A program made the translations under genes and the position numbers. Shown here in pieces: positions 1 to 64,000 of a DNA stretch of 64,000 nucleotides; the first letter of the stretch is position 1; the number at the start of each line of letters is the position of its first letter. Below the pieces are notes generated by a model. That model worked only from the letters and a program-made list of their open reading frames with translations, was not told the origin of the DNA and made no database searches. Source of the DNA: Agrobacterium larrymoorei (GTDB taxonomy: Bacteria > Pseudomonadota > Alphaproteobacteria > Rhizobiales > Rhizobiaceae); NCBI RefSeq assembly GCF_013322225.1, contig NZ_JAAMFB010000027.1, positions 124,001 through 188,000 of the forward strand, given 5' to 3'.

Positions 1-410
1 ATCTCGATGCTCTCGGCAATCCACGGCCTGTGATCGACTATCGGATCGATGACTATACGCTGAAGGGCATGGAAGCAGCATCCAAGGTGGCGCAGAAGAT
101 ATTCCGCAAGGCCGGTGTGGAAGACTGTACCGAAAAGACTGCGAGCAACTGGTTTCCGAGTGTCGTCCATAATGAACGAACCTTTCATTACCACGGAATG
201 GGCCACTTTGCTGGAACGCATGCCATGGGAAGTGATCCTTCAAATTCGATTGTGGATAGGGACCAGCGGTGTTGGGAGCATCCCAACCTTTTCATGCTGG
301 GCTCCGGCAGTTTCCCGACCATGGGCACCTCCAACCCGACACTGACATTGGCGGCACTTGCGCTGAGGACCGCCGATAATTTGCTGCAGGCCTTTCAACA
401 GGCGGCTTGA
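1..410 (+). CDS. GMC family oxidoreductase, C-terminal part (5' end outside window)
   Basis: The frame is open from the first bases, so the gene begins upstream; only about the last 135 residues are visible. This is the GMC C-terminal substrate-binding domain. It contains the active-site stretch HFAGTHAMG, the following SIVDRDQR segment and the terminal GTSNPTLTLAAL block that closes over FAD in this family. It closely parallels the C-terminus of the next gene (NHLAGTHIMG, GTANVTLTLAAM), so the two are paralogues in tandem, 91 bp apart. The catalytic His and the Asn of the second motif are both present, so it is probably an active flavoenzyme. The substrate cannot be read from the fragment; oxidation of a sugar or glycoside hydroxyl is the likely role from the neighbours. 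Confidence 0.85.
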   Translation, partial: LDALGNPRPVIDYRIDDYTLKGMEAASKVAQKIFRKAGVEDCTEKTASNWFPSVVHNERTFHYHGMGHFAGTHAMGSDPSNSIVDRDQRCWEHPNLFMLGSGSFPTMGTSNPTLTLAALALRTADNLLQAFQQAA

Positions 411-501
411 GCCGGCCAGAAACGCCGATCCAGGACAGATTCAGATCGAATTTTTTCGAGGCCGGGCTTTTCTAGCTCGCCTGGACATAAGGGAGAATTG
501 C

Positions 502-2370
502 ATGCTTTTTCCAAAATCCTCCGTGCTGGAGATGACGCCTGAAAGGGCCGCATCGGAAGATTATGACATCGTGATCGTCGGCACCGGCATATCCGGCGCG
601 ATCATCGCAAAACAGGCGGCAGAGGCGGGAAAGCGTGTTCTCGTTCTGGAAGCGGGAAAGGGCTCCAACCGAACACTCGAAGGTTACGACGACCTGCTGA
701 CGACATTTTATTCCGCCGCTACCCGGGATAACCAGTCGCCTTTTCCCGTTAACGCCAATGCCGACATGCCGCGCAGCCCGCGACTGCGGAAGCTCCAGCC
801 GGGGGAAACGGATGCCTCGACCTACATCGTTCAATCCGGCCCCTATGTCAGTGACACAACCTACACCCGGATATTCGGCGGCACCACGATGCACTGGGAG
901 GCGAAGGTTCCCCGTATGCTGCGGAGCGATTTCACGTCGCGCACGACCTATGGGCAGGGGCTGGACTGGCCACTGACACTTGAGGAGCTGGAGCCCGATT
1001 ACGTCCGTGCGGAAGAGGAAATCGGCGTCTCTGCCGATGTGGAGGCTCAGGAATATCTGGGGCAGACCTTCAGCAATGATTATGTCTTTCCCATGCGCGG
1101 CCTGCCGCTTTCCTATCTCGACCAGCAGGTCAACAATGGGATCGAAGGCACGATGGTCGAGCTTCAGGGCGAAACCTATCCCTTAAAGGTGCGCCCCTAC
1201 CCCCAGGGGCGCAACGGCATACCAAATCCTGACTACGCAGGCGGAAAAGGGTTTCGCCCCGTCGGTGCCGTCGATACGCATCAGGTGGAGGAGGGAGAGC
1301 GCTGTCAGGGTAACACCAACTGCGTTCCTCTCTGTCCGGTGCAGGCGCGCTACCACTCGGGAAAAACACTTGCCAAGGCCTTTGCGGTGGAGGCGCAGAG
1401 TGGAGAGCGCCGGGTCGAACTGCTGTCGCAGGCGGTCGCTTCCCGTGTGATCCTCGATAAAGACAGCGGCCGGATCAGCGCCATCGAGGTCAAGGTTTAC
1501 AAGGATGCGTCATCCGGCGTTCACGAGACGATAACCGTCAAGGGCAAGGTCTTCGTACTCGGCGCTGGCGCAATCGAGACCGCACGGCTGATGCTGGCGT
1601 CTGGCCTGCGCAGCACGAGCGGCCTTGTCGGACGCAACCTGATGGACCACGCCTATCTGCTCAACTGGGGTCTGATGCCACAGATTTGCGGCACCATGCG
1701 GGGTACCAGTTCGACGGGCGGCATCGTTGATCTGAGAGACGGCTCCTTCCGCCAGAAGCAGGCGGCTTTCGCCATCGATATTCACAATGACGGCTGGGGC
1801 TGGGCGACGGGTTCGCCGATGTCGGATCTCGTGGAACTCGTGGACGAGGGCAATCTCTTCGGGGCCGATTTGCGACGCGGCATGATCGATCGCGTCTCGC
1901 GCCAATTGCTTCTGGCCTTCATGATCGAGGTCATGCCGGTCGAAAGCAACCGTATCACGGTCGATCCGCAATATACCGATCCCCTCGGCAATATGAGACC
2001 CATCCTTTCCTTCACGGTGCCCGAATACACGATGCGCGGCGCAGCCTATGGACGTCAGTTCGCCAGAACGGTGTTTTCACGTCTGGGTGTGGAGGACCAC
2101 ACCAACTACGATCCGGGCGATTTCGGCTACACGACCTATGAGGGCGAGGGTTACGCGATCCGTGGTGGCAACCATCTCGCCGGTACGCACATCATGGGGA
2201 CCGACAAGTTCAATTCGGTTGTCGACAAGAACCAGCGCAGTTGGGACCACGAGAACCTTTATCTGGTGGGCGGCGGCAGCATGCCCACCATCGGCACCGC
2301 CAATGTGACCCTGACGCTTGCGGCCATGTGTTTCCGCAGCGGCCGCGACATCCTGAAACAACTGAACTGA
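502..2370 (+). CDS. GMC family FAD-dependent oxidoreductase
   Basis: A 622-residue flavoenzyme of the glucose-methanol-choline superfamily. The FAD Rossmann motif GTGISG lies at about residues 27-32, followed by the ribose-binding Glu near residue 50. A Cys-rich stretch (CQGNTNCVPLC, about 269-280) is typical of the gluconate/sorbitol/glucoside-3-dehydrogenase branch. The C-terminal active site has NHLAGTHIMG near 557-566 and GTANVTLTL near the end. There is no signal peptide. AAGGGAGAA lies upstream of the ATG. It heads a run of same-strand genes: a ferritin-like protein, a small subunit-like protein and two sugar isomerase-like proteins. Known relatives use a separate small subunit and pass electrons to a cytochrome or quinone. 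The substrate is unknown; a cyclic polyol, sugar or glycoside is the best guess. Confidence 0.9.
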   Translation: MLFPKSSVLEMTPERAASEDYDIVIVGTGISGAIIAKQAAEAGKRVLVLEAGKGSNRTLEGYDDLLTTFYSAATRDNQSPFPVNANADMPRSPRLRKLQPGETDASTYIVQSGPYVSDTTYTRIFGGTTMHWEAKVPRMLRSDFTSRTTYGQGLDWPLTLEELEPDYVRAEEEIGVSADVEAQEYLGQTFSNDYVFPMRGLPLSYLDQQVNNGIEGTMVELQGETYPLKVRPYPQGRNGIPNPDYAGGKGFRPVGAVDTHQVEEGERCQGNTNCVPLCPVQARYHSGKTLAKAFAVEAQSGERRVELLSQAVASRVILDKDSGRISAIEVKVYKDASSGVHETITVKGKVFVLGAGAIETARLMLASGLRSTSGLVGRNLMDHAYLLNWGLMPQICGTMRGTSSTGGIVDLRDGSFRQKQAAFAIDIHNDGWGWATGSPMSDLVELVDEGNLFGADLRRGMIDRVSRQLLLAFMIEVMPVESNRITVDPQYTDPLGNMRPILSFTVPEYTMRGAAYGRQFARTVFSRLGVEDHTNYDPGDFGYTTYEGEGYAIRGGNHLAGTHIMGTDKFNSVVDKNQRSWDHENLYLVGGGSMPTIGTANVTLTLAAMCFRSGRDILKQLN

Positions 2371-2456
2371 AACAACCCGGGGCTGTCGCGCGACGATAGC
2401 CTTGCCGCGCACTCGAATTTCCTGAGTGACGATTTCTTGAGTGACAAGGAGCCAAC

Positions 2457-3575
2457 ATGTCATCCCACGCAATTACGACGCTCGATGCGTTGAAGGAATT
2501 TCTCTACAAGGCCATGCAGCTCGAGCATGCGACGATTCCGCCTTATCTGACGGCGCTCTATTCCATCAAACCCGGTTTCAACCAGGCCGCGACGCAGGTC
2601 TTGCGGGTCATTGCCGTGGAAGAGATGCTGCATTTGACGCTTGCTGCAAATCTACTGAACGCCATCGGGGGAACACCCGATCTCACCAGAGCGGATTTCG
2701 TGCCGGATTATCCGGCCTATCTGCCAGATGGCGAGGAGGATTTCCAGGTGGGCATCGGCGCGTTCAGCCGCGAAACGCTTGAGACCTTCCTCAAGATCGA
2801 GCGACCGGCGATACGGTCCGAGAACGCCAAAATGAAAGACGGTCTGATCCTGCGAAACTATGCGGCGGATCAAACGGTGCTGGCCAGCCATCCCACCCAC
2901 CCGGACCTGCACTATTACAGCATCGGAGAATTCTACGAGGCCATCGCGCAGGGCATACGGGACCTCGAAGAGGAGGCACGGAAAAACGGCGGCACCATTT
3001 TCGTTGGAGACCCCGCCCGTCAGATCACCTCGGAATACTACTACTCCGGTGGCGGCGAGCTTCATGCGGTGCACGATCTGGATAGCGCCATCGATGCGAT
3101 CAACCTTGTCATCGAGCAGGGCGAAGGCGAGGGCGGGGGCATCTATGATGGTGGAAGCGACGAGCTCGCCCATTATTACCGCTTCGAGGAGCTGGCGAAA
3201 GGCCGATATTACCAGAGGGGCGACGAGCCGGGAAAACCGACCGGGCCGCAATTGACGGTGGAATGGGATGCCGCATACCCCATCAAACCCGATGTCAAAC
3301 TTGCCGACATTCCCGAGCATTCGGAGCTTCATGCAGCCGCTGCCGCGTTCAACACGCGGTATGGTGAGTTTTTGGCGCTGTTGACGCAGGCCTATAACGG
3401 CAAGCCCGAGCTTCTGCTTAAAGCCGTTCCGATCATGTTCGAGTTTCGCAACTTAATGTTCGATCTCATCAGAAACCCGCTGCCTGGCCATCCCGGTCTG
3501 CACGGTGGACCGACCTTCGAAGTTGCCACGTCTGATCATGAGACGGCGCGACAGGTGGCGGAGGTGGTCGCATGA
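2457..3575 (+). CDS. Ferritin-like domain protein (VioB / iminophenyl-pyruvate dimer synthase-like)
   Basis: A 372-residue protein whose first 200 or so residues look like the ferritin-like domain found in VioB-type iminophenyl-pyruvate dimer synthases. There is an early LEHATIPPYL stretch (Glu23) and an EEMLHL motif at about 55-60, which resembles the E-x-x-H carboxylate/histidine ligands of a di-iron or haem helix bundle. The VioB name reflects domain homology only: nothing nearby suggests violacein-type indole chemistry. It follows the GMC oxidoreductase by 86 bp and its stop overlaps the next start by 4 bp (ATGA), so it is translationally coupled to the small-subunit-like gene. A role as an oxidase partner or peroxide handler for the flavoenzymes is inference. 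Confidence 0.75.
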   Translation: MSSHAITTLDALKEFLYKAMQLEHATIPPYLTALYSIKPGFNQAATQVLRVIAVEEMLHLTLAANLLNAIGGTPDLTRADFVPDYPAYLPDGEEDFQVGIGAFSRETLETFLKIERPAIRSENAKMKDGLILRNYAADQTVLASHPTHPDLHYYSIGEFYEAIAQGIRDLEEEARKNGGTIFVGDPARQITSEYYYSGGGELHAVHDLDSAIDAINLVIEQGEGEGGGIYDGGSDELAHYYRFEELAKGRYYQRGDEPGKPTGPQLTVEWDAAYPIKPDVKLADIPEHSELHAAAAAFNTRYGEFLALLTQAYNGKPELLLKAVPIMFEFRNLMFDLIRNPLPGHPGLHGGPTFEVATSDHETARQVAEVVA

Positions 3576-4054
3576 GCAACCGTTCCGATGCGTTTTTAAG
3601 CCTGTCCAGCGCCCTTACGGCATTCTCGGAATTTCACCTGCTGGGGACCGGGCTGGTAAATCGCTATCTTCAGACGCTCGATGATGTCGTCGGCGTCGAT
3701 ATTTCCGACCGATTGCTGGACGCATACACAGCCATACCGGAAGGCGACGAGACGCGACGTCTTCACGCCCTGCGCGTGACGATTATGGGTGACGAGTTGC
3801 TCGGCGATGTCGCGCGGGCGCTCACCAAGCTCTGGTATTCCGGCACCTGGTTCGAATTGCCGAGCAGTTGGACCGAGCGTTTCGGCCCCATGCCGAACGA
3901 CACCACCTTCGTGGTCTCTCCCGATGCCTATGTCGAAGGCCTTCTGTGGAAGGCAATCGGTGCGCACCCCGCAGGCGCAAAGGCTCCCGGTTACGGTTCG
4001 TGGGCCTATCCCCCGCAAATCCCGGCGTTTCCGGGCTTTACGCAGACCAACTGA
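3572..4054 (+). CDS. Small subunit-like protein of an FAD-dependent sugar/polyol dehydrogenase
   Basis: A 160-residue protein that begins inside the stop of the preceding gene (ATGA overlap). The pattern resembles the D-sorbitol dehydrogenase small-subunit family (FAD-SLDH, PF12318). There is an N-terminal FLSLSSALTAFSEF stretch followed by a helix, a central KLWYSGTW motif matching the family's W-Y-x-G, then a later YVEGLLWKAIG helix and a C-terminal GSWAYPPQIP ending. Family members form a complex with GMC-type large subunits, which fits a partnership with the flavoenzyme at 502-2370. No Tat or Sec signal is evident, whereas many family members carry one, so this complex may be cytoplasmic. 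The family assignment is from remembered motifs. Confidence 0.6.
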   Translation: MSNRSDAFLSLSSALTAFSEFHLLGTGLVNRYLQTLDDVVGVDISDRLLDAYTAIPEGDETRRLHALRVTIMGDELLGDVARALTKLWYSGTWFELPSSWTERFGPMPNDTTFVVSPDAYVEGLLWKAIGAHPAGAKAPGYGSWAYPPQIPAFPGFTQTN

Positions 4055-4089
4055 CCCTTTTCACAAAGCACAGGCATTGGAAATCAGCC

Positions 4090-5028
4090 ATGGTAAACCC
4101 TTTGAAAAATCTGTCTCCCGATAAGGTCTGGTTGGGTGTGATCCCCACATTGTGGTGGAACGACGACTTTATCAATATCGATATCGGCATCCCCTACGAG
4201 CAGGCCTTGAGCGAGATGGCGCTGGCCGGATATGTCGGCTGCGGCGTGGGGCACAAATATCCGACCGATTCCAAGGTGCTGCGTCCGGCGCTCGAACTCA
4301 GAGGCCTCAGGATTTCCGAACCTTGGGTCAGCACCTATTTCACCATCAAGGCCATGAAAGACCACACCCTGGCCAACGTGGATACGCAGCTCGATTTTCT
4401 CCAGGAAATGGAGAAGGATAGTTCGGACCCGCGCAGGGCCGATCTCGTTGTTTCCGAATTTGGTGGCGCGGTGAACCCGCTACCTGTCGCTCTGTTTCCC
4501 AATTGCCCGGAATTTACCGACGACCAGTGGACACGCCTGATCGAGGGTTTGCACGAAGCGGGCCGGAAAGCAAAAGCCCGTAACCGGCGCCTGTGCTACC
4601 ATCCGCATTTGGGAACCGGGGTGATGAAAACGGAAGCGATCCATCGGCTGATGGACAACACCGACCCCGATCTCGTTCACATGCTCCTAGATACGGCGCA
4701 TCAGGCTGCCGCCGGTGTAGATGTTCTGGCGCTTGCCAGAAAATATGCACATCGCATCAAGCATGTTCATCTGAAAGATATCCGCTCCAAGGTCGTGGAC
4801 GACATTCACGCCAAGGGTCTTTCCTTTCAGCAGGGTATCGAAGCAGGCATCTTCACGGTGCCGGGCAATGGCGACATAAAGGTTTTTCCGCAGGTTTTGG
4901 AAGCGCTGGCCGAAGTCGGCTTCGCGGGCTGGATATGCGTGGAGGCGGAACAGGACCCGGCAAAAGCAAATCCGCTTGAATACGCCAAGATGGGCCGGGA
5001 ATATCTGCGCCAGTTGCTGGGATGGTGA
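4090..5028 (+). CDS. Sugar phosphate isomerase/epimerase family (IolE-like) TIM barrel
   Basis: A 312-residue TIM-barrel protein of the xylose-isomerase-like superfamily. Its opening (WLGVIPTLWWNDD) resembles inosose dehydratase IolE. Probable divalent-metal ligands of the barrel are visible: Glu in VVSEFGG, Asp in LLDTAHQA, His in KHVHLKD and Glu in CVEAEQD. The reading frame is open further upstream, but ATG 4090, preceded by GGAAA at a suitable distance and lying after the previous stop, is the likely start. It sits in the GMC oxidoreductase cluster and is followed with a small overlap or gap by a second isomerase-like gene. A plausible role is dehydration, epimerisation or beta-elimination of the keto-sugar made by the oxidoreductase; this is inference. 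Confidence 0.8.
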   Translation: MVNPLKNLSPDKVWLGVIPTLWWNDDFINIDIGIPYEQALSEMALAGYVGCGVGHKYPTDSKVLRPALELRGLRISEPWVSTYFTIKAMKDHTLANVDTQLDFLQEMEKDSSDPRRADLVVSEFGGAVNPLPVALFPNCPEFTDDQWTRLIEGLHEAGRKAKARNRRLCYHPHLGTGVMKTEAIHRLMDNTDPDLVHMLLDTAHQAAAGVDVLALARKYAHRIKHVHLKDIRSKVVDDIHAKGLSFQQGIEAGIFTVPGNGDIKVFPQVLEALAEVGFAGWICVEAEQDPAKANPLEYAKMGREYLRQLLGW

Positions 5029-5030
5029 CA

Positions 5031-6020
5031 ATGGCGAACGATATATTTTTCAGCCTGTTCATGTTCACCGCCAATGTGCAGCCAGGGGATGTGGCCTATG
5101 GCGAGCGACTTTTCCAACACATGCGAAAGATCGCCGAGCTGGGCTACAACGGCTTCGATATTCCGGTTGCCGCACAGGAAACGGCTGACCATGCCGCGGA
5201 AATCGAGCTTTACAGGGGCTTCAGGAGCAGGCTTGAACAGGCCGGGCTTGCACATCTCGGCTTTACCACCAATGTCGGCGCGACGCGAAGCTTCGATCCC
5301 ACATCACCCTATAAGGAGCAGCGGGAGAGCGCGCTGGCCTATCTGAAGTCCCGCGTGGAGATTACGGCGATATTAGGCGGGAAAACCGTCATGGCTGGTC
5401 CGATCGTGTTCCCCTATGGCGTGTTTCCTGTGCTTGACGATGGAACGCCGCTTTGGTCCGACGCTTTGCAGGATTGGCTCAAGGCCAGATATGAGGCCGC
5501 AGAACCCGTCATTTCCGAACTGGCCACATATGCGGACAAGAAAGATGTCAAGCTCGCCATCGAACCCGTCGACCATTGGGAAACACCTGCTCCCAACATG
5601 GTCTCCGACGTTCTGGATTTCCTCGTCGGGATCAAGAACCCTACCGCCGGACTGACCGTCGATAGCGCGCATGTCGTGCTGGGAAGCAACGGGCCGCTGG
5701 TTTTCAAACGGAATATCACCGATCTGCTTGTCGAGAAGCGGTTGCATTACGTCCATGTATCCGCGCCGGACCGCGGGGAATTGAAGGATAGCTGGATACC
5801 ATGGGAGACGTTTCTGCCGCCGATCCAGAAGCAATATACCGGCCCCTATCTCATCGAAGTCTTCAACGCAGTGCCGCCCTTTCTCCAGGGGCTTCGCATC
5901 ACCCGCAGAAAATTCTGGATACCGGGAGAAGACACGCCGGTTCCAGGCGCTCCCAGCGCATATGACGTGGCCATAGACGGTTTGAGCGCGCTCCGACAGG
6001 CCTTGGGTGACGTCACATGA
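5031..6020 (+). CDS. Sugar phosphate isomerase/epimerase family TIM barrel
   Basis: A second xylose-isomerase-like TIM-barrel protein, 329 residues. Metal-ligand candidates are Glu in AIEPVDHWE, Asp in LTVDSAHV, His in HYVHVSAP and Glu in LIEVFNA. An ATG at 5022 is in frame and overlaps the previous stop, but ATG 5031 has GGGATGG at better spacing and gives the usual start (MANDIFFSL), so it is preferred. It is only distantly similar to its neighbour, so the pair is not a recent duplication. Paired barrel proteins next to GMC oxidoreductases occur in 3-keto-glycoside pathways, where one acts as an isomerase and another as the lyase or hydratase. The exact reaction cannot be read from the sequence. 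Confidence 0.8.
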   Translation: MANDIFFSLFMFTANVQPGDVAYGERLFQHMRKIAELGYNGFDIPVAAQETADHAAEIELYRGFRSRLEQAGLAHLGFTTNVGATRSFDPTSPYKEQRESALAYLKSRVEITAILGGKTVMAGPIVFPYGVFPVLDDGTPLWSDALQDWLKARYEAAEPVISELATYADKKDVKLAIEPVDHWETPAPNMVSDVLDFLVGIKNPTAGLTVDSAHVVLGSNGPLVFKRNITDLLVEKRLHYVHVSAPDRGELKDSWIPWETFLPPIQKQYTGPYLIEVFNAVPPFLQGLRITRRKFWIPGEDTPVPGAPSAYDVAIDGLSALRQALGDVT

Positions 6021-6089
6021 CGATCTTTCAAAACTGAACATTGGCTATTTCCCGCCGCCTGCACGGCTGAACCTTAAAGGATGACCATT

Positions 6090-6995
6090 ATGGATGTGAC
6101 AGTAACGCCGACACCGTTGCGTGCAGTTGCCCCTCAATCGATCACGGGAGACCGGCTTGGGGCGCTGGAGGATTTGCCTGGCTTTTGGGAAGGAACAGGC
6201 TTCAGCCTGATCGCGCGACCGGACCGAAAGAGCCTGACCGGTTTCTTTCTCCAGCTCGACCTGTTGCGGGAGACCATCGAATTTACCAGCATTGGTTCGC
6301 CCGTGTTCAACAGGGGCAGCGTTCAGGACGACATTTCGATTTACGGCGTGACCTATCTTCACCGTGTGACCGACGCGGTTTCGGGTGGGGCGCTGCATAT
6401 CGAGCCGGGCATGTGGCTTAACATTCCCGCCACGACGGACCCCAAGGCGGACGCCAGCATAGCGCGGCTTGCGACCATTCCCCACGGCGATGCGTTTTCC
6501 ACCATCGGTTTCGTCCAGTATGCGGTTTACGACCGGATTCCGGAGATTCCGCCGGCTAATACCGTTCCCTTCAAGATAGGCGAGCAGCCACCCCCGTCGG
6601 GAACTGCCAACCCTTACGAACAATATCGGCTGGATATTCCTTCCCAGTTCAGAAGCTGCCCGCTGGTAAGCGACATAAGTCAGGCCATCGTAACGGACCC
6701 CAACCAGATGTTGCGGGATACCCTCAACCGTCAGGTTTTGACGGAACAAAAGACGCTGAAATCCATCACGCGTCTGATTACGTCTACCCAAAATCTCGGT
6801 GGCATCGAAAACATTCCCTTTATCAAGGCCAATGCAAACGCAGCGACGTTAGACTCGGTGTTTGCCATAGAGACGGTTATCGACGCCAGTGGTCGGGAGT
6901 TCCTGCAACTGCAATACTCACAAACCAGCCTTCTGAACTTCGGCGGCATGAGCTTTCCCCATGTCACGGTAGGGACGCTGGTCAAATCGTTTTGA
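6090..6995 (+). CDS. Putative haem-binding (FABP-like fold) protein
   Basis: A 301-residue protein of a family usually annotated as haem-binding, recognised by LPGFWEGTGFSLI near the start, the NRGSVQDDISIYGVTYLHRV block, LHIEPGMWLNIPAT and IPHGDAF. These blocks alternate as beta strands, like a lipocalin or fatty-acid-binding barrel. ATG 6081 lies directly against AAAGG (6076-6080), too close for a ribosome binding site; ATG 6090 is nine bases away and is chosen. No signal peptide is visible. It is the last gene of the GMC cluster, 69 bp after the second isomerase. If it does bind haem, an electron-transfer or peroxidase-like role with the flavoenzymes is possible, but no function is established here. 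Confidence 0.6.
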   Translation: MDVTVTPTPLRAVAPQSITGDRLGALEDLPGFWEGTGFSLIARPDRKSLTGFFLQLDLLRETIEFTSIGSPVFNRGSVQDDISIYGVTYLHRVTDAVSGGALHIEPGMWLNIPATTDPKADASIARLATIPHGDAFSTIGFVQYAVYDRIPEIPPANTVPFKIGEQPPPSGTANPYEQYRLDIPSQFRSCPLVSDISQAIVTDPNQMLRDTLNRQVLTEQKTLKSITRLITSTQNLGGIENIPFIKANANAATLDSVFAIETVIDASGREFLQLQYSQTSLLNFGGMSFPHVTVGTLVKSF

Positions 6996-7065
6996 GCGGG
7001 CTTCAGGCTGTCCGTCGAATATCAGCTTATGATTAGTTGCTGAATTGCAACGTCATGCCTGTTTG

Positions 7066-7078
7066 CTTGTCGAACAAG
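7066..7078. promoter_or_regulatory. Palindrome upstream of the outer-membrane protein gene
   Basis: CTTGT-CGA-ACAAG forms a perfect 5+5 inverted repeat about 90 bp before the outer-membrane protein start. A second one, GTTGC-N6-GCAAC, lies at 7036-7051. Either could be an operator or an RNA hairpin of the previous transcript. No regulator is assigned. Confidence 0.25.
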
Positions 7079-7167
7079 TCTGGTGAAGCATGCCGATGAT
7101 GGACACGACGCGCGAATAAGGTCACGGTGATGCGTCGGCGGGGGCTGACCTTTGAAAGGCTTTTTCT

Positions 7168-7887
7168 ATGAACCGCACCATCAAGCTGGCAAGCGCTCTT
7201 GCCTTGTTCGCTTCCTCTGCCATGGCGGCTGATCTTACGGTTCAGAACGAACCTGTAGCTGTTGCCGATCCGGGTGGTTTTTATCTCGGTACCCTGAGCA
7301 GCCTTAATTTTCTGGACGACACGGGCTTTTCAGACGGCACGTCCGATTTTTCCAGCGATTACGATGTTGGTTTCTACAGCGCGCTTCGTGCAGGTTACAG
7401 CTTCGGCTCCTACGGCTTTGTTTCCCCGCGTCTTGAACTCGAAGTCGGCTACGGAAGTGCCGATGTCGATGAGCACACGGTCAACGGCGTTAACGCAGGT
7501 GGCGGTTCGTTCGGCTCGGCACGCAGCATTCAGGGCTACGTCAACGCCTATCTCGATGTTCCGACAGGTACGGCCTTCACGCCTTACTTCGGCGGTGGCG
7601 TGGGCGCCATGAATCTCGAGTTGCGCCGTCAGGGCAGTTCCGCAACGGGCGTCGTTATGGATGATGACGACACCAAGTTCGCCTACCACCTCGACGCCGG
7701 TCTCGGCATCGAACTGAATACGATTTCGCTCTTCCGCGACAGCAGCCTGTTCAACAATACGACGTTCGATATCGGCTATCGTTATACCGCTGCCGACGAC
7801 TTCCATTTTACAGCAAATGATGGAACGACATCCAGCACCGACTTCAGCAACCATGCCATCACGGCCGGTTTCCGTCGTCAGTTCTAA
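7168..7887 (+). CDS. Outer membrane beta-barrel (porin-family, Omp25/Omp31-like) protein
   Basis: A 239-residue precursor. The N-terminus is a signal peptide (MNRTIKLASALALFASSAMA, cleavage before ADLTV). The mature part is made of alternating amphipathic strands (GFYLGTLSSL, YGFVSPRLELEVGYG, TPYFGGGVGAMNLELR, FDIGYRYTAADDFHF) and ends in Phe (AGFRRQF), the usual C-terminal residue for BAM-dependent insertion. An eight-stranded barrel of the kind common in Rhizobiales is expected. AAAGG stands nine bases before the ATG. It is a single-gene unit: 172 bp of non-coding sequence upstream and a strong intrinsic terminator immediately downstream. Its ligand or function is unknown. Confidence 0.88.
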   Translation: MNRTIKLASALALFASSAMAADLTVQNEPVAVADPGGFYLGTLSSLNFLDDTGFSDGTSDFSSDYDVGFYSALRAGYSFGSYGFVSPRLELEVGYGSADVDEHTVNGVNAGGGSFGSARSIQGYVNAYLDVPTGTAFTPYFGGGVGAMNLELRRQGSSATGVVMDDDDTKFAYHLDAGLGIELNTISLFRDSSLFNNTTFDIGYRYTAADDFHFTANDGTTSSTDFSNHAITAGFRRQF

Positions 7888-7910
7888 AAATAAGATTTCA
7901 GAACTCGATC

Positions 7911-7937
7911 GGGCCGCCTTGAGCGGCCCTTTTCTTT
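7911..7937 (+). terminator. Intrinsic terminator after the outer-membrane protein gene
   Basis: GGGCCGC and GCGGCCC pair around a short loop and are followed by TTTTCTTT. It lies 24 bp after the stop of the outer-membrane protein gene and separates it from the convergent nagA. Confidence 0.85.
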
Positions 7938-7960
7938 GGTTGCAAGCCAATCTTTCGACG

Positions 7961-9115
7961 TCAGGCCGTGAACACAGCTTCGCCGGAGATCCATGTGGAT
8001 ATGATGTCGTAACCCCCGGTCAGCATGACGAAATCGGCATCGTAGCCTTCCAGCAGACGTCCTTTGCGGTCTGACACGCGGGCGACCTGTGCAGGATACA
8101 GGGATGCCATGCGCACCGCCTCCTCGATGCCGAAGCCAAGTTGCCTGTGAACGAAGAGGACGGATGAGAGCATATCGATGTCGGCACCTGCCAGCGTTCC
8201 ATCCGCCAGCGTCAGACGGCCATCCTTGCGATAGATCTGCCTGCCGTTCAGCGTCAGTCCGTCGATATCGGTCCCGATGGTCGACATTGCGTCCGTTACG
8301 ATAAAGATTTTTCCGGGACCGCGTTTTGCGCGAAGCGCCGCCCCCATCGAGGCTGGATGGACGTGAAAGCCGTCCGCGATGATGCCGCTCGAGAGCGTAC
8401 CGAGATCGAGAGCCGCGCCGACCAGGCCGGGCGAGCGGTTTTCCAGTGGGCTCATGGCGTTGAAGAGATGCGTAACAGTGCTTGCGCCAGCCTCGGCATA
8501 GCTCTTTGCCGTTTCATAAGAGGCGTTGGTGTGACCGAGGCTGACGATAAAACCTGCATCCGCAAGCCTGGCGACCTGATCGACCGTCACGTTCTCCGGA
8601 GCGATAGTGATCATTAGTGCGTCGAAGCTGCGCCCGATGGTGAGAAGCTCTTCCAGATCGCTGTCTTCCATGGGCCGGATAAGCTCTGGGTGATGGGTGC
8701 CCTTGCGCGCGACCGAGAGATGTGGACCTTCCAGATGCAGGCCCAGAAACCCCGGTACGCCTGCTTGCTTCGCCTCCAGTCCGGCTGTGATGGCTCTGGT
8801 CGTGATCTCACGTTTATCGGTGATCAGGGTCGGCAACAGCGCAGTCGTGCCGAATTTGGCGTGAGCGGCGCAAATGCCCTGAATGGCGGCCACGGACTGG
8901 TCATCGTTCAGCATGACGCCGCCGCCGCCATTGACCTGGAGATCAATGAAGCCGGGAACGATGATTGCGCCTTTCGCATCGACGCACGTCATGTCAGGGT
9001 GCGATTCTTCAGGGGAGGCGAACCCTGCGATTTTTCCTGCTTCAAGGATCAGCGTCCGGTTCTCGGTCCACTCAACTCCATCGAAAATACGCGCATTGGT
9101 GATAGCAGTCGCCAT
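7961..9115 (-). CDS. nagA: N-acetylglucosamine-6-phosphate deacetylase
   Basis: A 384-residue amidohydrolase that removes acetate from GlcNAc-6-phosphate to give glucosamine-6-phosphate. Family motifs are clear: PGFIDLQVNGGGG near the N-terminus, GLHLEGPHLS with the metal-binding Glu, SLGHTNAS and THLFNAMSPL with metal-binding His residues, and VTDAMS with the catalytic Asp. The frame continues 24 codons upstream into the neighbouring gene, but the start at 9115 (MATAITNARIFDG) matches the family and leaves two bases after the stop of the SIS-domain gene, so the two are translationally coupled. With the deaminase and GntR regulator it forms the amino-sugar catabolic operon; its product feeds fructose-6-phosphate into glycolysis. 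Confidence 0.95.
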   Translation of the reverse strand: MATAITNARIFDGVEWTENRTLILEAGKIAGFASPEESHPDMTCVDAKGAIIVPGFIDLQVNGGGGVMLNDDQSVAAIQGICAAHAKFGTTALLPTLITDKREITTRAITAGLEAKQAGVPGFLGLHLEGPHLSVARKGTHHPELIRPMEDSDLEELLTIGRSFDALMITIAPENVTVDQVARLADAGFIVSLGHTNASYETAKSYAEAGASTVTHLFNAMSPLENRSPGLVGAALDLGTLSSGIIADGFHVHPASMGAALRAKRGPGKIFIVTDAMSTIGTDIDGLTLNGRQIYRKDGRLTLADGTLAGADIDMLSSVLFVHRQLGFGIEEAVRMASLYPAQVARVSDRKGRLLEGYDADFVMLTGGYDIISTWISGEAVFTA

Positions 9116-9117
9116 GA

Positions 9118-10140
9118 TCAGCGTGTCTCCGTAACCTTTTTCAGTGCAGCCGGCGCGTCGGGATTGAACCCGCGCGATCGCGACCATGCTTCCACGAAGC
9201 CGTAGAACGGAACGATCGAGGCGAGAGCGTCGGTGAACGGATGGCCGGTCTTGACGACAGGCAGTGGGCGGGCCTTCAATGCGCCTTCGGCCGTTATGAA
9301 GGCGAGGGCGCCTCTCTGCGCAAGATCGTCAGCAGTCGAAATTACTGACGAGAGAGCTTCATCCTCCACGGCGAACGCAATGACCGGAAAACGGCGTTCG
9401 ACCAGTGCGACCGGCCCATGCAGCACTTCGGCGCTGGAATAGGCCTCGGCGTGAAGTTCAGACGTCTCCTTGAACTTCAAGGCTGCTTCATTTGCGATGG
9501 CAAGAGCAGGACCTCTGCCCAAAACATAAAGCGATTCCGCCTCGGCCAGTTCCGCTGCCAGTTCATTCCACTCCAGCTCTACCGCTCCACGAAGCTTTTC
9601 TGGAAGCTCCCGAACTGCGTCCTGAAGGCTGCTATCCTGCGTCCATTCGCCAAGGATCGCGAGCCCGGCGAGAATGGAGTTGAAGAAGGACTTCGTAGCT
9701 GCAACTGCAAGCTCCGGTCCGGCATTGATATCGATTGCGTGTTCGGACGCTTCTGCAAGCGGCGACGGGTGGGTATTCGTGAGAGAAATCGTCAGCGCTC
9801 CCGATCCGGCCGCAGATCTTGCCAGCGCAACGATATCGGGGCTTTTGCCGGATTGGGAAATGGAGATCGCCGCAGCGTTATCCAGCTTTAGCGATTTTCC
9901 ATAAATCGAGGCAAGGGATGGGCCGACGGAGGCAACCGCGCGTCCCGCTTTCTGCTCAATCGCATATTTCAGAAACTGCGCCGCGTGATCGGACGATCCG
10001 CGTGCGATGGTGACGAGGAAGGCAGGGTCGCGTTCACGAAGCGCCGCTCCGGCTGCCTTTAGGGTAGTGTGCGATTGGCCCAGAAGACGGGCCGCCGCTT
10101 CTGGTATTTCGCTGATTTCCTGTCGCATATGCGTTGGCAT
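9118..10140 (-). CDS. SIS-domain glucosamine-6-phosphate deaminase (NagB-II type)
   Basis: A 340-residue protein with two SIS (sugar isomerase) domains and no glutaminase domain. It opens with a conserved MRQEISEIPEA stretch and has the phosphosugar-binding ARGSSDHAAQF and SISQSGKSPD loops, then ATKSFFNSI and a second SIS domain containing YVLGRGPALAIANEAALKFKE. This architecture is the isomerase half of GlmS and is used as a non-orthologous glucosamine-6-phosphate deaminase in many Alphaproteobacteria and Shewanella. It lies between the GntR regulator and nagA, in the order expected for GlcNAc catabolism. An alternative start at 10128 (MRQEIS) is possible. A ketosamine-phosphate-specific relative such as AgaS is less likely because nagA is adjacent. 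Confidence 0.88.
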   Translation of the reverse strand: MPTHMRQEISEIPEAAARLLGQSHTTLKAAGAALRERDPAFLVTIARGSSDHAAQFLKYAIEQKAGRAVASVGPSLASIYGKSLKLDNAAAISISQSGKSPDIVALARSAAGSGALTISLTNTHPSPLAEASEHAIDINAGPELAVAATKSFFNSILAGLAILGEWTQDSSLQDAVRELPEKLRGAVELEWNELAAELAEAESLYVLGRGPALAIANEAALKFKETSELHAEAYSSAEVLHGPVALVERRFPVIAFAVEDEALSSVISTADDLAQRGALAFITAEGALKARPLPVVKTGHPFTDALASIVPFYGFVEAWSRSRGFNPDAPAALKKVTETR

Positions 10141-10172
10141 GGCAATCTTTCGTGTTGTTTGTCTTGAAGTCG

Positions 10173-10937
10173 TCAGGCGTCCGTAAGCGTCATCTCGGCG
10201 ACGAAATCGTAAGCGTCACCCCTGTAGAGAGAGCGGGTCAACTCCACCACGCGTCCGGATTCGAGATAGGAAATGCGTTCGATTGCCAGACCGGCCGAAC
10301 CTTCTGGAACGGCGAGCAGGCTCGCTTCCTCCCGCGTGACGTTGCGCGATGAAATGCGCTGCACGGCGCGAACAGGCGTGTGGCCGTTACGGCGAAGCTC
10401 GGCGTAAAGCGATGTTGCGACCAGCTTCGGATCGGGCAGGATATCGGATGCCAGACTGGCGTTCTCGATGGCGAGCGGGAGTTCATTGGCGATGCGAAGG
10501 CGCTCGAGGCGGGCGACCATCATCCCGGTCTTCAGCCCTAGCATCATCATTTCGTCCGGCGATGCATGAAAAAGTCCGCGCCGCAGCCATTCGGACCGGG
10601 TGACATATCCGCGATGCGCCATGTCCTCCGTAAAGGAGGTCAGGCGCGACAAAGGTTGCTGCAAGCGCGAGACCGGCTTGATCACGAAGGTGCCCGATCC
10701 GTGCTTTCTGGCCAGCAGCCCGTCTTTCACCAGATCATCGACGGCCTTGCGCACCGTCACGCGGCTGATATTGGCGAATTCGGCAAGGTCGCGTTCGGGA
10801 GGGAGAGCCTGCCCGTGATTGAGCCTGCCGGAGAGGATTGCCTGCTCCAGCGACTTGCGCAATTTGATATAGAGAGGCCCGGTGGACGTTTTCTGCCACT
10901 CTTCGGACGACAGGAATTCCGATATCGCCTCTGTCAT
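10173..10937 (-). CDS. GntR family regulator, HutC/UTRA subfamily (NagR-like)
   Basis: A 254-residue regulator. The N-terminal winged helix-turn-helix (about 20-90) includes LPPERDLAEFANISRVTVR and DGLLARKHGSGTFV. The C-terminal UTRA domain (about 100-245) contains LERLRIANELPLAIENASL and ends in SLYRGDAYDFVAEM, the usual effector-binding signature. It is the first gene of the minus-strand amino-sugar operon and faces murQ across a 337-bp gap, which carries two inverted copies of a TTGGTA-containing motif; these are the natural candidates for its operators. By analogy with NagR/DasR proteins the effector would be a phosphorylated amino sugar, probably GlcNAc-6-P or glucosamine-6-P. Confidence 0.9.
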   Translation of the reverse strand: MTEAISEFLSSEEWQKTSTGPLYIKLRKSLEQAILSGRLNHGQALPPERDLAEFANISRVTVRKAVDDLVKDGLLARKHGSGTFVIKPVSRLQQPLSRLTSFTEDMAHRGYVTRSEWLRRGLFHASPDEMMMLGLKTGMMVARLERLRIANELPLAIENASLASDILPDPKLVATSLYAELRRNGHTPVRAVQRISSRNVTREEASLLAVPEGSAGLAIERISYLESGRVVELTRSLYRGDAYDFVAEMTLTDA

Positions 10938-11087
10938 GCTGCACCCGATGCATGGGACCGCAGGCGCAGAGCACAGGCAGCATCAGTGAACGCCTGCCTG
11001 CCTGCGGCACACGCAGTCGCGCGCAGATCTCCCGCGCCGCTGACTTCTCCTGCCTCATTTCGCCACATGATTGGTCTCCTCAATGCA

Positions 11088-11109
11088 CCATACCAAAAAG
11101 CTACCAATT
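11088..11109 (-). promoter_or_regulatory. Operator-like motif, copy 1 (regulator side)
   Basis: Read on the minus strand, the 22 bases begin AATTGGTA and contain a second TTGGTAT exactly 11 bp after the first TTGG. Seventeen of the 22 positions match the plus-strand motif at 11231-11252. The copy lies about 150 bp upstream of the GntR gene start. Binding by the adjacent GntR regulator is inferred from position and symmetry. Confidence 0.55.
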
Positions 11110-11230
11110 ATCCAGTGGGAGGCATCATTTTTTAACAGAGGTAAATAAAATGCTTTATATACAATGTTTTGTGAGAGGAATTTCGGATTTTCGCAGCAAA
11201 AATAAACGAAATCCTAAAAGGGTGCTAGAC

Positions 11231-11252
11231 AATTGGTATTTTTTTGGCATTA
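11231..11252 (+). promoter_or_regulatory. Operator-like motif, copy 2 (murQ side)
   Basis: AATTGGTA followed 11 bp from the first TTGG by TTGGCAT; the inverted partner of the motif at 11088-11109. It ends 22 bp before the murQ start codon, where a bound repressor would block initiation. The rest of the 337-bp gap between the two divergent genes is AT-rich and presumably holds the divergent promoters; no other gene is seen in it. Confidence 0.55.
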
Positions 11253-11274
11253 GATTGCGCGAGGAGTTTTCGAG

Positions 11275-12174
11275 ATGAATGTGAGCGCAACGGAAGAACT
11301 GAATGGCGAGGCTGCGGGGCTGGATGTTATGGCTCCGCTCGACATTCTGTCTCTTCTGAGCTCAGGCCAGCAGCGCGCTGCTGCGGTGGTCGAAAAGGCG
11401 CATCGCGCAATTGCGCAGGCGTCGGCACTGGCGGCCAAATCGATCGAGTCCGGCGGGAAACTCATTTATGCGGGGGCTGGCAGCTCAGGCCTGATGGCCA
11501 TGGCCGATGCGCTGGAGTTGCCGGGCACCTATGGCCTTCTGCCCGAGCAGGTCGTGATTCTGTTTGCGGGCGGAATGCGTGATCTGTCCGGGATGCCCGG
11601 TGGCCCCGAAGATGACGTGGACCGTGCAAAGGCCGATGCCGAGGCTGTCATAAAGCCAGGCGACTGTGTGATCGTGCTGTCGGCAAGTGGATCGACACCC
11701 TATGCTCTTGCGGTATCGGAGGTTGCTCAGAGCAAAAAGGCACATGTGATCGCCATTGCCAACAATGCGGGTGCCACGCTTTTTACCGACGCGGATGTTG
11801 CCATCTTGCTCCAGACCCCGCCGGAATTCGTTTCGGGTTCCACGCGCATGGGGGCGGCAACGGCCCAGAAAATCGCTCTCAACATGTTTTCGACATTGAT
11901 GGCGATCCAGCTCGGTCATGTCCATGACGGCTACATGGTCAACTTCCAGGCAGACAACAAGAAGCTTGTGGAGCGAGCAGCCCGCACCGTTGCGGACATA
12001 ACGGGCGTAGAAAAGGATGAGGCTGGGCGTTTGGTGGAAAAGGCGTCTGGCTCCGTCAAGGTCGCGATCCTGCTCGGGGCAGGGGCGCGGGATAAGAAAT
12101 CAGCCGAGGATTTGCTTCAGAAAAGCGGCCAGAACGTTCGGCGCGCACTGGAGCTCATCGGCAGATCGGAATGA
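11275..12174 (+). CDS. murQ: N-acetylmuramic acid 6-phosphate etherase
   Basis: A 299-residue SIS-domain etherase that removes the D-lactyl ether from MurNAc-6-phosphate, giving GlcNAc-6-phosphate, the substrate of the facing nagA. Family motifs include GGKLIYAGAGSSG, the substrate loop VLSASGSTPYAL and the diagnostic GSTRMGAATAQKIALN. The usual Lys of GSTRMK is replaced by Gly here. GAGGAG lies at a good distance before the ATG. It is the first gene of a plus-strand operon with a sugar ABC transporter, a Gfo/Idh/MocA oxidoreductase and cutC. No MurNAc or anhydroMurNAc kinase is present in this window. The arrangement suggests recovery of cell-wall amino sugars. Confidence 0.93.
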   Translation: MNVSATEELNGEAAGLDVMAPLDILSLLSSGQQRAAAVVEKAHRAIAQASALAAKSIESGGKLIYAGAGSSGLMAMADALELPGTYGLLPEQVVILFAGGMRDLSGMPGGPEDDVDRAKADAEAVIKPGDCVIVLSASGSTPYALAVSEVAQSKKAHVIAIANNAGATLFTDADVAILLQTPPEFVSGSTRMGAATAQKIALNMFSTLMAIQLGHVHDGYMVNFQADNKKLVERAARTVADITGVEKDEAGRLVEKASGSVKVAILLGAGARDKKSAEDLLQKSGQNVRRALELIGRSE

Positions 12175-12229
12175 AAAACCATAGTTGCTGGACGCCGCAA
12201 TGGCGTCACATCAAGAGGGAGAACAGATA

Positions 12230-13489
12230 ATGACCCGTAATATCACTAGGGCTTTGCTGCTCGGCGTAAGCCTGTTCGGCACTGCCAATCTCGCCGCCGC
12301 GCAAGACGTGACGCTGACCATCGAAAGCTGGCGCAACGACGATCTCGCCATCTGGAAGGACAAGTTCATTCCGGCATTCGAAGCGAAAAACCCCGGCATC
12401 AAGGTGGTTTTCCAGCCCATGGCGCCGACGGAATATAATGCCGCGCTCAATGCCAAGCTGGAATCCGGCTCTGCGGGCGACCTCATAACCTGCCGCCCTT
12501 TCGATGCTTCGCTCGAACTTTTCAAGAAGGGTTATCTCAAGGATCTGACGAAGAACGCCGGCATGGAGAACTTCTCCGACGTGGCGAAGGCGGCATGGTC
12601 GACCGATGACGGGAGCCAGACCTTCTGCGTGCCGATGGCATCTGTCATTCACGGCTTCATCTATAACAAGGATGCATTCGAACAGTTGAAGATCGAGGTG
12701 CCGAAGACGGAAGCCGAATTCTTCGCCGCTCTCGACAAGATCAAAGCGGACGGCACTTACGTCCCGATGGCGATGGGCACGAAGGATCTCTGGGAAGCTG
12801 CGACCATGGGCTATCAGAACATCGGTCCGAACTACTGGAAGGGTGAGGAAGGCCGTCTGGCGCTGATCAAGGGCGAGCAGAAACTGACCGATGCCGACTG
12901 GGTCAAGCCCTATGAAGTCCTTGCCAAGTGGAAGGATTATCTTGGCGATGGTTTCGAGGCGCAGACCTACCCTGACAGCCAGAACATGTTCACACTCGGC
13001 CGGGCTGCGATCTATCCGGCAGGCTCTTGGGAAATCTCCGGCTTCAACACGCAAGCCCAGTTCAAGATGGGTGCATTCCCGCCACCAGTCGCAAAGGAAG
13101 GTGATGCTTGCTACATTTCCGACCATACTGACATTGGTATCGGTCTCAACGCGAAGTCGGCGCATGCCGCAGAAGCCACGAAATTTCTTGAATGGGTCGC
13201 TTCGCCGGAATTTGCAGACCTCTATGCAAACGCGCTTCCGGGCTTTTTCAGCCTGAACAATACTGCCGTCAAGATGGCCGATCCTTTGGCGCAAGAATTC
13301 GTGTCCTGGCGTGAAAAGTGCAAGCCGACCATCCGCTCGACCTACCAGATCCTGTCACGCGGAACACCCAACCTCGAAAACGAGACCTGGGTTGAATCCG
13401 CCAACGTGATCAACGGCACCGATACGCCGGCCGTCGCTGCCGAGAAGCTGCAAAAGGGCCTCGACAGCTGGTACAAACCGGCAAAGTAA
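12230..13489 (+). CDS. Sugar ABC transporter substrate-binding protein (family 1)
   Basis: A 419-residue periplasmic binding protein. A Sec signal peptide (MTRNITRALLLG... ending AAAQ) is followed by DVTLTIESWRNDD and the usual two-lobe pattern of the carbohydrate family 1 proteins, including VIHGFIYNKDAFEQL and IYPAGSWEISGF. ATG 12230 is preceded by AAGAGGGAG at correct spacing; in-frame codons upstream are ignored. It lies 55 bp after murQ and is followed by a hairpin and then two permease genes. The ligand should be an amino sugar or muropeptide-derived sugar given murQ and nagA, but this is from context. Confidence 0.9.
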   Translation: MTRNITRALLLGVSLFGTANLAAAQDVTLTIESWRNDDLAIWKDKFIPAFEAKNPGIKVVFQPMAPTEYNAALNAKLESGSAGDLITCRPFDASLELFKKGYLKDLTKNAGMENFSDVAKAAWSTDDGSQTFCVPMASVIHGFIYNKDAFEQLKIEVPKTEAEFFAALDKIKADGTYVPMAMGTKDLWEAATMGYQNIGPNYWKGEEGRLALIKGEQKLTDADWVKPYEVLAKWKDYLGDGFEAQTYPDSQNMFTLGRAAIYPAGSWEISGFNTQAQFKMGAFPPPVAKEGDACYISDHTDIGIGLNAKSAHAAEATKFLEWVASPEFADLYANALPGFFSLNNTAVKMADPLAQEFVSWREKCKPTIRSTYQILSRGTPNLENETWVESANVINGTDTPAVAAEKLQKGLDSWYKPAK

Positions 13490-13505
13490 GGCTGAATGCT
13501 CAATA

Positions 13506-13536
13506 CCCAAGGTGCTTTTCGGCGCCTTGGGTTTTT
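13506..13536 (+). terminator. Intercistronic hairpin after the binding-protein gene
   Basis: A ten-base-pair stem with one G-U pair (13506-13515 with 13522-13531) is followed by TTTTT, the form of an intrinsic terminator. Because the permease genes continue on the same strand, it more likely works as a partial terminator or 3' stabiliser that raises binding-protein level over permease level. Confidence 0.7.
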
Positions 13537-13628
13537 GCGCTATCGTCACCGCGAAAATCTCGCTGTACCATCGTCGCACCTGCGTTGTGCTTCGATCTGT
13601 TTTCCCTGATCCGAGGCCGGGCTGATCA

Positions 13629-14576
13629 ATGAGCACCGACATCACTTCCATCGATGAAACACCGGCACGGCGCCCGGTCCGCTGGCACATCATGCTGTTC
13701 ATGCTGCCTGCCTTTCTGGTCTACACGGCGGTGATGATCGTGCCGCTCGGCAGCACACTGTGGCTCTCGTTCTTCACGGAAGTGGACGGTCAACGGGTCT
13801 TCGTCGGTTTGCAGAATTTCAGGACACTGTTCGGAGAGCCTCGCTGGTCCGAGAGCTTCTGGAACGCGCTGAAAAACAATACGATCTTCTTCATCATTCA
13901 CATGTTGATGCAAAACCCTATCGGCATCGCGCTTGCTGCCCTGCTCTCGGTGCCGAAACTGCGTTTTTCAGCTTTCTATCGAACCGCGATTTTCCTTCCG
14001 ACACTTTTGTCCTTCGTCATAGTCGGCTTTATCTGGAAGCTCATCCTGTCTCCGCTCTGGGGCATCGCTCCGATGCTGCTCGATCTTGTGTATCTAAAGA
14101 GCCTTTTCGCGCCATGGCTGGGCCGTCCGAACTCGGCGCTGATCACGGTGTCGCTCATCTCGGTCTGGCAATATGTCGGCATTCCCATGATGCTGATCTA
14201 CGCCGCCCTCCTGAATATTCCCGATGAAGTCATCGAGGCTGCCGAAATCGATGGGATCACGGGGTGGAGCCAGTTCTGGAAGATCAAGCTGCCGCTCATC
14301 CTTCCTGCTATCGGTATTATCTCGATCCTGACATTCGTAGGCAATTTCAACGCTTTCGACCTGATCTATACGGTGCAGGGTGCCTTGGCGGGGCCGGATG
14401 GATCGACCGATATCTTGGGAACGCTGCTTTACCGCACCTTCTTCGGCTTCCAGCTACAGCTGGGGGATCGTTCCATGGGCGCGACAATCGCAACCGTGAT
14501 GTTCCTCATCATTCTTGCGGGCGTCGGCTTCTATCTCTTTGCCATCCAGCGCCGCATGCGTCGCTACCAGTTTTGA
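13629..14576 (+). CDS. Sugar ABC transporter permease (MalF/UgpA type)
   Basis: A 315-residue inner-membrane protein with about six hydrophobic segments and the conserved EAA loop (VIEAAEIDGITGWSQFWKIKLPL), which docks on the ATPase. It is the first of two permeases of the amino-sugar operon, between the binding-protein gene and the MalG-type partner, and ends eleven bases before the next start. A 139-bp non-coding stretch upstream holds the hairpin after the binding-protein gene and may also hold a secondary promoter. Specificity cannot be read from the permease. Confidence 0.9.
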   Translation: MSTDITSIDETPARRPVRWHIMLFMLPAFLVYTAVMIVPLGSTLWLSFFTEVDGQRVFVGLQNFRTLFGEPRWSESFWNALKNNTIFFIIHMLMQNPIGIALAALLSVPKLRFSAFYRTAIFLPTLLSFVIVGFIWKLILSPLWGIAPMLLDLVYLKSLFAPWLGRPNSALITVSLISVWQYVGIPMMLIYAALLNIPDEVIEAAEIDGITGWSQFWKIKLPLILPAIGIISILTFVGNFNAFDLIYTVQGALAGPDGSTDILGTLLYRTFFGFQLQLGDRSMGATIATVMFLIILAGVGFYLFAIQRRMRRYQF

Positions 14577-14586
14577 GGAGATGAGA

Positions 14587-15426
14587 ATGTCCAAGGCACG
14601 CTCCTCTTTCGCCCGAACGGCATCTGCCCACGCGATCCTCATCGCCTACACTGCGATCTCGCTGTTTCCGGTGGTGCTGACGATCATAAACTCGTTCAAG
14701 TCCCGAAACGCTATATTCCGTAATCCCATGCAGCCGCCGACCCCAGGCACCTTCGATCTGGTGGGTTACACCACGGTGCTGGGGCAGGGGGATTTTGTGC
14801 ACTACATGCAGAATTCGCTGATCGTGACGGTTGGATCGATTGCGCTGGTTCTGCTGTTCGGAGCCATGGCCGCGTTCGCGCTGTCCGAATATCGCTTTCG
14901 GGGCAATACCCTGCTTGGCCTTTATATGGCACTCGGTATCATGATCCCGATCCGTCTCGGCACCATCGGCATTTTGCAGGGAATGGTCGCAACCGGTCTC
15001 GTCAATACCAGGACGGCGCTGATCCTCGTTTACACCGCGCAAGGGTTGCCGCTGGCCATCTTCATCCTGTCCGAGTTTATGCGCACGGTTTCCGACGATC
15101 TCAAGAATGCCGGGCGCATCGACGGACTTTCGGAATACAAGATATTCTTCAGGCTCGTTCTGCCGCTCATCCGCCCGGCCATGGCAACCGTTGCCGTCTT
15201 CACGATGATCCCGATCTGGAACGATCTGTGGTTTCCGCTGATCCTTGCGCCCAGTGAGGCAACCAAGACGATTACGCTCGGCGCACAAATCTTCATCGGG
15301 CAATTCGTGACCAACTGGAACGCCGTGCTGGCGGCGCTTTCGCTGGCGATCGCGCCCGTTCTCGTCCTCTACACGATCTTCTCGCGGCAGCTGATCCGCG
15401 GCATCACGGCGGGAGCGGTAAAATGA
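14587..15426 (+). CDS. Sugar ABC transporter permease (MalG/UgpE type)
   Basis: A 279-residue inner-membrane protein with six predicted membrane segments. The EAA loop (DDLKNAGRIDGLSEYKIFF) diverges slightly from the EAA consensus, with Asn-Ala where Glu-Ala is usual. ATG 14581 lies directly against GAGGAG; ATG 14587 has the proper six-base spacing and is preferred. It pairs with the permease at 13629-14576 and its stop overlaps the next gene by 4 bp (ATGA). Confidence 0.9.
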   Translation: MSKARSSFARTASAHAILIAYTAISLFPVVLTIINSFKSRNAIFRNPMQPPTPGTFDLVGYTTVLGQGDFVHYMQNSLIVTVGSIALVLLFGAMAAFALSEYRFRGNTLLGLYMALGIMIPIRLGTIGILQGMVATGLVNTRTALILVYTAQGLPLAIFILSEFMRTVSDDLKNAGRIDGLSEYKIFFRLVLPLIRPAMATVAVFTMIPIWNDLWFPLILAPSEATKTITLGAQIFIGQFVTNWNAVLAALSLAIAPVLVLYTIFSRQLIRGITAGAVK

Positions 15427-16481
15427 ATACGAAACCACTCAGGGTTCTGGTCGCGGGCCTCGGCAATATGGGTTTGAGCCATGCGCTTGCCTATTCTGCC
15501 AATCCCGGTTTCGAGATCGTCGGTCTCGTCAACCGCTCCAGGCCCGATTTACCTGCTCCCCTTGCGGGCTACGACATCCAGCAGTCTTTCGAGGACGCGC
15601 TGGCCACCCTCAAACCGGATATCTGTTCGATCAACACCTATTCTGACAGCCATGCGGACTACGCGATCAAGGCGATGGAAGCGGGTTCGCACGTCTTTGT
15701 GGAAAAGCCATTAGCGACCACGGTCGCGGATGCCGAAAGGGTCGTTGCCTGTGCGCGTGCGAATGGGCGGAAGCTGGTGGTCGGCTATATCCTTCGCCAT
15801 CACCCCTCCTGGGTGAAGCTCATTTCGCTCGCACGGGAGCTCGGTGGTCCTTATGTTTTCCGCATGAACCTCAATCAGCAATCCTCCGGGAAAACCTGGG
15901 CGACGCACAAGGCCTTGATGCAGACGACACCGCCCATCGTTGATTGCGGAGTCCACTACGTCGATGTGATGTGCCAGATAACCGATGCCAAGCCCGTATC
16001 GGTGCGTGGCATGGGCTTGCGGCTATCGGATGAGATTGCGCCTGACATGTATAATTATGGGCATCTCCAGGTGATTTTCGACGATGGCTCTATCGGTTGG
16101 TACGAGGCCGGATGGGGGCCGATGATCTCGGAAACGGCGTTCTTCGTGAAAGATGTGATCTCGCCCAAAGGCTGCGTGTCCATCGTCATGGACCAGAACG
16201 CGAAATCCGATGATATCGATACGCACACCAAGACCTCGACCATACGCCTGCATCGCGCAGAAACGGCTAAAGACGGCCAGTTCGCAAACCCCGACCAGCT
16301 TCTTCAGATGGCCGGAGAACCTGGACATCAGGAGCTGTGCGATCTGGAACAAGCCTATGTGCTGAAAGCGATCCGTGAAGATCTCGATCTCGAGCGCCAC
16401 ATGACCGATGCCGTCCAATCGCTGCGCATCTGCCTTGCAGCAGATGAGAGCGTGCGAACCGGCCGCATGGTCGACCTTTGA
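15423..16481 (+). CDS. Gfo/Idh/MocA family oxidoreductase
   Basis: A 352-residue NAD(P)-dependent dehydrogenase. The N-terminal Rossmann fold has [12 protein letters not shown] at about 10-21; the family EKP motif is present ([10 protein letters not shown]), followed by the C-terminal alpha/beta substrate domain with [10 protein letters not shown] carrying the usual His/Asp. The start overlaps the stop of the permease gene by 4 bp, so it is tightly coupled to transport. In amino-sugar operons such enzymes oxidise or reduce a sugar ring carbon. The substrate here is unknown; it may convert a modified sugar before or after MurQ action. Confidence 0.88.
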
Positions 16482-16497
16482 AATCTGGAGTATTGTT

Positions 16498-17499
16498 TTG
16501 GGTAATCTGACACTCAAATCCGTTGCGAAGTCCTTTGGCACGGTCGATGTGCTCAAAGGCATCGATCTGGAGGTAAAGGACGGCGAGTTCGTGATTTTCG
16601 TCGGTCCATCCGGCTGCGGCAAGTCCACGCTGTTGCGCAGTATCGCGGGTCTGGAAGACATCACCTCCGGCCAGATCGTCATCGACGGGCGCGAGGTTTC
16701 CACCGTGCCACCCGCCAAGCGCGGCATTGCCATGGTCTTTCAATCCTATGCGCTCTACCCGCATCTGACGGTCAAGGACAATATGGGGCTTGGCCTGAAA
16801 CAGGCTGGAACGCCGAAGGCCGAAATCGAGGCGCGTGTCGGCATGGCCTCGTCGCTTCTGTCGCTTGGTCCTTATCTCGAGCGCCGTCCGGCAGAGCTTT
16901 CGGGCGGCCAACGCCAGCGTGTCGCCATCGGTCGTGCCATCGTGCGTGAGCCGACACTGTTTCTGTTCGATGAGCCGCTGTCCAACCTCGACGCTGCATT
17001 GCGCGTACAGACCCGCCTGGAAATCGCGCGTCTGCACAGGCGCCTGAAAGCGACGATGATCTACGTCACCCACGATCAGGTCGAGGCGATGACGTTGGCC
17101 GACAAGATCGTGGTGCTCAATGCCGGGCGCATCGAGCAGGTCGGTTCTCCCATGGAGCTCTACAATTCCCCCGCCAATCTCTTCGTAGCAGGCTTCATCG
17201 GTTCGCCGCAGATGAATTTCATCGATGCCGAACGGTTGGGAGAAAGCGGGTACAAAACTCTCGGCATCAGGCCGGAGCACATGTCATTGTCCCGTGAAAG
17301 CGGAACCTGGACCGGCAAGGTCATTCATGTCGAACATCTGGGCGCCGACACGATCGTCTATCTCGAAAGCGAGGCTGCTGGTCTTTTGACGGTGAGGCTG
17401 TTTGGAGAACATGCCTACGCCCCTGACGATGTGGTTCACGCATCGCCCAATGGCGGTTCTACGCATCGTTTCGATTCCGATGGCATTATTATTCGTTGA
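16498..17499 (+). CDS. Sugar ABC transporter ATP-binding protein (MalK/UgpC type)
   Basis: A 333-residue ATPase. Walker A is [11 protein letters not shown], the signature is [14 protein letters not shown], Walker B is [12 protein letters not shown] and the switch His is in [11 protein letters not shown]-terminal TOBE-type domain follows (about 235-333), shorter than in MalK. The likely start is a TTG at 16498, seven bases after CTGGAG, because the in-frame ATG codons upstream lie deep inside the oxidoreductase gene. It energises the two permeases just upstream. The operon order (binding protein, two permeases, oxidoreductase, ATPase, cutC) is compact. Confidence 0.9.
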
Positions 17500-17503
17500 G
17501 GCC

Positions 17504-18247
17504 ATGCCTGATATGATTCTCGAAGTTTGCGTGGACGATATAGAAGGTCTGAATGCTGCGATCACGGGCGGCGCGGACAGGATCGAACTTTGCAGTGCGC
17601 TTGCCCTCGGCGGATTGACACCCTCGGCAGCGCTGATGCGCAAGGGTGCGGCATCTTCCTTGCCGTGTTACGCCATGATCAGGCCGCGCTCCGGTGACTT
17701 CGTCTATACAGCGAATGAGCTGTCGCTGATGCGTGACGAGATAGAATTTGCAAAATCGTGCGGCGTTGCGGGCGTGGTGTTCGGTGCAAATCTGAATGAC
17801 GGCAGTCTCGACCTTGAGGCTCTGGCTAAGCTCTCACGAGCTTGCGGTCCGTTGCCAAAAACGCTGCATCGCTGTTTCGATCTCGTTCCCGATTTGCAGG
17901 CGGCGATAGAAATTGCAATTGAGTGCGGCTTTGAACGCATTCTGACATCCGGCCGTGCCCCATCCGCAAATCAGGGGATTGCCGATATCAAGGTGGCTAC
18001 GGAGATTGCCGCTGGGCGGATTTCAATCATGCCGGGGGCGGGGGTCAATCTGCAAACACTGGATAATCTTTTGCAGCTGGATGTATTGGAGTTACACTCC
18101 TCCTGTTCGACATCCCGTTTCTCGGAATCTGCGGCGAAATCTTTCGGATTTGCCAAAGAGGATGAAAAACGCACCGACGCTGCCATTGTAGCGGCCATGA
18201 AAAAACGCCTGTCTGATTTCAAAGGCAAAGGTATTCGACTGTCGTGA
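17504..18247 (+). CDS. cutC: CutC family TIM-barrel protein
   Basis: A 247-residue protein of the CutC family, traditionally linked to copper homeostasis. Conserved blocks are MILEVCVDD, GADRIELCSALALGGLTPS, MIRPRSGDFVYT, KTLHRCFDL, RILTSGRAPSA and IMPGAGVN. The start at 17504 lies four bases after the ATPase stop and next to TTGAGG; ATG 17513 is an alternative. Being the last gene of an amino-sugar transport and murQ operon argues against a copper role here and for an enzymatic one in sugar metabolism, since the fold is a TIM barrel with conserved charged residues. That reading is inference; family membership is secure. Confidence 0.9.
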   Translation: MPDMILEVCVDDIEGLNAAITGGADRIELCSALALGGLTPSAALMRKGAASSLPCYAMIRPRSGDFVYTANELSLMRDEIEFAKSCGVAGVVFGANLNDGSLDLEALAKLSRACGPLPKTLHRCFDLVPDLQAAIEIAIECGFERILTSGRAPSANQGIADIKVATEIAAGRISIMPGAGVNLQTLDNLLQLDVLELHSSCSTSRFSESAAKSFGFAKEDEKRTDAAIVAAMKKRLSDFKGKGIRLS

Positions 18248-18512
18248 TATCTTCGGCGTGCAGCTCCAACGATTTCGAACTGTCTGGGCGATAGTGCGAA
18301 TGGCAATAAGCGCAAAAGCGTAAAAAAAATCGCCGTCAAGCAGGCCAATCTCACCAGGTTGGCTATGTCGCTCATCAACTCCCGTCGTTTCCGAAGGATG
18401 TGTCACAAGGACACTAGCGCGGTTAACGCGATATTTCGTCAGGGACTTATCGCAATACGAAAAGTTGCTATCCGAGCTTATAATTGCTTCTTATAATCAA
18501 GGAGTGTTTTAT

Positions 18513-18632
18513 ATGTTGGATTTCGGAAACTTGTTGCCGCTGCTCATCGTGGCATTGGCTCTTTTCGGCTTCTTTAAATGGGTAGGGCGCGACATGAGCG
18601 GTCCGTCCGAAAAGCGCAAAAGAGGACGGTAG
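18513..18632 (+). CDS. 39-residue single-span membrane peptide
   Basis: A short gene supported by an excellent ribosome binding site (AAGGAG, eight bases before ATG). The peptide has a hydrophobic helix at about 7-23 (LLPLLIVALALFGFF), then KW, and a very basic tail ending KRKRGR. This gives a single-pass inner-membrane peptide with a cytoplasmic positive tail. Two TATAAT boxes lie just upstream (18479-18484 and 18492-18497). A hairpin overlaps the last codons and a strong terminator follows at 18678, so the unit is complete. It is next to the general stress locus, but no family is recognised. Confidence 0.65.
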   Translation: MLDFGNLLPLLIVALALFGFFKWVGRDMSGPSEKRKRGR

Positions 18633-18645
18633 TTCCTCTTTCTTT
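18619..18645 (+). terminator. Hairpin overlapping the end of the small membrane peptide gene
   Basis: AAAGAGGA (18619-18626) pairs perfectly with TCCTCTTT (18634-18641) around a seven-base loop, followed by CTTTT. The stem includes the last codons of the 39-residue peptide gene. The hairpin is weaker than the one at 18678. Confidence 0.5.
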
Positions 18646-18677
18646 TGCCAAGCAAGTCTAATGCGGTTTCGAGATCG

Positions 18678-18717
18678 AAAACGGGGCTCGTGCAAACACG
18701 CGCTCCGTTTTGTTTTT
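18678..18717. terminator. Terminator between the small peptide gene and ecfG, probably bidirectional
   Basis: A 15-bp stem with two mismatches (AAAACGG... with ...CCGTTTT) and a four-base loop is followed by TGTTTTT on the plus strand and TTTTCG on the minus strand. It sits between convergent genes and can end both the small-peptide transcript and the nepR-ecfG transcript. Confidence 0.75.
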
Positions 18718-18735
18718 CACACGCTTTTGGCAGCC

Positions 18736-19305
18736 TTAGCGAACCAAAACCGCTGCAGTCACGGCTGACGTCTGCGCGTCTGGGCCGAACTCGTTTTCGT
18801 TTTCAATACCCAGCAGTTCCTGGAGCCTCAAGCGAGCGCGGCTGACGCGGCTCTTGATAGTGCCAACAGGGCAACCGCAGATTTCGGCGGCTTCCTCGTA
18901 CGCGAAACCTGATGCACCGATCAGCAGGATGGCCTCTCGCTGATCGTCCGGCAGTTTGTTTAGCGCCTGTCTGAAATCTTGGAGATCAACAGACCCATGC
19001 TGCTCAGGTGGCACCGACAATCGAGACGTATACGCGCCGTCAGTGTCTTGTACTTCCCGCCCTGATTTTCTGATCTGGCTATAGAATTCATTACGCAGGA
19101 TGGTCACAAGCCATGCCCGCATGTTGGTTCCGGGCTGATAGCTCTCCTGCTTGGCCCACGCCTTCATGATGGTGTCTTGAACAAGGTCGTCTGCCCTGTC
19201 GCGGGATCTGATCAATGAGATTGCGAATGCGCGGAGGTTGGGGAGTGCTGCAAGCATTTCGCGCTTGAAATTATTGCTGTTCGCGTCAATGTCTTTGGTC
19301 ATCAT
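18736..19305 (-). CDS. ecfG: General stress response ECF sigma factor EcfG
   Basis: A 189-residue ECF sigma factor. Region 2 is at about 25-95, with RADDLVQDTIMKAW and NMRAWLVTILRNEFYSQIRK, the signature seen in EcfG/RpoE2 proteins. Region 4 is at about 110-165, with LPDDQREAILLIGASGF and YEEAAEICGCPVGTIKSRV. It directs RNA polymerase to promoters of the form GGAAC-N16/17-CGTT. Its start overlaps the nepR stop (ATGATGA), with a second in-frame ATG at 19302. Known mechanism: NepR holds EcfG until phosphorylated PhyR binds NepR. All three genes are here, with phyR facing nepR. Confidence 0.95.
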   Translation of the reverse strand: MMTKDIDANSNNFKREMLAALPNLRAFAISLIRSRDRADDLVQDTIMKAWAKQESYQPGTNMRAWLVTILRNEFYSQIRKSGREVQDTDGAYTSRLSVPPEQHGSVDLQDFRQALNKLPDDQREAILLIGASGFAYEEAAEICGCPVGTIKSRVSRARLRLQELLGIENENEFGPDAQTSAVTAAVLVR

Positions 19306-19502
19306 CCCCCCGAAGCTTTCGATTTGCTTTCGGCCTCGTCCAGCTTTTCCAGGAGATCGAGAAATTTGTCCGGGATGCCCTCGTCCTGAACGGCGTCGTA
19401 AAGCTCTCTCAGCTTGCGAGAAATGACAGCGCGTCCGGAATCGGGAACAGTCGGACTCGTCCCATTATCAGATGGATCCTGATCTGATTGAAATATACTC
19501 AT
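19302..19502 (-). CDS. nepR: Anti-sigma factor NepR
   Basis: A 66-residue protein with the NepR core ISRKLRELYDAVQDEGIPD followed by KFLDLLEKLDEAE, the two helices that wrap EcfG or the sigma-like domain of PhyR. Flanking sequences are polar and probably disordered, as usual. It is translationally coupled to ecfG and divergent from phyR across a 137-bp gap. GGAAC lies in the minus-strand upstream region with an imperfect -10, so stress-dependent autoregulation is possible. Confidence 0.93.
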   Translation of the reverse strand: MSIFQSDQDPSDNGTSPTVPDSGRAVISRKLRELYDAVQDEGIPDKFLDLLEKLDEAESKSKASGG

Positions 19503-19534
19503 GAGTTCCGGTATTCCTTGTGTGACGTCGCTAT

Positions 19535-19559
19535 AATGCGGGCGACGAAAAATCGTTCC
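19535..19559 (-). promoter_or_regulatory. Possible EcfG promoter of nepR-ecfG (imperfect)
   Basis: On the minus strand GGAAC at 19559-19555 is followed after 16 bases by CATT rather than CGTT. Position upstream of nepR is suitable, and autoregulation of this operon is common in the family. One mismatch in the -10 lowers confidence. Confidence 0.4.
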
Positions 19560-19567
19560 TGACGCGT

Positions 19568-19592
19568 GGAACTTTTTTTAGACGCTTGCGTT
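19568..19592 (+). promoter_or_regulatory. EcfG-type promoter of phyR
   Basis: GGAAC (19568-19572), 16 bases, then CGTT (19589-19592): a perfect match to the general stress promoter consensus. It lies 48 bp before the phyR start, giving a leader of about 40 nt that contains the AGGGGAG ribosome binding site. Confidence 0.85.
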
Positions 19593-19639
19593 TATCTCGC
19601 GGGCTTGCCTTGCAGGCCGCATGAACAGGGGAGAATTCC

Positions 19640-20434
19640 ATGTCAGTTTCTACTCGCATCGCACCGCATCTGCCATACTTGCGCAGGTTCGCTCGTGCCG
19701 TTTGCGGTTCTCAATCCACAGGCGATGCGTATGTTGCAGCCAGCCTGGAAGCGCTGATCGCAGATGTCAGCATTTTTCCGCAGGCAAGTAGCGATCGCGT
19801 TGCACTCTACCAATTGTTTGTTTCCATCTTTAGTTCCGTCACCATCAATATTAAGAGCGATGAAAACCTGACAGGTTGGGAAAAGCGCGCTTCTGCCAAT
19901 CTCTCCGCCGTGCCCGCAGTGCCGAGGCAGGCGTTTCTTTTGACCACCGTTGAAGAATTTTCCCCTGCGGAAGCTGCTGAAGTTCTGAAGGTTCCTGAAA
20001 CTGAGATCGGCAGGCTTATCGATGAAGCCGCTTCCGAGATTGCACGCCAGGTCGCGACCGATATCATGATCATTGAAGATGAGCCGTTGATCGCGATGGA
20101 CATCGAGCAGATGGTGACCGACCTTGGTCACAATGTCACGGGTATCGCGCGTACGCACAAGGAAGCACTTGAGCTGTTCCATCGCACCAGCCCCAAGATG
20201 ATCCTTGCGGACATTCAGCTCGCGGACGGAAGCTCGGGTCTCGATGCGATGAAGGAAATTCTCCAGATGACCACTCTGCCGGTTATCTTCATCACCGCGT
20301 TCCCGGAACGGCTTTTGACCGGCGAGCGGCCAGAGCCTACCTTCCTTGTCACGAAGCCGTTCAACCCGGATATGGTGAAGGCGCTGATAAGCCAGGCCCT
20401 CTTCTTCAACGAGAGTTCACGAGTCGCTGCTTAA
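19640..20434 (+). CDS. phyR: General stress response regulator PhyR (anti-anti-sigma factor)
   Basis: A 264-residue two-domain regulator. Residues 1 to about 135 form a sigma-like domain (HLPYLRRFARAVCGSQ, then VPRQAFLLTTVEEFSPAEAAEVL) that mimics EcfG and binds NepR. Residues 140-260 form a receiver domain with acidic Glu146/Asp147, phospho-acceptor Asp191 (MILADIQLADG), Thr219 and Lys239. On phosphorylation by HWE/HisKA2 kinases the sigma-like domain is freed to take NepR away from EcfG. AGGGGAG lies six bases before the ATG, and a perfect EcfG-type promoter precedes the gene. Two candidate kinase genes lie downstream. Confidence 0.96.
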   Translation: MSVSTRIAPHLPYLRRFARAVCGSQSTGDAYVAASLEALIADVSIFPQASSDRVALYQLFVSIFSSVTINIKSDENLTGWEKRASANLSAVPAVPRQAFLLTTVEEFSPAEAAEVLKVPETEIGRLIDEAASEIARQVATDIMIIEDEPLIAMDIEQMVTDLGHNVTGIARTHKEALELFHRTSPKMILADIQLADGSSGLDAMKEILQMTTLPVIFITAFPERLLTGERPEPTFLVTKPFNPDMVKALISQALFFNESSRVAA

Positions 20435-20545
20435 ACCGCAGACTATTGAAGTGTTCGACAATCGGTATTTTAACCGGTGCCGGCAACGGAATGTTCGCTC
20501 GAGCATTTCCGTCTTCAGAACTGTTTCTCGTTAGGAGAGTGAATT

Positions 20546-21538
20546 TTGCATCGGCTGGCGTGGCACAATGCGGACCGTAATGAGAGTGAGCTGCACGATT
20601 CGCTCGTGCTTGCTCTGCTCGACTCCGGCGAAACCGTGATGCTGCAAGATCGCGATAGGGATTACATCTTCATCGCGAACCTTCCTGACGTGTGGTGCTT
20701 GCCCCGCAGTGCAGGCGAAGACCCGACGGACGACAATATCTTCGGAAAAGATCTGGCCTCGCGGCTGTTCGAGCTGAAGAAGGATCTGACATCGGCTGGC
20801 AGTCGCGGCATGCTGGAGGTGGTGGCCGGTAAGGATCGCGTCTTCCAGTTTCATGTCTATTCGACCGTCAACATGTCCGGGCAGCGGGTCTTGAAGACCA
20901 CGATCCGGGAGGTAACAGTCGATCGCAGGCGTGAGCAATTGTTGCGGTCTCTACTGCGCGAGGTAAGCCACCGCTCCAAAAACCTCCTGGCAATCATACA
21001 GAGCCTTTCGGCGCAGACAGCCCGCTTCAGTCTTACGAAAGACGACTTCCTTCGAAAGTTCAGAGGGAGGCTGCACGCGCTTGCTCAGTCTCAGGATTTG
21101 ATTACGGATTCAGATTGGCGTGGAGCCGAGATTTTCGACTTGCTTAAACAGCAGTCCGATTTATATTTGCCTGAGTACCCTCATATGATCCAGATGAAGG
21201 GTGAGAATCTCCTGCTCAATCCGAATGGCGCGCTTTACGTAGGTCTGGCGTTCCATGAACTTGTCGTGAATACTGTCAGTCACAGCGGTAATCTATCCAA
21301 CCATCTGCCCATAACGCTTGAATGTAGCTCGGATGATGAGTTCTTCGACGTCCATTGGAAAGAGCCGTTGGCGTTGAACCGTGCGGATTTACCAAACGAA
21401 GATACAAAAAGAAGTAATTTTGGAAGCGTCGTCCTCGAGAAGGTTGTTCCGGCAGCACTCGCGGGAACCGCAGAGTATCAGGTTACGGGAGACGAAGTGA
21501 CGTATTCACTCCGCTTTCCATCCCCATTGTCGGCTTGA
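20546..21538 (+). CDS. Cytoplasmic HWE family sensor histidine kinase
   Basis: A 330-residue soluble kinase without membrane segments. The N-terminal 120 or so residues form a PAS-like sensory domain. The phospho-acceptor box is EVSHRSKNLLAI (His near 142), the N box is FHELVVN (about 237) and WKE near 271 is the motif that defines the HWE group. The start is a TTG at 20546, eight bases after GGAG; no ATG fits. It follows phyR by 111 bp on the same strand, so it is a strong candidate kinase or phosphatase for PhyR. No partner receiver other than PhyR is encoded nearby. Confidence 0.88.
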   Translation: MHRLAWHNADRNESELHDSLVLALLDSGETVMLQDRDRDYIFIANLPDVWCLPRSAGEDPTDDNIFGKDLASRLFELKKDLTSAGSRGMLEVVAGKDRVFQFHVYSTVNMSGQRVLKTTIREVTVDRRREQLLRSLLREVSHRSKNLLAIIQSLSAQTARFSLTKDDFLRKFRGRLHALAQSQDLITDSDWRGAEIFDLLKQQSDLYLPEYPHMIQMKGENLLLNPNGALYVGLAFHELVVNTVSHSGNLSNHLPITLECSSDDEFFDVHWKEPLALNRADLPNEDTKRSNFGSVVLEKVVPAALAGTAEYQVTGDEVTYSLRFPSPLSA

Positions 21539-21623
21539 ACCGCACATCATCTGAAGATTGCGGACTTGCGCTGAATATTCGCGGTCGAAATGGAAACTCC
21601 CAAGCTGATCGCCTGACCAAACG

Positions 21624-21728
21624 AGAAAAGCACGGCTCTGGGGGAGCCGTGCTATTCATGGCAGACCTTCAGGGGCAAAGTCTGCATCGCCAAGCCGCAG
21701 GCGGGGACGGGGGAATGGCTTGGCTTGC
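21624..21728 (-). ncRNA. Candidate stress-induced small RNA with three C-rich loops (GsrN-like)
   Basis: Read on the minus strand, a perfect EcfG promoter is followed by three consecutive perfect stems. Stem 1 pairs 21717-21724 with 21689-21696 around a 20-base loop rich in C runs. Stem 2 pairs 21680-21685 with 21661-21666 around a 13-base loop containing CCCC. Stem 3 pairs 21644-21652 with 21630-21638 around CCCCA and runs into TTTTCT, an intrinsic terminator. The predicted RNA is about 105 nt; the start is estimated from the promoter. It lies between the convergent stress kinase genes. The architecture matches Caulobacter GsrN, an EcfG-dependent RNA whose C-rich loop pairs with G-rich ribosome binding sites; that relation is inferred from architecture, not from alignment. 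Confidence 0.75.
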
Positions 21729-21734
21729 TTGAAA

Positions 21735-21759
21735 AACGCATTGGTCGGAGCTTTGTTCC
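21735..21759 (-). promoter_or_regulatory. EcfG-type promoter of the small RNA
   Basis: On the minus strand GGAAC (21759-21755), 16 bases, then CGTT (21738-21735): a perfect match. It begins 15 bp after the stop of the kinase gene at 21774-23477 and points toward the small RNA, so the RNA need not depend on read-through from the kinase. Confidence 0.85.
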
Positions 21760-21773
21760 TGTAGAAATGATTT

Positions 21774-23477
21774 TTATTGAAAAGATTGCTCGGACGGCGG
21801 TTTAATGAAATGGCGCGCGGGTGCCGACATTTGCCAAATGAAGCCAGATACCGCGTAGCTTATTGTAATATCGGCAGAAAATGCGCTCTCAGCATGCCGC
21901 TTTATAATCGTATTTCCAAAACCCTTACGGGCCGGCGGCTCTGCGGCAGGTCCATCTGCTTCTTTCCATTCGATGTTCAACAGATCGTGATCATCGACAA
22001 TCACGCGATCCCACCGGACAAACACCTTGCCTTGGCGCTCGGAAAGTGCGCCGTATTTAATGGAATTCGTCGCCAATTCATGAAGGATGAGGCCGAAGTT
22101 TTGCGCTGCCTCGGGAGACAGTATAAAGTCATCGCCTTGAAGCTGGATTTGTTGTGCTACGCTTCCAAAAACGTCCAGATGAGACTTTACAAGTCTGCTC
22201 ATCGGCAAGCCTTCCCATTGCACTTCTGACAGTGCGGAGATCGACATGGCGAGACCCCGCAGCCGATGATCGACTGCTTTTTGAAAATCCGTGATCGATG
22301 TGTTTTCCTTAGCCAGCTGCCGCATCATTGCCTGAACAAGTGTCAGCATGTTTTTCGACCGGTGAACCATTTCATGCAAAATGAGATGCGTGCGGTCCTC
22401 CGCCTGGCTTCGATCGAATGACGCATTCGACAAGGCTACGGATACCTGGTTCATCTCCTTGATCTTCGTGTTGATGGGAGAGACGATATCCCCTTCTCCG
22501 ATACGCTCGGCGACGGCGGTGAGCTGGCGAACGGAGCCGCGCAACTGTCTTCCCACCACATAGGCACCGAGTATTGCGCATGACACAAGAACAAGGCTTC
22601 CGATCATCATCTGACGCCAGATGCTGGTGAGTGCGGATTCGCTTCTCGCAGTCTGCCCCCAAACCACGGTTTTCCAAGACCAACCGGGTAACTGCGCATA
22701 TCCGTGTATTTCATCATGCTCATCGGTGAAGCTGCCGCTAAAGGACGCCATCTGCTCTATGACGGCAGGCACAGCATAAAGCTGACCCGTCTTGGCGCTG
22801 TTGCTATCGCTTGAGATGATGATGTGGCCAGTGCTGTCCAGCACGGCGGCATGCCACCCTTCGGGTATTCCCTCTGCCGAAATCAATGACGATAAATCGC
22901 GGGCATTTTGCGTAATGATCAACACGTCGCCTGCGGCAGAGAGCTGTCGAGGTAGCGGCAGGGTAACGTTAAAGACCCATTCTTTGCTTGTGCTGCCATA
23001 AAATATGTTGGAGACGGTTACCCTGTTCGCCGCAATTGCAGCCTGGATATTTGCTTCCGCTGGTACCTTTTGAAGAGGCGAGCCGTAGGCAAGCCGACTG
23101 TTCAACCGCTGGGTTCCGTCCCGAGTTGCAATAATGACATATAGCCCACGTTCTCTCAGGCTGTCGCTAACGCGTTTGTGAAAGCTCTCTAGATCGCCGT
23201 TTTCAAGTTCTGGAAACTGTGACAACAAGCTCAGCGTCGTCGCCATTTCCTGAAGGCGGCGTTCAATGTTGCGGCTGATGACGCGTGCGTCATCCACCGC
23301 TTCACGCTGCAAGTCATCGCGTTCATTTGCTTCCAGCCGGAGCATGAGATAACCGGCGAAGACAATTAGCGGCAACGTGACAACCGCTGTCATTACAACA
23401 AGATAAGCCCCGATTGAGGCTGTTGGAAAGAAACCCGCCAGAGCTTTTTTAAACGAAGAAATCTTACTCTTCCGCAT
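21774..23477 (-). CDS. Membrane-bound HWE family sensor histidine kinase
   Basis: A 567-residue sensor kinase. A transmembrane helix at about 20-42 is followed by a periplasmic region of about 240 residues with a double-Cache-like pattern, a second helix at about 293-311 and a HAMP-like linker. The kinase core has HEMVHRSKNMLTLVQ (phospho-acceptor His372), LHELATNSIKYGALS (N box, about 466) and IEWKEADGP (W-x-E, about 503), placing it in the HWE family. It is convergent with the soluble kinase gene at 20546-21538 and shares the island with phyR. It probably senses an extracytoplasmic stress signal and feeds PhyR; the signal is unknown. Confidence 0.9.
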   Translation of the reverse strand: MRKSKISSFKKALAGFFPTASIGAYLVVMTAVVTLPLIVFAGYLMLRLEANERDDLQREAVDDARVISRNIERRLQEMATTLSLLSQFPELENGDLESFHKRVSDSLRERGLYVIIATRDGTQRLNSRLAYGSPLQKVPAEANIQAAIAANRVTVSNIFYGSTSKEWVFNVTLPLPRQLSAAGDVLIITQNARDLSSLISAEGIPEGWHAAVLDSTGHIIISSDSNSAKTGQLYAVPAVIEQMASFSGSFTDEHDEIHGYAQLPGWSWKTVVWGQTARSESALTSIWRQMMIGSLVLVSCAILGAYVVGRQLRGSVRQLTAVAERIGEGDIVSPINTKIKEMNQVSVALSNASFDRSQAEDRTHLILHEMVHRSKNMLTLVQAMMRQLAKENTSITDFQKAVDHRLRGLAMSISALSEVQWEGLPMSRLVKSHLDVFGSVAQQIQLQGDDFILSPEAAQNFGLILHELATNSIKYGALSERQGKVFVRWDRVIVDDHDLLNIEWKEADGPAAEPPARKGFGNTIIKRHAESAFSADITISYAVSGFIWQMSAPARHFIKPPSEQSFQ

Positions 23478-23632
23478 GCGTTCGCCGAATTCAGCTTAGG
23501 CTGATATTAGTGCCTGATAATACGTGTCTTCATTGCCTGCACAATGTTAAAGAGGGCATTCCTGACCTAATTGCTGTGTCACTGCTGGAATATTTTTCCA
23601 TAATCCGCGCTCGAATCCCGTCTCGTTACCGC

Positions 23633-23658
23633 GGAACCAATTTCTCAGTAGCGTCGTT
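23633..23658 (+). promoter_or_regulatory. EcfG-type promoter of the PRC-barrel gene
   Basis: GGAAC (23633-23637), 17 bases, then CGTT (23655-23658), 78 bp before the chosen start codon. It matches the general stress consensus with the longer of the two permitted spacers. Confidence 0.8.
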
Positions 23659-23736
23659 TGCTAATCGAACAGGCTGAAGGGAGGAACGGATAAACCGGCT
23701 CCAGCCGTTTATACGACGATGAAAGGAAGGTACGAT

Positions 23737-24324
23737 ATGAAAAAGACACTCACCCTAATCGCTACTGCCGCCCTCATGGGTACGACAGCGTTCGCACCGT
23801 TGGCCATCGCTCAGGAGGCAACTCAGACAGCCCCTGCTAATCCAGGTGCGGCTGCACCGGCAACGCCAGACGCAACACCGGCTCAGCCGATGATACCTGC
23901 GACCCCCGGCACCTCTGCGGATGCAGGCGCTGCATCGGGCACTTATTTGACAGAGCAGTCCCCAACTCAGATTAGCGCCAACGATTATATCGGTAGCGCA
24001 GTCTACACCGGTGCATCCGGTGACGAGAACATCGGTAACGTCACAAACCTTATCCTTGAGGAAAACGGCGGCATCACCGCAGCTGTCGTCGGCGTCGGCG
24101 GCTTCCTTGGTATCGGTACCAAGGACGTGGCTGTCCCGATGGACAAGATCACCATGACGCGTGATACCGACAACGGTTCCATCCGTCTGACAACGACAGA
24201 GACAGCTGAGTCTCTTAAGGCTGCCCCGGAATTCAAGACGATGGAAGACAAGGCGAGCGAAAGTGCTTCGACACCAGCTCCGGCAACCCCGGACAACACT
24301 ACCACGTCTTCGACCAATCCCTGA
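23737..24324 (+). CDS. Exported PRC-barrel domain protein
   Basis: A 195-residue precursor with a Sec signal peptide (MKKTLTLIATAALMGTTAFA, cleavage near AIAQ). A low-complexity Ala/Pro/Thr linker follows (about 28-75), then a PRC-barrel (about 82-160) with YIGSAVYTGA, IGNVTNLILEENGGI and VGGFLGIGTKDVAVPM, and a Pro/Thr/Ser tail. ATG 23737 has AAGGAAGG six bases upstream; the in-frame ATG at 23719 is rejected for lack of a binding site. The upstream EcfG promoter predicts induction by general stress. Proteins of this kind are common stress-induced envelope proteins in rhizobia; the ligand is unknown. Confidence 0.85.
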   Translation: MKKTLTLIATAALMGTTAFAPLAIAQEATQTAPANPGAAAPATPDATPAQPMIPATPGTSADAGAASGTYLTEQSPTQISANDYIGSAVYTGASGDENIGNVTNLILEENGGITAAVVGVGGFLGIGTKDVAVPMDKITMTRDTDNGSIRLTTTETAESLKAAPEFKTMEDKASESASTPAPATPDNTTTSSTNP

Positions 24325-24361
24325 TAACTCTGGGAGAGGAGAGAGCCATGATGGCTTTCGG

Positions 24362-24390
24362 AACACCGGCCTTCTGGCCGGTGTTTTTTT
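24362..24390 (+). terminator. Intrinsic terminator after the PRC-barrel gene
   Basis: CACCGGCC and GGCCGGTG form a perfect stem with a TTCT loop followed by seven T residues. The T tract overlaps the stop codon of the convergent AraC-type gene. Confidence 0.9.
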
Positions 24391-25333
24391 ATTCGGATGC
24401 CAGAAGAGGATAAAGAACCTGTCCATCCTCTTCGCCGCGCGGAAAAGCACCTTCTCGGTGTCGTCGCTCAGCCTCCTTATAGCCCGCTGGACTCACACCA
24501 ATATATCGCTTGAACATCCGTGAGAAATAATAGGAATCGTTATAGCCGGAACGTTCCGCGGTCTGTTTGACATTGCACCCGCTGGCCAACAGCCCCATCG
24601 CCCGTTCCATGCGCTTGAATTCCTGAAACTTGGCCGGTGTCCAGCCGATCTGCCGCTTGAACTCCCTTTTGAAATAATCTGCATTGTACGGCGCGTTCTG
24701 CACCACGGTCTCAGCTACCGTTTCGCTCAAAGGCTCCGCCACGATCTGGCTTGCCGCCACCATGATTGCGAATGACAAGGCATCAGGATTGTTGATATTG
24801 CCAACGGACTGGTCCCGCCAGTCGATAAATGCCGCGCCGATAAACTCCATCAACAACACCATGAAGAGGTGGTGTTGAAGCAAAGTCGTCGAAGAGGGGG
24901 CGGCGATCTCGTGATAACGGCGGACCATGCCTTCGAAGACGGCCCAGTTCGGAAAACGGACACTGCGCCGGAAATCCATCTGCTTCAGCAGGTCCAAGCT
25001 GCCAAAAAGATCCAGAGAGAAATGCTGGGCGACGCCAGTGTATAACTCTTTTGATGTCGAGTGACCTAAGAAACGCGTGTGTGCGGGAATGAGCAGCGCG
25101 TCCCCCGCCCCGATTTCGATTGTATTGCCCTCGATTTCGTACAGGGCCTTACCGCTGAGGCAAATAATCAGGTCATGAACCGAGTTCGTCTTGTCGATAC
25201 TCCATGTCGGAGAATGCCACATCTTGATGGTTGATCGCGTTAGCGTCAAAGCCAGCGCATTAGGCGGAATTTCAGCAAAAATGGCACCTTCATTTTTATC
25301 CATCTTTTCTTCCGGAAATGTCGATTTCGTCAT
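24389..25333 (-). CDS. AraC family transcriptional regulator
   Basis: A 314-residue regulator. The N-terminal part is a cupin-type sugar-binding domain (HDLIICLSGKALYEIEG, then GDALLIPAHTRFLGHS). The C-terminal double helix-turn-helix is at about 205-300, with YNADYFKREFKRQIGWTPAKF and SGYNDSYYFSRMFKRYIGVSP. ATG at codon 11 (MDKNEG) is an alternative start. It is divergent from the ABC transporter and pectinase operon beginning at 25581, with 247 bp between them containing two related palindromes, so it is probably the activator of that operon in response to a pectin-derived oligomer. Confidence 0.9.
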   Translation of the reverse strand: MTKSTFPEEKMDKNEGAIFAEIPPNALALTLTRSTIKMWHSPTWSIDKTNSVHDLIICLSGKALYEIEGNTIEIGAGDALLIPAHTRFLGHSTSKELYTGVAQHFSLDLFGSLDLLKQMDFRRSVRFPNWAVFEGMVRRYHEIAAPSSTTLLQHHLFMVLLMEFIGAAFIDWRDQSVGNINNPDALSFAIMVAASQIVAEPLSETVAETVVQNAPYNADYFKREFKRQIGWTPAKFQEFKRMERAMGLLASGCNVKQTAERSGYNDSYYFSRMFKRYIGVSPAGYKEAERRHREGAFPRGEEDGQVLYPLLASE

Positions 25334-25423
25334 GCGAGTATGGAAGTCATATTATCTCTCATGCTTGCAGAGGAAGCAAGGTTTCGATGAATTGGGAGGA
25401 GTTGGGGGTTTGAGACTGTAGTT

Positions 25424-25437
25424 CGCCGATATTGGCG
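25424..25437. promoter_or_regulatory. Palindrome 1 between the AraC gene and the pectin operon
   Basis: CGCC-N6-GGCG with ATTGGCG in its right half. A related palindrome at 25513-25526 shares CGCC and ATTGGCG. It lies about 35 bp upstream of a TATAAT box at 25471-25476 that has no recognisable -35, as expected for an activator-dependent promoter. Confidence 0.4.
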
Positions 25438-25512
25438 GGCAATGTCGAATGTCCTCAAAACGCAGCCATGTATAATATAGAACATCTCTGCGATGGCTTT
25501 GATGCTATCGCT

Positions 25513-25526
25513 GCGCCTATTGGCGC
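25513..25526. promoter_or_regulatory. Palindrome 2 between the AraC gene and the pectin operon
   Basis: GCGCC-TATT-GGCGC, sharing CGCC and ATTGGCG with the palindrome at 25424-25437. It is downstream of the TATAAT box, so it would lie in the leader or act as a repressing site. Confidence 0.35.
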
Positions 25527-25580
25527 GCTCGTAATCTGGTCAAGAACACCGCAACACGACGTGTCGAGTGAGGCATGGCG

Positions 25581-26465
25581 ATGAGCGGCGATAATCGCTT
25601 TCTGGGGCTGTTTTACCTGACGCCCTATATCATTGGCCTGCTGGTCTTCACCGCACTGCCTTTCTTCGCATCGCTTTACCTGAGCTTCACGAATTACAAC
25701 CTGCTTGATCAGCCGGTTTTCAACGGTCTCGCGAACTACATTAAGCTTTTCACCAGCGACCGCACCTTCCGCAAGTCGTTATGGGTGACGCTGATCTATG
25801 TGTTTACGACCGTCCCGCTTAAACTGGCCTTCGCTCTCTTCATTGCGGTCATTCTGAATTATAAGCTGAAATTCATCAATTTCTTCCGCACGGCCTATTA
25901 TGTTCCATCGATCCTCGGTGGCTCCATCGCCATTGCGGTTCTGTGGCGTTACATTTTCGCCGATACAGGCCTCGTCAATATGGGCCTGAGTTTCTTGGGC
26001 CTCGAAGGCGTCAACTGGTTCGGTGACCCGACCAATGCGCTGTTCACCATCACGATATTGCGGATATGGCAGTTCGGCTCTGCCATGGTCATCTTCCTTG
26101 CGGCGCTGCAAAGCGTGGACAAGTCTCTTTACGAGGCCGCCTCCATCGATGGTGCAGGTAAGTGGAAAACCTTCGTCCACATTACTTTGCCGCTGATCAC
26201 CCCGGTCATTTTCTTCAACCTTATCATGCAGATGGTTCAGGCATTCCAGGAGTTCAACGGCCCTTACATCATTACGCAGGGTGGCCCGTTGAAATCGACT
26301 TACCTGCTTCCGCTCTACATCTATGACGAAGCCTTCAAGCGGTTCGATATGGGATATGCCTCGGCAATCGCGTGGGTTCTCTTCGTCATCATCATGATAC
26401 TGACCGTCGTTGCCTTCTGGTCTTCGCGCCACTGGGTCTACTACGCCGGCGACAAGAGGAGCTGA
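25581..26465 (+). CDS. Sugar ABC transporter permease (MalF/UgpA type), pectin operon
   Basis: A 294-residue inner-membrane protein with six predicted segments and a canonical EAA loop (LYEAASIDGAGKWKTFVHITLPL). ATG 25575 is in frame, but GTGAGG lies only one base before it; ATG 25581 has seven-base spacing and is chosen. It is the first gene of an operon with a second permease, ATPase, binding protein, GH28 and GH105 enzymes. The transporter probably imports oligogalacturonides or rhamnogalacturonan oligomers, judged from the enzymes. Confidence 0.9.
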   Translation: MSGDNRFLGLFYLTPYIIGLLVFTALPFFASLYLSFTNYNLLDQPVFNGLANYIKLFTSDRTFRKSLWVTLIYVFTTVPLKLAFALFIAVILNYKLKFINFFRTAYYVPSILGGSIAIAVLWRYIFADTGLVNMGLSFLGLEGVNWFGDPTNALFTITILRIWQFGSAMVIFLAALQSVDKSLYEAASIDGAGKWKTFVHITLPLITPVIFFNLIMQMVQAFQEFNGPYIITQGGPLKSTYLLPLYIYDEAFKRFDMGYASAIAWVLFVIIMILTVVAFWSSRHWVYYAGDKRS

Positions 26466-26467
26466 TC

Positions 26468-27376
26468 ATGGTCGATCAAACTATCTCCAATATGGACCTG
26501 GTGGCTGCAAACGCTGAAAAGGCCCGCAACCGCGAAGTCGTCCGTGCTCGTTTCAGCGCCGGGTTCCGCTACTTCCTTCTTGCCGCCGTCGGTTTGCTGA
26601 TGCTCTATCCGCTGATCTGGCTGATAGGTGCTTCCTTCAAGACGAATGCGGAAATCTTCAACAATCCCGGTTTCTGGCCGGAAAATCCGACGCTGGACGG
26701 CTATATCAAAGGCTGGCAGACCTCGACGCCTTACACGTTTGGTACGTTCTTCCTGAACACGCTCTGGATCGTCGTACCGAAAATGATCGGTACTGCAATT
26801 TCCTGCACGGCGGTCGCTTATGGCTTTGCACGCTTCGAATTTCCCTACAAGAAAATCCTGTTTGCATCCCTTATCGCAACGCTTCTCTTGCCGAACGTCG
26901 TAACCCGCATCCCGCAGTATCTGCTGTTCCGCGATCTCGGCTGGCTGGATACTTATCTGCCGCTTTGGGTGCCGTCGGCTTTCGCAGGCGATGCATTCTT
27001 CGTTTTCATGCTGGTGCAGTTCCTGCGTGCCATTCCGCGTGACATGGAAGAAGCAGCCCGCGTCGATGGCGCGTCAACCATGCAGACCTTGATTTTCATC
27101 GTCGTGCCGCTTTTGATGCCTGCGCTGATTTCGGTGTGCCTGTTCCAGTTCATGTGGACCATGAACGACTTCCTTGGTCCGCTGATCTACCTCTCCTCCG
27201 TTGAAAAATATCCGGTTTCGCTCGCGCTCAAACTTTCGATCGATACCACCGAAGCATTCGACTGGAACCGCATTCTCGCCATGTCCGTCCTCGCGCTCGC
27301 ACCTGCTCTGGCAGTGTTCTTCATCGCGCAGAAATACTTCATCGACGGCATCTCGTCTGGCGGCATCAAAGGATAA
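26468..27376 (+). CDS. Sugar ABC transporter permease (MalG/UgpE type), pectin operon
   Basis: A 302-residue inner-membrane protein with an N-terminal cytoplasmic extension of about 35 residues before the first membrane segment. The EAA loop is DMEEAARVDGASTMQTLIF. The start at 26468 lies two bases after the stop of the partner permease and has GAGG upstream (AAGAGGAGCTG region). It completes the membrane channel together with the 25581-26465 product. Confidence 0.9.
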   Translation: MVDQTISNMDLVAANAEKARNREVVRARFSAGFRYFLLAAVGLLMLYPLIWLIGASFKTNAEIFNNPGFWPENPTLDGYIKGWQTSTPYTFGTFFLNTLWIVVPKMIGTAISCTAVAYGFARFEFPYKKILFASLIATLLLPNVVTRIPQYLLFRDLGWLDTYLPLWVPSAFAGDAFFVFMLVQFLRAIPRDMEEAARVDGASTMQTLIFIVVPLLMPALISVCLFQFMWTMNDFLGPLIYLSSVEKYPVSLALKLSIDTTEAFDWNRILAMSVLALAPALAVFFIAQKYFIDGISSGGIKG

Positions 27377-27381
27377 ATGAC

Positions 27382-28491
27382 ATGGCACGTCTCCAACTCA
27401 GAAATCTCGAAAAAGACTACTCATCCTTCCGTGCCGTGCATGGGATCAACCTCGATATCGAGGACGGTGAATTCATGGTTCTGGTCGGTCCTTCCGGCTG
27501 TGCCAAATCCACCACTCTGCGCATGATCGCGGGCCTGGAGCGCATAACCGGCGGCGAAATTCTGATCGGTGGTGAGCTTGTCAACGACAAGCCGCCGGGT
27601 GAGCGCGGCATCTCCATGGTGTTCCAGAACTACGCGCTTTATCCGCATATGAAGGTGCGCAAGAACCTGTCTTTCAGCATGCGCCTGAAGCGCCGCTCGA
27701 AGGCGGAGATCGAAAACGCCACGCAGGACGTTTCCGAAACGCTTGAAATTCAGGCGCTCCTTGACCGTCTGCCAAAACAGCTTTCCGGTGGTCAGGCGCA
27801 GCGCGTTGCCGTTGGTCGCGCGCTCATCAAGAAGCCGCAGGTATTTCTGTTCGATGAGCCGCTGTCCAACCTCGATGCCAAGCTGCGCGCCTCCATGCGC
27901 GTCCGCATCACCGATCTTCACAAACGGCTCAAGGCGGAAGGCCAGCAGGCGACTGTGGTTTACGTCACCCACGACCAGACGGAAGCCATGACGATGGGCG
28001 ACCGCATCTGTGTGATGAAGGAGGGTCACATCATGCAGGTGGCTGATCCGGTCACACTTTACACCAAGCCTGCCAATACTTTCGTGGCCGGTTTCATCGG
28101 CAGCCCGGAAATGAACCTGATCGATGCCACCTTGGAAAGCGATGGAGCGATCAACGTCGCAGGACAGAGGCTTGCACTTGGGCCTGAACTGACGGATCGG
28201 CTGGCGGCCAACGCGCCGAAAGATATCGTCTTCGGCGTCCGCCCGCAGCATTTCAGCCTCGTTGCACCAGATTCGACCAATGCGATCTCGGGAAAAATCA
28301 GCCATGTCGAGTTCATGGGGCACGAGGTCTATCTGCATCTGAGAGCCGGGCAGAACAAACTGATCGCGGTCGTTCCTTCTCATGCCTATGACCGCAAAGC
28401 ACTGCGCGACGATCAGGTCTGGCTTAGCGCCGACGCGAAATCCGTTCATGTCTTTAACCGCCAGACCGGCGAAAATATCAGCCTGGTCTGA
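27382..28491 (+). CDS. Sugar ABC transporter ATP-binding protein (UgpC type) with variant Walker A
   Basis: A 369-residue ATPase. The signature is LSGGQAQRVAVGRAL, Walker B is [12 protein letters not shown] and the switch His is in VTHDQTEAM. A C-terminal TOBE/OB regulatory region follows. Walker A reads GPSGCAKSTTL: the Gly just before the catalytic Lys is Ala (codon GCC), while Lys and Ser are kept. This variant also occurs in other rhizobial UgpC-like ATPases as far as is remembered, so it is probably functional. The gene lies five bases after the permease gene and before the binding-protein gene of the pectin operon. Confidence 0.9.
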   Translation: MARLQLRNLEKDYSSFRAVHGINLDIEDGEFMVLVGPSGCAKSTTLRMIAGLERITGGEILIGGELVNDKPPGERGISMVFQNYALYPHMKVRKNLSFSMRLKRRSKAEIENATQDVSETLEIQALLDRLPKQLSGGQAQRVAVGRALIKKPQVFLFDEPLSNLDAKLRASMRVRITDLHKRLKAEGQQATVVYVTHDQTEAMTMGDRICVMKEGHIMQVADPVTLYTKPANTFVAGFIGSPEMNLIDATLESDGAINVAGQRLALGPELTDRLAANAPKDIVFGVRPQHFSLVAPDSTNAISGKISHVEFMGHEVYLHLRAGQNKLIAVVPSHAYDRKALRDDQVWLSADAKSVHVFNRQTGENISLV

Positions 28492-28530
28492 CATCCGTCT
28501 TCACACGTCGATTTATCGGGAGGAAATATA

Positions 28531-29802
28531 ATGAAACGTGCAATCATTCTCGCAGCCCTTTTTGCTGCAACAAGTATCGGCAGCGCGAGCGCCGCCAATC
28601 TTCGCATGTCCTGGTGGGGCAGCGATGATCGCCACCTTGCCACGCAGGAGGCATTGAAGGTCTGCGGCGCGAAGTTCGGCCATATGATTTCGCCGGAATT
28701 CACCGGTTGGGGCGGTCATCAGGAAAAGATCGCGACTCAGCTCGCTGGTCGCACCGAGCCGGATATCATGCAGATCAACTGGCCATGGCTGCCGCTTTTC
28801 TCCAAGAGTGGAGAGGGCTTTGCCGACCTGAACCAGTTTAAGGACGTCATCGACTTCAGCCAGTGGTCCGATTCAGAGCTGCAAAGCGGCGTTGTGAAGG
28901 GCAAGATGAACGGCGTTCCGGTCTCCACGACCGGGCGAATTTTCATGTTCAACAAGACGATTTATGAAAAGGCTGGCATTGCCGTTCCCAAGACATGGGA
29001 CGAAATGTTCGCAGCGGCTCCGGTTCTAAAAGCCAAACTGGGCAACGACTATTACCCCTTCGAAGCGGCACCTTCCGAAGGCAACGGCCTGAATGCGCGC
29101 ATCGTAGTCATTCTGCGCGCCACGCAGATGACGGGCAAGACCTTCATCGACCCGGAAACCAACAAGGTCGCCTGGACGGAAGAAGAGCTGGCAGCTGCTC
29201 TCAATTTCTACCAGTCGATGGTGGACAAAGGCGTCATCGAATCCTGGAAGAATTCATCAGCGGGAGGCAATCGCCCGCTTTTCGAAAACCAGAAGTGGTC
29301 GGATGGCCGTTACGCCAGCTCTTACCAGTGGGATAGCACCTACGGCAAAATTGCCGCTCCGCTCCAGAAAGGTCTCGAACTCGTTCCAACCATGAACCTG
29401 ACGTCGGAAGGCGGCAAGACGGAAGGCATCTACCGCAAACCGTCCATGCTGTTCGCCATTTCGAAAAACAGCAAGGAACCCAAGGCAGCTGCCGAGATCA
29501 TCAATTGCCTGCTCAACGATCCTGAGGCCGTGACCATTCTCGGTGCAACGCGTGGCATTCCCTCCAGCAAGATCGCCATCAAGACGTTGACGGATGCCGG
29601 CAAGATCAAGCCCGTCCAGATAGACGCCTACAAGATCGTCACGGAATCGGAAGGTCCGAAGGTTTCTCCTCTTATCGAACATCCCCGCATCACGGATGCG
29701 TTCGATACCAATCTTGAGGCCTTCGCCTACGGTCAGCAGTCCGCAGAGGATACCGCAGCGGAAATCATCGCCAGCGTCGATGAAGCGCTGACGGGTATCT
29801 AA
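28531..29802 (+). CDS. Sugar ABC transporter substrate-binding protein, pectin operon
   Basis: A 423-residue periplasmic protein with a signal peptide (MKRAIILAALFAATSIGSA, mature part from about ANLRMSWWG). It is a family 1 extracellular solute-binding protein with SWWGSDDRH, DIMQINWPWLPLFS and RIFMFNKTIYEKAG. GGGAGG lies upstream at good spacing. Its neighbours are the two permeases and ATPase upstream and the GH28 enzyme 12 bp downstream. The likely ligand is a pectin-derived oligosaccharide. Confidence 0.92.
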   Translation: MKRAIILAALFAATSIGSASAANLRMSWWGSDDRHLATQEALKVCGAKFGHMISPEFTGWGGHQEKIATQLAGRTEPDIMQINWPWLPLFSKSGEGFADLNQFKDVIDFSQWSDSELQSGVVKGKMNGVPVSTTGRIFMFNKTIYEKAGIAVPKTWDEMFAAAPVLKAKLGNDYYPFEAAPSEGNGLNARIVVILRATQMTGKTFIDPETNKVAWTEEELAAALNFYQSMVDKGVIESWKNSSAGGNRPLFENQKWSDGRYASSYQWDSTYGKIAAPLQKGLELVPTMNLTSEGGKTEGIYRKPSMLFAISKNSKEPKAAAEIINCLLNDPEAVTILGATRGIPSSKIAIKTLTDAGKIKPVQIDAYKIVTESEGPKVSPLIEHPRITDAFDTNLEAFAYGQQSAEDTAAEIIASVDEALTGI

Positions 29803-29814
29803 GGGGCAATTTCC

Positions 29815-31356
29815 ATGACAGGTACCGTCATCCAGGTCGTCGCAACAACCTCCCGCACGGCAACGTTCAGCGTGGATTCTCACAGGCATCTTTACGCGCT
29901 GAACAGGGCGGCGGGCTGGAGCATTGCGGGGGAGGATGGCGGTGTCGTCCTGCGCGGTGAAACATCCTCTGTCGTTTTTACCGTGACCGGACTCGAGCCC
30001 TCTCTATCCTATAATCTTTCCGTGAGTGGTGAGGTTGCGAATTTCTCAACAAAGCCCGAAACCGCTTTGCTCGATATTCGCGACTTCGGCGCGGATACGG
30101 ATCAGGCCGATAATGCCAGTGCCATCAATCGCGCCATCAAAGCTTTGCCGAAAGGTGGAACGCTTACAATTCCGTCGGGTCTGTGGAAAAGCGGCCCAAT
30201 CTTCCTGAAGAGCCATATGACGTTGCTGCTTGAGGGTGGCGCTGAGCTTTCGTCTTTGTCGGACTGGAACGATCTACAGATTTTCCCTCACCGGCATGAA
30301 GACGGTCGTGTCTTCGGAACCTGGGAAGGTGTGGCGGAGCCGATATTTGCCAGCATCATCAATGCCATCGACTGTGAAAACCTGACGATCACGGGAGCAG
30401 GCATTATCGATGGCGGCGGAGATCGTGGCGACTGGTGGACGTGGCCCAAGGAAACGCGGCGGGGTGCGCGGCGTCCGCGCACTCTGTTTCTCTCCGGCTG
30501 CCGCGACCTGACGCTGACGGGCTTCACCGTCCGCAACTCACCCTCATGGACCGTGCATCCGGTTCTATGCGACCGTGTGCTGGCGGCCGATCTGAAAATT
30601 CACAACGAGCCGAACTCCCCAAACACGGACGGATTGAACCCAGAGTGTTGCCAGGATGTGCGGCTGGTCGGCCTGTTCATTTCCGTAGGCGATGACTGCA
30701 TCGCCATCAAGGCGGGCAAAAAACATCCTTTTGGCGGGCCGAATCGTCCAACCGAACGTATCGATATCGTCAACTGCCTGATGGAACGCGGCCATGGCGC
30801 GGTCGTCATGGGCAGCGAAATGAGTGCTGGAGTCCACGACATCAATATCAGCCACTGCCATTTCGTCGGCACGGATCGCGGCTTGCGCATCAAGACCCGG
30901 CGAGGACGAGGCGGGGGCGTTTCCAATGTTCAGGTTCTCGATTGCCGTATGGAGAACGTCTCGACGCCGATTGCCGTCAACGCCTTCTATTTCTGCGATG
31001 CAGATGGCCGTTCGGACTACGTGCAGTCGCGTGAGGCTTTGCCAGTGACAGCTGAGACCCCGAGCCTATCGAGCTTTACGATCCGAAATGTTGACGTCAT
31101 CGACGCATCGATCTGCGCGGCCGCATTTTATGGCCTGCCGGAATCCCAAATCCGTGACGTGACCATAGACAATTACAACGTGACCTATCGAGAGGACGCC
31201 GAGCCTGAGGTGGCCGAAATGGCCTGTTATCTACCGGCACTCAGACACGCAGGCATCGTTGCCGAGAACACGCAGTTCAAGAAACTGGCAGGGCTCAGCC
31301 CCGCATCCATAGACCCAAGAGAGAATGACAAAGCCGATGCTGAACAGCTATTTTGA
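29815..31356 (+). CDS. Glycoside hydrolase family 28 (polygalacturonase-type), cytoplasmic
   Basis: A 513-residue enzyme with a fibronectin-like N-terminal module (about 1-85) before the parallel beta-helix. The GH28 catalytic signatures are in order: NTDGLNPE (catalytic Asp), SVGDDCIAIKAG (two catalytic Asp), RGHGAVVMGSE (catalytic His) and RGLRIKTRRG. These hydrolyse alpha-1,4-linked galacturonic acid. No signal peptide is present, so it acts in the cytoplasm on imported oligomers, probably as an exo-enzyme. Its 3' end overlaps the following GH105 gene by 32 bp in another frame, showing tight coupling. Confidence 0.92.
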   Translation: MTGTVIQVVATTSRTATFSVDSHRHLYALNRAAGWSIAGEDGGVVLRGETSSVVFTVTGLEPSLSYNLSVSGEVANFSTKPETALLDIRDFGADTDQADNASAINRAIKALPKGGTLTIPSGLWKSGPIFLKSHMTLLLEGGAELSSLSDWNDLQIFPHRHEDGRVFGTWEGVAEPIFASIINAIDCENLTITGAGIIDGGGDRGDWWTWPKETRRGARRPRTLFLSGCRDLTLTGFTVRNSPSWTVHPVLCDRVLAADLKIHNEPNSPNTDGLNPECCQDVRLVGLFISVGDDCIAIKAGKKHPFGGPNRPTERIDIVNCLMERGHGAVVMGSEMSAGVHDINISHCHFVGTDRGLRIKTRRGRGGGVSNVQVLDCRMENVSTPIAVNAFYFCDADGRSDYVQSREALPVTAETPSLSSFTIRNVDVIDASICAAAFYGLPESQIRDVTIDNYNVTYREDAEPEVAEMACYLPALRHAGIVAENTQFKKLAGLSPASIDPRENDKADAEQLF

Positions 31357-32446
31357 CGATTACGCCCGCGACTATGATTACTACAAGGGTGGCGCGTGGT
31401 GTTATGAGGATGGCTGCCTCTATCGCGGTTTGATCTCGCTCTACGAAGCGAGCGGCGACCAGCGCTGGCTCGACCATCTTCTACGTCTCGTCAATGGGCA
31501 GGTGGATGCCGAAAACCGGCTGCGCGAATACCGGATCGATGAGTTCAACATCGACAATGTCCTGGCGGGTCGTGCGCTGATCTATCTTTATCGCAAGACG
31601 GGCGATCAGAAATGGTTGGAGACGGCAAAGCCTTTAGCCGAGCAGTTGCGTTTCCACCCGCGCACAAATGCCGGGCCATACTGGCATAAACTCCGTTACC
31701 CGCATCAGGTCTGGCTTGACGGGCTATACATGGCCCTGCCGTTCAAGATCGAATATGCCCTTGCCGAAGGTGCGCCGGAGTTACTTTCCGATACCGCAGA
31801 GCAGTTTTTGACATCCCTCGATCTTACCCATGATAAGGCATCTGGCCTTTATAAACACGGTTACGACGAGGCCCGGATTCAGGAATGGGCGGACAAGGAA
31901 ACGGGCCTGTCGCCGTCGCTCTGGGCGCGCGCGCTCGGCTGGCTCGCCATGGCCTTCGTGGATATTCTGGAGTTTCTGCCGCAGGGTTCGCAGAAAAAGG
32001 AAATCGAGAAGCGGGCGAGTGCATTTGCAGAGCAAATCTCACGGCTTCAACAGGAAGACGGACGCTGGTTGCAGGTTATCGACAGACCCGATGTCTCGGG
32101 CAATTATCCGGAGAGCTCGGCAACGGCGATGTTCGCCTATTTCTTCCTTAAGGGCGCGCGCCTCGGTGTAACGGGTATTATGGCGGGTCCGGGTCAGAGG
32201 GCGTTGGACGCTCTTGTTTCCACGGAACTCAAAGCCCAGGCGGGTGAACGCCTGAAGCTGCAAAACATCTGCTGTGTCGCCGGGCTTGGTGGTTTTGGCG
32301 GAGTTTACCGGGACGGGACGGTGGAATATTATCTTTCGGAAATCATTCGTGCCGATGACATCAAAGGCGTCGGCCCACTGATGATGGCGCATAGCGAAAG
32401 TCTGCTCGCGTCAAAGCAAAAGCCGGTGTTGGCAGCGGCGGGATAA
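31325..32446 (+). CDS. Glycoside hydrolase family 105 (unsaturated rhamnogalacturonyl hydrolase-like)
   Basis: A 373-residue alpha/alpha-barrel enzyme resembling YteR/YesR. Motifs include YYKGGAWCYEDGCLYRGL, RIDEFNIDNVLAGRALIYL (with the candidate catalytic Asp), RYPHQVWLDGLYMALPF and LSPSLWARALGWLAMAFVD. The family removes unsaturated uronic acid residues left by lyases from rhamnogalacturonan oligomers by hydration. ATG 31325 lies against AGAGAG inside the end of the GH28 gene; ATG 31337 is a possible alternative. No signal peptide, so cytoplasmic. It is the last gene of the pectin operon. Confidence 0.9.
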   Translation: MTKPMLNSYFDDYARDYDYYKGGAWCYEDGCLYRGLISLYEASGDQRWLDHLLRLVNGQVDAENRLREYRIDEFNIDNVLAGRALIYLYRKTGDQKWLETAKPLAEQLRFHPRTNAGPYWHKLRYPHQVWLDGLYMALPFKIEYALAEGAPELLSDTAEQFLTSLDLTHDKASGLYKHGYDEARIQEWADKETGLSPSLWARALGWLAMAFVDILEFLPQGSQKKEIEKRASAFAEQISRLQQEDGRWLQVIDRPDVSGNYPESSATAMFAYFFLKGARLGVTGIMAGPGQRALDALVSTELKAQAGERLKLQNICCVAGLGGFGGVYRDGTVEYYLSEIIRADDIKGVGPLMMAHSESLLASKQKPVLAAAG

Positions 32447-32469
32447 CCCGCCGCTTCGAGCGTCTCGTC

Positions 32470-33453
32470 TCAGACGCTGGCGTTCCGCGAAGAATGCCAG
32501 CGCCATGCTGAGCGGATGATGTCAGTCAACGTATATTTCGGCTCCCAGCCCAACACGTCTCGGGCCTTGTCATTATTGGCGACAAGCGTGGTCGAGTCGC
32601 CTTCGCGGCGTTCCGCAAACTCTACGGGGAACGGTCTGCCCGAGACTTCCGAAATCGCGTCGAGCAGTTCCTTGACGGTGGTTCCGGTGCCGGTGCCCAG
32701 GTTCAGTTCAACTGTTTCACCGCCTGCCAGCAGATAATCCACGGCGCGTACATGCGCGTCGGCAAGATCGAGAATATGGATGTAGTCGCGAACGCAGGTT
32801 CCGTCGCGCGTCTCGTAATCCGTGCCGAATACCTTGAAGCCCTCTCGACGCCCGAGCGCGGCCTCTATGGCGAGCGGGATGGCGTGGGTTTCCGGCTTAT
32901 GCCATTCGCCAATTCGGCCTTCGAAATCAGCACCGGCTGCGTTGAAGTAGCGCAGCATCACTGATTTCAAACCCTTGTATGTGCTGAAATCCTTCAATGC
33001 CTGTTCTACAATCCACTTGGTGCGACCGTAAGGATTGATCGGTGCCTGCGGATGCGTTTCATCCAACGGTACGCGTTCCGGCAGGCCATAGGTGGCGCAA
33101 GTGGAGGAGAAAACGAAGGCCTCAACGCCCGCATCCATCGTCGCGGTCAACAGGGTCAGCGCGCCTGTGACGTTGTTATCGTAGAAAGCGACGGGGTTTT
33201 TGACGGATTCACCGACCTCGATCAGCGCTGCAAAATGCAAAACCGCGTCGGGCTTGTGCTTGGCAAAGACCTCGTCCAGCCTTGCCTTGTCGCGGATGTC
33301 GCCCTGTTCGAAGGGTCCCCAGCGGACGAATTCCTCGTGGCCATTCGAGAGATTGTCGAAAACGACGGGTTCATACCCGCGTTCGGCAAGCAACAGGCAC
33401 GTGTGCGATCCGATATATCCGGCTCCGCCAACCACAAGAACTTTCTTCCGCAT
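32470..33453 (-). CDS. galE: UDP-glucose 4-epimerase
   Basis: A 327-residue extended short-chain dehydrogenase. The NAD motif is GGAGYIGSHT at about 8-17; the catalytic Ser/Thr lie in SSTCATYG and the catalytic Tyr-Lys pair in NPYGRTKWIVE. The C-terminal part has the UDP-hexose-binding GRREGFKVFGTDY and RDYIHILDLADAH. It interconverts UDP-glucose and UDP-galactose, supplying galactose for exopolysaccharide and lipopolysaccharide (exoB in rhizobia). It is convergent with the GH105 gene, 23 bp apart, and is monocistronic. Confidence 0.95.
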   Translation of the reverse strand: MRKKVLVVGGAGYIGSHTCLLLAERGYEPVVFDNLSNGHEEFVRWGPFEQGDIRDKARLDEVFAKHKPDAVLHFAALIEVGESVKNPVAFYDNNVTGALTLLTATMDAGVEAFVFSSTCATYGLPERVPLDETHPQAPINPYGRTKWIVEQALKDFSTYKGLKSVMLRYFNAAGADFEGRIGEWHKPETHAIPLAIEAALGRREGFKVFGTDYETRDGTCVRDYIHILDLADAHVRAVDYLLAGGETVELNLGTGTGTTVKELLDAISEVSGRPFPVEFAERREGDSTTLVANNDKARDVLGWEPKYTLTDIIRSAWRWHSSRNASV

Positions 33454-33551
33454 TCAGCATCCTCTTGTTGAAACGATGTGTCGGAAGACTGCGTAACATT
33501 TTGTCGTGAGAAGGGCAGGGGGAATTTATCGCGAATGAAAGTGCATAGATG

Positions 33552-33583
33552 AAAACGCGCACTCCCGGTCTCGAGAGTGCGCG
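33552..33583 (-). terminator. Intrinsic terminator after the two small stress membrane protein genes
   Basis: CGCGCACTC and GAGTGCGCG form a perfect nine-base-pair stem with a ten-base loop; on the minus strand it is followed by TTTTC. It lies ten bases after the stop at 33593. Confidence 0.8.
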
Positions 33584-33592
33584 GAGATATCA

Positions 33593-34009
33593 TTATTTCT
33601 TTTTGACCGTCACACGGGTGGTAATGAAGCCGAGGGCAACCGCGATCAGAAGTGTCGTGAAAGGCCGCTTGACTAGCGCCCCGGCCGCAAGTGCCTCTGC
33701 CGCAAGCGGGGCTGCGGTTAGAGGCGTTGCAACGGGTGTACGATAGACTGTGGGCCGCCGAACGATAGCAAGGATCACCAGCATTATGACGCCGAGCAGG
33801 AACGCGACGGCAGCGATGACAAGTGCTGCCGGACCAGCACCGAGTTCCTTCGCCAGATAGATAGAGCCGCCGATCCCGGCGGCAATCACGGCAATCAAAA
33901 AGAACAAGCCCGCCAGCATTCTGAGAATGATTGCGGACTTGATGCGACGCGTGACAAAGGTTCCTTCGCGCTGCGTGTCGCCGAGATAAAGCAGGAATGC
34001 CTGAAGCAT
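33593..34009 (-). CDS. Holin-superfamily-like membrane protein (YqjE type)
   Basis: A 138-residue protein with three hydrophobic segments: about 26-52 (LRMLAGLFFLIAVIAAG region), about 58-83 (ALVIAAVAFLLGVIMLVILA) and about 115-130. It ends in a basic tail VTVKKK. The pattern matches the Actinobacterial-holin-like (Phage_holin_3_6/YqjE) family, which despite its name is a chromosomal membrane protein family found next to YqjD-type genes. It is nine bases after the DUF883 gene and probably co-transcribed from its stress promoter. The function in cells is not established. Confidence 0.7.
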   Translation of the reverse strand: MLQAFLLYLGDTQREGTFVTRRIKSAIILRMLAGLFFLIAVIAAGIGGSIYLAKELGAGPAALVIAAVAFLLGVIMLVILAIVRRPTVYRTPVATPLTAAPLAAEALAAGALVKRPFTTLLIAVALGFITTRVTVKKK

Positions 34010-34018
34010 GTTGCTGCC

Positions 34019-34360
34019 TTAACGGCGGGTGACGAGTGCGAGAAGGAAGCCGGTTGCAACCGCGATACCGAGAGACTGAAGGGGGTTTTTCTGAACCTGA
34101 TAGGTGAGGTTGTCGTTGATCGTCTGGATTTCGCTGCGAACATAGTCCAGCTTTTCTTCACCAGCGGAAATGGCGTCGTCAGCCACGCGCGCAGCCTGTG
34201 CCTTCACCTCATGCGAAACGCCCAGGCCTAGCGCCTTCACGCTGCCGGCAAGGTTCGCAAGGTCTTCACGCAGCTGCGAAAGTTGGGCTGCCACATCGGC
34301 TGCATCGCCGTTTTCTATGGATTGACGTACCTTGTCTTCTACGTTGCGAACGGTTGCCAT
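34019..34360 (-). CDS. DUF883 / YqjD-ElaB family membrane-anchored protein
   Basis: A 113-residue protein. Residues 1-90 form a charged amphipathic helix or coiled coil (VRQSIENGDAADVAAQLSQL, then KLDYVRSEIQTINDN). The C-terminus carries the family membrane anchor NPLQSLGIAVATGFLLALV-TRR. Enterobacterial YqjD and ElaB bind ribosomes at the inner membrane in stationary phase. Here a perfect EcfG promoter lies 45-69 bp upstream, which agrees with induction in stress or stationary phase. The ribosome role is taken from relatives. Confidence 0.85.
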   Translation of the reverse strand: MATVRNVEDKVRQSIENGDAADVAAQLSQLREDLANLAGSVKALGLGVSHEVKAQAARVADDAISAGEEKLDYVRSEIQTINDNLTYQVQKNPLQSLGIAVATGFLLALVTRR

Positions 34361-34404
34361 GACATATCCTTTTAGTGGTGATGTTAGAACGCGGCTGATC
34401 TACA

Positions 34405-34429
34405 AACGCTGACACTCTGTTTTGGTTCC
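34405..34429 (-). promoter_or_regulatory. EcfG-type promoter of the YqjD/YqjE pair
   Basis: On the minus strand GGAAC (34429-34425), 16 bases, then CGTT (34408-34405): a perfect match, with an expected leader of about 40 nt. Confidence 0.8.
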
Positions 34430-34485
34430 GCGACGGATGCTTCGTGTAGAAAATTGTCCTTTTAACTCGAATTCCAGCAACGGGT

Positions 34486-34514
34486 TTGTTTTCCTGTCAC
34501 AAGCATCATATAAG
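34486..34514 (+). promoter_or_regulatory. Possible housekeeping promoter of nspC
   Basis: TTGTTT (34486-34491), 17 bases, then TATAAG (34509-34514). The predicted leader is about 50 nt. No good ribosome binding site precedes the nspC start. Confidence 0.45.
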
Positions 34515-34569
34515 GCCGGTCAAAACGATCCGTATGTGATCTCAATCAATCGAATGATGTAACCGACTG

Positions 34570-35667
34570 ATGCTGCAAACGCCTTATTACCTGATCGACA
34601 AAACGAAACTTCTCCGCAACATGGAAAAGATTGCCTATGTGCGCGAAAAATCCGGCGCCAAGGCGCTTCTTGCGCTTAAATGTTTTGCAACATGGTCGGT
34701 GTTCGATTTCATGGCGCAGTATATGGACGGAACAACCTCATCGTCCCTCTATGAAGTTCGTCTCGGCCACGAGAAGTTCGGGGGTGAAACCCATGCCTAT
34801 TCGGTGGCTTATGCCGATTACGAGATCGATGAAGTCGTGTCGTACGCAGACAAGATCATCTTCAACTCCATCGGTCAGCTGGAGCGCTTCGGCGAAAAGG
34901 CTTCGGGCATCGTGCGTGGCCTGCGCTTAAATCCACAGGTCAGCTCTTCTACCTTCGATCTTGCTGATCCGGCCCGCCCCTTCAGCCGTCTGGGAGAATG
35001 GGACGTTGCCAAGGTGGAGAAGGTGATGGACCGCGTCTCCGGCTTCATGATCCACAACAACTGCGAAAATAACGATTTCGGCTTGTTCGATCGTATGCTG
35101 AACCAGATTGAGGAAAAATTCGGCTCGCTGCTGTCGCAAGCGGAGTGGGTCAGCCTTGGTGGCGGGATTCACTTCACCGGCGAAGACTATCCGCTCGACC
35201 AGTTCTGTGATCGCCTGAAGGCGTTCTCCGAAAAATACGGCGTTCAGGTTTATCTCGAGCCGGGAGAAGCATCGATCACCAAGAGCACCACGCTGGAGGT
35301 GACGGTTCTCGATACGCTGTTCAACGGCAAAAACCTGGCCATTGTCGACAGCTCCATCGAAGCCCATATGCTTGACCTTCTGATCTATCGCGAAAGCGCA
35401 AAGGTTGCGCCGAACGAGGGTGAGTACCCATATATGGTCTGTGGCAAGTCCTGCCTAGCGGGCGATGTTTTCGGCGAATTCAAATTCGAGCAGGAACTGA
35501 AAGTCGGCGATCGCGTGTCTTTCCAGGACGCTGCCGGTTACACGATGGTCAAGAAGAACTGGTTCAATGGCGTGAAGATGCCTGCGATTGCCATCAGGGA
35601 ACTGGACGGAAGCATTCGTACCGTTCGTGAGTTCGACTTTGCAGATTACGAGAAGAGCCTTTCGTAA
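34570..35667 (+). CDS. nspC: Carboxynorspermidine/carboxyspermidine decarboxylase
   Basis: A 365-residue PLP-dependent, alanine-racemase-fold decarboxylase. The Schiff-base Lys is Lys37 in LLALKCFATW. Further motifs are GLRLNPQVSSSTFDLADP, HNNCENNDF, SLGGGIHFTGEDYP, YLEPGEA and the C-terminal CGKSCLAGDVFGEF with the catalytic Cys. It removes CO2 from carboxyspermidine (or carboxynorspermidine) to give spermidine (or norspermidine). The dehydrogenase that makes its substrate is the next gene, 79 bp downstream. Rhizobia use this route instead of spermidine synthase, so it is likely the main spermidine pathway. Confidence 0.95.
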   Translation: MLQTPYYLIDKTKLLRNMEKIAYVREKSGAKALLALKCFATWSVFDFMAQYMDGTTSSSLYEVRLGHEKFGGETHAYSVAYADYEIDEVVSYADKIIFNSIGQLERFGEKASGIVRGLRLNPQVSSSTFDLADPARPFSRLGEWDVAKVEKVMDRVSGFMIHNNCENNDFGLFDRMLNQIEEKFGSLLSQAEWVSLGGGIHFTGEDYPLDQFCDRLKAFSEKYGVQVYLEPGEASITKSTTLEVTVLDTLFNGKNLAIVDSSIEAHMLDLLIYRESAKVAPNEGEYPYMVCGKSCLAGDVFGEFKFEQELKVGDRVSFQDAAGYTMVKKNWFNGVKMPAIAIRELDGSIRTVREFDFADYEKSLS

Positions 35668-35746
35668 CGACGCTTTTGATTGAAAGCGTCTAAACCTCAA
35701 CCAAATCAAGCTCATCCCTGCGGGGATAAAGGGGGCATCACCTGAA

Positions 35747-36985
35747 ATGAAGAAGAACGTTCTCATCATCGGCGCCGGTGGCGTAGCACAAGTGGTAGCC
35801 CACAAGTGCGCCCAGAATAGCGATGTATTGGGAGACATTCATATTGCGTCACGCACAGTTGAAAAGTGCCGCACGATTGTCGAATCCGTACGTGAAAAGA
35901 AGAGCCTCAAGACAGAGGTGAAACTTGAAGCCCATGCGCTGGATGCCATGGATATCGAGGCAACAAAGGCCTTGATCGAAAAAACGGGTGTCCAGATTGT
36001 CATCAACGTCGGTTCGGCCTTCGTCAATATGTCCGTTCTTCAGGCCTGCATGGACACAGGTGTTGCCTATATGGATACGGCAATCCACGAGGATCCTACG
36101 AAAATCTGTGAAACGCCGCCTTGGTACGGGAACTACGAGTGGAAGCGTGCCGCCGAATGCAAGGAAAAGGGCGTAACCGCCATTCTCGGCGTCGGCTTCG
36201 ATCCGGGTGTCGTCAATGCCTATGCGCGTCTGGCCAAGGATGAGTATTTCGACAAGGTGAGCGCGGTCGATATCGTCGATATCAATGCGGGCAGCCATGG
36301 TCGCTGGTTCTCCACCAACTTCGACCCGGAAATCAACTTCCGCGAATTCACGGGCGTCGTCTATTCCTGGCAGAACGGCCAGTGGCAGACGAACCAGATG
36401 TTCGAAGTCGGCCAGGAATTCGATCTGCCGGTTGTTGGCAAGCAGAAGGCCTATATGACTGGCCACGACGAAGTTCATTCGCTATCCAGAAACATGGATG
36501 GCGCAGATGTTCGCTTCTGGATGGGCTTCGGCGATCACTACATCAACGTTTTCACCGTTCTGAAAAACCTCGGCCTTCTCTCTGAAAAGCCGGTAAAGAC
36601 TGCCGAAGGTCTGGAAGTCGTTCCGCTGAAAGTGGTCAAAGCCGTGCTGCCCGACCCGTCTTCGCTGGCACCTGATTACGTCGGCAAGACCTGCATTGGC
36701 GATATCGTCAAGGGCACAAAAGACGGCAAGGAAAAGGAAGTCTTCATCTACAACGTGGCGGACCACAAGGAAGCCTACGAAGAGGTAGGCTCTCAAGGCA
36801 TTTCCTACACTGCCGGCGTGCCGCCGGTTGCCGCTGCGATGCTGATCGCCACCGGCGAGTGGGACGTCAAGCAGATGGCCAATGTTGAGGAACTTCCGCC
36901 GCAGCCATTCCTCAACATCCTGAACAGAATCGGCCTTCCAAGCCGTATCAAGGACGAGGATGGCGACCGCGCCCTGACGTTCTGA
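35747..36985 (+). CDS. Carboxynorspermidine/carboxyspermidine dehydrogenase (saccharopine dehydrogenase family)
   Basis: A 412-residue NADPH-dependent reductase. The N-terminal Rossmann motif is GAGGVAQVVAHK at about 8-19; VGSAFVNMSVLQACMDTGV and ILGVGFDPGVVNAYARLA are typical of the saccharopine dehydrogenase group. It condenses putrescine (or diaminopropane) with aspartate semialdehyde and reduces the imine. Databases often label it saccharopine dehydrogenase or lys1; its place next to nspC makes the polyamine role much more likely than lysine metabolism. A terminator lies 16 bp after the stop. Confidence 0.93.
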   Translation: MKKNVLIIGAGGVAQVVAHKCAQNSDVLGDIHIASRTVEKCRTIVESVREKKSLKTEVKLEAHALDAMDIEATKALIEKTGVQIVINVGSAFVNMSVLQACMDTGVAYMDTAIHEDPTKICETPPWYGNYEWKRAAECKEKGVTAILGVGFDPGVVNAYARLAKDEYFDKVSAVDIVDINAGSHGRWFSTNFDPEINFREFTGVVYSWQNGQWQTNQMFEVGQEFDLPVVGKQKAYMTGHDEVHSLSRNMDGADVRFWMGFGDHYINVFTVLKNLGLLSEKPVKTAEGLEVVPLKVVKAVLPDPSSLAPDYVGKTCIGDIVKGTKDGKEKEVFIYNVADHKEAYEEVGSQGISYTAGVPPVAAAMLIATGEWDVKQMANVEELPPQPFLNILNRIGLPSRIKDEDGDRALTF

Positions 36986-37002
36986 TAAGGATAACAGACA
37001 AT

Positions 37003-37036
37003 CCCCGAATGCCATACGGCTTCGGGGGTTTTGTTT
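37003..37036 (+). terminator. Intrinsic terminator after the polyamine genes
   Basis: CCCCGAA pairs with TTCGGGG and the inner GCC with GGC around ATAC, followed by GTTTTGTTT. It closes the nspC-dehydrogenase unit. Confidence 0.85.
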
Positions 37037-37143
37037 GCGGGCTTTTCTGAAGCGTTCCATTGGAAATGAAATGCTCCGAATTTCTGTCTTGATGCAATTT
37101 CCAGAAGCAGAAGCGCTTTATAATTCTGCCGGAAATTCTTTAG

Positions 37144-37380
37144 CTAGGCATTCGCCTTGCGGGCGCGCGACTTTGGCTTTCCGGTCGCCTCGGTAAGAGT
37201 TGCAACCTTGACTTCTGACTTTTTTCGATGCGCAGGCTTCGTTGCTTTGGATGTTTCCAGCAGTGAAAATTCCTTTTTTGCCTGAGCCCAGTGCTCGGCG
37301 TCGCGCCCGTGCGGATGCCCTTCGCTTTCCCAGAGGGTGTATGCGCGCTTGCTGATCCACTCGTATTCTGAAACCTGCAT
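37144..37380 (-). CDS. DUF2934 family small protein
   Basis: A 78-residue protein whose N-terminal half is the DUF2934 motif (YEWISKRAYTLWESEGHP, then GRDAEHWAQAKKEF); the C-terminal half is basic and repetitive (KSEVKVATLTEATGKPKSR). The start at 37380 has AGGAG six to seven bases upstream; an in-frame ATG at 37404 is less well supported. Many rhizobial DUF2934 genes respond to general stress, but no GGAAC-N16/17-CGTT site is found upstream of this one. Function unknown. It is separated by 158 bp from the convergent polyamine genes. Confidence 0.75.
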   Translation of the reverse strand: MQVSEYEWISKRAYTLWESEGHPHGRDAEHWAQAKKEFSLLETSKATKPAHRKKSEVKVATLTEATGKPKSRARKANA

Positions 37381-37660
37381 GTCTGTCTCCTGTTGATGAT
37401 TCATCGCCCTTGGAGGGCTTTCCGAATGGTCCGGCCGGGAACGCTGGACAGGAATATGCGCCGGTATTTTCGAAATCTATTAGATGCCACGATTCGACTA
37501 AGGGTCAAGTGAATTTGCTGCACTGCAATAACCCTATGGTTGTTGGTTTCATGACACATGCAACGTGGCACGCCCCAATCCCATTCACTTCCGGTCGATA
37601 AACGTTGCGTGATGCCGTCATGACATCCAAACTGCCGAGCAACGGTTCGGGAGGCACGGC

Positions 37661-38728
37661 GTGGAAAATAATTTGGTCGACAGAGAGATCATTGCGGAGA
37701 GACGGGGCAAGGCAGGAATTATCTGGCTGAACAGGCCAAAGGCAATAAACAGTCTCAATGAAACCATGGTTCACGAGATGAAGGCAGCTCTGGATGCGTT
37801 TGCGTTCGATCCTGATATTGCCTGTCTTATTCTCTTGGGAAATGGGGAGCGTGGTCTATGCGCGGGCGGCGATGTGAAAGCGATTTATGATGCGCGCAAC
37901 GCCACTGAACAGGAACGGACCCGGTTCTGGCGGGAAGAGTTTCCGCTCAATTACAGCATTTCACGCTATCCCAAACCCTATGTGGCCGTGATGGATGGCA
38001 TCGTCATGGGCGGTGGCGTGGGGATCGCTGCGCATGGTAGGCACCGCATCGTAACCGAGCGGACGCGACTTGCGATGCCTGAGACGGCAATCGGCTATTT
38101 TCCCGATGTTGGTACGACCTGGCTGTTGCCGAAGTCCCCCGGGGAAACGGGCACATGGTTGGGCCTGACCGGTCGGGAAATCGGTGCGGCGGACGCGATT
38201 TATGTTGGGTTGGCGGATCACCATGTTCTGTCGAACTCTCTGCCTGAACTTATGGATGCCCTGGCCGATGTCGTGAGTGCAGAAGACGTCCGTGCAACAA
38301 TCGACAAGTTTTCAAGCGAACCCGCACAGGGCTTCCTGGCCGCCGATCGTAGCTTGATCGACCGCACATTCGGATTCGATACCGTGGAGGAAATGCTGGC
38401 GGCGCTCGAAGCGGAGGACAATCCTTTTGCCGCTGAAACGATTGCCACATTGAACCTGCGTTCTCCGACGAGCCTGAAACTTGCCTTACGCCTCTTGCGG
38501 AAAGGCCGTGAGAGTTCGGGGCTGGTGGAGTGTCTGGAGCGAGAATTCGTCGCGGGTTGCGAGGTTCTACGAGGTCATGATTTTTATGAGGGCGTGCGTG
38601 CCGCGCTTGTCGACAAGGACCGCAATCCGCGCTGGAAGCCTAATGGGCTTGCAGACGTGTCAAAACAGGATGTCGACCGTTACTTCGTTCCGACGAGCGC
38701 GCCGCTTTTCCCCGATCACCGACTTTGA
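37661..38728 (+). CDS. 3-hydroxyisobutyryl-CoA hydrolase (crotonase superfamily)
   Basis: A 355-residue enzyme longer than plain enoyl-CoA hydratases and with the HIBCH pattern: IIWLNRPKAINSLNETMV, GLCAGGDVKAIYDA (oxyanion hole), DGIVMGGGVGIAAHGRHRI, the catalytic Glu in MPETAIGYFPDVG, and a C-terminal FEGVRA-type segment (YEGVRAALVDKDRNPRW). It hydrolyses 3-hydroxyisobutyryl-CoA in valine catabolism. The start is GTG 37661, six bases after GGGAGG. It stands alone: 256 bp of non-coding sequence before it and 142 bp after. Confidence 0.9.
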   Translation: MENNLVDREIIAERRGKAGIIWLNRPKAINSLNETMVHEMKAALDAFAFDPDIACLILLGNGERGLCAGGDVKAIYDARNATEQERTRFWREEFPLNYSISRYPKPYVAVMDGIVMGGGVGIAAHGRHRIVTERTRLAMPETAIGYFPDVGTTWLLPKSPGETGTWLGLTGREIGAADAIYVGLADHHVLSNSLPELMDALADVVSAEDVRATIDKFSSEPAQGFLAADRSLIDRTFGFDTVEEMLAALEAEDNPFAAETIATLNLRSPTSLKLALRLLRKGRESSGLVECLEREFVAGCEVLRGHDFYEGVRAALVDKDRNPRWKPNGLADVSKQDVDRYFVPTSAPLFPDHRL

Positions 38729-38783
38729 TTTGACAGTGAAATTTTCATTCGATTGAAGCGGTTCATCGAGTAAAAATTTCTTC

Positions 38784-38866
38784 CCCCCAGCGCCTGAGCG
38801 AGGGTGGGATTTCTCGCAGAGGATCAATCCTTTCTTTATTTTCGTGCCAGCTGAAATTCCTGGGGG
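38784..38866 (+). promoter_or_regulatory. Leader of the sulfate-binding protein gene with a pairable ribosome binding site
   Basis: CCCCCAG (38784-38790) is complementary to CTGGGGG (38860-38866), which contains the ribosome binding site of the sulfate-binding protein gene. CCAG at 38847-38850 can pair with the same segment instead. Alternative pairings around a ribosome binding site suggest translational control; no known riboswitch consensus is recognised. Confidence 0.35.
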
Positions 38867-38870
38867 TTAC

Positions 38871-39857
38871 ATGAAACGGATTGTCCTTATTGGTGCTGCA
38901 CTTGCGGCGCTGGTCTCAACAGCAGCCTATGCTCAGGAGCCCAAGACGCTCCTCAACGCATCTTACGATGTCGCGCGCGAAGTTTTTGCTGCCGAAAACG
39001 AAGCCTTCATCAAGTCGCATCCGGGCGTGACCATTGGTCAATCTCATGCCGGGACGTCAAAGCAGGCACGAGCTATCGTAGAAGGCCTGGAAGCTGACGT
39101 TGTGACCTTTAATCAGGTCACGGATATCGATTTCCTCGTGAAACAGGGCTTTGTTTCGGTCGATTGGCAGAAGGATTTCGCCAATGATGCCTCGCCGTTT
39201 TATTCTTTCCCGTCTTTCCTCGTTCGCGCTGGGAACCCGAAAAACATCAAGAACTGGGACGATCTCGTTCGTGACGATGTAAAGATCGTTTTCCCGAATC
39301 CAAAAACCTCCGGCAACGCCCGCTACACCTATCTGGCCGCGACCGCTTTCGCCAAGGAGAAGTTCAATGGCGACGACGCGAAAGTGCAGGAATTCATCAA
39401 GAAGGTCTTCGACAACACGCCTGTTTTCGATACCGGAGGCCGTGCCGCGACCACGACATTCGTCGAGCGTGAAATTGGTGACGTGCTGATTACCTTCGAA
39501 GCTGAAACGCGCGGCATCGCCAAGCAATACGGCACGGATAAATTTGAACTCGTTGTCCCCACCGTCAGTCTTCTGGCTGAATTCCCGGTTGCCATCGTGG
39601 ACAAGGTTGTCGACAAGCGCGGCTCCCGTGACCTCGCCAAGAGCTACCTGGATTTCCTCTACGCCGAAGAAGGCCAGCGTATTGCGGCGCAGTTCGGTCA
39701 TCGCGTTCACGATGCCAAAGTCGTAGGCGAGTTCAAGGACCAGTTCCCTGAAATTCGCCTCGTCAACGTCAACGATGTTTTCGGTGGCTGGGAAAAAATC
39801 CAGAAGGAGCATTTTGCATCCGGCGCCGTGCTTGATACGCTTTACGGCAGCCGCTAA
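38871..39857 (+). CDS. Sulfate ABC transporter substrate-binding protein
   Basis: A 328-residue periplasmic protein. The signal peptide MKRIVLIGAALAALVSTAAYA is followed by TLLNASYDVAREVF, the conserved opening of Sbp/CysP. Other family blocks are SHAGTSKQARAIVEGLEADV, FVSVDWQKDF and NPKTSGNARYTYLAA. ATG 38871 follows TGGGGGT; codons upstream in frame are ignored. It binds sulfate or thiosulfate for the cysT-cysW-cysA system immediately downstream. A hairpin separates it from cysT. Confidence 0.94.
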   Translation: MKRIVLIGAALAALVSTAAYAQEPKTLLNASYDVAREVFAAENEAFIKSHPGVTIGQSHAGTSKQARAIVEGLEADVVTFNQVTDIDFLVKQGFVSVDWQKDFANDASPFYSFPSFLVRAGNPKNIKNWDDLVRDDVKIVFPNPKTSGNARYTYLAATAFAKEKFNGDDAKVQEFIKKVFDNTPVFDTGGRAATTTFVEREIGDVLITFEAETRGIAKQYGTDKFELVVPTVSLLAEFPVAIVDKVVDKRGSRDLAKSYLDFLYAEEGQRIAAQFGHRVHDAKVVGEFKDQFPEIRLVNVNDVFGGWEKIQKEHFASGAVLDTLYGSR

Positions 39858-39880
39858 TCGCTGATTATCGGATATGTTTT

Positions 39881-39914
39881 CGACCCGGTGGGTTTTCTGC
39901 CGGGTCGATTGTTT
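39881..39914 (+). terminator. Hairpin between the sulfate-binding protein gene and cysT
   Basis: CGACCCGG (39881-39888) pairs perfectly with CCGGGTCG (39900-39907) around an eleven-base loop, followed by ATTGTTTG. A partial terminator or stabilising element that favours the binding protein over the permeases is likely. Confidence 0.5.
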
Positions 39915-39948
39915 GCATCAAGCTGTATGGTGCGACGTGCTTCGGGGG

Positions 39949-40776
39949 ATGGATTTGAGACGGAATGTTTTGCCGGGGCTGCGGTTGTCGCTCGGCGTGA
40001 CGCTGCTTTATGTCGGCATTATCGTCGTGCTGCCGCTTGCAGCGCTTGTTTTCAAGGCAGCGAGCTTGGGGCCAGCAGAATATTGGGCCATCATCTCGTC
40101 ACCCCGTGCAGTCGCAAGCTACCGGGTAACAGTGCTCTGTGCGCTGGCAGCAACCCTCTTCAACGTCGTCTTCGGCTTGGCACTCGCCTGGGTGCTGACA
40201 CGGTATCGCTTCCCAGGCTGGCGCATCGTAGATGCAATCGTGGACCTGCCCTTTGCCTTGCCCACGGCAGTTGCCGGCATCGCGCTGACCGCGCTGTTTG
40301 CAGGCAATGGCTGGTTCGGCTCCGTTCTTGCCCAGTTCGGCATCAAAGTCGCATACACGCCGCTCGGTATCATGGTGGCGATGGCCTTCACCAGCCTGCC
40401 CTTCATCGTGCGCACCGTGCAGCCGGTGCTCGAGGATCTCGATCCGGCACTGGAAGAGGCGGCACAGTCTCTCGGCGGGTCGGACTTCGAAATCTTCCGC
40501 AAGGTCATCCTGCCGCTGCTGACACCAGCAATTCTGGCAGGCCTTTCGCTGTCCTTCGCTCGCAGCCTTGGCGAGTTCGGCGCAATCATCTTCATTGCGG
40601 GCAACCAGCCCATGTCGACGGAAATCACGGCGTTGCTGATCTTCATCCGGCTTGAGGAATACGATTATCAAGCCGCCGCCGCCGTTGCCTCGGTACTGCT
40701 CATCACTGCTTTCGTCATGTTGGCAGTGACGAATTATCTACAGTCCCGCGCCTTGCGCTACACGGTCAGGAGCTGA
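39949..40776 (+). CDS. cysT: Sulfate ABC transporter permease CysT
   Basis: A 275-residue inner-membrane protein of the sulfate/molybdate permease family: about six membrane segments, the FALPTAVAGIALTALF block, EEAAQSLGGSDFEIFRKVILPL as EAA loop and SFARSLGEFGAIIFIAGN, all typical of CysT. The chosen ATG lies directly after CGGGGG; TTG 39955 has better spacing and cannot be excluded. It pairs with CysW, whose start is three bases after the stop. Confidence 0.93.
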   Translation: MDLRRNVLPGLRLSLGVTLLYVGIIVVLPLAALVFKAASLGPAEYWAIISSPRAVASYRVTVLCALAATLFNVVFGLALAWVLTRYRFPGWRIVDAIVDLPFALPTAVAGIALTALFAGNGWFGSVLAQFGIKVAYTPLGIMVAMAFTSLPFIVRTVQPVLEDLDPALEEAAQSLGGSDFEIFRKVILPLLTPAILAGLSLSFARSLGEFGAIIFIAGNQPMSTEITALLIFIRLEEYDYQAAAAVASVLLITAFVMLAVTNYLQSRALRYTVRS

Positions 40777-40779
40777 TCG

Positions 40780-41673
40780 ATGGTTGCCGTTTCTTCTCAT
40801 CGCAAGCCGCCTCGCGTAGGTGACGCGCCGTTGGTGCGCCGCAGCCTGATCGCATTCGTACTTGCTGTCGGTGCCTTTCTGGTCGTCGCGCCGCTGGTTG
40901 TCATCGCGGTAGAGGCGTTTTCGCAAGGTATAAAAACGTATGCCGCGACGATCAATCACCCGGATACGCGCCACGCGATCATGTTGACGGTGATAACTGC
41001 GCTTATAGCCGTGCCGGTCAATACTATCTTCGGGGTCGCAGCTGCGTGGTCTATCACAAAGTTCGATTTCCGGGGCAAACGCTTGCTGTTGGTGTTGGTG
41101 GAGATTCCGTTTTCCATCTCGCCCATTGTCGCCGGTGTCGCCTATCTCTTCGTATATGGCTTGCAGGGCCTTTTCGGCCCACTTCTCGATGCTTACGACA
41201 TCAAAATACTCTTTGCGTTGCCGGGCATCGTCATCGCTTCGATGTTTGTGACCGCGCCATTCGTAGCGCGTGAGTTGATCCCACTGATGCAGGCACAGGG
41301 ACGCGATCTTGAAGAGGCGGCCACATCGCTCGGCGCATCCGGTTGGCGTACTTTCTTTTCGGTGACTTTGCCTAATATCAAGTGGGCGCTGCTATATGGC
41401 GTCGTGCTTTGTAATGCGCGCGTCATGGGCGAGTTCGGCGCGGTGTCTATCGTTTCCGGCAATATTCGCGGCCAGACGAACACACTGCCGCTGCATATCG
41501 AACTTTTGTATCACGATTATCAGGCGGCCGGTGCTTTCGCCTCGGCGTCCATCCTCGCCGCACTCGCTGTCGTGACCATCCTTGCCAAGGTTGCGTTGGA
41601 ACGGCGCGGTGCAGGGCGGGGCGCCAGAAAGAAAAACGTCGATGCAGCCGTCGCCACGGAGAACAGCCTATGA
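40780..41673 (+). CDS. cysW: Sulfate ABC transporter permease CysW
   Basis: A 297-residue inner-membrane protein with the CysW pattern: IPFSISPIVAGVAYLFVYG, EEAATSLGASGWRTFFSVTLP as EAA loop, NARVMGEFGAVSIVSGNIRG and THIELLYHDYQ-like segment (LPLHIELLYHDYQAAGAFA). The stop overlaps the cysA start by 4 bp. It forms the channel with CysT. Confidence 0.94.
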   Translation: MVAVSSHRKPPRVGDAPLVRRSLIAFVLAVGAFLVVAPLVVIAVEAFSQGIKTYAATINHPDTRHAIMLTVITALIAVPVNTIFGVAAAWSITKFDFRGKRLLLVLVEIPFSISPIVAGVAYLFVYGLQGLFGPLLDAYDIKILFALPGIVIASMFVTAPFVARELIPLMQAQGRDLEEAATSLGASGWRTFFSVTLPNIKWALLYGVVLCNARVMGEFGAVSIVSGNIRGQTNTLPLHIELLYHDYQAAGAFASASILAALAVVTILAKVALERRGAGRGARKKNVDAAVATENSL

Positions 41674-42692
41674 AAATCCGCCTCGAAAATGTGGTGAAGA
41701 CCTTCGACAGCTTCCGTGCCGTGCGGGATGTATCGCTGGATATTGAAAGCGGAGAATTGCTGGCGCTTCTTGGCCCCTCCGGTTCCGGCAAGACCACGAT
41801 CCTGCGGATGGTGGCCGGGCTGGAATATACCGATGGTGGTCAAATCTATTTCGGTGACGAAGACGCGACCAACATTCCGGTGCGGGATCGTGGCGTCGGT
41901 TTCGTTTTCCAGCACTATGCGCTTTTCCCGCATATGACGCTGTACGAAAATATCGCCTTCGGCATGAAGGTTTCAAAGATCAAGCGCAGTAAATCGGAGA
42001 TCGACGCCCGCGTTCACGAACTGCTGCGTCTGGTGAGGCTTGAAGGGCTGGGCGAACGGTTTCCAGCGCAGATTTCGGGCGGGCAGCGGCAACGTGTGGC
42101 GCTTGCGCGTGCGCTTTCTGTCGACCCGAAGGTCTTGCTGCTGGACGAGCCATTCGGCGCGCTGGATGCCAATGTGCGTCGCGATCTTCGTCGCTGGCTG
42201 CGCGAAATCCACGACGAGCTCGGTATCACCACCATTTTCGTGACGCACGATCAGGAAGAAGCACTCGATCTGGCCGACCGCGTGATCATTCTCAACAAGG
42301 GCGAAATCGTTCAGCAGGGAACGCCAAAGGAGGTCTGCCGCCAGCCGAATAGCGCTTTCGTGATGAAATTCCTGGGCGATGCGAACAAGGTCTCAGGCGT
42401 CGCGCGAAGCGGTAAGGTTTTCGTAGGCGATGCGGAAGTTCCGTTTGCTTACGCAAATGCCGATGGCCCGGTGGAAATCTATGCCCGCCCAGCGGATCTG
42501 GAGTGGGAAGACCTGCATGACGGTATTCCGGCGCAGGTATCACGCGTGCTGGATAGAGCAGGGGAGCGGAGGGTGATTGCGACGACGAAAGAGGGCGATC
42601 TGCTTGAGTTCGACGTGCCACCGGAATCATCCGTCGAGGCAGGAGACCACGGCCGTGTCGTCATTCGCCGTGCCAAGATTTTTCCAGCTTAA
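41670..42692 (+). CDS. cysA: Sulfate ABC transporter ATP-binding protein CysA
   Basis: A 340-residue ATPase: Walker A GPSGSGKTTILR, signature [15 protein letters not shown], Walker B VLLLDEPFGALD and switch His in VTHDQEEALD. The motif LLALLGPSGSGKTT and the RRDLRRWLREIHDEL helix match CysA. The C-terminal part is a TOBE-like domain. It drives sulfate/thiosulfate uptake together with the three upstream products. It is coupled to cysW by an ATGA overlap. Confidence 0.95.
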   Translation: MKIRLENVVKTFDSFRAVRDVSLDIESGELLALLGPSGSGKTTILRMVAGLEYTDGGQIYFGDEDATNIPVRDRGVGFVFQHYALFPHMTLYENIAFGMKVSKIKRSKSEIDARVHELLRLVRLEGLGERFPAQISGGQRQRVALARALSVDPKVLLLDEPFGALDANVRRDLRRWLREIHDELGITTIFVTHDQEEALDLADRVIILNKGEIVQQGTPKEVCRQPNSAFVMKFLGDANKVSGVARSGKVFVGDAEVPFAYANADGPVEIYARPADLEWEDLHDGIPAQVSRVLDRAGERRVIATTKEGDLLEFDVPPESSVEAGDHGRVVIRRAKIFPA

Positions 42693-42710
42693 GCCGTATG
42701 AAAAGAGCAT

Positions 42711-42738
42711 AACCCGGCATCTTTCGACGCCGGGTTTG
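42711..42738 (+). terminator. Terminator after the sulfate transport operon
   Basis: AACCCGGC pairs with GCCGGGTT around a ten-base loop, followed by TGG rather than a long T tract. It lies 18 bp after the cysA stop and just before the convergent aldehyde dehydrogenase gene. Confidence 0.55.
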
Positions 42739-42751
42739 GTGGTCGTTACTC

Positions 42752-44188
42752 TCAGCTCATCTGGCTGACAAAGCGGGTTTCAAGATAGGCCTCAACCGCT
42801 TCCGAACCGCCTTCGGTTCCGTAGCCCGAATCCTTGATGCCGCCGAATGGCACTTCAGGGATGGCAAGACCATTGTGATTTATGCTCAACATGCCCGCCT
42901 CGACGCGCTGGCCGAGTGCATGCGCCGTCTTGACCGAGCCGGTGAACGCGTAGGACGCCAGGCCAAACGGCAAGCGGTTTGCCTCTTCAAGTCCTTCCTC
43001 CAGAGTGGAGAAACGATTGACGATGGCGATTGGGCCAAAAGGCTCGTCGTTCATGATCTTGGCCGTTGTTGGAACGTCGGTCAGAACAGTGGGCTCGAAG
43101 AAATTGCCCTTGTTGCCGATGCGCTTGCCGCCGGTTTTCAGCGTTGCGCCGTGGGAAACTGCGTCCTGGATGAGGTCTTCCATGGCCGGGATGCGACGCT
43201 CGTTTGCGAGCGGACCCATTGTCGAATCCGCATCGAAGCCGTTACCAACCTTGATGTTTTGCGCATACTTCACGATACCGTCGATGAAGCGGTCGGCAAC
43301 GTTGTCCTGAATGAGGAAGCGGGTGGGGGCCACGCAGACCTGCCCCGCATTGCGGAACTTTGCGGTGGCCGAGACTTCGATGGCCTTATCCAGATCCGCA
43401 TCGTCAAAGACCAGCACCGGAGCATGGCCACCAAGCTCCATGGTTGCACGCTTCATATACTTGCCAGCAAGGGCCGCCAGATGCTTGCCGACTGGCGTGG
43501 AACCGGTGAAGGAAATTTTACGAATGACCGGATGCGGAATGAGGTATTCCGAGATTTCCGCAGGCACGCCGTAAACGAGGTTGACGACGCCGGCAGGCGC
43601 GCCTGCATCCACAAAAGCGCGGATGAGTTCTGCAGGCGACGCCGGGGTTTCTTCAGGCGCCTTGACGATGATGGAGCAGCCCGTGGCAACAGCGGCGGAA
43701 AGCTTGCGCACGACCTGGTTAATCGGGAAGTTCCATGGCGTGAAGGCTGCGACGGGACCGACCGGCAACTTGATGGCAAGGTTGGAAACGCCACTGAAGC
43801 GGGCAGGGATGATCTGACCGTACGTGCGGCGCGCTTCTTCGGCGAACCAGTCGATGGTGTCTGCGCCGTTGTTGATTTCGGCCTTGGACTGCGCGAGCGG
43901 CTTGCCCTGTTCGCGGGTCATCAGCCACGCGATATAGTCGATGCGTTCCCGAACGATATCGGCGGCCCGGCGCATGATCTTCGAGCGCTCGAACGCAGGG
44001 GTGTCGCGCCAGATCTTGAAACCTTTGTCAGCGGCTGCGAGCGCCAGATCTAGATCGGCTTGCTCCGCATGTGCGATAGAGCCGATAATTTCGTCCGTCG
44101 CGGGATCGGAAACGGCAATCGTCTTGCCGGAGAGCGCATCGCGCCATTCGCCGTTAATGAGAAGTTTGACGTCGGGATAGCTGTGCAT
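42752..44188 (-). CDS. gabD: NAD(P)-dependent succinate/glutarate-semialdehyde dehydrogenase
   Basis: A 478-residue aldehyde dehydrogenase. The coenzyme region has [11 protein letters not shown] and [10 protein letters not shown]; catalytic Glu (about 251) is in [12 protein letters not shown] and catalytic Cys (about 284) in [12 protein letters not shown]. Sequence pattern is that of the succinic semialdehyde dehydrogenase group (GabD/DavD), which oxidises succinic or glutaric semialdehyde to the acid. The gene upstream on the same strand is glutaryl-CoA dehydrogenase, so glutarate semialdehyde from lysine via 5-aminovalerate is a likely substrate; this is inference from context. Confidence 0.88.
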
Positions 44189-44386
44189 GTGTAAATACCT
44201 TCGTGACTTTAACTGACCGGCAGGGCACCGGTATATTTCGCTCGATCAGCAAACTCAATTGCCGCGCGGAGCGGACGGAGTGTTTTCGAAGCGAGCCGAA
44301 AACTGACGAGGTCTTTATATTTAATTCCCTGAGCGCCGGATTCAACCGTAGCAGACGCCAAAAAGTATGATTTATTTTGCGCTGCA

Positions 44387-44409
44387 CAAAGCCCGGAGTG
44401 ATGCCGGGC
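44387..44409 (-). terminator. Hairpin after the glutaryl-CoA dehydrogenase gene
   Basis: GCCCGG and CCGGGC (44391-44396 and 44404-44409) with a seven-base loop; on the minus strand followed by TTTG. It lies 18 bp after the stop and suggests that the aldehyde dehydrogenase 200 bp further on has its own promoter. Confidence 0.5.
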
Positions 44410-44426
44410 CTCGGTGAGATTGACTG

Positions 44427-45614
44427 CTAGAAAAACGCCTGGAGGCCGGTTTGAGCTCTTCCGAGGATCAGCGCATGTACATCATGCGTGCCCTCATAGG
44501 TGTTCACCGTTTCCAGATTCTGTGCGTGGCGCATGACGTGATATTCGATCTGGATGCCGTTGCCGCCATGCATGTCGCGGGCTTGACGGGCAATATCCAG
44601 CGCCTTGCCGCAATTGTTTCGCTTGACGATGGAGATCATTTCCGGCGCCATCTTGTGATCGTCGAACAGGCGACCGACACGCAGCGATCCTTGAAGGCCG
44701 AGCGTGATTTCAGTCTGCATATCGGCCAGCTTCTTTTGGTAAAGCTGCATGGCTGCCAAAGGCTTGCCAAACTGCTTGCGATCCATGCCGTATTGATGGG
44801 CCCGGAACCAGCAGTCTTCAGCCGCACCCATCACGCCCCAGGAAATGCCGTAGCGGGCGCGGTTGAGGCAGCCGAACGGACCCTTGAGGCCCGAAACATT
44901 CGGCAGAAGCGCGTCTTCGCCGACCTCCACGCCGTCCATGACGATCTCGCCGGTGATAGATGCGCGCAGCGAAAGCTTGCCGCCGATCTTGGGTGCGGAC
45001 AGACCCTTCATGCCTTTTTCCAGCACGAAGCCACGGATCTGATTGTCATGCGCTTCGGATTTGGCCCAGACGACGAAGACGTCGGCAATTGGTGCGTTGG
45101 AAATCCACATCTTGGAACCACGCAAGCGATATCCGCCCTCGATCTTTTCGGCACGCGTCTTCATGCCGTTGGGATCGGAACCTGCATCCGGTTCGGTCAG
45201 GCCGAAGCAGCCAATCAACTCGCCGGAGACAAGACCAGGCAGATATTTGTCCTTTTGCTCTTCGGAGCCGTAGGCATAGATGGGGTAGATGACGAGCGAG
45301 GACAGTACGCTCATCATCGAGCGATATCCGCTGTCGATGCGCTCGACTTCACGGGCAACAAGGCCGTAGGCGACGTAACTGGCTTCAGCCGCACCATATT
45401 TTTCAGGAAGCGTGACACCCAGAAGGCCGGTCTGGCCCATCAGGCGAAACAGTCCAGGTTCGGATGTTTCGCCGAGATAAGCGTCGTTGATGCGTGGCAG
45501 AAGCTCCGATTGGGCAAAGGCAGCGGCCGTATCGCGGATCATCCGCTCGTCTTCGGTCAGTTGGTCCTCGAGAAGAAACGGGTCCTGCCAATTGAATGCT
45601 GTGCGTTCGCTCAC
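44427..45614 (-). CDS. gcdH: Glutaryl-CoA dehydrogenase
   Basis: A 395-residue FAD-dependent acyl-CoA dehydrogenase. It has [13 protein letters not shown], the [16 protein letters not shown] segment, [12 protein letters not shown] ([14 protein letters not shown]), DMHGGNGI and the catalytic Glu in [13 protein letters not shown]. The pattern, especially the N-terminal [17 protein letters not shown], is typical of glutaryl-CoA dehydrogenase, which oxidises and decarboxylates glutaryl-CoA to crotonyl-CoA. The start is GTG 45614 with GGAG six bases upstream; the ATG 16 codons earlier lacks a site. It faces a LysR regulator that is likely to control it. Confidence 0.93.
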
Positions 45615-45711
45615 GATAAATCTCCAAAAAATACTGACGTCATTATTGGCCTTGGGTAGCATCGCGGCAAGCCATGTTTACTCATTTTGCTATTACAGAT
45701 AGGAATGCGGC

Positions 45712-46626
45712 ATGACCTCGCTCAGTCGCAAACTACTGCCCTCCACCAGCGCTCTCGCCGCGTTCGATTCCGTTGCGCGATTGGGAAGTTTTTCTCTTGC
45801 GGCAGACGAACTTTCGCTGACCCAAGGGGCGATAAGCAGGCAGGTTATGTCGCTCGAAGAGCAGCTTGGCGTCAAGCTTTTCCAGCGCGGCGCGCGTGGA
45901 GTTTCGTTGACGGACGAAGGTCAAACCTACGCCAAGGCAATCGGCGTTGCGCTTGGTGATATACGCTCCGCCTCGCTTCAGGTCATGACCAAAACGCATG
46001 CGAACACGCTTAACCTCGCCATGCTTCCGACATTCGGCACGCGCTGGCTCCTGCCGCGTATTCCCCAGTTCGTTGCAGCCCATCCCGAGATCACGCTGAA
46101 TTTCGCCACCCGCATCGGCCAATTCGACTTCGAAAAGGAAGGGCTCGATATGGCCATCCACATCGGTCAACCGGATTGGCCTGCGGCAGAGAGTATTTTC
46201 CTGATGGACGAGATGGTGGCACCGGTGTGCAGCCCCGCATTCCTCGAGAAAAATCCTATTCGTCAGGCCGAGGATATCTGCGGCCAGCCGCTTTTGCACA
46301 TGGCGTCCCGTCCCGGTGCATGGGACCATTGGTTCAAGAGCCTAGGGATTGCAGCTCACCATGCCCCTGCCATGCGGTTCGAGCAGTTTTCGAGTGTCGC
46401 CCAGGCTTGCACGGCCGGGCTTGGCGTTGCCTTGATGCCGCTTTTCCTTATCGAGATCGAACTGAAAGCGGGGCAACTGGTGCAGGCGTTCGATCATCAG
46501 GTGAAAAGTCCCAGTTCCTACTATGCGGTGGCGCCGCTATCACGCATCAACCACGCACCGGTCGCGCTTTTCAGGCGCTGGTTACTGGGAGAAAGCGAAA
46601 ATTTCCGTGCGCAAGCCAGCGGTTAA
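45712..46626 (+). CDS. LysR family transcriptional regulator (GcvA-like), divergent from gcdH
   Basis: A 304-residue regulator. The N-terminal winged helix (about 12-70) has LAAFDSVARLGSFSLAADEL and LTQGAISRQVMSLEEQLGV; the effector domain has LPTFGTRWLLPRIPQFVAAHP, typical of the GcvA-like branch. It is divergent from gcdH with 97 bp between start codons, the classical LysR arrangement. By analogy with GcdR of Pseudomonas it may activate gcdH in response to glutarate. Confidence 0.9.
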   Translation: MTSLSRKLLPSTSALAAFDSVARLGSFSLAADELSLTQGAISRQVMSLEEQLGVKLFQRGARGVSLTDEGQTYAKAIGVALGDIRSASLQVMTKTHANTLNLAMLPTFGTRWLLPRIPQFVAAHPEITLNFATRIGQFDFEKEGLDMAIHIGQPDWPAAESIFLMDEMVAPVCSPAFLEKNPIRQAEDICGQPLLHMASRPGAWDHWFKSLGIAAHHAPAMRFEQFSSVAQACTAGLGVALMPLFLIEIELKAGQLVQAFDHQVKSPSSYYAVAPLSRINHAPVALFRRWLLGESENFRAQASG

Positions 46627-46721
46627 TCAACCTATAATTTTGAAGATTTTTGACGAACGCCAAGCGTTTTGGTCATTATTTCATCCTGCTTAATTTTTGA
46701 CTCGCGCAGTTTCGATTTATC

Positions 46722-46731
46722 ATCCTAGGAT
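46722..46731. promoter_or_regulatory. Short perfect palindrome upstream of the dipeptidase gene
   Basis: ATCCTAGGAT is a ten-base perfect palindrome in the 230-bp gap between the LysR gene and the dipeptidase gene. The sequence around it is AT-rich, then turns GC-rich. A regulator is not identifiable. Confidence 0.25.
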
Positions 46732-46856
46732 CGCGCCGACAGAAAGAACGGCTTGGAGCTTGTGGCCCACCAGGCCGCGCGCGGTGGCATTCCGGCGTCT
46801 GCCAAGCTTATGGTTTCAAACGTAAAAGTCTCGCTCTCGCCTTGGAATATCCCCAC

Positions 46857-47912
46857 ATGCAATTGGTTTTCGATGGTCATAATGATGTGCTGCTTCGGCT
46901 GTGGCGCACAGCCAAAACGGGCGGGAATCCATTAAAGGAATTCGTGCTGGGCACGACAGAAGGCCATATCGATGCGCCTCGCGCCAGGGCAGGCGGATTG
47001 GCCGGTGGTATCTGCGCCATCTATATTCCCTCGGGCGATCTCATCTTGCAGGAGCCGGATGAGAACGGCCACTACGTAACGCCGCTTGCCGCCCCATTGG
47101 AACGCCAGCCGTCACTCGATATTGCGATGGAAAAGGCGTCCATCGCGTTGCAGCTGGAGCGCGCTGGCGGATGGAGGCTTTGCCGCTCCACCGCGGGTAT
47201 CCGCAAAGCCATGGAAGATAACGTTTTTGCCGCCGTGCTACACATGGAGGGCTGCGAGCCTATTGCCGAAGATCTGGATGCGCTGGACGTGTTTTACGCC
47301 GCGGGTCTGCGCTCGCTCGGCCCAGTCTGGAGTCGCCATAACGTCTTCGGCCATGGCGTTCCCTTCGCTTTTCCAATGTCGCCGGACACGGCGCCGGGCT
47401 TGACCGATGCGGGTTTCGAACTGGTCAAACGCTGTAATCAGCTCGGCATCCTTGTCGATCTGGCGCATATTACCGAAAAGGGCTTCTGGGACGTTGCAAA
47501 GACGACCGATCAGCCTTTGATTGCCAGCCACTCCAATGCCCATGCCCTGACCGGCGTTGCCCGCAACCTGACCGACCGTCAGATGGATGCGATCAGGGAA
47601 ACCCGCGGGCTCGTCGGGCTCAATTACGCCGTCACGATGCTGCGCCCGGATGCCCGCGACGATGCCAATGCGCCGCTTTCCGACATGGTTCGCCATATCG
47701 ATTATATGGTGGAGCGGATGGGGATCGACTGCGTGGCGCTCGGCTCCGACTTCGACGGCGCGACCATTCCGGCGGAAATCAGAGACGCCAGCGGCAATCA
47801 AAATCTGGTTGCCGCACTGAAATCAGCAGGATACGCTGATGAAGAACTTGCTAAAATTTGCCGGGAAAACTGGCTGCGTGTTCTGGCTCAGGCATGGCAT
47901 GAGCCGAACTGA
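46857..47912 (+). CDS. Membrane dipeptidase family protein (peptidase M19)
   Basis: A 351-residue zinc dipeptidase of the renal dipeptidase family. Metal ligands are visible: His and Asp in DGHNDVLLRLW, Glu in LHMEGCEPI, His in VDLAHITEKGF and His in IASHSNAHAL; VALGSDFDGATIP carries a conserved Asp. ATG 46857 is preferred; a TTG five codons earlier is possible. There is no signal peptide, so the enzyme is cytoplasmic. It precedes a dipeptide-type ABC transporter by 38 bp, so it probably splits imported dipeptides, possibly D,D- or L,D-dipeptides of cell-wall origin. Confidence 0.92.
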   Translation: MQLVFDGHNDVLLRLWRTAKTGGNPLKEFVLGTTEGHIDAPRARAGGLAGGICAIYIPSGDLILQEPDENGHYVTPLAAPLERQPSLDIAMEKASIALQLERAGGWRLCRSTAGIRKAMEDNVFAAVLHMEGCEPIAEDLDALDVFYAAGLRSLGPVWSRHNVFGHGVPFAFPMSPDTAPGLTDAGFELVKRCNQLGILVDLAHITEKGFWDVAKTTDQPLIASHSNAHALTGVARNLTDRQMDAIRETRGLVGLNYAVTMLRPDARDDANAPLSDMVRHIDYMVERMGIDCVALGSDFDGATIPAEIRDASGNQNLVAALKSAGYADEELAKICRENWLRVLAQAWHEPN

Positions 47913-47950
47913 AACGAGTGATATCAACCTGCTATAAAAAGGGGAGAACA

Positions 47951-49591
47951 ATGACCAAATCGCTCAATAAAATGGCCCGCATCCTTGCCACAAGCGCTGC
48001 GCTGTCCCTGATCGCACTTTCCGCGCCGCAGGCTTTTGCGGCGACACCAGCCGATACGCTGGTCGAAGGCTTTGCGATAGATGACATTATTTCTCTCGAT
48101 CCGGGCGAAGCGTTCGAAATCTCGACCGCCGAAGTCACCGGCAACACCTATAGCAAGCTGGTTTCCATCGACATTTCCGATACGTCCAAGGTGAAAGGCG
48201 ACCTTGCCGAGAGTTGGACGACGTCTGAAGATGGCCTCACCTATACGTTCAAACTCAAGCAAGGACTCAAATTCGCCTCCGGCAATCCCGTGACGGCTGA
48301 AGACGTGGCTTTTTCAATCGAACGCGCCGTCAAGCTTGACAAGAACCCCGCCTTCCTTCTCAACCAGTTCGGTCTTAAGGGCGACAACGTCACTGAAAAG
48401 GCCAAGGCGACAGATGCCAATACCTTTGTTCTGACGGTCGACAAAGCCTACGCACCAAGCTTCGTTCTGAACGTTCTGACCGCCACTGTCGCCTCTGTGG
48501 TGGACAAGAAGCTTGTGATGGAAAAGGCTAAGGCCGTCACGCCAAGCGCGGATTACAAATATGAGACCGATTTCGGAAATGAATTCCTGAAAACCGGTTT
48601 TGCGGGCTCCGGTCCCTTCAAGATTCTTGGCTGGAAGGCCAACGAAGCTGTCATCCTCGAAGCGAATCCGAACTATTACGGTGACAAGCCGAAGCTCAAG
48701 CGTGTCATCTATCGCCACATGAAGGAAAGCGCCGGTCAGCGTCTGGCGCTGGAAAATGGCGATATCGATGTGGCGCGCAACCTGGAGCCCGGCGACATGG
48801 AAGCGGTTTCCAAGAAGGAAGGCTTCACCGTCATCTCCGCACCCAAAGGCACCGTCTATTATCTCGGCCTCAACCAGAAAAACGAAAATCTGAAGAAGCC
48901 GGAAGTGGTCGAAGCCTTCAAATATCTGGTCGATTATGAAGGCATCGGCGCGACCATCATCAAGGGCATCGGCGAGATACACCAGACCTTCCTGCCGAAG
49001 GGGCAGTTGGGCGCGCTGGACGAAAATCCTTACAAGCTGGATGTCGCCAAAGCCAAGGAATTGCTGGCCAAGGCTGGCCTGAAGGATGGCTTCAGCGTCA
49101 CCATGGATGTGCGCAACACGCAGCCGGTGACGGGCATTGCCGAGAACATCCAGCAGACCCTGGCCCAGGCTGGCATCAAGCTCAGCATCATTCCCGGTGA
49201 CGGCAAGCAGACCTTGACCAAGTATCGCGCCCGCCAGCACGATATCTACATCGGCGACTGGGGCTCGGACTATTTCGACCCGAATTCCAACGCTGAAACC
49301 TTCACCATCAACTACGACAATTCCGATGAGGGCAAGAACAAGACACTGGCTTGGCGCAATGCCTGGGATGTGCCTGAGCTGACCAAGGTAACGCAGGCTG
49401 CCCTTCTGGAAAAGGACAACGCCAAGCGCGCCGCCATGTATCAGGACCTTCAGAAGAAGGTGCTGGAAAGCGGTCCTTTCGTCGTCATCGAGCAGAAGAC
49501 GGAAATTGCCGGCTTCTCCAATAAGGTCAAGGGCCTGAAGCTCGGACCGAGCTTCGACACGAACTATGTCTATCCGGTCTCCAAGGAGTAA
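47951..49591 (+). CDS. Peptide ABC transporter substrate-binding protein (DppA/family 5)
   Basis: A 546-residue periplasmic protein. The signal peptide MTKSLNKMARILATSAALS... ends near AFA. It is a family 5 solute-binding protein: VTGNTYSKLVSIDISD, LAESWTTSEDGLTYTFKLKQ, GSGPFKILGWKANEAV and YYLGLNQKNE. GGGGAG stands at good spacing before ATG 47951; in-frame codons upstream are ignored. It is followed by DppB/C/D/F-type genes, forming a complete transporter with the M19 dipeptidase upstream. Confidence 0.93.
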   Translation: MTKSLNKMARILATSAALSLIALSAPQAFAATPADTLVEGFAIDDIISLDPGEAFEISTAEVTGNTYSKLVSIDISDTSKVKGDLAESWTTSEDGLTYTFKLKQGLKFASGNPVTAEDVAFSIERAVKLDKNPAFLLNQFGLKGDNVTEKAKATDANTFVLTVDKAYAPSFVLNVLTATVASVVDKKLVMEKAKAVTPSADYKYETDFGNEFLKTGFAGSGPFKILGWKANEAVILEANPNYYGDKPKLKRVIYRHMKESAGQRLALENGDIDVARNLEPGDMEAVSKKEGFTVISAPKGTVYYLGLNQKNENLKKPEVVEAFKYLVDYEGIGATIIKGIGEIHQTFLPKGQLGALDENPYKLDVAKAKELLAKAGLKDGFSVTMDVRNTQPVTGIAENIQQTLAQAGIKLSIIPGDGKQTLTKYRARQHDIYIGDWGSDYFDPNSNAETFTINYDNSDEGKNKTLAWRNAWDVPELTKVTQAALLEKDNAKRAAMYQDLQKKVLESGPFVVIEQKTEIAGFSNKVKGLKLGPSFDTNYVYPVSKE

Positions 49592-49609
49592 TCCGGCAGG
49601 ATTGGTCCA

Positions 49610-50677
49610 TTGAGCATCGCTGACACATCGCCAAGGCCAAGGCGCGGCAAGAGCCGCGCCAACAAGCGCCTGTTTGCCGTTCTGGGCTTCGTCGTTACCG
49701 TCGTCACGACTTTTTTGGGTCTGCTAGCGGTAACTTTTTTTATCGGTCGCGTTATCCCAATCGATCCTGCGCTTGCCATCGTGGGGGACCGCGCGCCTGC
49801 CCATGTGGTGGAGCGCGTGCGGGAGGAACTCGGCCTAAACCTGCCGCTGTGGCAGCAGTTTTTCATCTATCTCAAGCAGGCGCTTTCCGGTGAGTTCGGC
49901 ACGTCGGTGCTGACCACCAATCCGGTGATGCAGGATATCAAGCGCGTCTTCCCGGCCACCATCGAGCTAGCGACGCTAGGAACGTTGATCGGTGCGATTT
50001 TCGGTATTCCGCTCGGCGTGCTGGCTGCGGTGAAGCGCGGCAGCATCATCGACCAGATCGTGCGCGTCATCGGTCTTGTCGGTTATTCGGTGCCGATCTT
50101 CTGGCTCGGTCTTCTGGCGCTTCTGGCATTTTATGCCAAGCTGAACTGGGTGGCCTATCCTGGTCGTATCGATATCGTTTACGAATTCACGTTCCAGCCG
50201 GTTACGGGTTTTTACCTGTTCGATGCCCTGTGGCAGCGGCAATGGGATGTGGTCTGGGATCTGTTCCGCCACATCATTCTGCCCGCCGGGCTGCTGGGCT
50301 ATTTTTCGCTGGCCTATATCAGCCGCATGACGCGCTCCTTCATGCTTAATGAGCTGGCGCAGGAATATGTCGTGGCGGCGCGGGCCAAAGGCCTGTCGGA
50401 AACGCGCATCATCTGGTTTCACGCGCTGCGCAACGCCGCCGTGCCGTTGCTGACCGTCATCGTGCTGTCCTATGCCGGGCTGCTCGAAGGTTCGGTTCTA
50501 ACGGAAACGATCTTCTCCTGGCCGGGGCTTGGCCTTTACATCACCAATTCCTTGCAGAATGCGGATATGAATGCCGTTCTCGGCGGCACCATTGTCATTG
50601 GCGCCGTCTTCATCGGCATCAATCTCCTGTCCGATCTGCTCTACCGGACGCTCGATCCAAGGACGCGCAGCCGATGA
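49610..50677 (+). CDS. Peptide ABC transporter permease (DppB type)
   Basis: A 355-residue inner-membrane protein with six segments; the first follows a basic N-terminus (SRANKRL). DppB signatures are VRVIGLVGYSVPIFWLGLL and ETRIIWFHALRNAAVPLLT (EAA-like loop), SVLTETIFSWPGLGLYI. The start is TTG 49610 with AGGA upstream; the gene lies 18 bp after the binding-protein gene. The stop overlaps the next start by 4 bp. Confidence 0.93.
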   Translation: MSIADTSPRPRRGKSRANKRLFAVLGFVVTVVTTFLGLLAVTFFIGRVIPIDPALAIVGDRAPAHVVERVREELGLNLPLWQQFFIYLKQALSGEFGTSVLTTNPVMQDIKRVFPATIELATLGTLIGAIFGIPLGVLAAVKRGSIIDQIVRVIGLVGYSVPIFWLGLLALLAFYAKLNWVAYPGRIDIVYEFTFQPVTGFYLFDALWQRQWDVVWDLFRHIILPAGLLGYFSLAYISRMTRSFMLNELAQEYVVAARAKGLSETRIIWFHALRNAAVPLLTVIVLSYAGLLEGSVLTETIFSWPGLGLYITNSLQNADMNAVLGGTIVIGAVFIGINLLSDLLYRTLDPRTRSR

Positions 50678-51606
50678 CCGATACAGTTTCCATCGTCAAA
50701 CGCTATAGCCGCGAATGGCTGCTGTCCGACCGACCGACCTCGCGCAAGCAGGCGCGGCTTGGGCGTGCCTATGTCATCTGGCGGCGTTTTTCCGAAAACC
50801 GGTTGGCGCTGGCCGGTCTCGGAATCATCCTTGCGCTCATTCTGGTCGCGATCTTTGCCGATGTGCTGGCACCGCACTCCGCTGTTCAGGGCGATTTGCG
50901 CAACGCCCGCCTGCTATCACCCGGAAGCGAAGGATATTGGCTCGGCACGGATGATCAAGGCCGCGATATTCTCTCGCGCCTCATCCACGGCTCTCGCCTG
51001 ACCCTCTTCGTGGTGGTGCTGGTGGCCATCATCGCAGCACCCATCGGGCTCATCGTCGGCACGGTTTCCGGCTATGCCGGGGGCTGGATCGATGCGGTGC
51101 TGATGCGCATTACCGATATCTTTCTTGCCTTTCCGAAGTTGGTTCTGGCGCTGGCGCTGGTGGCGGCACTCGGGCCGGGTATCGAGAATGCGGTGCTTGC
51201 CATCGCCATCACCTCATGGCCGCCTTATGCCCGCATCGCGCGCGCCGAAACTATGACCTTCCGCAATTCCGATTTCATCGCGGCGGTCAAGCTCATGGGC
51301 GCTTCGCCGTGGCGCATCGTGCTAAAACACGTCATGCCGCTGTGCCTTTCGTCGCTCATCGTGCGCGTGACGCTGGATATGGCGGGCATCATCCTCACTG
51401 CGGCAGGTCTCGGCTTCCTCGGCCTCGGTGCCCAGCCGCCTCTGCCGGAATGGGGCGCGATGATTGCCTCCGGTCGCCGTTTCATTCTCGATCAATGGTG
51501 GGTTGCTGCCATGCCGGGTATCGCCATTCTCATCGTCAGCCTTGGCTTCAACCTGTTGGGCGATGGCCTTCGCGATGCGCTCGATCCGAAGGAGGCTGGC
51601 CAGTGA
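50674..51606 (+). CDS. Peptide ABC transporter permease (DppC type)
   Basis: A 310-residue inner-membrane protein: ENRLALAGLGIILALILVAIFADVLAP-like first segment, GTDDQGRDILSRLIHGSR, ITDIFLAFPKLVLALAL, MGASPWRIVLKHVMPLCLSSL (EAA loop) and GLGFLGLGAQPPLPEWGAMI, all diagnostic for DppC. It is coupled to both neighbours by overlapping stop and start codons. Confidence 0.94.
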   Translation: MTDTVSIVKRYSREWLLSDRPTSRKQARLGRAYVIWRRFSENRLALAGLGIILALILVAIFADVLAPHSAVQGDLRNARLLSPGSEGYWLGTDDQGRDILSRLIHGSRLTLFVVVLVAIIAAPIGLIVGTVSGYAGGWIDAVLMRITDIFLAFPKLVLALALVAALGPGIENAVLAIAITSWPPYARIARAETMTFRNSDFIAAVKLMGASPWRIVLKHVMPLCLSSLIVRVTLDMAGIILTAAGLGFLGLGAQPPLPEWGAMIASGRRFILDQWWVAAMPGIAILIVSLGFNLLGDGLRDALDPKEAGQ

Positions 51607-52439
51607 CGACACCTCTTTTGACGGTCGATAATCTGCGCGTCAGCTTTCCCACCCGCACCGGGCTTGTGGAAGCGGTGCGCGGCGTTTCCTTCTCGCTGGG
51701 TAAGGAGCGGCTTGGCATCGTCGGTGAATCTGGCTCCGGCAAGTCGCAGACCGGCCGCGCTATCATGGGGCTGACGCCGGGACACGCGAAGATCGAAGCG
51801 GATGCGCTCCGTTTCGGCGATATCGATCTCCTGAAAGCCTCGGCGAAGCAGCGCCGCGCCATTCGCGGCAAGCGCATCGCCATGATTTTGCAGGACCCGA
51901 AATACTCCCTCAACCCGGTCATGACCATCGGTCGCCAGATCGTAGAAACGCTGAAGACCCATGAACGCGTCGGCTCGGCCGAGGCGAGGAAGCGCGCGCT
52001 CGACATGCTGGAAGCGGTGCAGATCCGCGGTCCCGAACGCGTTTTCAATCTCTATCCGCATGAAGTATCCGGCGGTATGGGCCAGCGCGTCATGATTGCC
52101 ATGATGCTGGTCTGTGGCCCCGAGCTTCTGATCGCCGACGAACCGACCTCGGCGCTTGATGTGACCGTGCAGTTGGAAGTGCTGGATATTCTCGACAGAC
52201 TGGTACGGGATCGTGGCATGGGCCTCATCTTCATCTCGCATGATCTGCGCCTCGTCTCCTCCTTCTGCGACCGCGTCATTGTTATGTATGCAGGCAAAGT
52301 GGTGGAGGAGCTGCCATCGGCCAACCTCCAGAATGCGCAGCATCCCTACACGAAGGGACTGTTGAACTGCCTGCCGAAAATCGGTGAGGACAGGCATCCG
52401 CTGCCGGTTCTCGAGCGCAAGGCGGAGTGGCGCCTATGA
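51603..52439 (+). CDS. Peptide ABC transporter ATP-binding protein (DppD type)
   Basis: A 278-residue ATPase starting with GTG 51603 inside the stop of the permease gene. Walker [11 protein letters not shown], signature [15 protein letters not shown], Walker [13 protein letters not shown] and switch His in ISHDLRLV are intact. The C-terminus [12 protein letters not shown] belongs to the oligopeptide-transporter C-terminal region, but it lacks the Cys-rich iron-sulfur tail seen in longer DppD proteins. It pairs with the DppF-type ATPase that begins in its own stop codon. Confidence 0.93.
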
Positions 52440-53185
52440 CGACGGTTCTCTCCGCCCGCGATATGGTCGTGGATTTCGAAGGCTATCTGGCGCTGGATCG
52501 CGTCAGCATAGACGTCGCAAAGGGCGAATCCTTCGGCCTTGTCGGTGAATCCGGTTCGGGCAAATCCACGCTTCTAAGAGCCATTGCAGGCCTCAACCAT
52601 TTCGATGAAGGCTCCCTCATGGTGGAGGGGCGGACTTACGACCGCAAATTCCGCGACAAGTCCTTCTACCGCGATGTGCAGATGGTGTTTCAGGATCCTT
52701 ATGGATCGCTTCACCCGCGCCAAACGGTGGATTCGCTGCTACTGGAGCCGCTGGTCATTCACGGTCTGGATGACAGGGAAGGGCGTATCACCCGCGCCCT
52801 GGATGAGGTGGGCCTCGGCTCCGGCTTCCGCTTCCGCTACTCCCATCAGCTTTCCGGCGGGCAACGCCAGCGCATCGCCATTGCGCGCGCCTTGATCCTT
52901 GAGCCGAAAATCCTGCTTCTGGACGAACCGACCTCGGCGCTCGATGCCTCCATTCAGGCGGAAATTCTCAATCTGCTCGAACAGGCCCGTAAGGGCCGCG
53001 GCCTCACCTTCCTCATGGTCAGCCATGATCTTGGTGTTATAAGTCATATGTGCGACCGTCTAGCCGTGATGAAGAGCGGGAAGATCGTCGAGACGCTGGA
53101 TGTAAAGGCGTTGGAAAGGCGGGATTTCGGGGCGGATTATACGCGCCAGTTGATGGTGGCGAGCGAAGGTTTTCGTCGCGATTGA
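52436..53185 (+). CDS. Peptide ABC transporter ATP-binding protein (DppF type)
   Basis: A 249-residue ATPase. Walker [13 protein letters not shown], signature [15 protein letters not shown], Walker [13 protein letters not shown] and switch His in VSHDLGVI. It is shorter than typical DppF because the C-terminal oligopeptide domain is reduced to DYTRQLMVASEGF. The start is ATG 52436 overlapping the previous stop. It is the last gene of the dipeptide operon and could also serve the ATPase-less second transporter downstream. Confidence 0.92.
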   Translation: MTTVLSARDMVVDFEGYLALDRVSIDVAKGESFGLVGESGSGKSTLLRAIAGLNHFDEGSLMVEGRTYDRKFRDKSFYRDVQMVFQDPYGSLHPRQTVDSLLLEPLVIHGLDDREGRITRALDEVGLGSGFRFRYSHQLSGGQRQRIAIARALILEPKILLLDEPTSALDASIQAEILNLLEQARKGRGLTFLMVSHDLGVISHMCDRLAVMKSGKIVETLDVKALERRDFGADYTRQLMVASEGFRRD

Positions 53186-53214
53186 TGGATGGCTTTGAGC
53201 TTTGCCCACCCACC

Positions 53215-53328
53215 GCCGTCATTCTCAGGCTTGACCCGAGGATCCACAGAGGGGTACGGCATTTTCTCGTTTGCCGACAATGCGATGCACCGGCGGCAGA
53301 TCCTCGGGACAAGCCGAAGGATGACGGC
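53215..53328. repeat. Rhizobial intergenic palindromic repeat (family A)
   Basis: Two arms of 30 bases (53215-53244 and 53299-53328) are inverted copies with about four mismatches, each containing GGCTTG, CCCGAGGATC and a GCCGTCAT end. This core is familiar as an abundant palindromic element between genes of rhizobia and other Alphaproteobacteria. It lies between the dipeptide operon and a LysR gene and may also end the upstream transcript. Confidence 0.75.
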
Positions 53329-53386
53329 AGTGGAGTAGGTGTGGTCTACGATTCTTCCGAGACGCAGGCTGAGAGAAGGACGAAAC

Positions 53387-54286
53387 ATGCACCTGCGCGC
53401 ATTGATGTATTTCGATGAACTTGTCCACACCAATTCCATGCGTGCAGCGGCGGAGAATCTCGGTGTGGCACCAACCGCCATCAGCCGCCAGATCGAAAGT
53501 CTGGAAGAACATTTCGGCACGCAGCTGGTGGAGCGTTCCAGTCGCGGCGTGAAACTGACGGCGGCGGGGGAGCTTTTGGCGGCCCGCGCGGGCAAGACTT
53601 TGCGCGAGCTGAACCTCGTACAGCAGCTGATGGACGACCTGAAGGGGCTGGAGCGAGGCGAGGTCACCATATTCGCCAATGGCGCGGCGGTGAACCTGCT
53701 GGCACCGGTACTGTCAGGCTTCAGCATCAAATATCCAAAACTGCGTTTCAATGTGCAGATTACCAGCGCGCGGCAGGCCATAGATGCCCTCAACTCGGCT
53801 GAAGCCGATGTGGCGCTGATACTTTTCGGCCCCAATGTTTCGGAGGTGGAAATCCGCGCGCGCAAGGACATCGTCTATGATGTGATCCTGCCTGCCGACC
53901 ATCCCTTAGCGAGTGCGAAAAGCGTTACTCTGAAGGAGATCGCAGGCTATCCGCTGGCGCTTCCCGAAAAAGGTTTCGCTGCGCGGCAGGCTTTTGAAGA
54001 GATTTTTGCCTCTGCCAAAGTCGCACTCGACCCGGTCTTCACTGTCAGCTCGCTGGAGCTTTTACGGGAGCTGGTGCTGGATAAAGCGGCGATTACGCTC
54101 CTGCCGTCGCTCTCGGTATCACGCGACATCCGGGCCGGGCAGATGGTGGCGGTGCCGCTTGCGGGCACGAAGGGCGTGCGCACCGAGATCCAGCTCTGCA
54201 CCGCGCCGGATCGCGATCTTTCTTTTGCTGCATCCACCTTCATTTCCTTCGTGCAAGAGGTGATGAAGACGGATGGCCAAAAATAG
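53387..54286 (+). CDS. LysR family transcriptional regulator
   Basis: A 299-residue regulator. The helix-turn-helix (about 3-62) has LMYFDELVHTNSMRAAAENL and VAPTAISRQIESLEEHFG; the effector domain follows (about 90-295). ATG 53387 is preceded by AGAAGGA; the earlier in-frame ATG at 53339 lies next to the repeat and lacks a binding site. It is 135 bp upstream of a peptide-type binding-protein gene on the same strand and is the likely regulator of that transporter. Confidence 0.9.
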   Translation: MHLRALMYFDELVHTNSMRAAAENLGVAPTAISRQIESLEEHFGTQLVERSSRGVKLTAAGELLAARAGKTLRELNLVQQLMDDLKGLERGEVTIFANGAAVNLLAPVLSGFSIKYPKLRFNVQITSARQAIDALNSAEADVALILFGPNVSEVEIRARKDIVYDVILPADHPLASAKSVTLKEIAGYPLALPEKGFAARQAFEEIFASAKVALDPVFTVSSLELLRELVLDKAAITLLPSLSVSRDIRAGQMVAVPLAGTKGVRTEIQLCTAPDRDLSFAASTFISFVQEVMKTDGQK

Positions 54287-54421
54287 CGGCTTGCTTTTGC
54301 CACTCTATTTCGTGTAGCGATTTTCGCAACACGGTGGACACATAATGAGTTCACTGCTGGAACTTCTTCGCTTCCACGCGGTTCTGGCCACTCAGGCGCC
54401 GCCGCATCACAGGGGACAGGG

Positions 54422-55957
54422 ATGGCAGCTTTTTCGACTTCGCAGACTTTGAGCATCACGCGCCGGCTGTTGATGGGAGCAGCATTTGGCGCGGGTCTTG
54501 CGCTTTCGCTGGGTTCGACCGCAGCTTTAGCTGCACAAAAGACCAGTGTCGTCCTTGGGATGGGCATCGAGCCTGCTGGTCTTGATCCCACCGTTGCGGC
54601 CCCGGTCGCTATCGGACAGGTGACTTGGCAGAACATCTTCGAAGGCCTTACCACCATCGATAAGGACGGCAAGGTGCAGCCTCAACTGGCGGCAAGCTGG
54701 AATGTGTCCGAGGATGGCAAGAGCTACACGTTTCATCTGCAGCAAGGGGTGAAGTTCCACGATGGGGAGGCGTTCAATTCCGCGGTCGCCAAGGCGTCTT
54801 TGGAGCGTGCGCGGGGAGATGGGTCCGTCAATCCGCAGAAGCGCTTCTTCGCGTCCATCGATACAATCGAGACACCCGATGCAAACACGCTTTTGCTGAA
54901 GCTCAAGCAGCCTGCGGGCAGTCTGCTTTACTGGCTCGGCTGGCCCGCCTCGGTCATGGTGGGCACGAAGTCGGCTGAAAACAACAAGACGACGCCCATT
55001 GGCACAGGGCCATTTAAATTCGTCAGTTGGGCAAAAGGCGACAAGGTCGAACTGACGCGAAACCCGGATTACTGGAACAAGGACGCCAACGTCGCTCTGG
55101 AAAAGGCCACCTTCCGCTTCATCACCGACCCGCAGGCTCAGGCTGCGGCCTTGAAGGCGGGGGATGTGGATGCGTTTCCGGAATTCGGCGCGCCGGAATT
55201 GATGAGCTCTTTCGACGGCGATTCACGTCTTGGCACTGCCGTTGGCAACACCGAATTGAAGGTGGTTGCGGGTATGAATAACGCCCGAAAGCCCTTCGAT
55301 GACAAGCGTGTCCGCCGGGCTTTGATGAAGGCCGTCGACCGATCAATGGTCATCGAGGGTGCCTGGTCCGGCTTCGGCACGCCCATCGGCAGCCATTACA
55401 CCCCGAATGATCGCGGCTACATTGATACGACCGGCGTGCTGCCTTACGATGCCGAGAAGGCAAAAGCACTCCTGGCGGAAGCGGGCTACCCCAACGGTTT
55501 CACCTTCACCATGAAGGCACCGCAGATGGCCTATGCCCAGCGCACCTCACAAATCCTGCAGGCCATGTTCGCTGAAATCGGCGTCACGATGAATATTAAG
55601 ACCACGGAGTTCCCGGCAAAATGGGTTTCCGAGGTGCTGAAGGGCGCGGATTACGACATGACGATCGTGGCGCATGCAGAGCCCATGGATATCGACATCT
55701 ATTCACGCGATCCATACTACTTCAACTATAGAAACCCGACCTTTAACGAGATCGTCCGCAACGTGGAACTGACATCCGATACCGTCGTGCAGGATAAGCT
55801 TTATGGTGATGCACAGAGGGTTTTGGCGGATGATGCTCCGGCACTGTTCCTGTTCGTCATGCCGAAGCTTGGCGTATGGGACAAGAAGCTGCAGGGCCTG
55901 TGGGTAAACGAGCCTATTCCGTCCAACGTTTTGACGGATGTTCATTGGGACGAGTAA
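54422..55957 (+). CDS. Peptide ABC transporter substrate-binding protein (family 5)
   Basis: A 511-residue periplasmic protein. The N-terminus (SITRRLLMGAAFGAGLALS, ending ALAAQ) has an Arg pair before the hydrophobic stretch, so export may use Tat or Sec. Family 5 blocks are GLDPTVAAPVAIGQV, LAASWNVSEDGKSYTFHLQ, GTGPFKFVSWAKGDKVEL and RNPDYWNKDAN. AGGGGACAGGG precedes the ATG. It is a paralogue of the 47951-49591 product, only distantly similar, with two permease genes following after an intervening repeat. Confidence 0.92.
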   Translation: MAAFSTSQTLSITRRLLMGAAFGAGLALSLGSTAALAAQKTSVVLGMGIEPAGLDPTVAAPVAIGQVTWQNIFEGLTTIDKDGKVQPQLAASWNVSEDGKSYTFHLQQGVKFHDGEAFNSAVAKASLERARGDGSVNPQKRFFASIDTIETPDANTLLLKLKQPAGSLLYWLGWPASVMVGTKSAENNKTTPIGTGPFKFVSWAKGDKVELTRNPDYWNKDANVALEKATFRFITDPQAQAAALKAGDVDAFPEFGAPELMSSFDGDSRLGTAVGNTELKVVAGMNNARKPFDDKRVRRALMKAVDRSMVIEGAWSGFGTPIGSHYTPNDRGYIDTTGVLPYDAEKAKALLAEAGYPNGFTFTMKAPQMAYAQRTSQILQAMFAEIGVTMNIKTTEFPAKWVSEVLKGADYDMTIVAHAEPMDIDIYSRDPYYFNYRNPTFNEIVRNVELTSDTVVQDKLYGDAQRVLADDAPALFLFVMPKLGVWDKKLQGLWVNEPIPSNVLTDVHWDE

Positions 55958-55967
55958 GGGCCACACC

Positions 55968-56088
55968 CACCCTCATTCCTGTGCTTGTCACAGGAATCCA
56001 GTCAGCCCAGTCTTGGGCTGAAAAGAGTTCTTCCGCCGCGCAGACGCGCGGCGACTGGATTCCTGTCACAAGGACAGGAATGAGGGTG
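55968..56088. repeat. Rhizobial intergenic repeat, family B, copy 1
   Basis: A 121-bp element with inverted ends (CACCCTCATTCCTGTGCTTG at the left and the complementary AATGAGGGTG at the right). An inner hairpin CAGCCCA-N-TGGGCTG and a CGCGC-rich hairpin lie in the middle. A second copy in the opposite orientation is at 59473-59591. Confidence 0.85.
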
Positions 56089-56135
56089 GATAGGCTCGCA
56101 AATGTTGTGCGCCATCACGCAGGATTGCATCTGAC

Positions 56136-57080
56136 ATGACAGCTCTCATTTCGAAACGCCTCCTCAGCCTCATCGCAACCCTTCTCGTCGTCTCATTCCT
56201 CATCATGGGCCTGCTGCCGGGTGATCCCGCAGCCATCATGCTCGGCACCTCCGCAAGCCCCGATACGCTCGCAGCATTGCAAAAACAGATGGGCCTCGAT
56301 CAGCCTCTTTTACTGCGTTATATCGGCTGGCTTACCGGCGTCGTTTCGGGAAATTTGGGGCAGTCCTATACCTACGGCGTTCCGGTCATGGGCCTCATTC
56401 TGGAGCGCTTGAGCGTTACGCTACCGCTGGCGATGATGGCAGTCACTCTTTCCATCCTCATCGCATTGCCGCTCGGCGTCTGGGCCGCGCAGCATCGCAA
56501 CGGACCGCTTGATTTCGTCGTGGGTCTCTTTGCCCAATCGAGCATTGCCGTTCCCGGTTTTGGGGTCGGTTTGTTGTTGATCATGCTATTCTCGACGGCT
56601 CTCGGCTGGATGCCAGCCGGTGGTTTTCCAGGTTGGGGTGTGGGGTTTGGACCGTCACTCAAGGCGCTCGTGCTTCCGGCGATTGCCTTGTCATTATCGC
56701 AGGCGGGTGTGTTGACGCGGGTGTGTCGCTCTGCCGTCTTGGAGGTTTTGAACGAGGATTTCGTTCGCACTGTTCGCGCCAAGGGCATCAGCGATGCGGC
56801 CATTCTCTGGAAACATGTGTTGCCAAATGCCCTGATCCCGGTCGTCACCATGGTTGGCCTGCAATTCACCTTCCTGATTGCGGGTGCGGTGCTGGTGGAA
56901 AACGTCTTCAACCTGCCAGGCCTAGGAAGGCTTGCCTATCAGGCGCTGACACAGCGCGATATCGTGGTGATGCAATCCGTCGTGCTGTTTTTCTGCTCAC
57001 TTGTCATTGTGATGAATTTCCTTGTCGACATAGCATATCTCTTCATCGACCCGCGTTTGCGGGTGAAGGTACGAAGATGA
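56136..57080 (+). CDS. Peptide ABC transporter permease (DppB type)
   Basis: A 314-residue inner-membrane protein: six segments, LLPGDPAAIMLGTSASPD, FAQSSIAVPGFGVGLLLIM, RTVRAKGISDAAILWKHVLP (EAA-like loop) and VENVFNLPGLGRLAYQAL, the DppB set. It follows the binding-protein gene after a 178-bp gap filled largely by the family B repeat, and its stop overlaps the DppC-type start by 4 bp. Confidence 0.93.
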   Translation: MTALISKRLLSLIATLLVVSFLIMGLLPGDPAAIMLGTSASPDTLAALQKQMGLDQPLLLRYIGWLTGVVSGNLGQSYTYGVPVMGLILERLSVTLPLAMMAVTLSILIALPLGVWAAQHRNGPLDFVVGLFAQSSIAVPGFGVGLLLIMLFSTALGWMPAGGFPGWGVGFGPSLKALVLPAIALSLSQAGVLTRVCRSAVLEVLNEDFVRTVRAKGISDAAILWKHVLPNALIPVVTMVGLQFTFLIAGAVLVENVFNLPGLGRLAYQALTQRDIVVMQSVVLFFCSLVIVMNFLVDIAYLFIDPRLRVKVRR

Positions 57081-57895
57081 GACTGCTTTCCCGCCAGCCA
57101 GCCTTCTTCGCCGGTGCTGTCATCGTTAGCATTCTGCTTGCCATGGCGCTGCTTTCACTCGTGTGGACCCCCGCGCCGCCTACGAAAATCCAGATTCTTG
57201 CCAAGCTGAAACCGCCGTTTGAGGCTGGGCTGCTGGGCACGGATCATTTCGGGCGGGACGTCCTGTCCATGCTCATGGTTGGAGCGTGGAATTCTCTGTT
57301 CACATCGGTCATTGCCGTTGCGATTGGCGCGTCGATTGGAAGTCTTGTCGGCATTATCGCGGCCGCGCAACGCGGTATCTTGGAAGCTGCACTGATGCGG
57401 CTCTGCGATATCATCTTTGCACTGCCGCCCATTCTGTCTGCGATGATGCTCGGTGCCTTTATCGGCTCCGGTCGCTTTACCGCCATCATCGCCATCGGCA
57501 CATTCATGGTGCCAGTCTTTGCGCGGCTGACCTGTGGGGCGGCGCTGCAGATGTGGGCGCGGGATTTCGTGCTGGCGGCGGAAAGCATCGGGCGTAGCAA
57601 GATGGGTATCACCTTTTCTCACATCCTGCCGAACCTCGCCAATCTCATCATCGTGCAGATCAGCATTCAGCTGGGACTGGCGATCCTGACGGAGGCGGGA
57701 CTGAGCTTCCTCGGCCTAGGCATGCCGCCGCCGACTCCCACCTGGGGCCGTATGCTGTGGGAAGCGCAGACATATCTCGGCACTGCACCTTGGCTGGCGA
57801 TCCTGCCGGGCCTCATGATCGCGCTTGCCGTTATGGGCTTCAATCTAATGGGTGACGGGTTGCGTGACATGCTCGACCCTCGGTCAAGGCGCTAG
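57077..57895 (+). CDS. Peptide ABC transporter permease (DppC type)
   Basis: A 272-residue inner-membrane protein: GTDHFGRDVLSMLMVGAW, RLCDIIFALPPILSAMML, SIGRSKMGITFSHILPNLANL (EAA loop) and GLSFLGLGMPPPTPTWGRML. The start is ATG 57077 in the stop of the partner permease; the frame is open further upstream but that region is the DppB-type gene. No ATPase gene follows: the next gene is on the other strand with its stop adjoining this one, so the set is binding protein plus two permeases only. Confidence 0.93.
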   Translation: MRLLSRQPAFFAGAVIVSILLAMALLSLVWTPAPPTKIQILAKLKPPFEAGLLGTDHFGRDVLSMLMVGAWNSLFTSVIAVAIGASIGSLVGIIAAAQRGILEAALMRLCDIIFALPPILSAMMLGAFIGSGRFTAIIAIGTFMVPVFARLTCGAALQMWARDFVLAAESIGRSKMGITFSHILPNLANLIIVQISIQLGLAILTEAGLSFLGLGMPPPTPTWGRMLWEAQTYLGTAPWLAILPGLMIALAVMGFNLMGDGLRDMLDPRSRR

Positions 57896-59479
57896 TTAAA
57901 GCCGATCAAGCTCCTCGCGGTGGCGATACATTGCCAGAAACCGCTGGTAGTCGCGCTCATAAGCGCCACGGCGCGCGGGGTTGGCGGTGAGCTCCCGATA
58001 TCCGGAATACATTGCGCTCCCTGCTGCAACCAGTCCCTCATGGATACCGCCTGCCGATGCTGCTGTCATCGCTGTGCCAAGCAGAACCGCATCGGTGGTG
58101 CCTGGGACGATGATGCGTTTGCCCGTGATATCGGCATAAAGCTCCATCAACAGGGGGTTATGGATATGTCCACCTGCGACGTGAAGGGTTTCGACGCGGT
58201 AGCCGAAGCCCTCCATCGCATCCAGAACATGTCGAGTGCTAAGCGCAATCGACACGGCGGTACGCCAGTAGAGCGCGCATAGGCTGTCGAACGATGTGTC
58301 GAGCGTCAACCCGCTGATAACGCCGCGCGCATGCGGATCGGCAAGGGGAGAACGGTTGCCATGAAAGTCCGGCAGAACATGCAGGCGCTCGGCGAATTTA
58401 TCTCCCTCGTGCGACCGCAATTCCTGAACCCGTCTTACGATACGGGCATGGAGAGTTGTCGTGGGCTCTCCACCCGCAGAATGTAGCCGCACGATGTGGT
58501 CGAGCAAAGCACCGGTTGCCGATTGGCCACCTTCCACCAGCCAATGGCCGGGAAGGGCGGCCTGCCAATATGGCCCCCAAAGGCTACGACCCGGCATGGA
58601 TTTACCGGTGAGCGTAACAAGGCAACTGGAGGTTCCAGCAATCAGCGCGACGCTGCTCTCGACATTCGATTCTAGGCTACCGCCAAGGGCGCCCAAGGCA
58701 CCCGCATAGGCATCGATCATGCCTGCTGCCACATGGCAGCCAGTATCTAGACCGAGTTCTTTTGCTGCCTGCGTGGACAGGGTGCCGAGGCTTGCGCCAG
58801 GCAAGATTGTATCCTTGGGGAGCCCGCCACGCTCAAGCAGATCGCCAACTCCTGCATGTTCCAGATAATCCTGCTGCCAGCCTTGTTCTTCATGTGCCAG
58901 GAAATTCCACTTGGCGGTCAACGTGCAGTTGGAACGTTTGGTAGTACCGCTCGCCCTCCACGTCAGGAAATCCGCGAGATCGAAGAAATAGCCTGCCTTC
59001 GACCAGCTTTGCGGCAGGTGCTTTTTCAGCCACATCAGCTTGGGCATCTGCATTTCGGGCGAAATCGAGCCGCCTGCGAAATCCAGCACCCGATGGCCGG
59101 ATGCCGTCAGGAAATCGGCCTCGGTAATCGCGCGGTGGTCGAGCCAGACGATGGTGTCGAAACGGGCTTCGCCGGTTGTGGAGACCGAAATCGGTTCACC
59201 GGATTTGCCGCGCATGACGAGAGAGCAGGTGGCATCGAAACCGATGGCGGCGACTTCATCCGCTGGAATGGCCGCTTCCACCATCGCAGCGCGCACGGAA
59301 AGGCATACGGCGTTCCAGATATCTTCGGAATCATGCTCTGCATGATTTTCCTTCGGCCTGTTCATGATTATGGGATGGGTCGCGCGAGACTGCAAATTGC
59401 CCTTGGCATCGAAAACGCCCGCTCGCGCGCTGCCTGTTCCGACATCGACCGCAACAAGATATTGACGCATTCCCCTCAT
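57896..59479 (-). CDS. FGGY family carbohydrate kinase (ribulokinase-like)
   Basis: A 527-residue sugar kinase of the actin-like fold. The phosphate-1 motif is VAVDVGTGSARAGVFD at about 8-23; FDATCSLVMRG, the catalytic-Asp region MIDAYAGALGALGG and GTSSCLVTL follow. The C-terminal VEGGQSATGALLD and AGGHIHNPLLMELYAD motifs bind ADP and the sugar. The pattern is that of the ribulokinase-like (YDR109c, pentulose kinase) subgroup. In the polyol operon it would phosphorylate a ketose such as D-ribulose or D-xylulose made by the dehydrogenase. Its start codon and AAGGA binding site both lie inside the family B repeat; ATG 59470 is an alternative start. Confidence 0.9.
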   Translation of the reverse strand: MRGMRQYLVAVDVGTGSARAGVFDAKGNLQSRATHPIIMNRPKENHAEHDSEDIWNAVCLSVRAAMVEAAIPADEVAAIGFDATCSLVMRGKSGEPISVSTTGEARFDTIVWLDHRAITEADFLTASGHRVLDFAGGSISPEMQMPKLMWLKKHLPQSWSKAGYFFDLADFLTWRASGTTKRSNCTLTAKWNFLAHEEQGWQQDYLEHAGVGDLLERGGLPKDTILPGASLGTLSTQAAKELGLDTGCHVAAGMIDAYAGALGALGGSLESNVESSVALIAGTSSCLVTLTGKSMPGRSLWGPYWQAALPGHWLVEGGQSATGALLDHIVRLHSAGGEPTTTLHARIVRRVQELRSHEGDKFAERLHVLPDFHGNRSPLADPHARGVISGLTLDTSFDSLCALYWRTAVSIALSTRHVLDAMEGFGYRVETLHVAGGHIHNPLLMELYADITGKRIIVPGTTDAVLLGTAMTAASAGGIHEGLVAAGSAMYSGYRELTANPARRGAYERDYQRFLAMYRHREELDRL

Positions 59480-59591
59480 TCCTGTCCTTGTGACAGGAAA
59501 CTAGTCGACGCGCGTCTGCGCGGCGGGAAAAGTTCTTTCAGCCCAAGGACTTGGGCTGACTGGATTCCTGTGACAAGCACAGGAATGAGGG
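59473..59591. repeat. Rhizobial intergenic repeat, family B, copy 2 (inverted)
   Basis: A 119-bp element that, read on the minus strand, matches copy 1 (55968-56088) through most of its length, including the CCCTCATTCCTGTGCTTG end and the internal CAGCCCA hairpin. It lies between the HAD phosphatase and FGGY kinase genes and its left end overlaps the kinase start by seven bases. Confidence 0.85.
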
Positions 59592-59625
59592 AGGAGTAGG
59601 TGTCGATGGTCACGTTAGCCAGCCT

Positions 59626-60315
59626 TCATTCTGGAGCCCTAAGGTTCCTCGTGCCGACAAGTTGAACCAAATCCGGCATGGCGTCAAACAACAGATCGGG
59701 CTCCAGACCGGCAATCTGCTCCCGGAATGCGGGAAAGCGCGCGTGAGAACCACCTGTAAAAGCGAAAACGCACATACCGGCAGCCTTCGCCGCCAGAATG
59801 CCCGCCGGGCTGTCTTCGATAACGATACAGTTGGCGGGATCGACGCCCATCTGGCTTGCCGCGTAAAGGAAGAGATCGGGTGCTGGCTTGCCGTTCTTGA
59901 CCATGGTCGCACTGAAAATATGTGGCTCGAATTTTTCAAGCAGCCCTGTCAGTCCGAGCGAGTAACGAATGCGCTCCGGCTGACTTGAGGATGCCACGCA
60001 ACGCGGCATTTCAAGGCGGTCCAGCGTTTCTGCCATGCCTTCGATTGCTTTGAGTTCCAGCCGAAAACGCTCAAACAGGGCACTGCGCATGTGATCGAGA
60101 AAATCGATATCGGTTTCGATACCGTATTCTTCCCAGAGCGTTGCGGTCATGCTGGCAAGGCTGCGACCAAGGAAGCGCTGATAGGCCTCTTCCTCGGTCA
60201 GTTCGACGCCCAGATGGGCGAGCATATCGATTAGGACGGCGACTGAAACCGGCTCGCTATCGACGAGAACACCGTCGCAGTCGAAGATCAGCAGGGGGCC
60301 GGTTTCGCTTGGCAT
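59626..60315 (-). CDS. HAD superfamily sugar phosphatase (subfamily IA)
   Basis: A 229-residue hydrolase. Motif I is IFDCDGVLVDSEP (nucleophile Asp), motif II is in VASSSQPER, the Lys is in KNGKPAPDLFL and motif IV is VIEDSPAGILAA. The cap domain after motif I is of the helical beta-phosphoglucomutase/2-deoxyglucose-6-phosphatase type. It lies four bases after the mannitol-type dehydrogenase gene in the polyol operon, so it probably removes phosphate from a sugar phosphate such as mannitol- or sorbitol-phosphate, or acts in a detoxifying role. Substrate not proven. Confidence 0.87.
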   Translation of the reverse strand: MPSETGPLLIFDCDGVLVDSEPVSVAVLIDMLAHLGVELTEEEAYQRFLGRSLASMTATLWEEYGIETDIDFLDHMRSALFERFRLELKAIEGMAETLDRLEMPRCVASSSQPERIRYSLGLTGLLEKFEPHIFSATMVKNGKPAPDLFLYAASQMGVDPANCIVIEDSPAGILAAKAAGMCVFAFTGGSHARFPAFREQIAGLEPDLLFDAMPDLVQLVGTRNLRAPE

Positions 60316-60319
60316 AAGA

Positions 60320-61804
60320 TCAGCTTTCGGTGAGTTTATTGTCCAGATAGAGTTGCAGGGTATTGGCGGTGCCTTCGCTCCACAGCGTCTTTAGAGCATG
60401 AGCGAAGCGCTTGCGGAAGAGATCGGAATTGGCGACGTCTCCGAAAATATCGGACAAGGCCAGAAACGCCATCGGGTCGTCCTTCGCCTTGATTGCCGCT
60501 GCCTTCAAACGTTCGGCACTGGCATCGTTGAAGACGATCTCCTTGCCGCTGTCCGACGTGCCGTAGAAATAGCGGCACCACAGCGCCGATACCAGCGAGA
60601 GACCAACGATATCGTCACCCTTTGCCAGACGATCCGCTGTCGATGGCAGGATGAATTTCGGCTGGCGGTTGGAGCCATCCTGCGCCAGACGCGGAATGGT
60701 GTCGCCGATCTTCGGATTGAGGAAGCGGCGCTCGATCAGGTCGAAATATTCGTTGAGATTGGTGTCCGGTACCGGCGGGATGATCGGGATGATCTCTTCC
60801 TTTTCGAGTTTGGCCAGAAAAGCGCGGATCAGCGGATGCTCCATCGCCTCATGCACGAAATGGATATCGAGCAGTGCTGCCGGATAGGCAATAGCCGCAT
60901 GGCCACCATTGAGGATGCGGATCTTCATATGCTCATAAGGCGCAACGTCAGGCACGAACTGCACACCGACCTTTTCCAGCGCCGGGCGACCGGCGGGGAA
61001 CTTGTCCTCCATCACCCACTGCTTGAACTCTTCGCAGAAGACCGGCCAATTGTCCTCAATGCCGAAATCATCGCGTGCGATGCTTTTTTCGCGATCACCC
61101 GTTGCGGGCGTGATGCGGTCCACCATGGAATTGGGGAAGGACACGTTTTCGCCGATCCAGTTGGCGAAGGCAGGGTCGGACAGGGCCGCTAGACCAACGA
61201 CCGCGTTTTTGGTGACCTTGCCATTATGCGGAATGTTATCGCAGGACATGACGGTGAAGGGCTGCAAGCCCTTGTCGCGGCGGGCGCGCAAACCGGCGAC
61301 GATGAGGCCGAAAACCGTTTTTGGCGAAGCTGGGTTTTTGCCATCCTCGGCAATGGCGGGATGCTGCGGGTTGAACGAGCCTGATGCATCTATGAAATAT
61401 CCGCCTTCCGTGATCGTCATTGAGACGATGCGAATATTCGGGTCTGAAAGCGCTTCGATGATCGCCTTAGTGTCGCCAACCGGAAGAATATCGATCATCG
61501 GTCCCGTCACGCGGGCGGCGGTGCGGTTGTTGTCCTGCTCGACAACAGTCGTCAGAAAATCCTGTGCCGCGAGTTTCTCACGCATGGCCGTATCGGACGG
61601 CAGAACGCCTGCGCCGATGATCGCCCAGTCATGGTCCGCGCCGGTGTTGAACAGATCGTCTAGATAGATCCCCTGATGTGCGCGGTGGAAATTGCCGACA
61701 CCGAAATGGACGATGCCTGGGGATAGATCGTTGCGGGAGTAGGACGGAACCGCCGCTGTGGCCTTTGCCTGATCAAGCGTTGCAAGGGATAGTTTGCACG
61801 TCAT
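60320..61804 (-). CDS. Mannitol dehydrogenase family protein
   Basis: A 494-residue long-chain polyol dehydrogenase of the mannitol 2-dehydrogenase/fructuronate reductase group. The N-terminal domain has IVHFGVGNFHRAHQGIYLD (NAD binding), ITEGGYFID and SCDNIPHNGK; the C-terminal domain has KIRILNGGHAAIAYP with the catalytic Lys. Conserved VDRITPATG is present. It oxidises mannitol to fructose, or D-arabitol to D-xylulose or sorbitol to fructose, in rhizobial smo/mtl operons. Being between ABC transporter genes and the kinase supports polyol catabolism (mtlK-like). Confidence 0.92.
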   Translation of the reverse strand: MTCKLSLATLDQAKATAAVPSYSRNDLSPGIVHFGVGNFHRAHQGIYLDDLFNTGADHDWAIIGAGVLPSDTAMREKLAAQDFLTTVVEQDNNRTAARVTGPMIDILPVGDTKAIIEALSDPNIRIVSMTITEGGYFIDASGSFNPQHPAIAEDGKNPASPKTVFGLIVAGLRARRDKGLQPFTVMSCDNIPHNGKVTKNAVVGLAALSDPAFANWIGENVSFPNSMVDRITPATGDREKSIARDDFGIEDNWPVFCEEFKQWVMEDKFPAGRPALEKVGVQFVPDVAPYEHMKIRILNGGHAAIAYPAALLDIHFVHEAMEHPLIRAFLAKLEKEEIIPIIPPVPDTNLNEYFDLIERRFLNPKIGDTIPRLAQDGSNRQPKFILPSTADRLAKGDDIVGLSLVSALWCRYFYGTSDSGKEIVFNDASAERLKAAAIKAKDDPMAFLALSDIFGDVANSDLFRKRFAHALKTLWSEGTANTLQLYLDNKLTES

Positions 61805-61895
61805 GAGACAATCCTCGAATAAATGTCGGTCATGGCCCGGCGCATCGGGTGCGCCCGGTCCTTCGCGTTAATGACTGGTCAAAAAGGGATCGAGG

Positions 61896-62894
<999 letters not shown>

Positions 62895-62905
62895 TGTTGT
62901 TTTCC

Positions 62906-63730
62906 TTATTTCACCGCGCCAAAGGTCAGGCCGCGAACGAGTTGTTTCTGACTGAACCAGCCAAGCACGAGGATCGGAGCAATCGCCATCATCGAGGCTG
63001 CGGAAAGCTTTGCCCAGAACAGGCCTTGAGGCGACGAGAAGGAGGCGATGAAGGCCGTCAGCGGTGCTGCATTTGTGGTCGTCAGGCGAATGGTCCAGAA
63101 GGATTCGTTCCACGCCAGAATGATATTGAGAAGAAGCGTAGACGCTATGCCGGGAACAGCCATCGGCGTCAGAACGTATATGATCTCGTTCCATAGCGAC
63201 GCGCCGTCCATGCGGGCCGCTTCAAGAATTTCACCCGGAATTTCCCGGAAGTAAGTGTAGAGCATCCACACCACGATCGGCAGGTTGATCATGGTCAGCA
63301 TGATCGTGAGGCCGATGCGCGTATCGAGCAGCCCTGCATTGCGGAACATCAGATAGATCGGCACCAGCACTGCAACTGCCGGCATCATTTTGGTGGAGAG
63401 CATCCACATCAGAATGTCCTTGGTGCGTTTGGTCGGCGAGAACGCCATAGCCCATGCTGCCGGAATGGCGATGATCAGTGCCAGAATGGTGGAGCCGACC
63501 GACAGGACGACCGAATTCATGAAGGGCTTGAAGTAATCGCGTTGCGTATTGACCGTGATGTAGTTTTCCAGCGTGCCCGATGGCCAGAGGCTAAAGCCCG
63601 CAATGGCTTCCGGCTCCGTCTTGATGGAGGTGAGGAAGGCATAGAGGATCGGGAAGAAGAGGATGAGCGCGACCACCCACGCGGCAATGGAAAAGCCGAT
63701 CTTTGAGCGGGTAGAGACTTTACGAGCCAT
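62906..63730 (-). CDS. Polyol ABC transporter permease (SmoG/MalG-like)
   Basis: A 274-residue inner-membrane protein with six segments, the EAA loop [20 protein letters not shown] and a final [16 protein letters not shown] typical of the SmoG/MalG end. It follows the other permease (cut by the window end) by ten bases and precedes the ATPase. It probably carries mannitol, sorbitol or arabitol. Confidence 0.92.
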
Positions 63731-63740
63731 GATACGTCTC

Positions 63741-64000
63741 CTAGCGATCGAGGTTCTTGCCGACGGCGCGCATCAGGAAGATGGCGACGATGTTGGCGAG
63801 TACGATGGCGATGATGCCGCCAGCCGATGCGCCACCCACGTCATATCCAAGAAGCGCGGTGCGGTAGATCAGGAACGGCAGGTTGGTCGAGGCATAGCCC
63901 GGTCCGCCATTGGTGGTGACGAGAATTTCGGCATAGACGCCCAGAAGGAAGATCGTCTGGATAAGGATGACGACGGTGATCGCCCGCGCCAGATGCGGCA
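63741..64000 (-). CDS. Polyol ABC transporter permease (MalF-like), C-terminal part
   Basis: The frame is open from the TAG at 63741-63743 to the window end, so about 85 C-terminal residues are visible. They include the last membrane segment (GGIIAIVLANIVAIFLM) followed by RAVGKNLDR, the usual ending of SmoF-like permeases. It is the partner of the 62906-63730 permease. The 5' part, and presumably the binding-protein gene, lie beyond the window. Confidence 0.85.
   Translation of the reverse strand, partial: PHLARAITVVILIQTIFLLGVYAEILVTTNGGPGYASTNLPFLIYRTALLGYDVGGASAGGIIAIVLANIVAIFLMRAVGKNLDR

Follow-up and report, generated by a model that had tools for sequence, protein, structure and literature searches.

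Between the two HWE histidine kinase genes of the ecfG–nepR–phyR island of Agrobacterium larrymoorei lies what we consider, with good confidence, to be a conserved stress-locus gene for a small RNA with a terminator of its own. EcfG is predicted to switch it on, and the RNA probably acts in trans, through pairing of two conserved C-rich loops with G-rich ribosome-binding sites. At the level of sequence, this reading is carried by a promoter motif, a predicted three-hairpin RNA with its terminator, conservation throughout the genus, stems with compensatory changes and a loop core that hardly varies; some of the other Rhizobiaceae show the same architecture at the same place.

The stress island and its small RNA gene

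We analysed a stretch of 64 000 nucleotides (hereafter the window) of a 4.85 Mb genome in which the small RNA was found once by BLAST with a 181-base query. Among the best 80 of 514 PhyR matches, the nearest PhyR was that of A. cavarae (96% identical). The features of the island are, in window coordinates:

18736–19305, minus strand: ecfG, the predicted sigma factor for the small-RNA promoter (Pfam)
19302–19502, minus strand: nepR, anti-sigma factor (Pfam)
19568–19592, plus strand: EcfG-type promoter 5′ of phyR (motif)
19627–19633, plus strand: AGGGGAG ribosome-binding site of phyR, candidate target (leader comparison; predicted pairing weak)
19640–20434, plus strand: phyR (Pfam)
20546–21538, plus strand: HWE histidine kinase 1, convergent with the small RNA (Pfam)
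21624–21728, minus strand: small RNA, about 105 nt (5′ end deduced from the promoter, 3′ end from the terminator)
21629–21653, minus strand: hairpin 3 (SL3), intrinsic terminator, stem 21653–21644/21638–21629, 10 pairs (fold and terminator scan)
21661–21685, minus strand: hairpin 2 (SL2), stem 21685–21677/21669–21661, 9 pairs including one G-U (fold)
21689–21724, minus strand: hairpin 1 (SL1), stem 21724–21717/21696–21689, 8 pairs (fold and covariation)
21735–21759, minus strand: EcfG-type promoter GGAAC-N16-CGTT of the small RNA (motif and conservation in genus loci)
21774–23477, minus strand: HWE histidine kinase 2, co-oriented with the small RNA and upstream of it (Pfam)

The order is therefore ecfG and nepR on the minus strand, phyR and HWE kinase 1 on the plus strand, and the small RNA and HWE kinase 2 again on the minus strand; the Pfam assignments agree with an earlier note on this DNA, which had placed the RNA between the two HWE-kinase genes of this island. 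Kinase 2 has a Cache-like domain that scores under the Pfam cut-off. The start of kinase 1 at 20546 appears to be TTG; the window and all 12 Agrobacterium-group loci compared share TTGCATCGGCT there.

The EcfG promoter claimed for the small RNA is present on the minus strand, with GGAAC at 21759–21755, a spacer of 16 nt and CGTT at 21738–21735. One GGAAC-N16-CGTT site taken alone is weak evidence, because the promoter pattern occurs at 74 sites genome-wide against 80 for the reversed control, i.e. without enrichment; the 64-kb window contains three motifs (0.61 expected; 2 of 100 shuffles as high). The promoter is credible because GGAAC-N16-[CT][AG]TT stays 47–49 bases 5′ of the loop core in all 30 fetched genus loci while the spacer sequence drifts (six of the 36 BLAST-matching genomes are without a fetched locus). 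One half of the genus has CATT or TGTT as the second part of the motif. The third perfect EcfG motif of the window (34405–34429, minus strand) lies 5′ of a 113-codon frame (34019–34360, minus strand) that appears to belong to the stress regulon as well. The PRC-barrel gene after the island (23719–24324, plus strand) is preceded by an EcfG-like motif (23633–23658, plus strand) whose spacer has 17 bases.

Fold of the RNA and its conservation in Agrobacterium

The predicted fold has a minimum free energy of −48, compared with −28.4 ± 3.2 for 200 shuffles, none of which was as low (z −6.1). Hairpin 1 carries the conserved loop ATTCCCCCGTCCCCGCCTGC (21716–21697; written CCCCCGTCCCC as loop 1), the core of which, CCCCGTCCCCGCC, is invariant in 40 aligned RNAs, extra Cs apart; L042 and G013, which stand outside this alignment, differ from the core by a base. 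The loop of hairpin 2, GCCCCUG (21676–21670), is also C-rich (CCCC) and conserved. Hairpin 3 is directly followed by a TTTCTC tail, and its proposed identity as an intrinsic terminator was borne out by the fold, with which a terminator scan agrees. The three perfect stem-loops, each with a C-run in its loop, that the earlier note had described need qualification on two points: all three hairpins are present, but hairpin 2 contains a G-U and is not strictly perfect, and the three C-rich loops reduce to two because the terminator loop is not conserved, the C-run of the window being replaced in relatives by ACG, TCCTA, TTTCA and others. In half of the genus (L016–L030), a T-run follows hairpin 3 on both strands in most loci, so that hairpin 3 may there also end the phyR–kinase 1 mRNA.

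The small RNA was detected in 37 of 37 genus genomes examined, in 36 of them by the 181-base BLAST search and in the diverged 37th (G013) by covariance model (E 4.9e-10); in this last copy, promoter and terminator flank a loop 1 with CCCCGTCCCCC and a C-rich loop 2. BLAST detected it in none of 24 genomes from other families of the order, and among plasmids there was no match. Six of 25 pairs were changed on both sides in 26 distinct RNAs of the genus, a number that none of 500 shuffles reached, and in hairpin 2 this applied to four of eight pairs. Pairs were counted on alignments A1 and A2 only; A1 omits L013 (an N) and L025, L026 and L029 (copies of other rows), and hairpin 2 was excluded from the A2 count, seven rows being shifted by one base. 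The MAFFT alignment, A3, misaligns hairpin 2 between groups, and both A2 and A3 omit L042, L059, L115 and L119. The named loci (L) and the genomes (G) overlap, and counts from the two sets are not independent.

A 58-codon frame (21659–21483) has its ATG inside the RNA and might encode a small protein. Nevertheless, in one half of the genus other bases stand in place of this ATG, the frame crosses the terminator and the conservation sits in loops and paired stems; we give a coding role hardly any credence.

Distribution among the Rhizobiaceae

Within the best 80 of 514 PhyR loci, 43 showed the architecture of the small RNA at the same place, i.e. all 12 of the Agrobacterium group and 31 of the 68 others, mainly Neorhizobium, Pseudorhizobium, Xaviernesmea, Endobacterium and strains filed as Rhizobium. 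L042, whose loop is one C shorter, was counted as a carrier by eye. Outside Agrobacterium, hairpin 1 is made of other bases and still pairs around CCCCCGUCCCCCGCCC (six of 10 pairs changed on both sides), and hairpin 2 reads CUCUUC-AAUCCCCCUC-GAAGAG or close to it. With both partners altered in 14 of 22 pairs among 28 RNAs from other genera, the compensatory changes that had been named as a check on the stems are found beyond the genus as well as within it. A covariance model made from the genus only returned, at E < 0.05, seven non-Agrobacterium RNAs at this place (best 8.7e-5) and four more matches elsewhere in L118, L058 and L068. Judged by their nearly unchanging loop core and covarying stems, the RNAs of Agrobacterium and the Neorhizobium group are one family.

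The loop motif CCCCGTCCCC(N)GCC, present in 189 of 394 family genomes, is uninformative on prevalence because the reversed control was generally commoner. Model R1 matched 10 of 297 family genomes at E ≤ 0.001, six of them in the genus; the other four (L037–L040) were dropped, the three inspected being bare terminators.

The small RNA is independent of kinase 2, since locus L047 and the RNA-bearing loci outside the genus carry it without an orthologue-like match to this kinase. Its persistence there weighs against regarding the RNA as the 3′ end of a neighbouring mRNA, that is, as a terminator region common to kinase 2 and, on the other strand, to phyR–kinase 1. Such a region would fit the position of the RNA start, some 45 nt past the stop codon of the co-oriented kinase 2 gene, and the T-run on both strands after hairpin 3 in part of the genus, yet the RNA has its own promoter motif at a fixed distance, and the conservation of loops 1 and 2 would be superfluous in a terminator. 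An mRNA 3′ end is thus very unlikely in our view.

Brucella endophytica (L114) has a further RNA at the same place. In the Ciceribacter–Allorhizobium group the island is rearranged: in its 18 loci (L063, L085, L106, L109 and 14 others) the best EcfG match lies ~3–4 kb beyond phyR on the other strand, and motif scans of these loci did not find this RNA type. L063 is filed as Arenimonas, a gammaproteobacterium, while its PhyR groups with Ciceribacter, and is probably mislabelled or a mixed bin.

Relationship to ReC64 and GsrN

RNAs of this kind are already known, namely ReC64, GsrN and the GsrN-like RNAs proposed for Rhizobiaceae. ReC64 of R. etli was detected by Northern and 5′ RACE (PMC2881028, PMC3892343), its expression was abolished in an ecfG1 mutant, its promoter was activated by EcfG in E. 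coli and it sits downstream of the phyR–histidine kinase pair in the ecfG island (PMC3892343); it was over-expressed under salt shock, and SigA and RpoH promoters were predicted for it (PMC4167512). The Agrobacterium RNA is likewise placed in the ecfG island 3′ of the phyR–kinase pair, has an EcfG promoter motif and is small (88 is given for ReC64; PMC3892343, PMC2881028). By position and promoter, it corresponds to ReC64. In contrast, the RNA carried at this position by the R. etli-type loci L112 and L108 has C-runs and an inner hairpin in hairpin 1, and both loci are absent from the matches of the Agrobacterium covariance model up to E = 10. The likeness to the R. etli-type RNAs is thus one of place and hairpin order, without similarity by covariance model, and that the model misses L108 and L112 counts against our reading of the RNA.

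The small RNA had no Rfam match at gathering score, only chance matches, and in this sense it is unannotated, as the earlier note had called it, although its R. etli counterpart in position, ReC64, is published (PMC2881028, PMC3892343). In those parts of the literature on GsrN, ReC64 and EcfG/RpoE2/PhyR small RNAs that were available to us, we found no description of it in Agrobacterium; a bare listing in the supplements of C58 deep sequencing (PMC3738593) or in an earlier survey is quite possible. The small RNAs of Sinorhizobium meliloti that depend on RpoE2 similarly have stress-sigma-factor promoters, but differ in that none, going by the description in the part of the report used, is placed in the phyR island (PMC3616915).

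Full-length GsrN depends on Hfq and is processed to a stable 5′ part. GsrN of Caulobacter crescentus pairs with the katG leader, its BLASTn relatives are reported only in Caulobacteraceae, and most of its homologues adjoin the stress island (PMC5869019). Like GsrN, with its stress-sigma-factor promoter and the exposed C-run of its 5′ loop (PMC5869019), the Agrobacterium RNA combines a promoter of the stress-sigma-factor type with a C-rich loop close to its 5′ end. The C-run repeated in the loops would also suit a sponge in which the C-rich loops bind a protein and not mRNA, but known RNAs of similar type pair with mRNA (PMC5869019), and we see only a slim chance of this. Unlike GsrN, the Agrobacterium RNA has two conserved C-rich hairpins. 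Its common descent with ReC64 and GsrN is only suggested, by position and architecture.

As to strain names, the sequenced 'Agrobacterium radiobacter' strain K84 is one that we take to belong to Rhizobium. Stress-locus RNAs of Rhizobiaceae were earlier proposed as GsrN-like (Tien et al. 2018, Fig. 9; PMC5869019), the 'Agrobacterium radiobacter' candidate having been found using R. etli sequence. These candidates share with ours the place in the stress locus, the EcfG site and the exposed C-rich 5′ loop (cytosine-rich in the text, G-rich in the figure legend), whereas the small hairpin that flanks the loop in the legend is lacking in the Agrobacterium type (PMC5869019).

Candidate targets

The best-shown target of GsrN, the katG leader (PMC5869019), is without counterpart in Agrobacterium. 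The katG leaders of 22 genus genomes had no conserved G-tract near the start, and a G-tract of four or more or GGGCGGG occurred in two of the 22, far upstream; a GsrN-like target in the katG leader is not supported. The katG match of genome G005 (L208) has one in-frame TGA. The full-loop complement GGCGGGGACGGGG was found in the own genome, with up to two mismatches, at 192 sites, against 267 for the reversed control. Thirty of the 192 were inspected; the only perfect one was the opposite strand of the RNA itself, and the other six inspected with at most one mismatch lay in or opposite called frames.

Of six island leaders, phyR is the only one with a G-run (AGGGGAG) conserved in 13 of 13 loci compared. 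The suggestion that mRNAs of the island are among the targets survives, weakly, for phyR, and not for the other five leaders, none of which has a G-run in all 13 loci. Among the best 80 of 514 PhyR loci, the phyR leader contains GGGG in 36 of the 43 that bear the RNA (GAGGGAG in the other seven) and in none of the 37 without this RNA type (L042 reassigned by eye); GGGG was also present in all 20 stretches compared from the genus, some of which are of the same species. Striking as it looks, the association reflects the one or two events on the tree in which RNA and G-run change together.

The predicted pairing of 12 Agrobacterium RNAs with phyR was equalled in 4–28% of other leaders (median 9%). 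This proportion had a median of 23%, i.e. was ordinary, for 31 RNAs outside Agrobacterium, and pairing was poor in Pseudorhizobium (57–77%). The leader comparison, which leaves out L042, supersedes an earlier ranking of loop pairing among own-locus genes, in which phyR was first in 10 of 36 loci and seventh of 27 in the window. Pairing of the whole unfolded molecule, which put phyR 17th of 55 leaders, was rejected as not meaningful.

AGGGGAG-N4-9-ATG occurs at 35 places in the genome (12 in the reversed control), an excess as expected of ribosome-binding sites. The AGGGGAG of phyR is shared in the own genome by rpsC (L222), gguB (L217), a pyruvate dehydrogenase E2 gene (L218) and a peptide-binding protein gene (L225), and among four other genomes, identical leader strings placed the site in all four for rpsC, in at least three for gguB and in at least two each for the other two.

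If pairing of loops 1 and 2 with the AGGGGAG of phyR reduced the translation of PhyR after EcfG activation, the RNA would be a brake of the general stress response, kept together with the G-rich site through Agrobacterium and the Neorhizobium group, lineages without this RNA having TTGGAGAA or GGGAG. The conserved G-run in this sole leader, its occurrence with the RNA and the pairing within Agrobacterium favour such a loop; the one or two joint changes on the tree, the ordinary to poor pairing outside the genus and the 35 places in the genome tell against it. RNA feedback on the PhyR switch would, moreover, be unlike GsrN in Caulobacter, which was found not to feed back on the stress response (PMC5869019). 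We regard a feedback role as unlikely and phyR as a weak candidate target, not a finding.

Proposed role and implications

We favour a trans-acting RNA of the stress response. EcfG would drive its gene, as the promoter motif and the published EcfG1-dependence of ReC64 suggest; the transcript would then act in trans, with loops 1 and 2 as its putative target-binding parts. Exposed and C-rich, these loops could bind G-rich sequence close to ribosome-binding sites by base pairing, in the manner of GsrN on the katG leader (PMC5869019). By analogy, the RNA is probably expressed under stress, and base pairing would be its means of tuning other genes. Against this reading speak the lack of enrichment of the promoter pattern, CATT or TGTT in half of the genus, and the SigA and RpoH promoters predicted for ReC64 (PMC4167512).

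New here is the recognition of one family spanning Agrobacterium and the Neorhizobium group, together with the covariation within it, the reduction of three C-rich loops to two that are conserved, the negative katG result and phyR as a candidate target. The plant-associated genus Agrobacterium gains a stress-locus small RNA, within an RNA family of Agrobacterium and the Neorhizobium group that is absent from Rfam, and what had been a published guess, that GsrN-like RNAs take part in the stress response of Rhizobiaceae, can now be examined at named loci, through loops open to experiment and with phyR as the target to try first.
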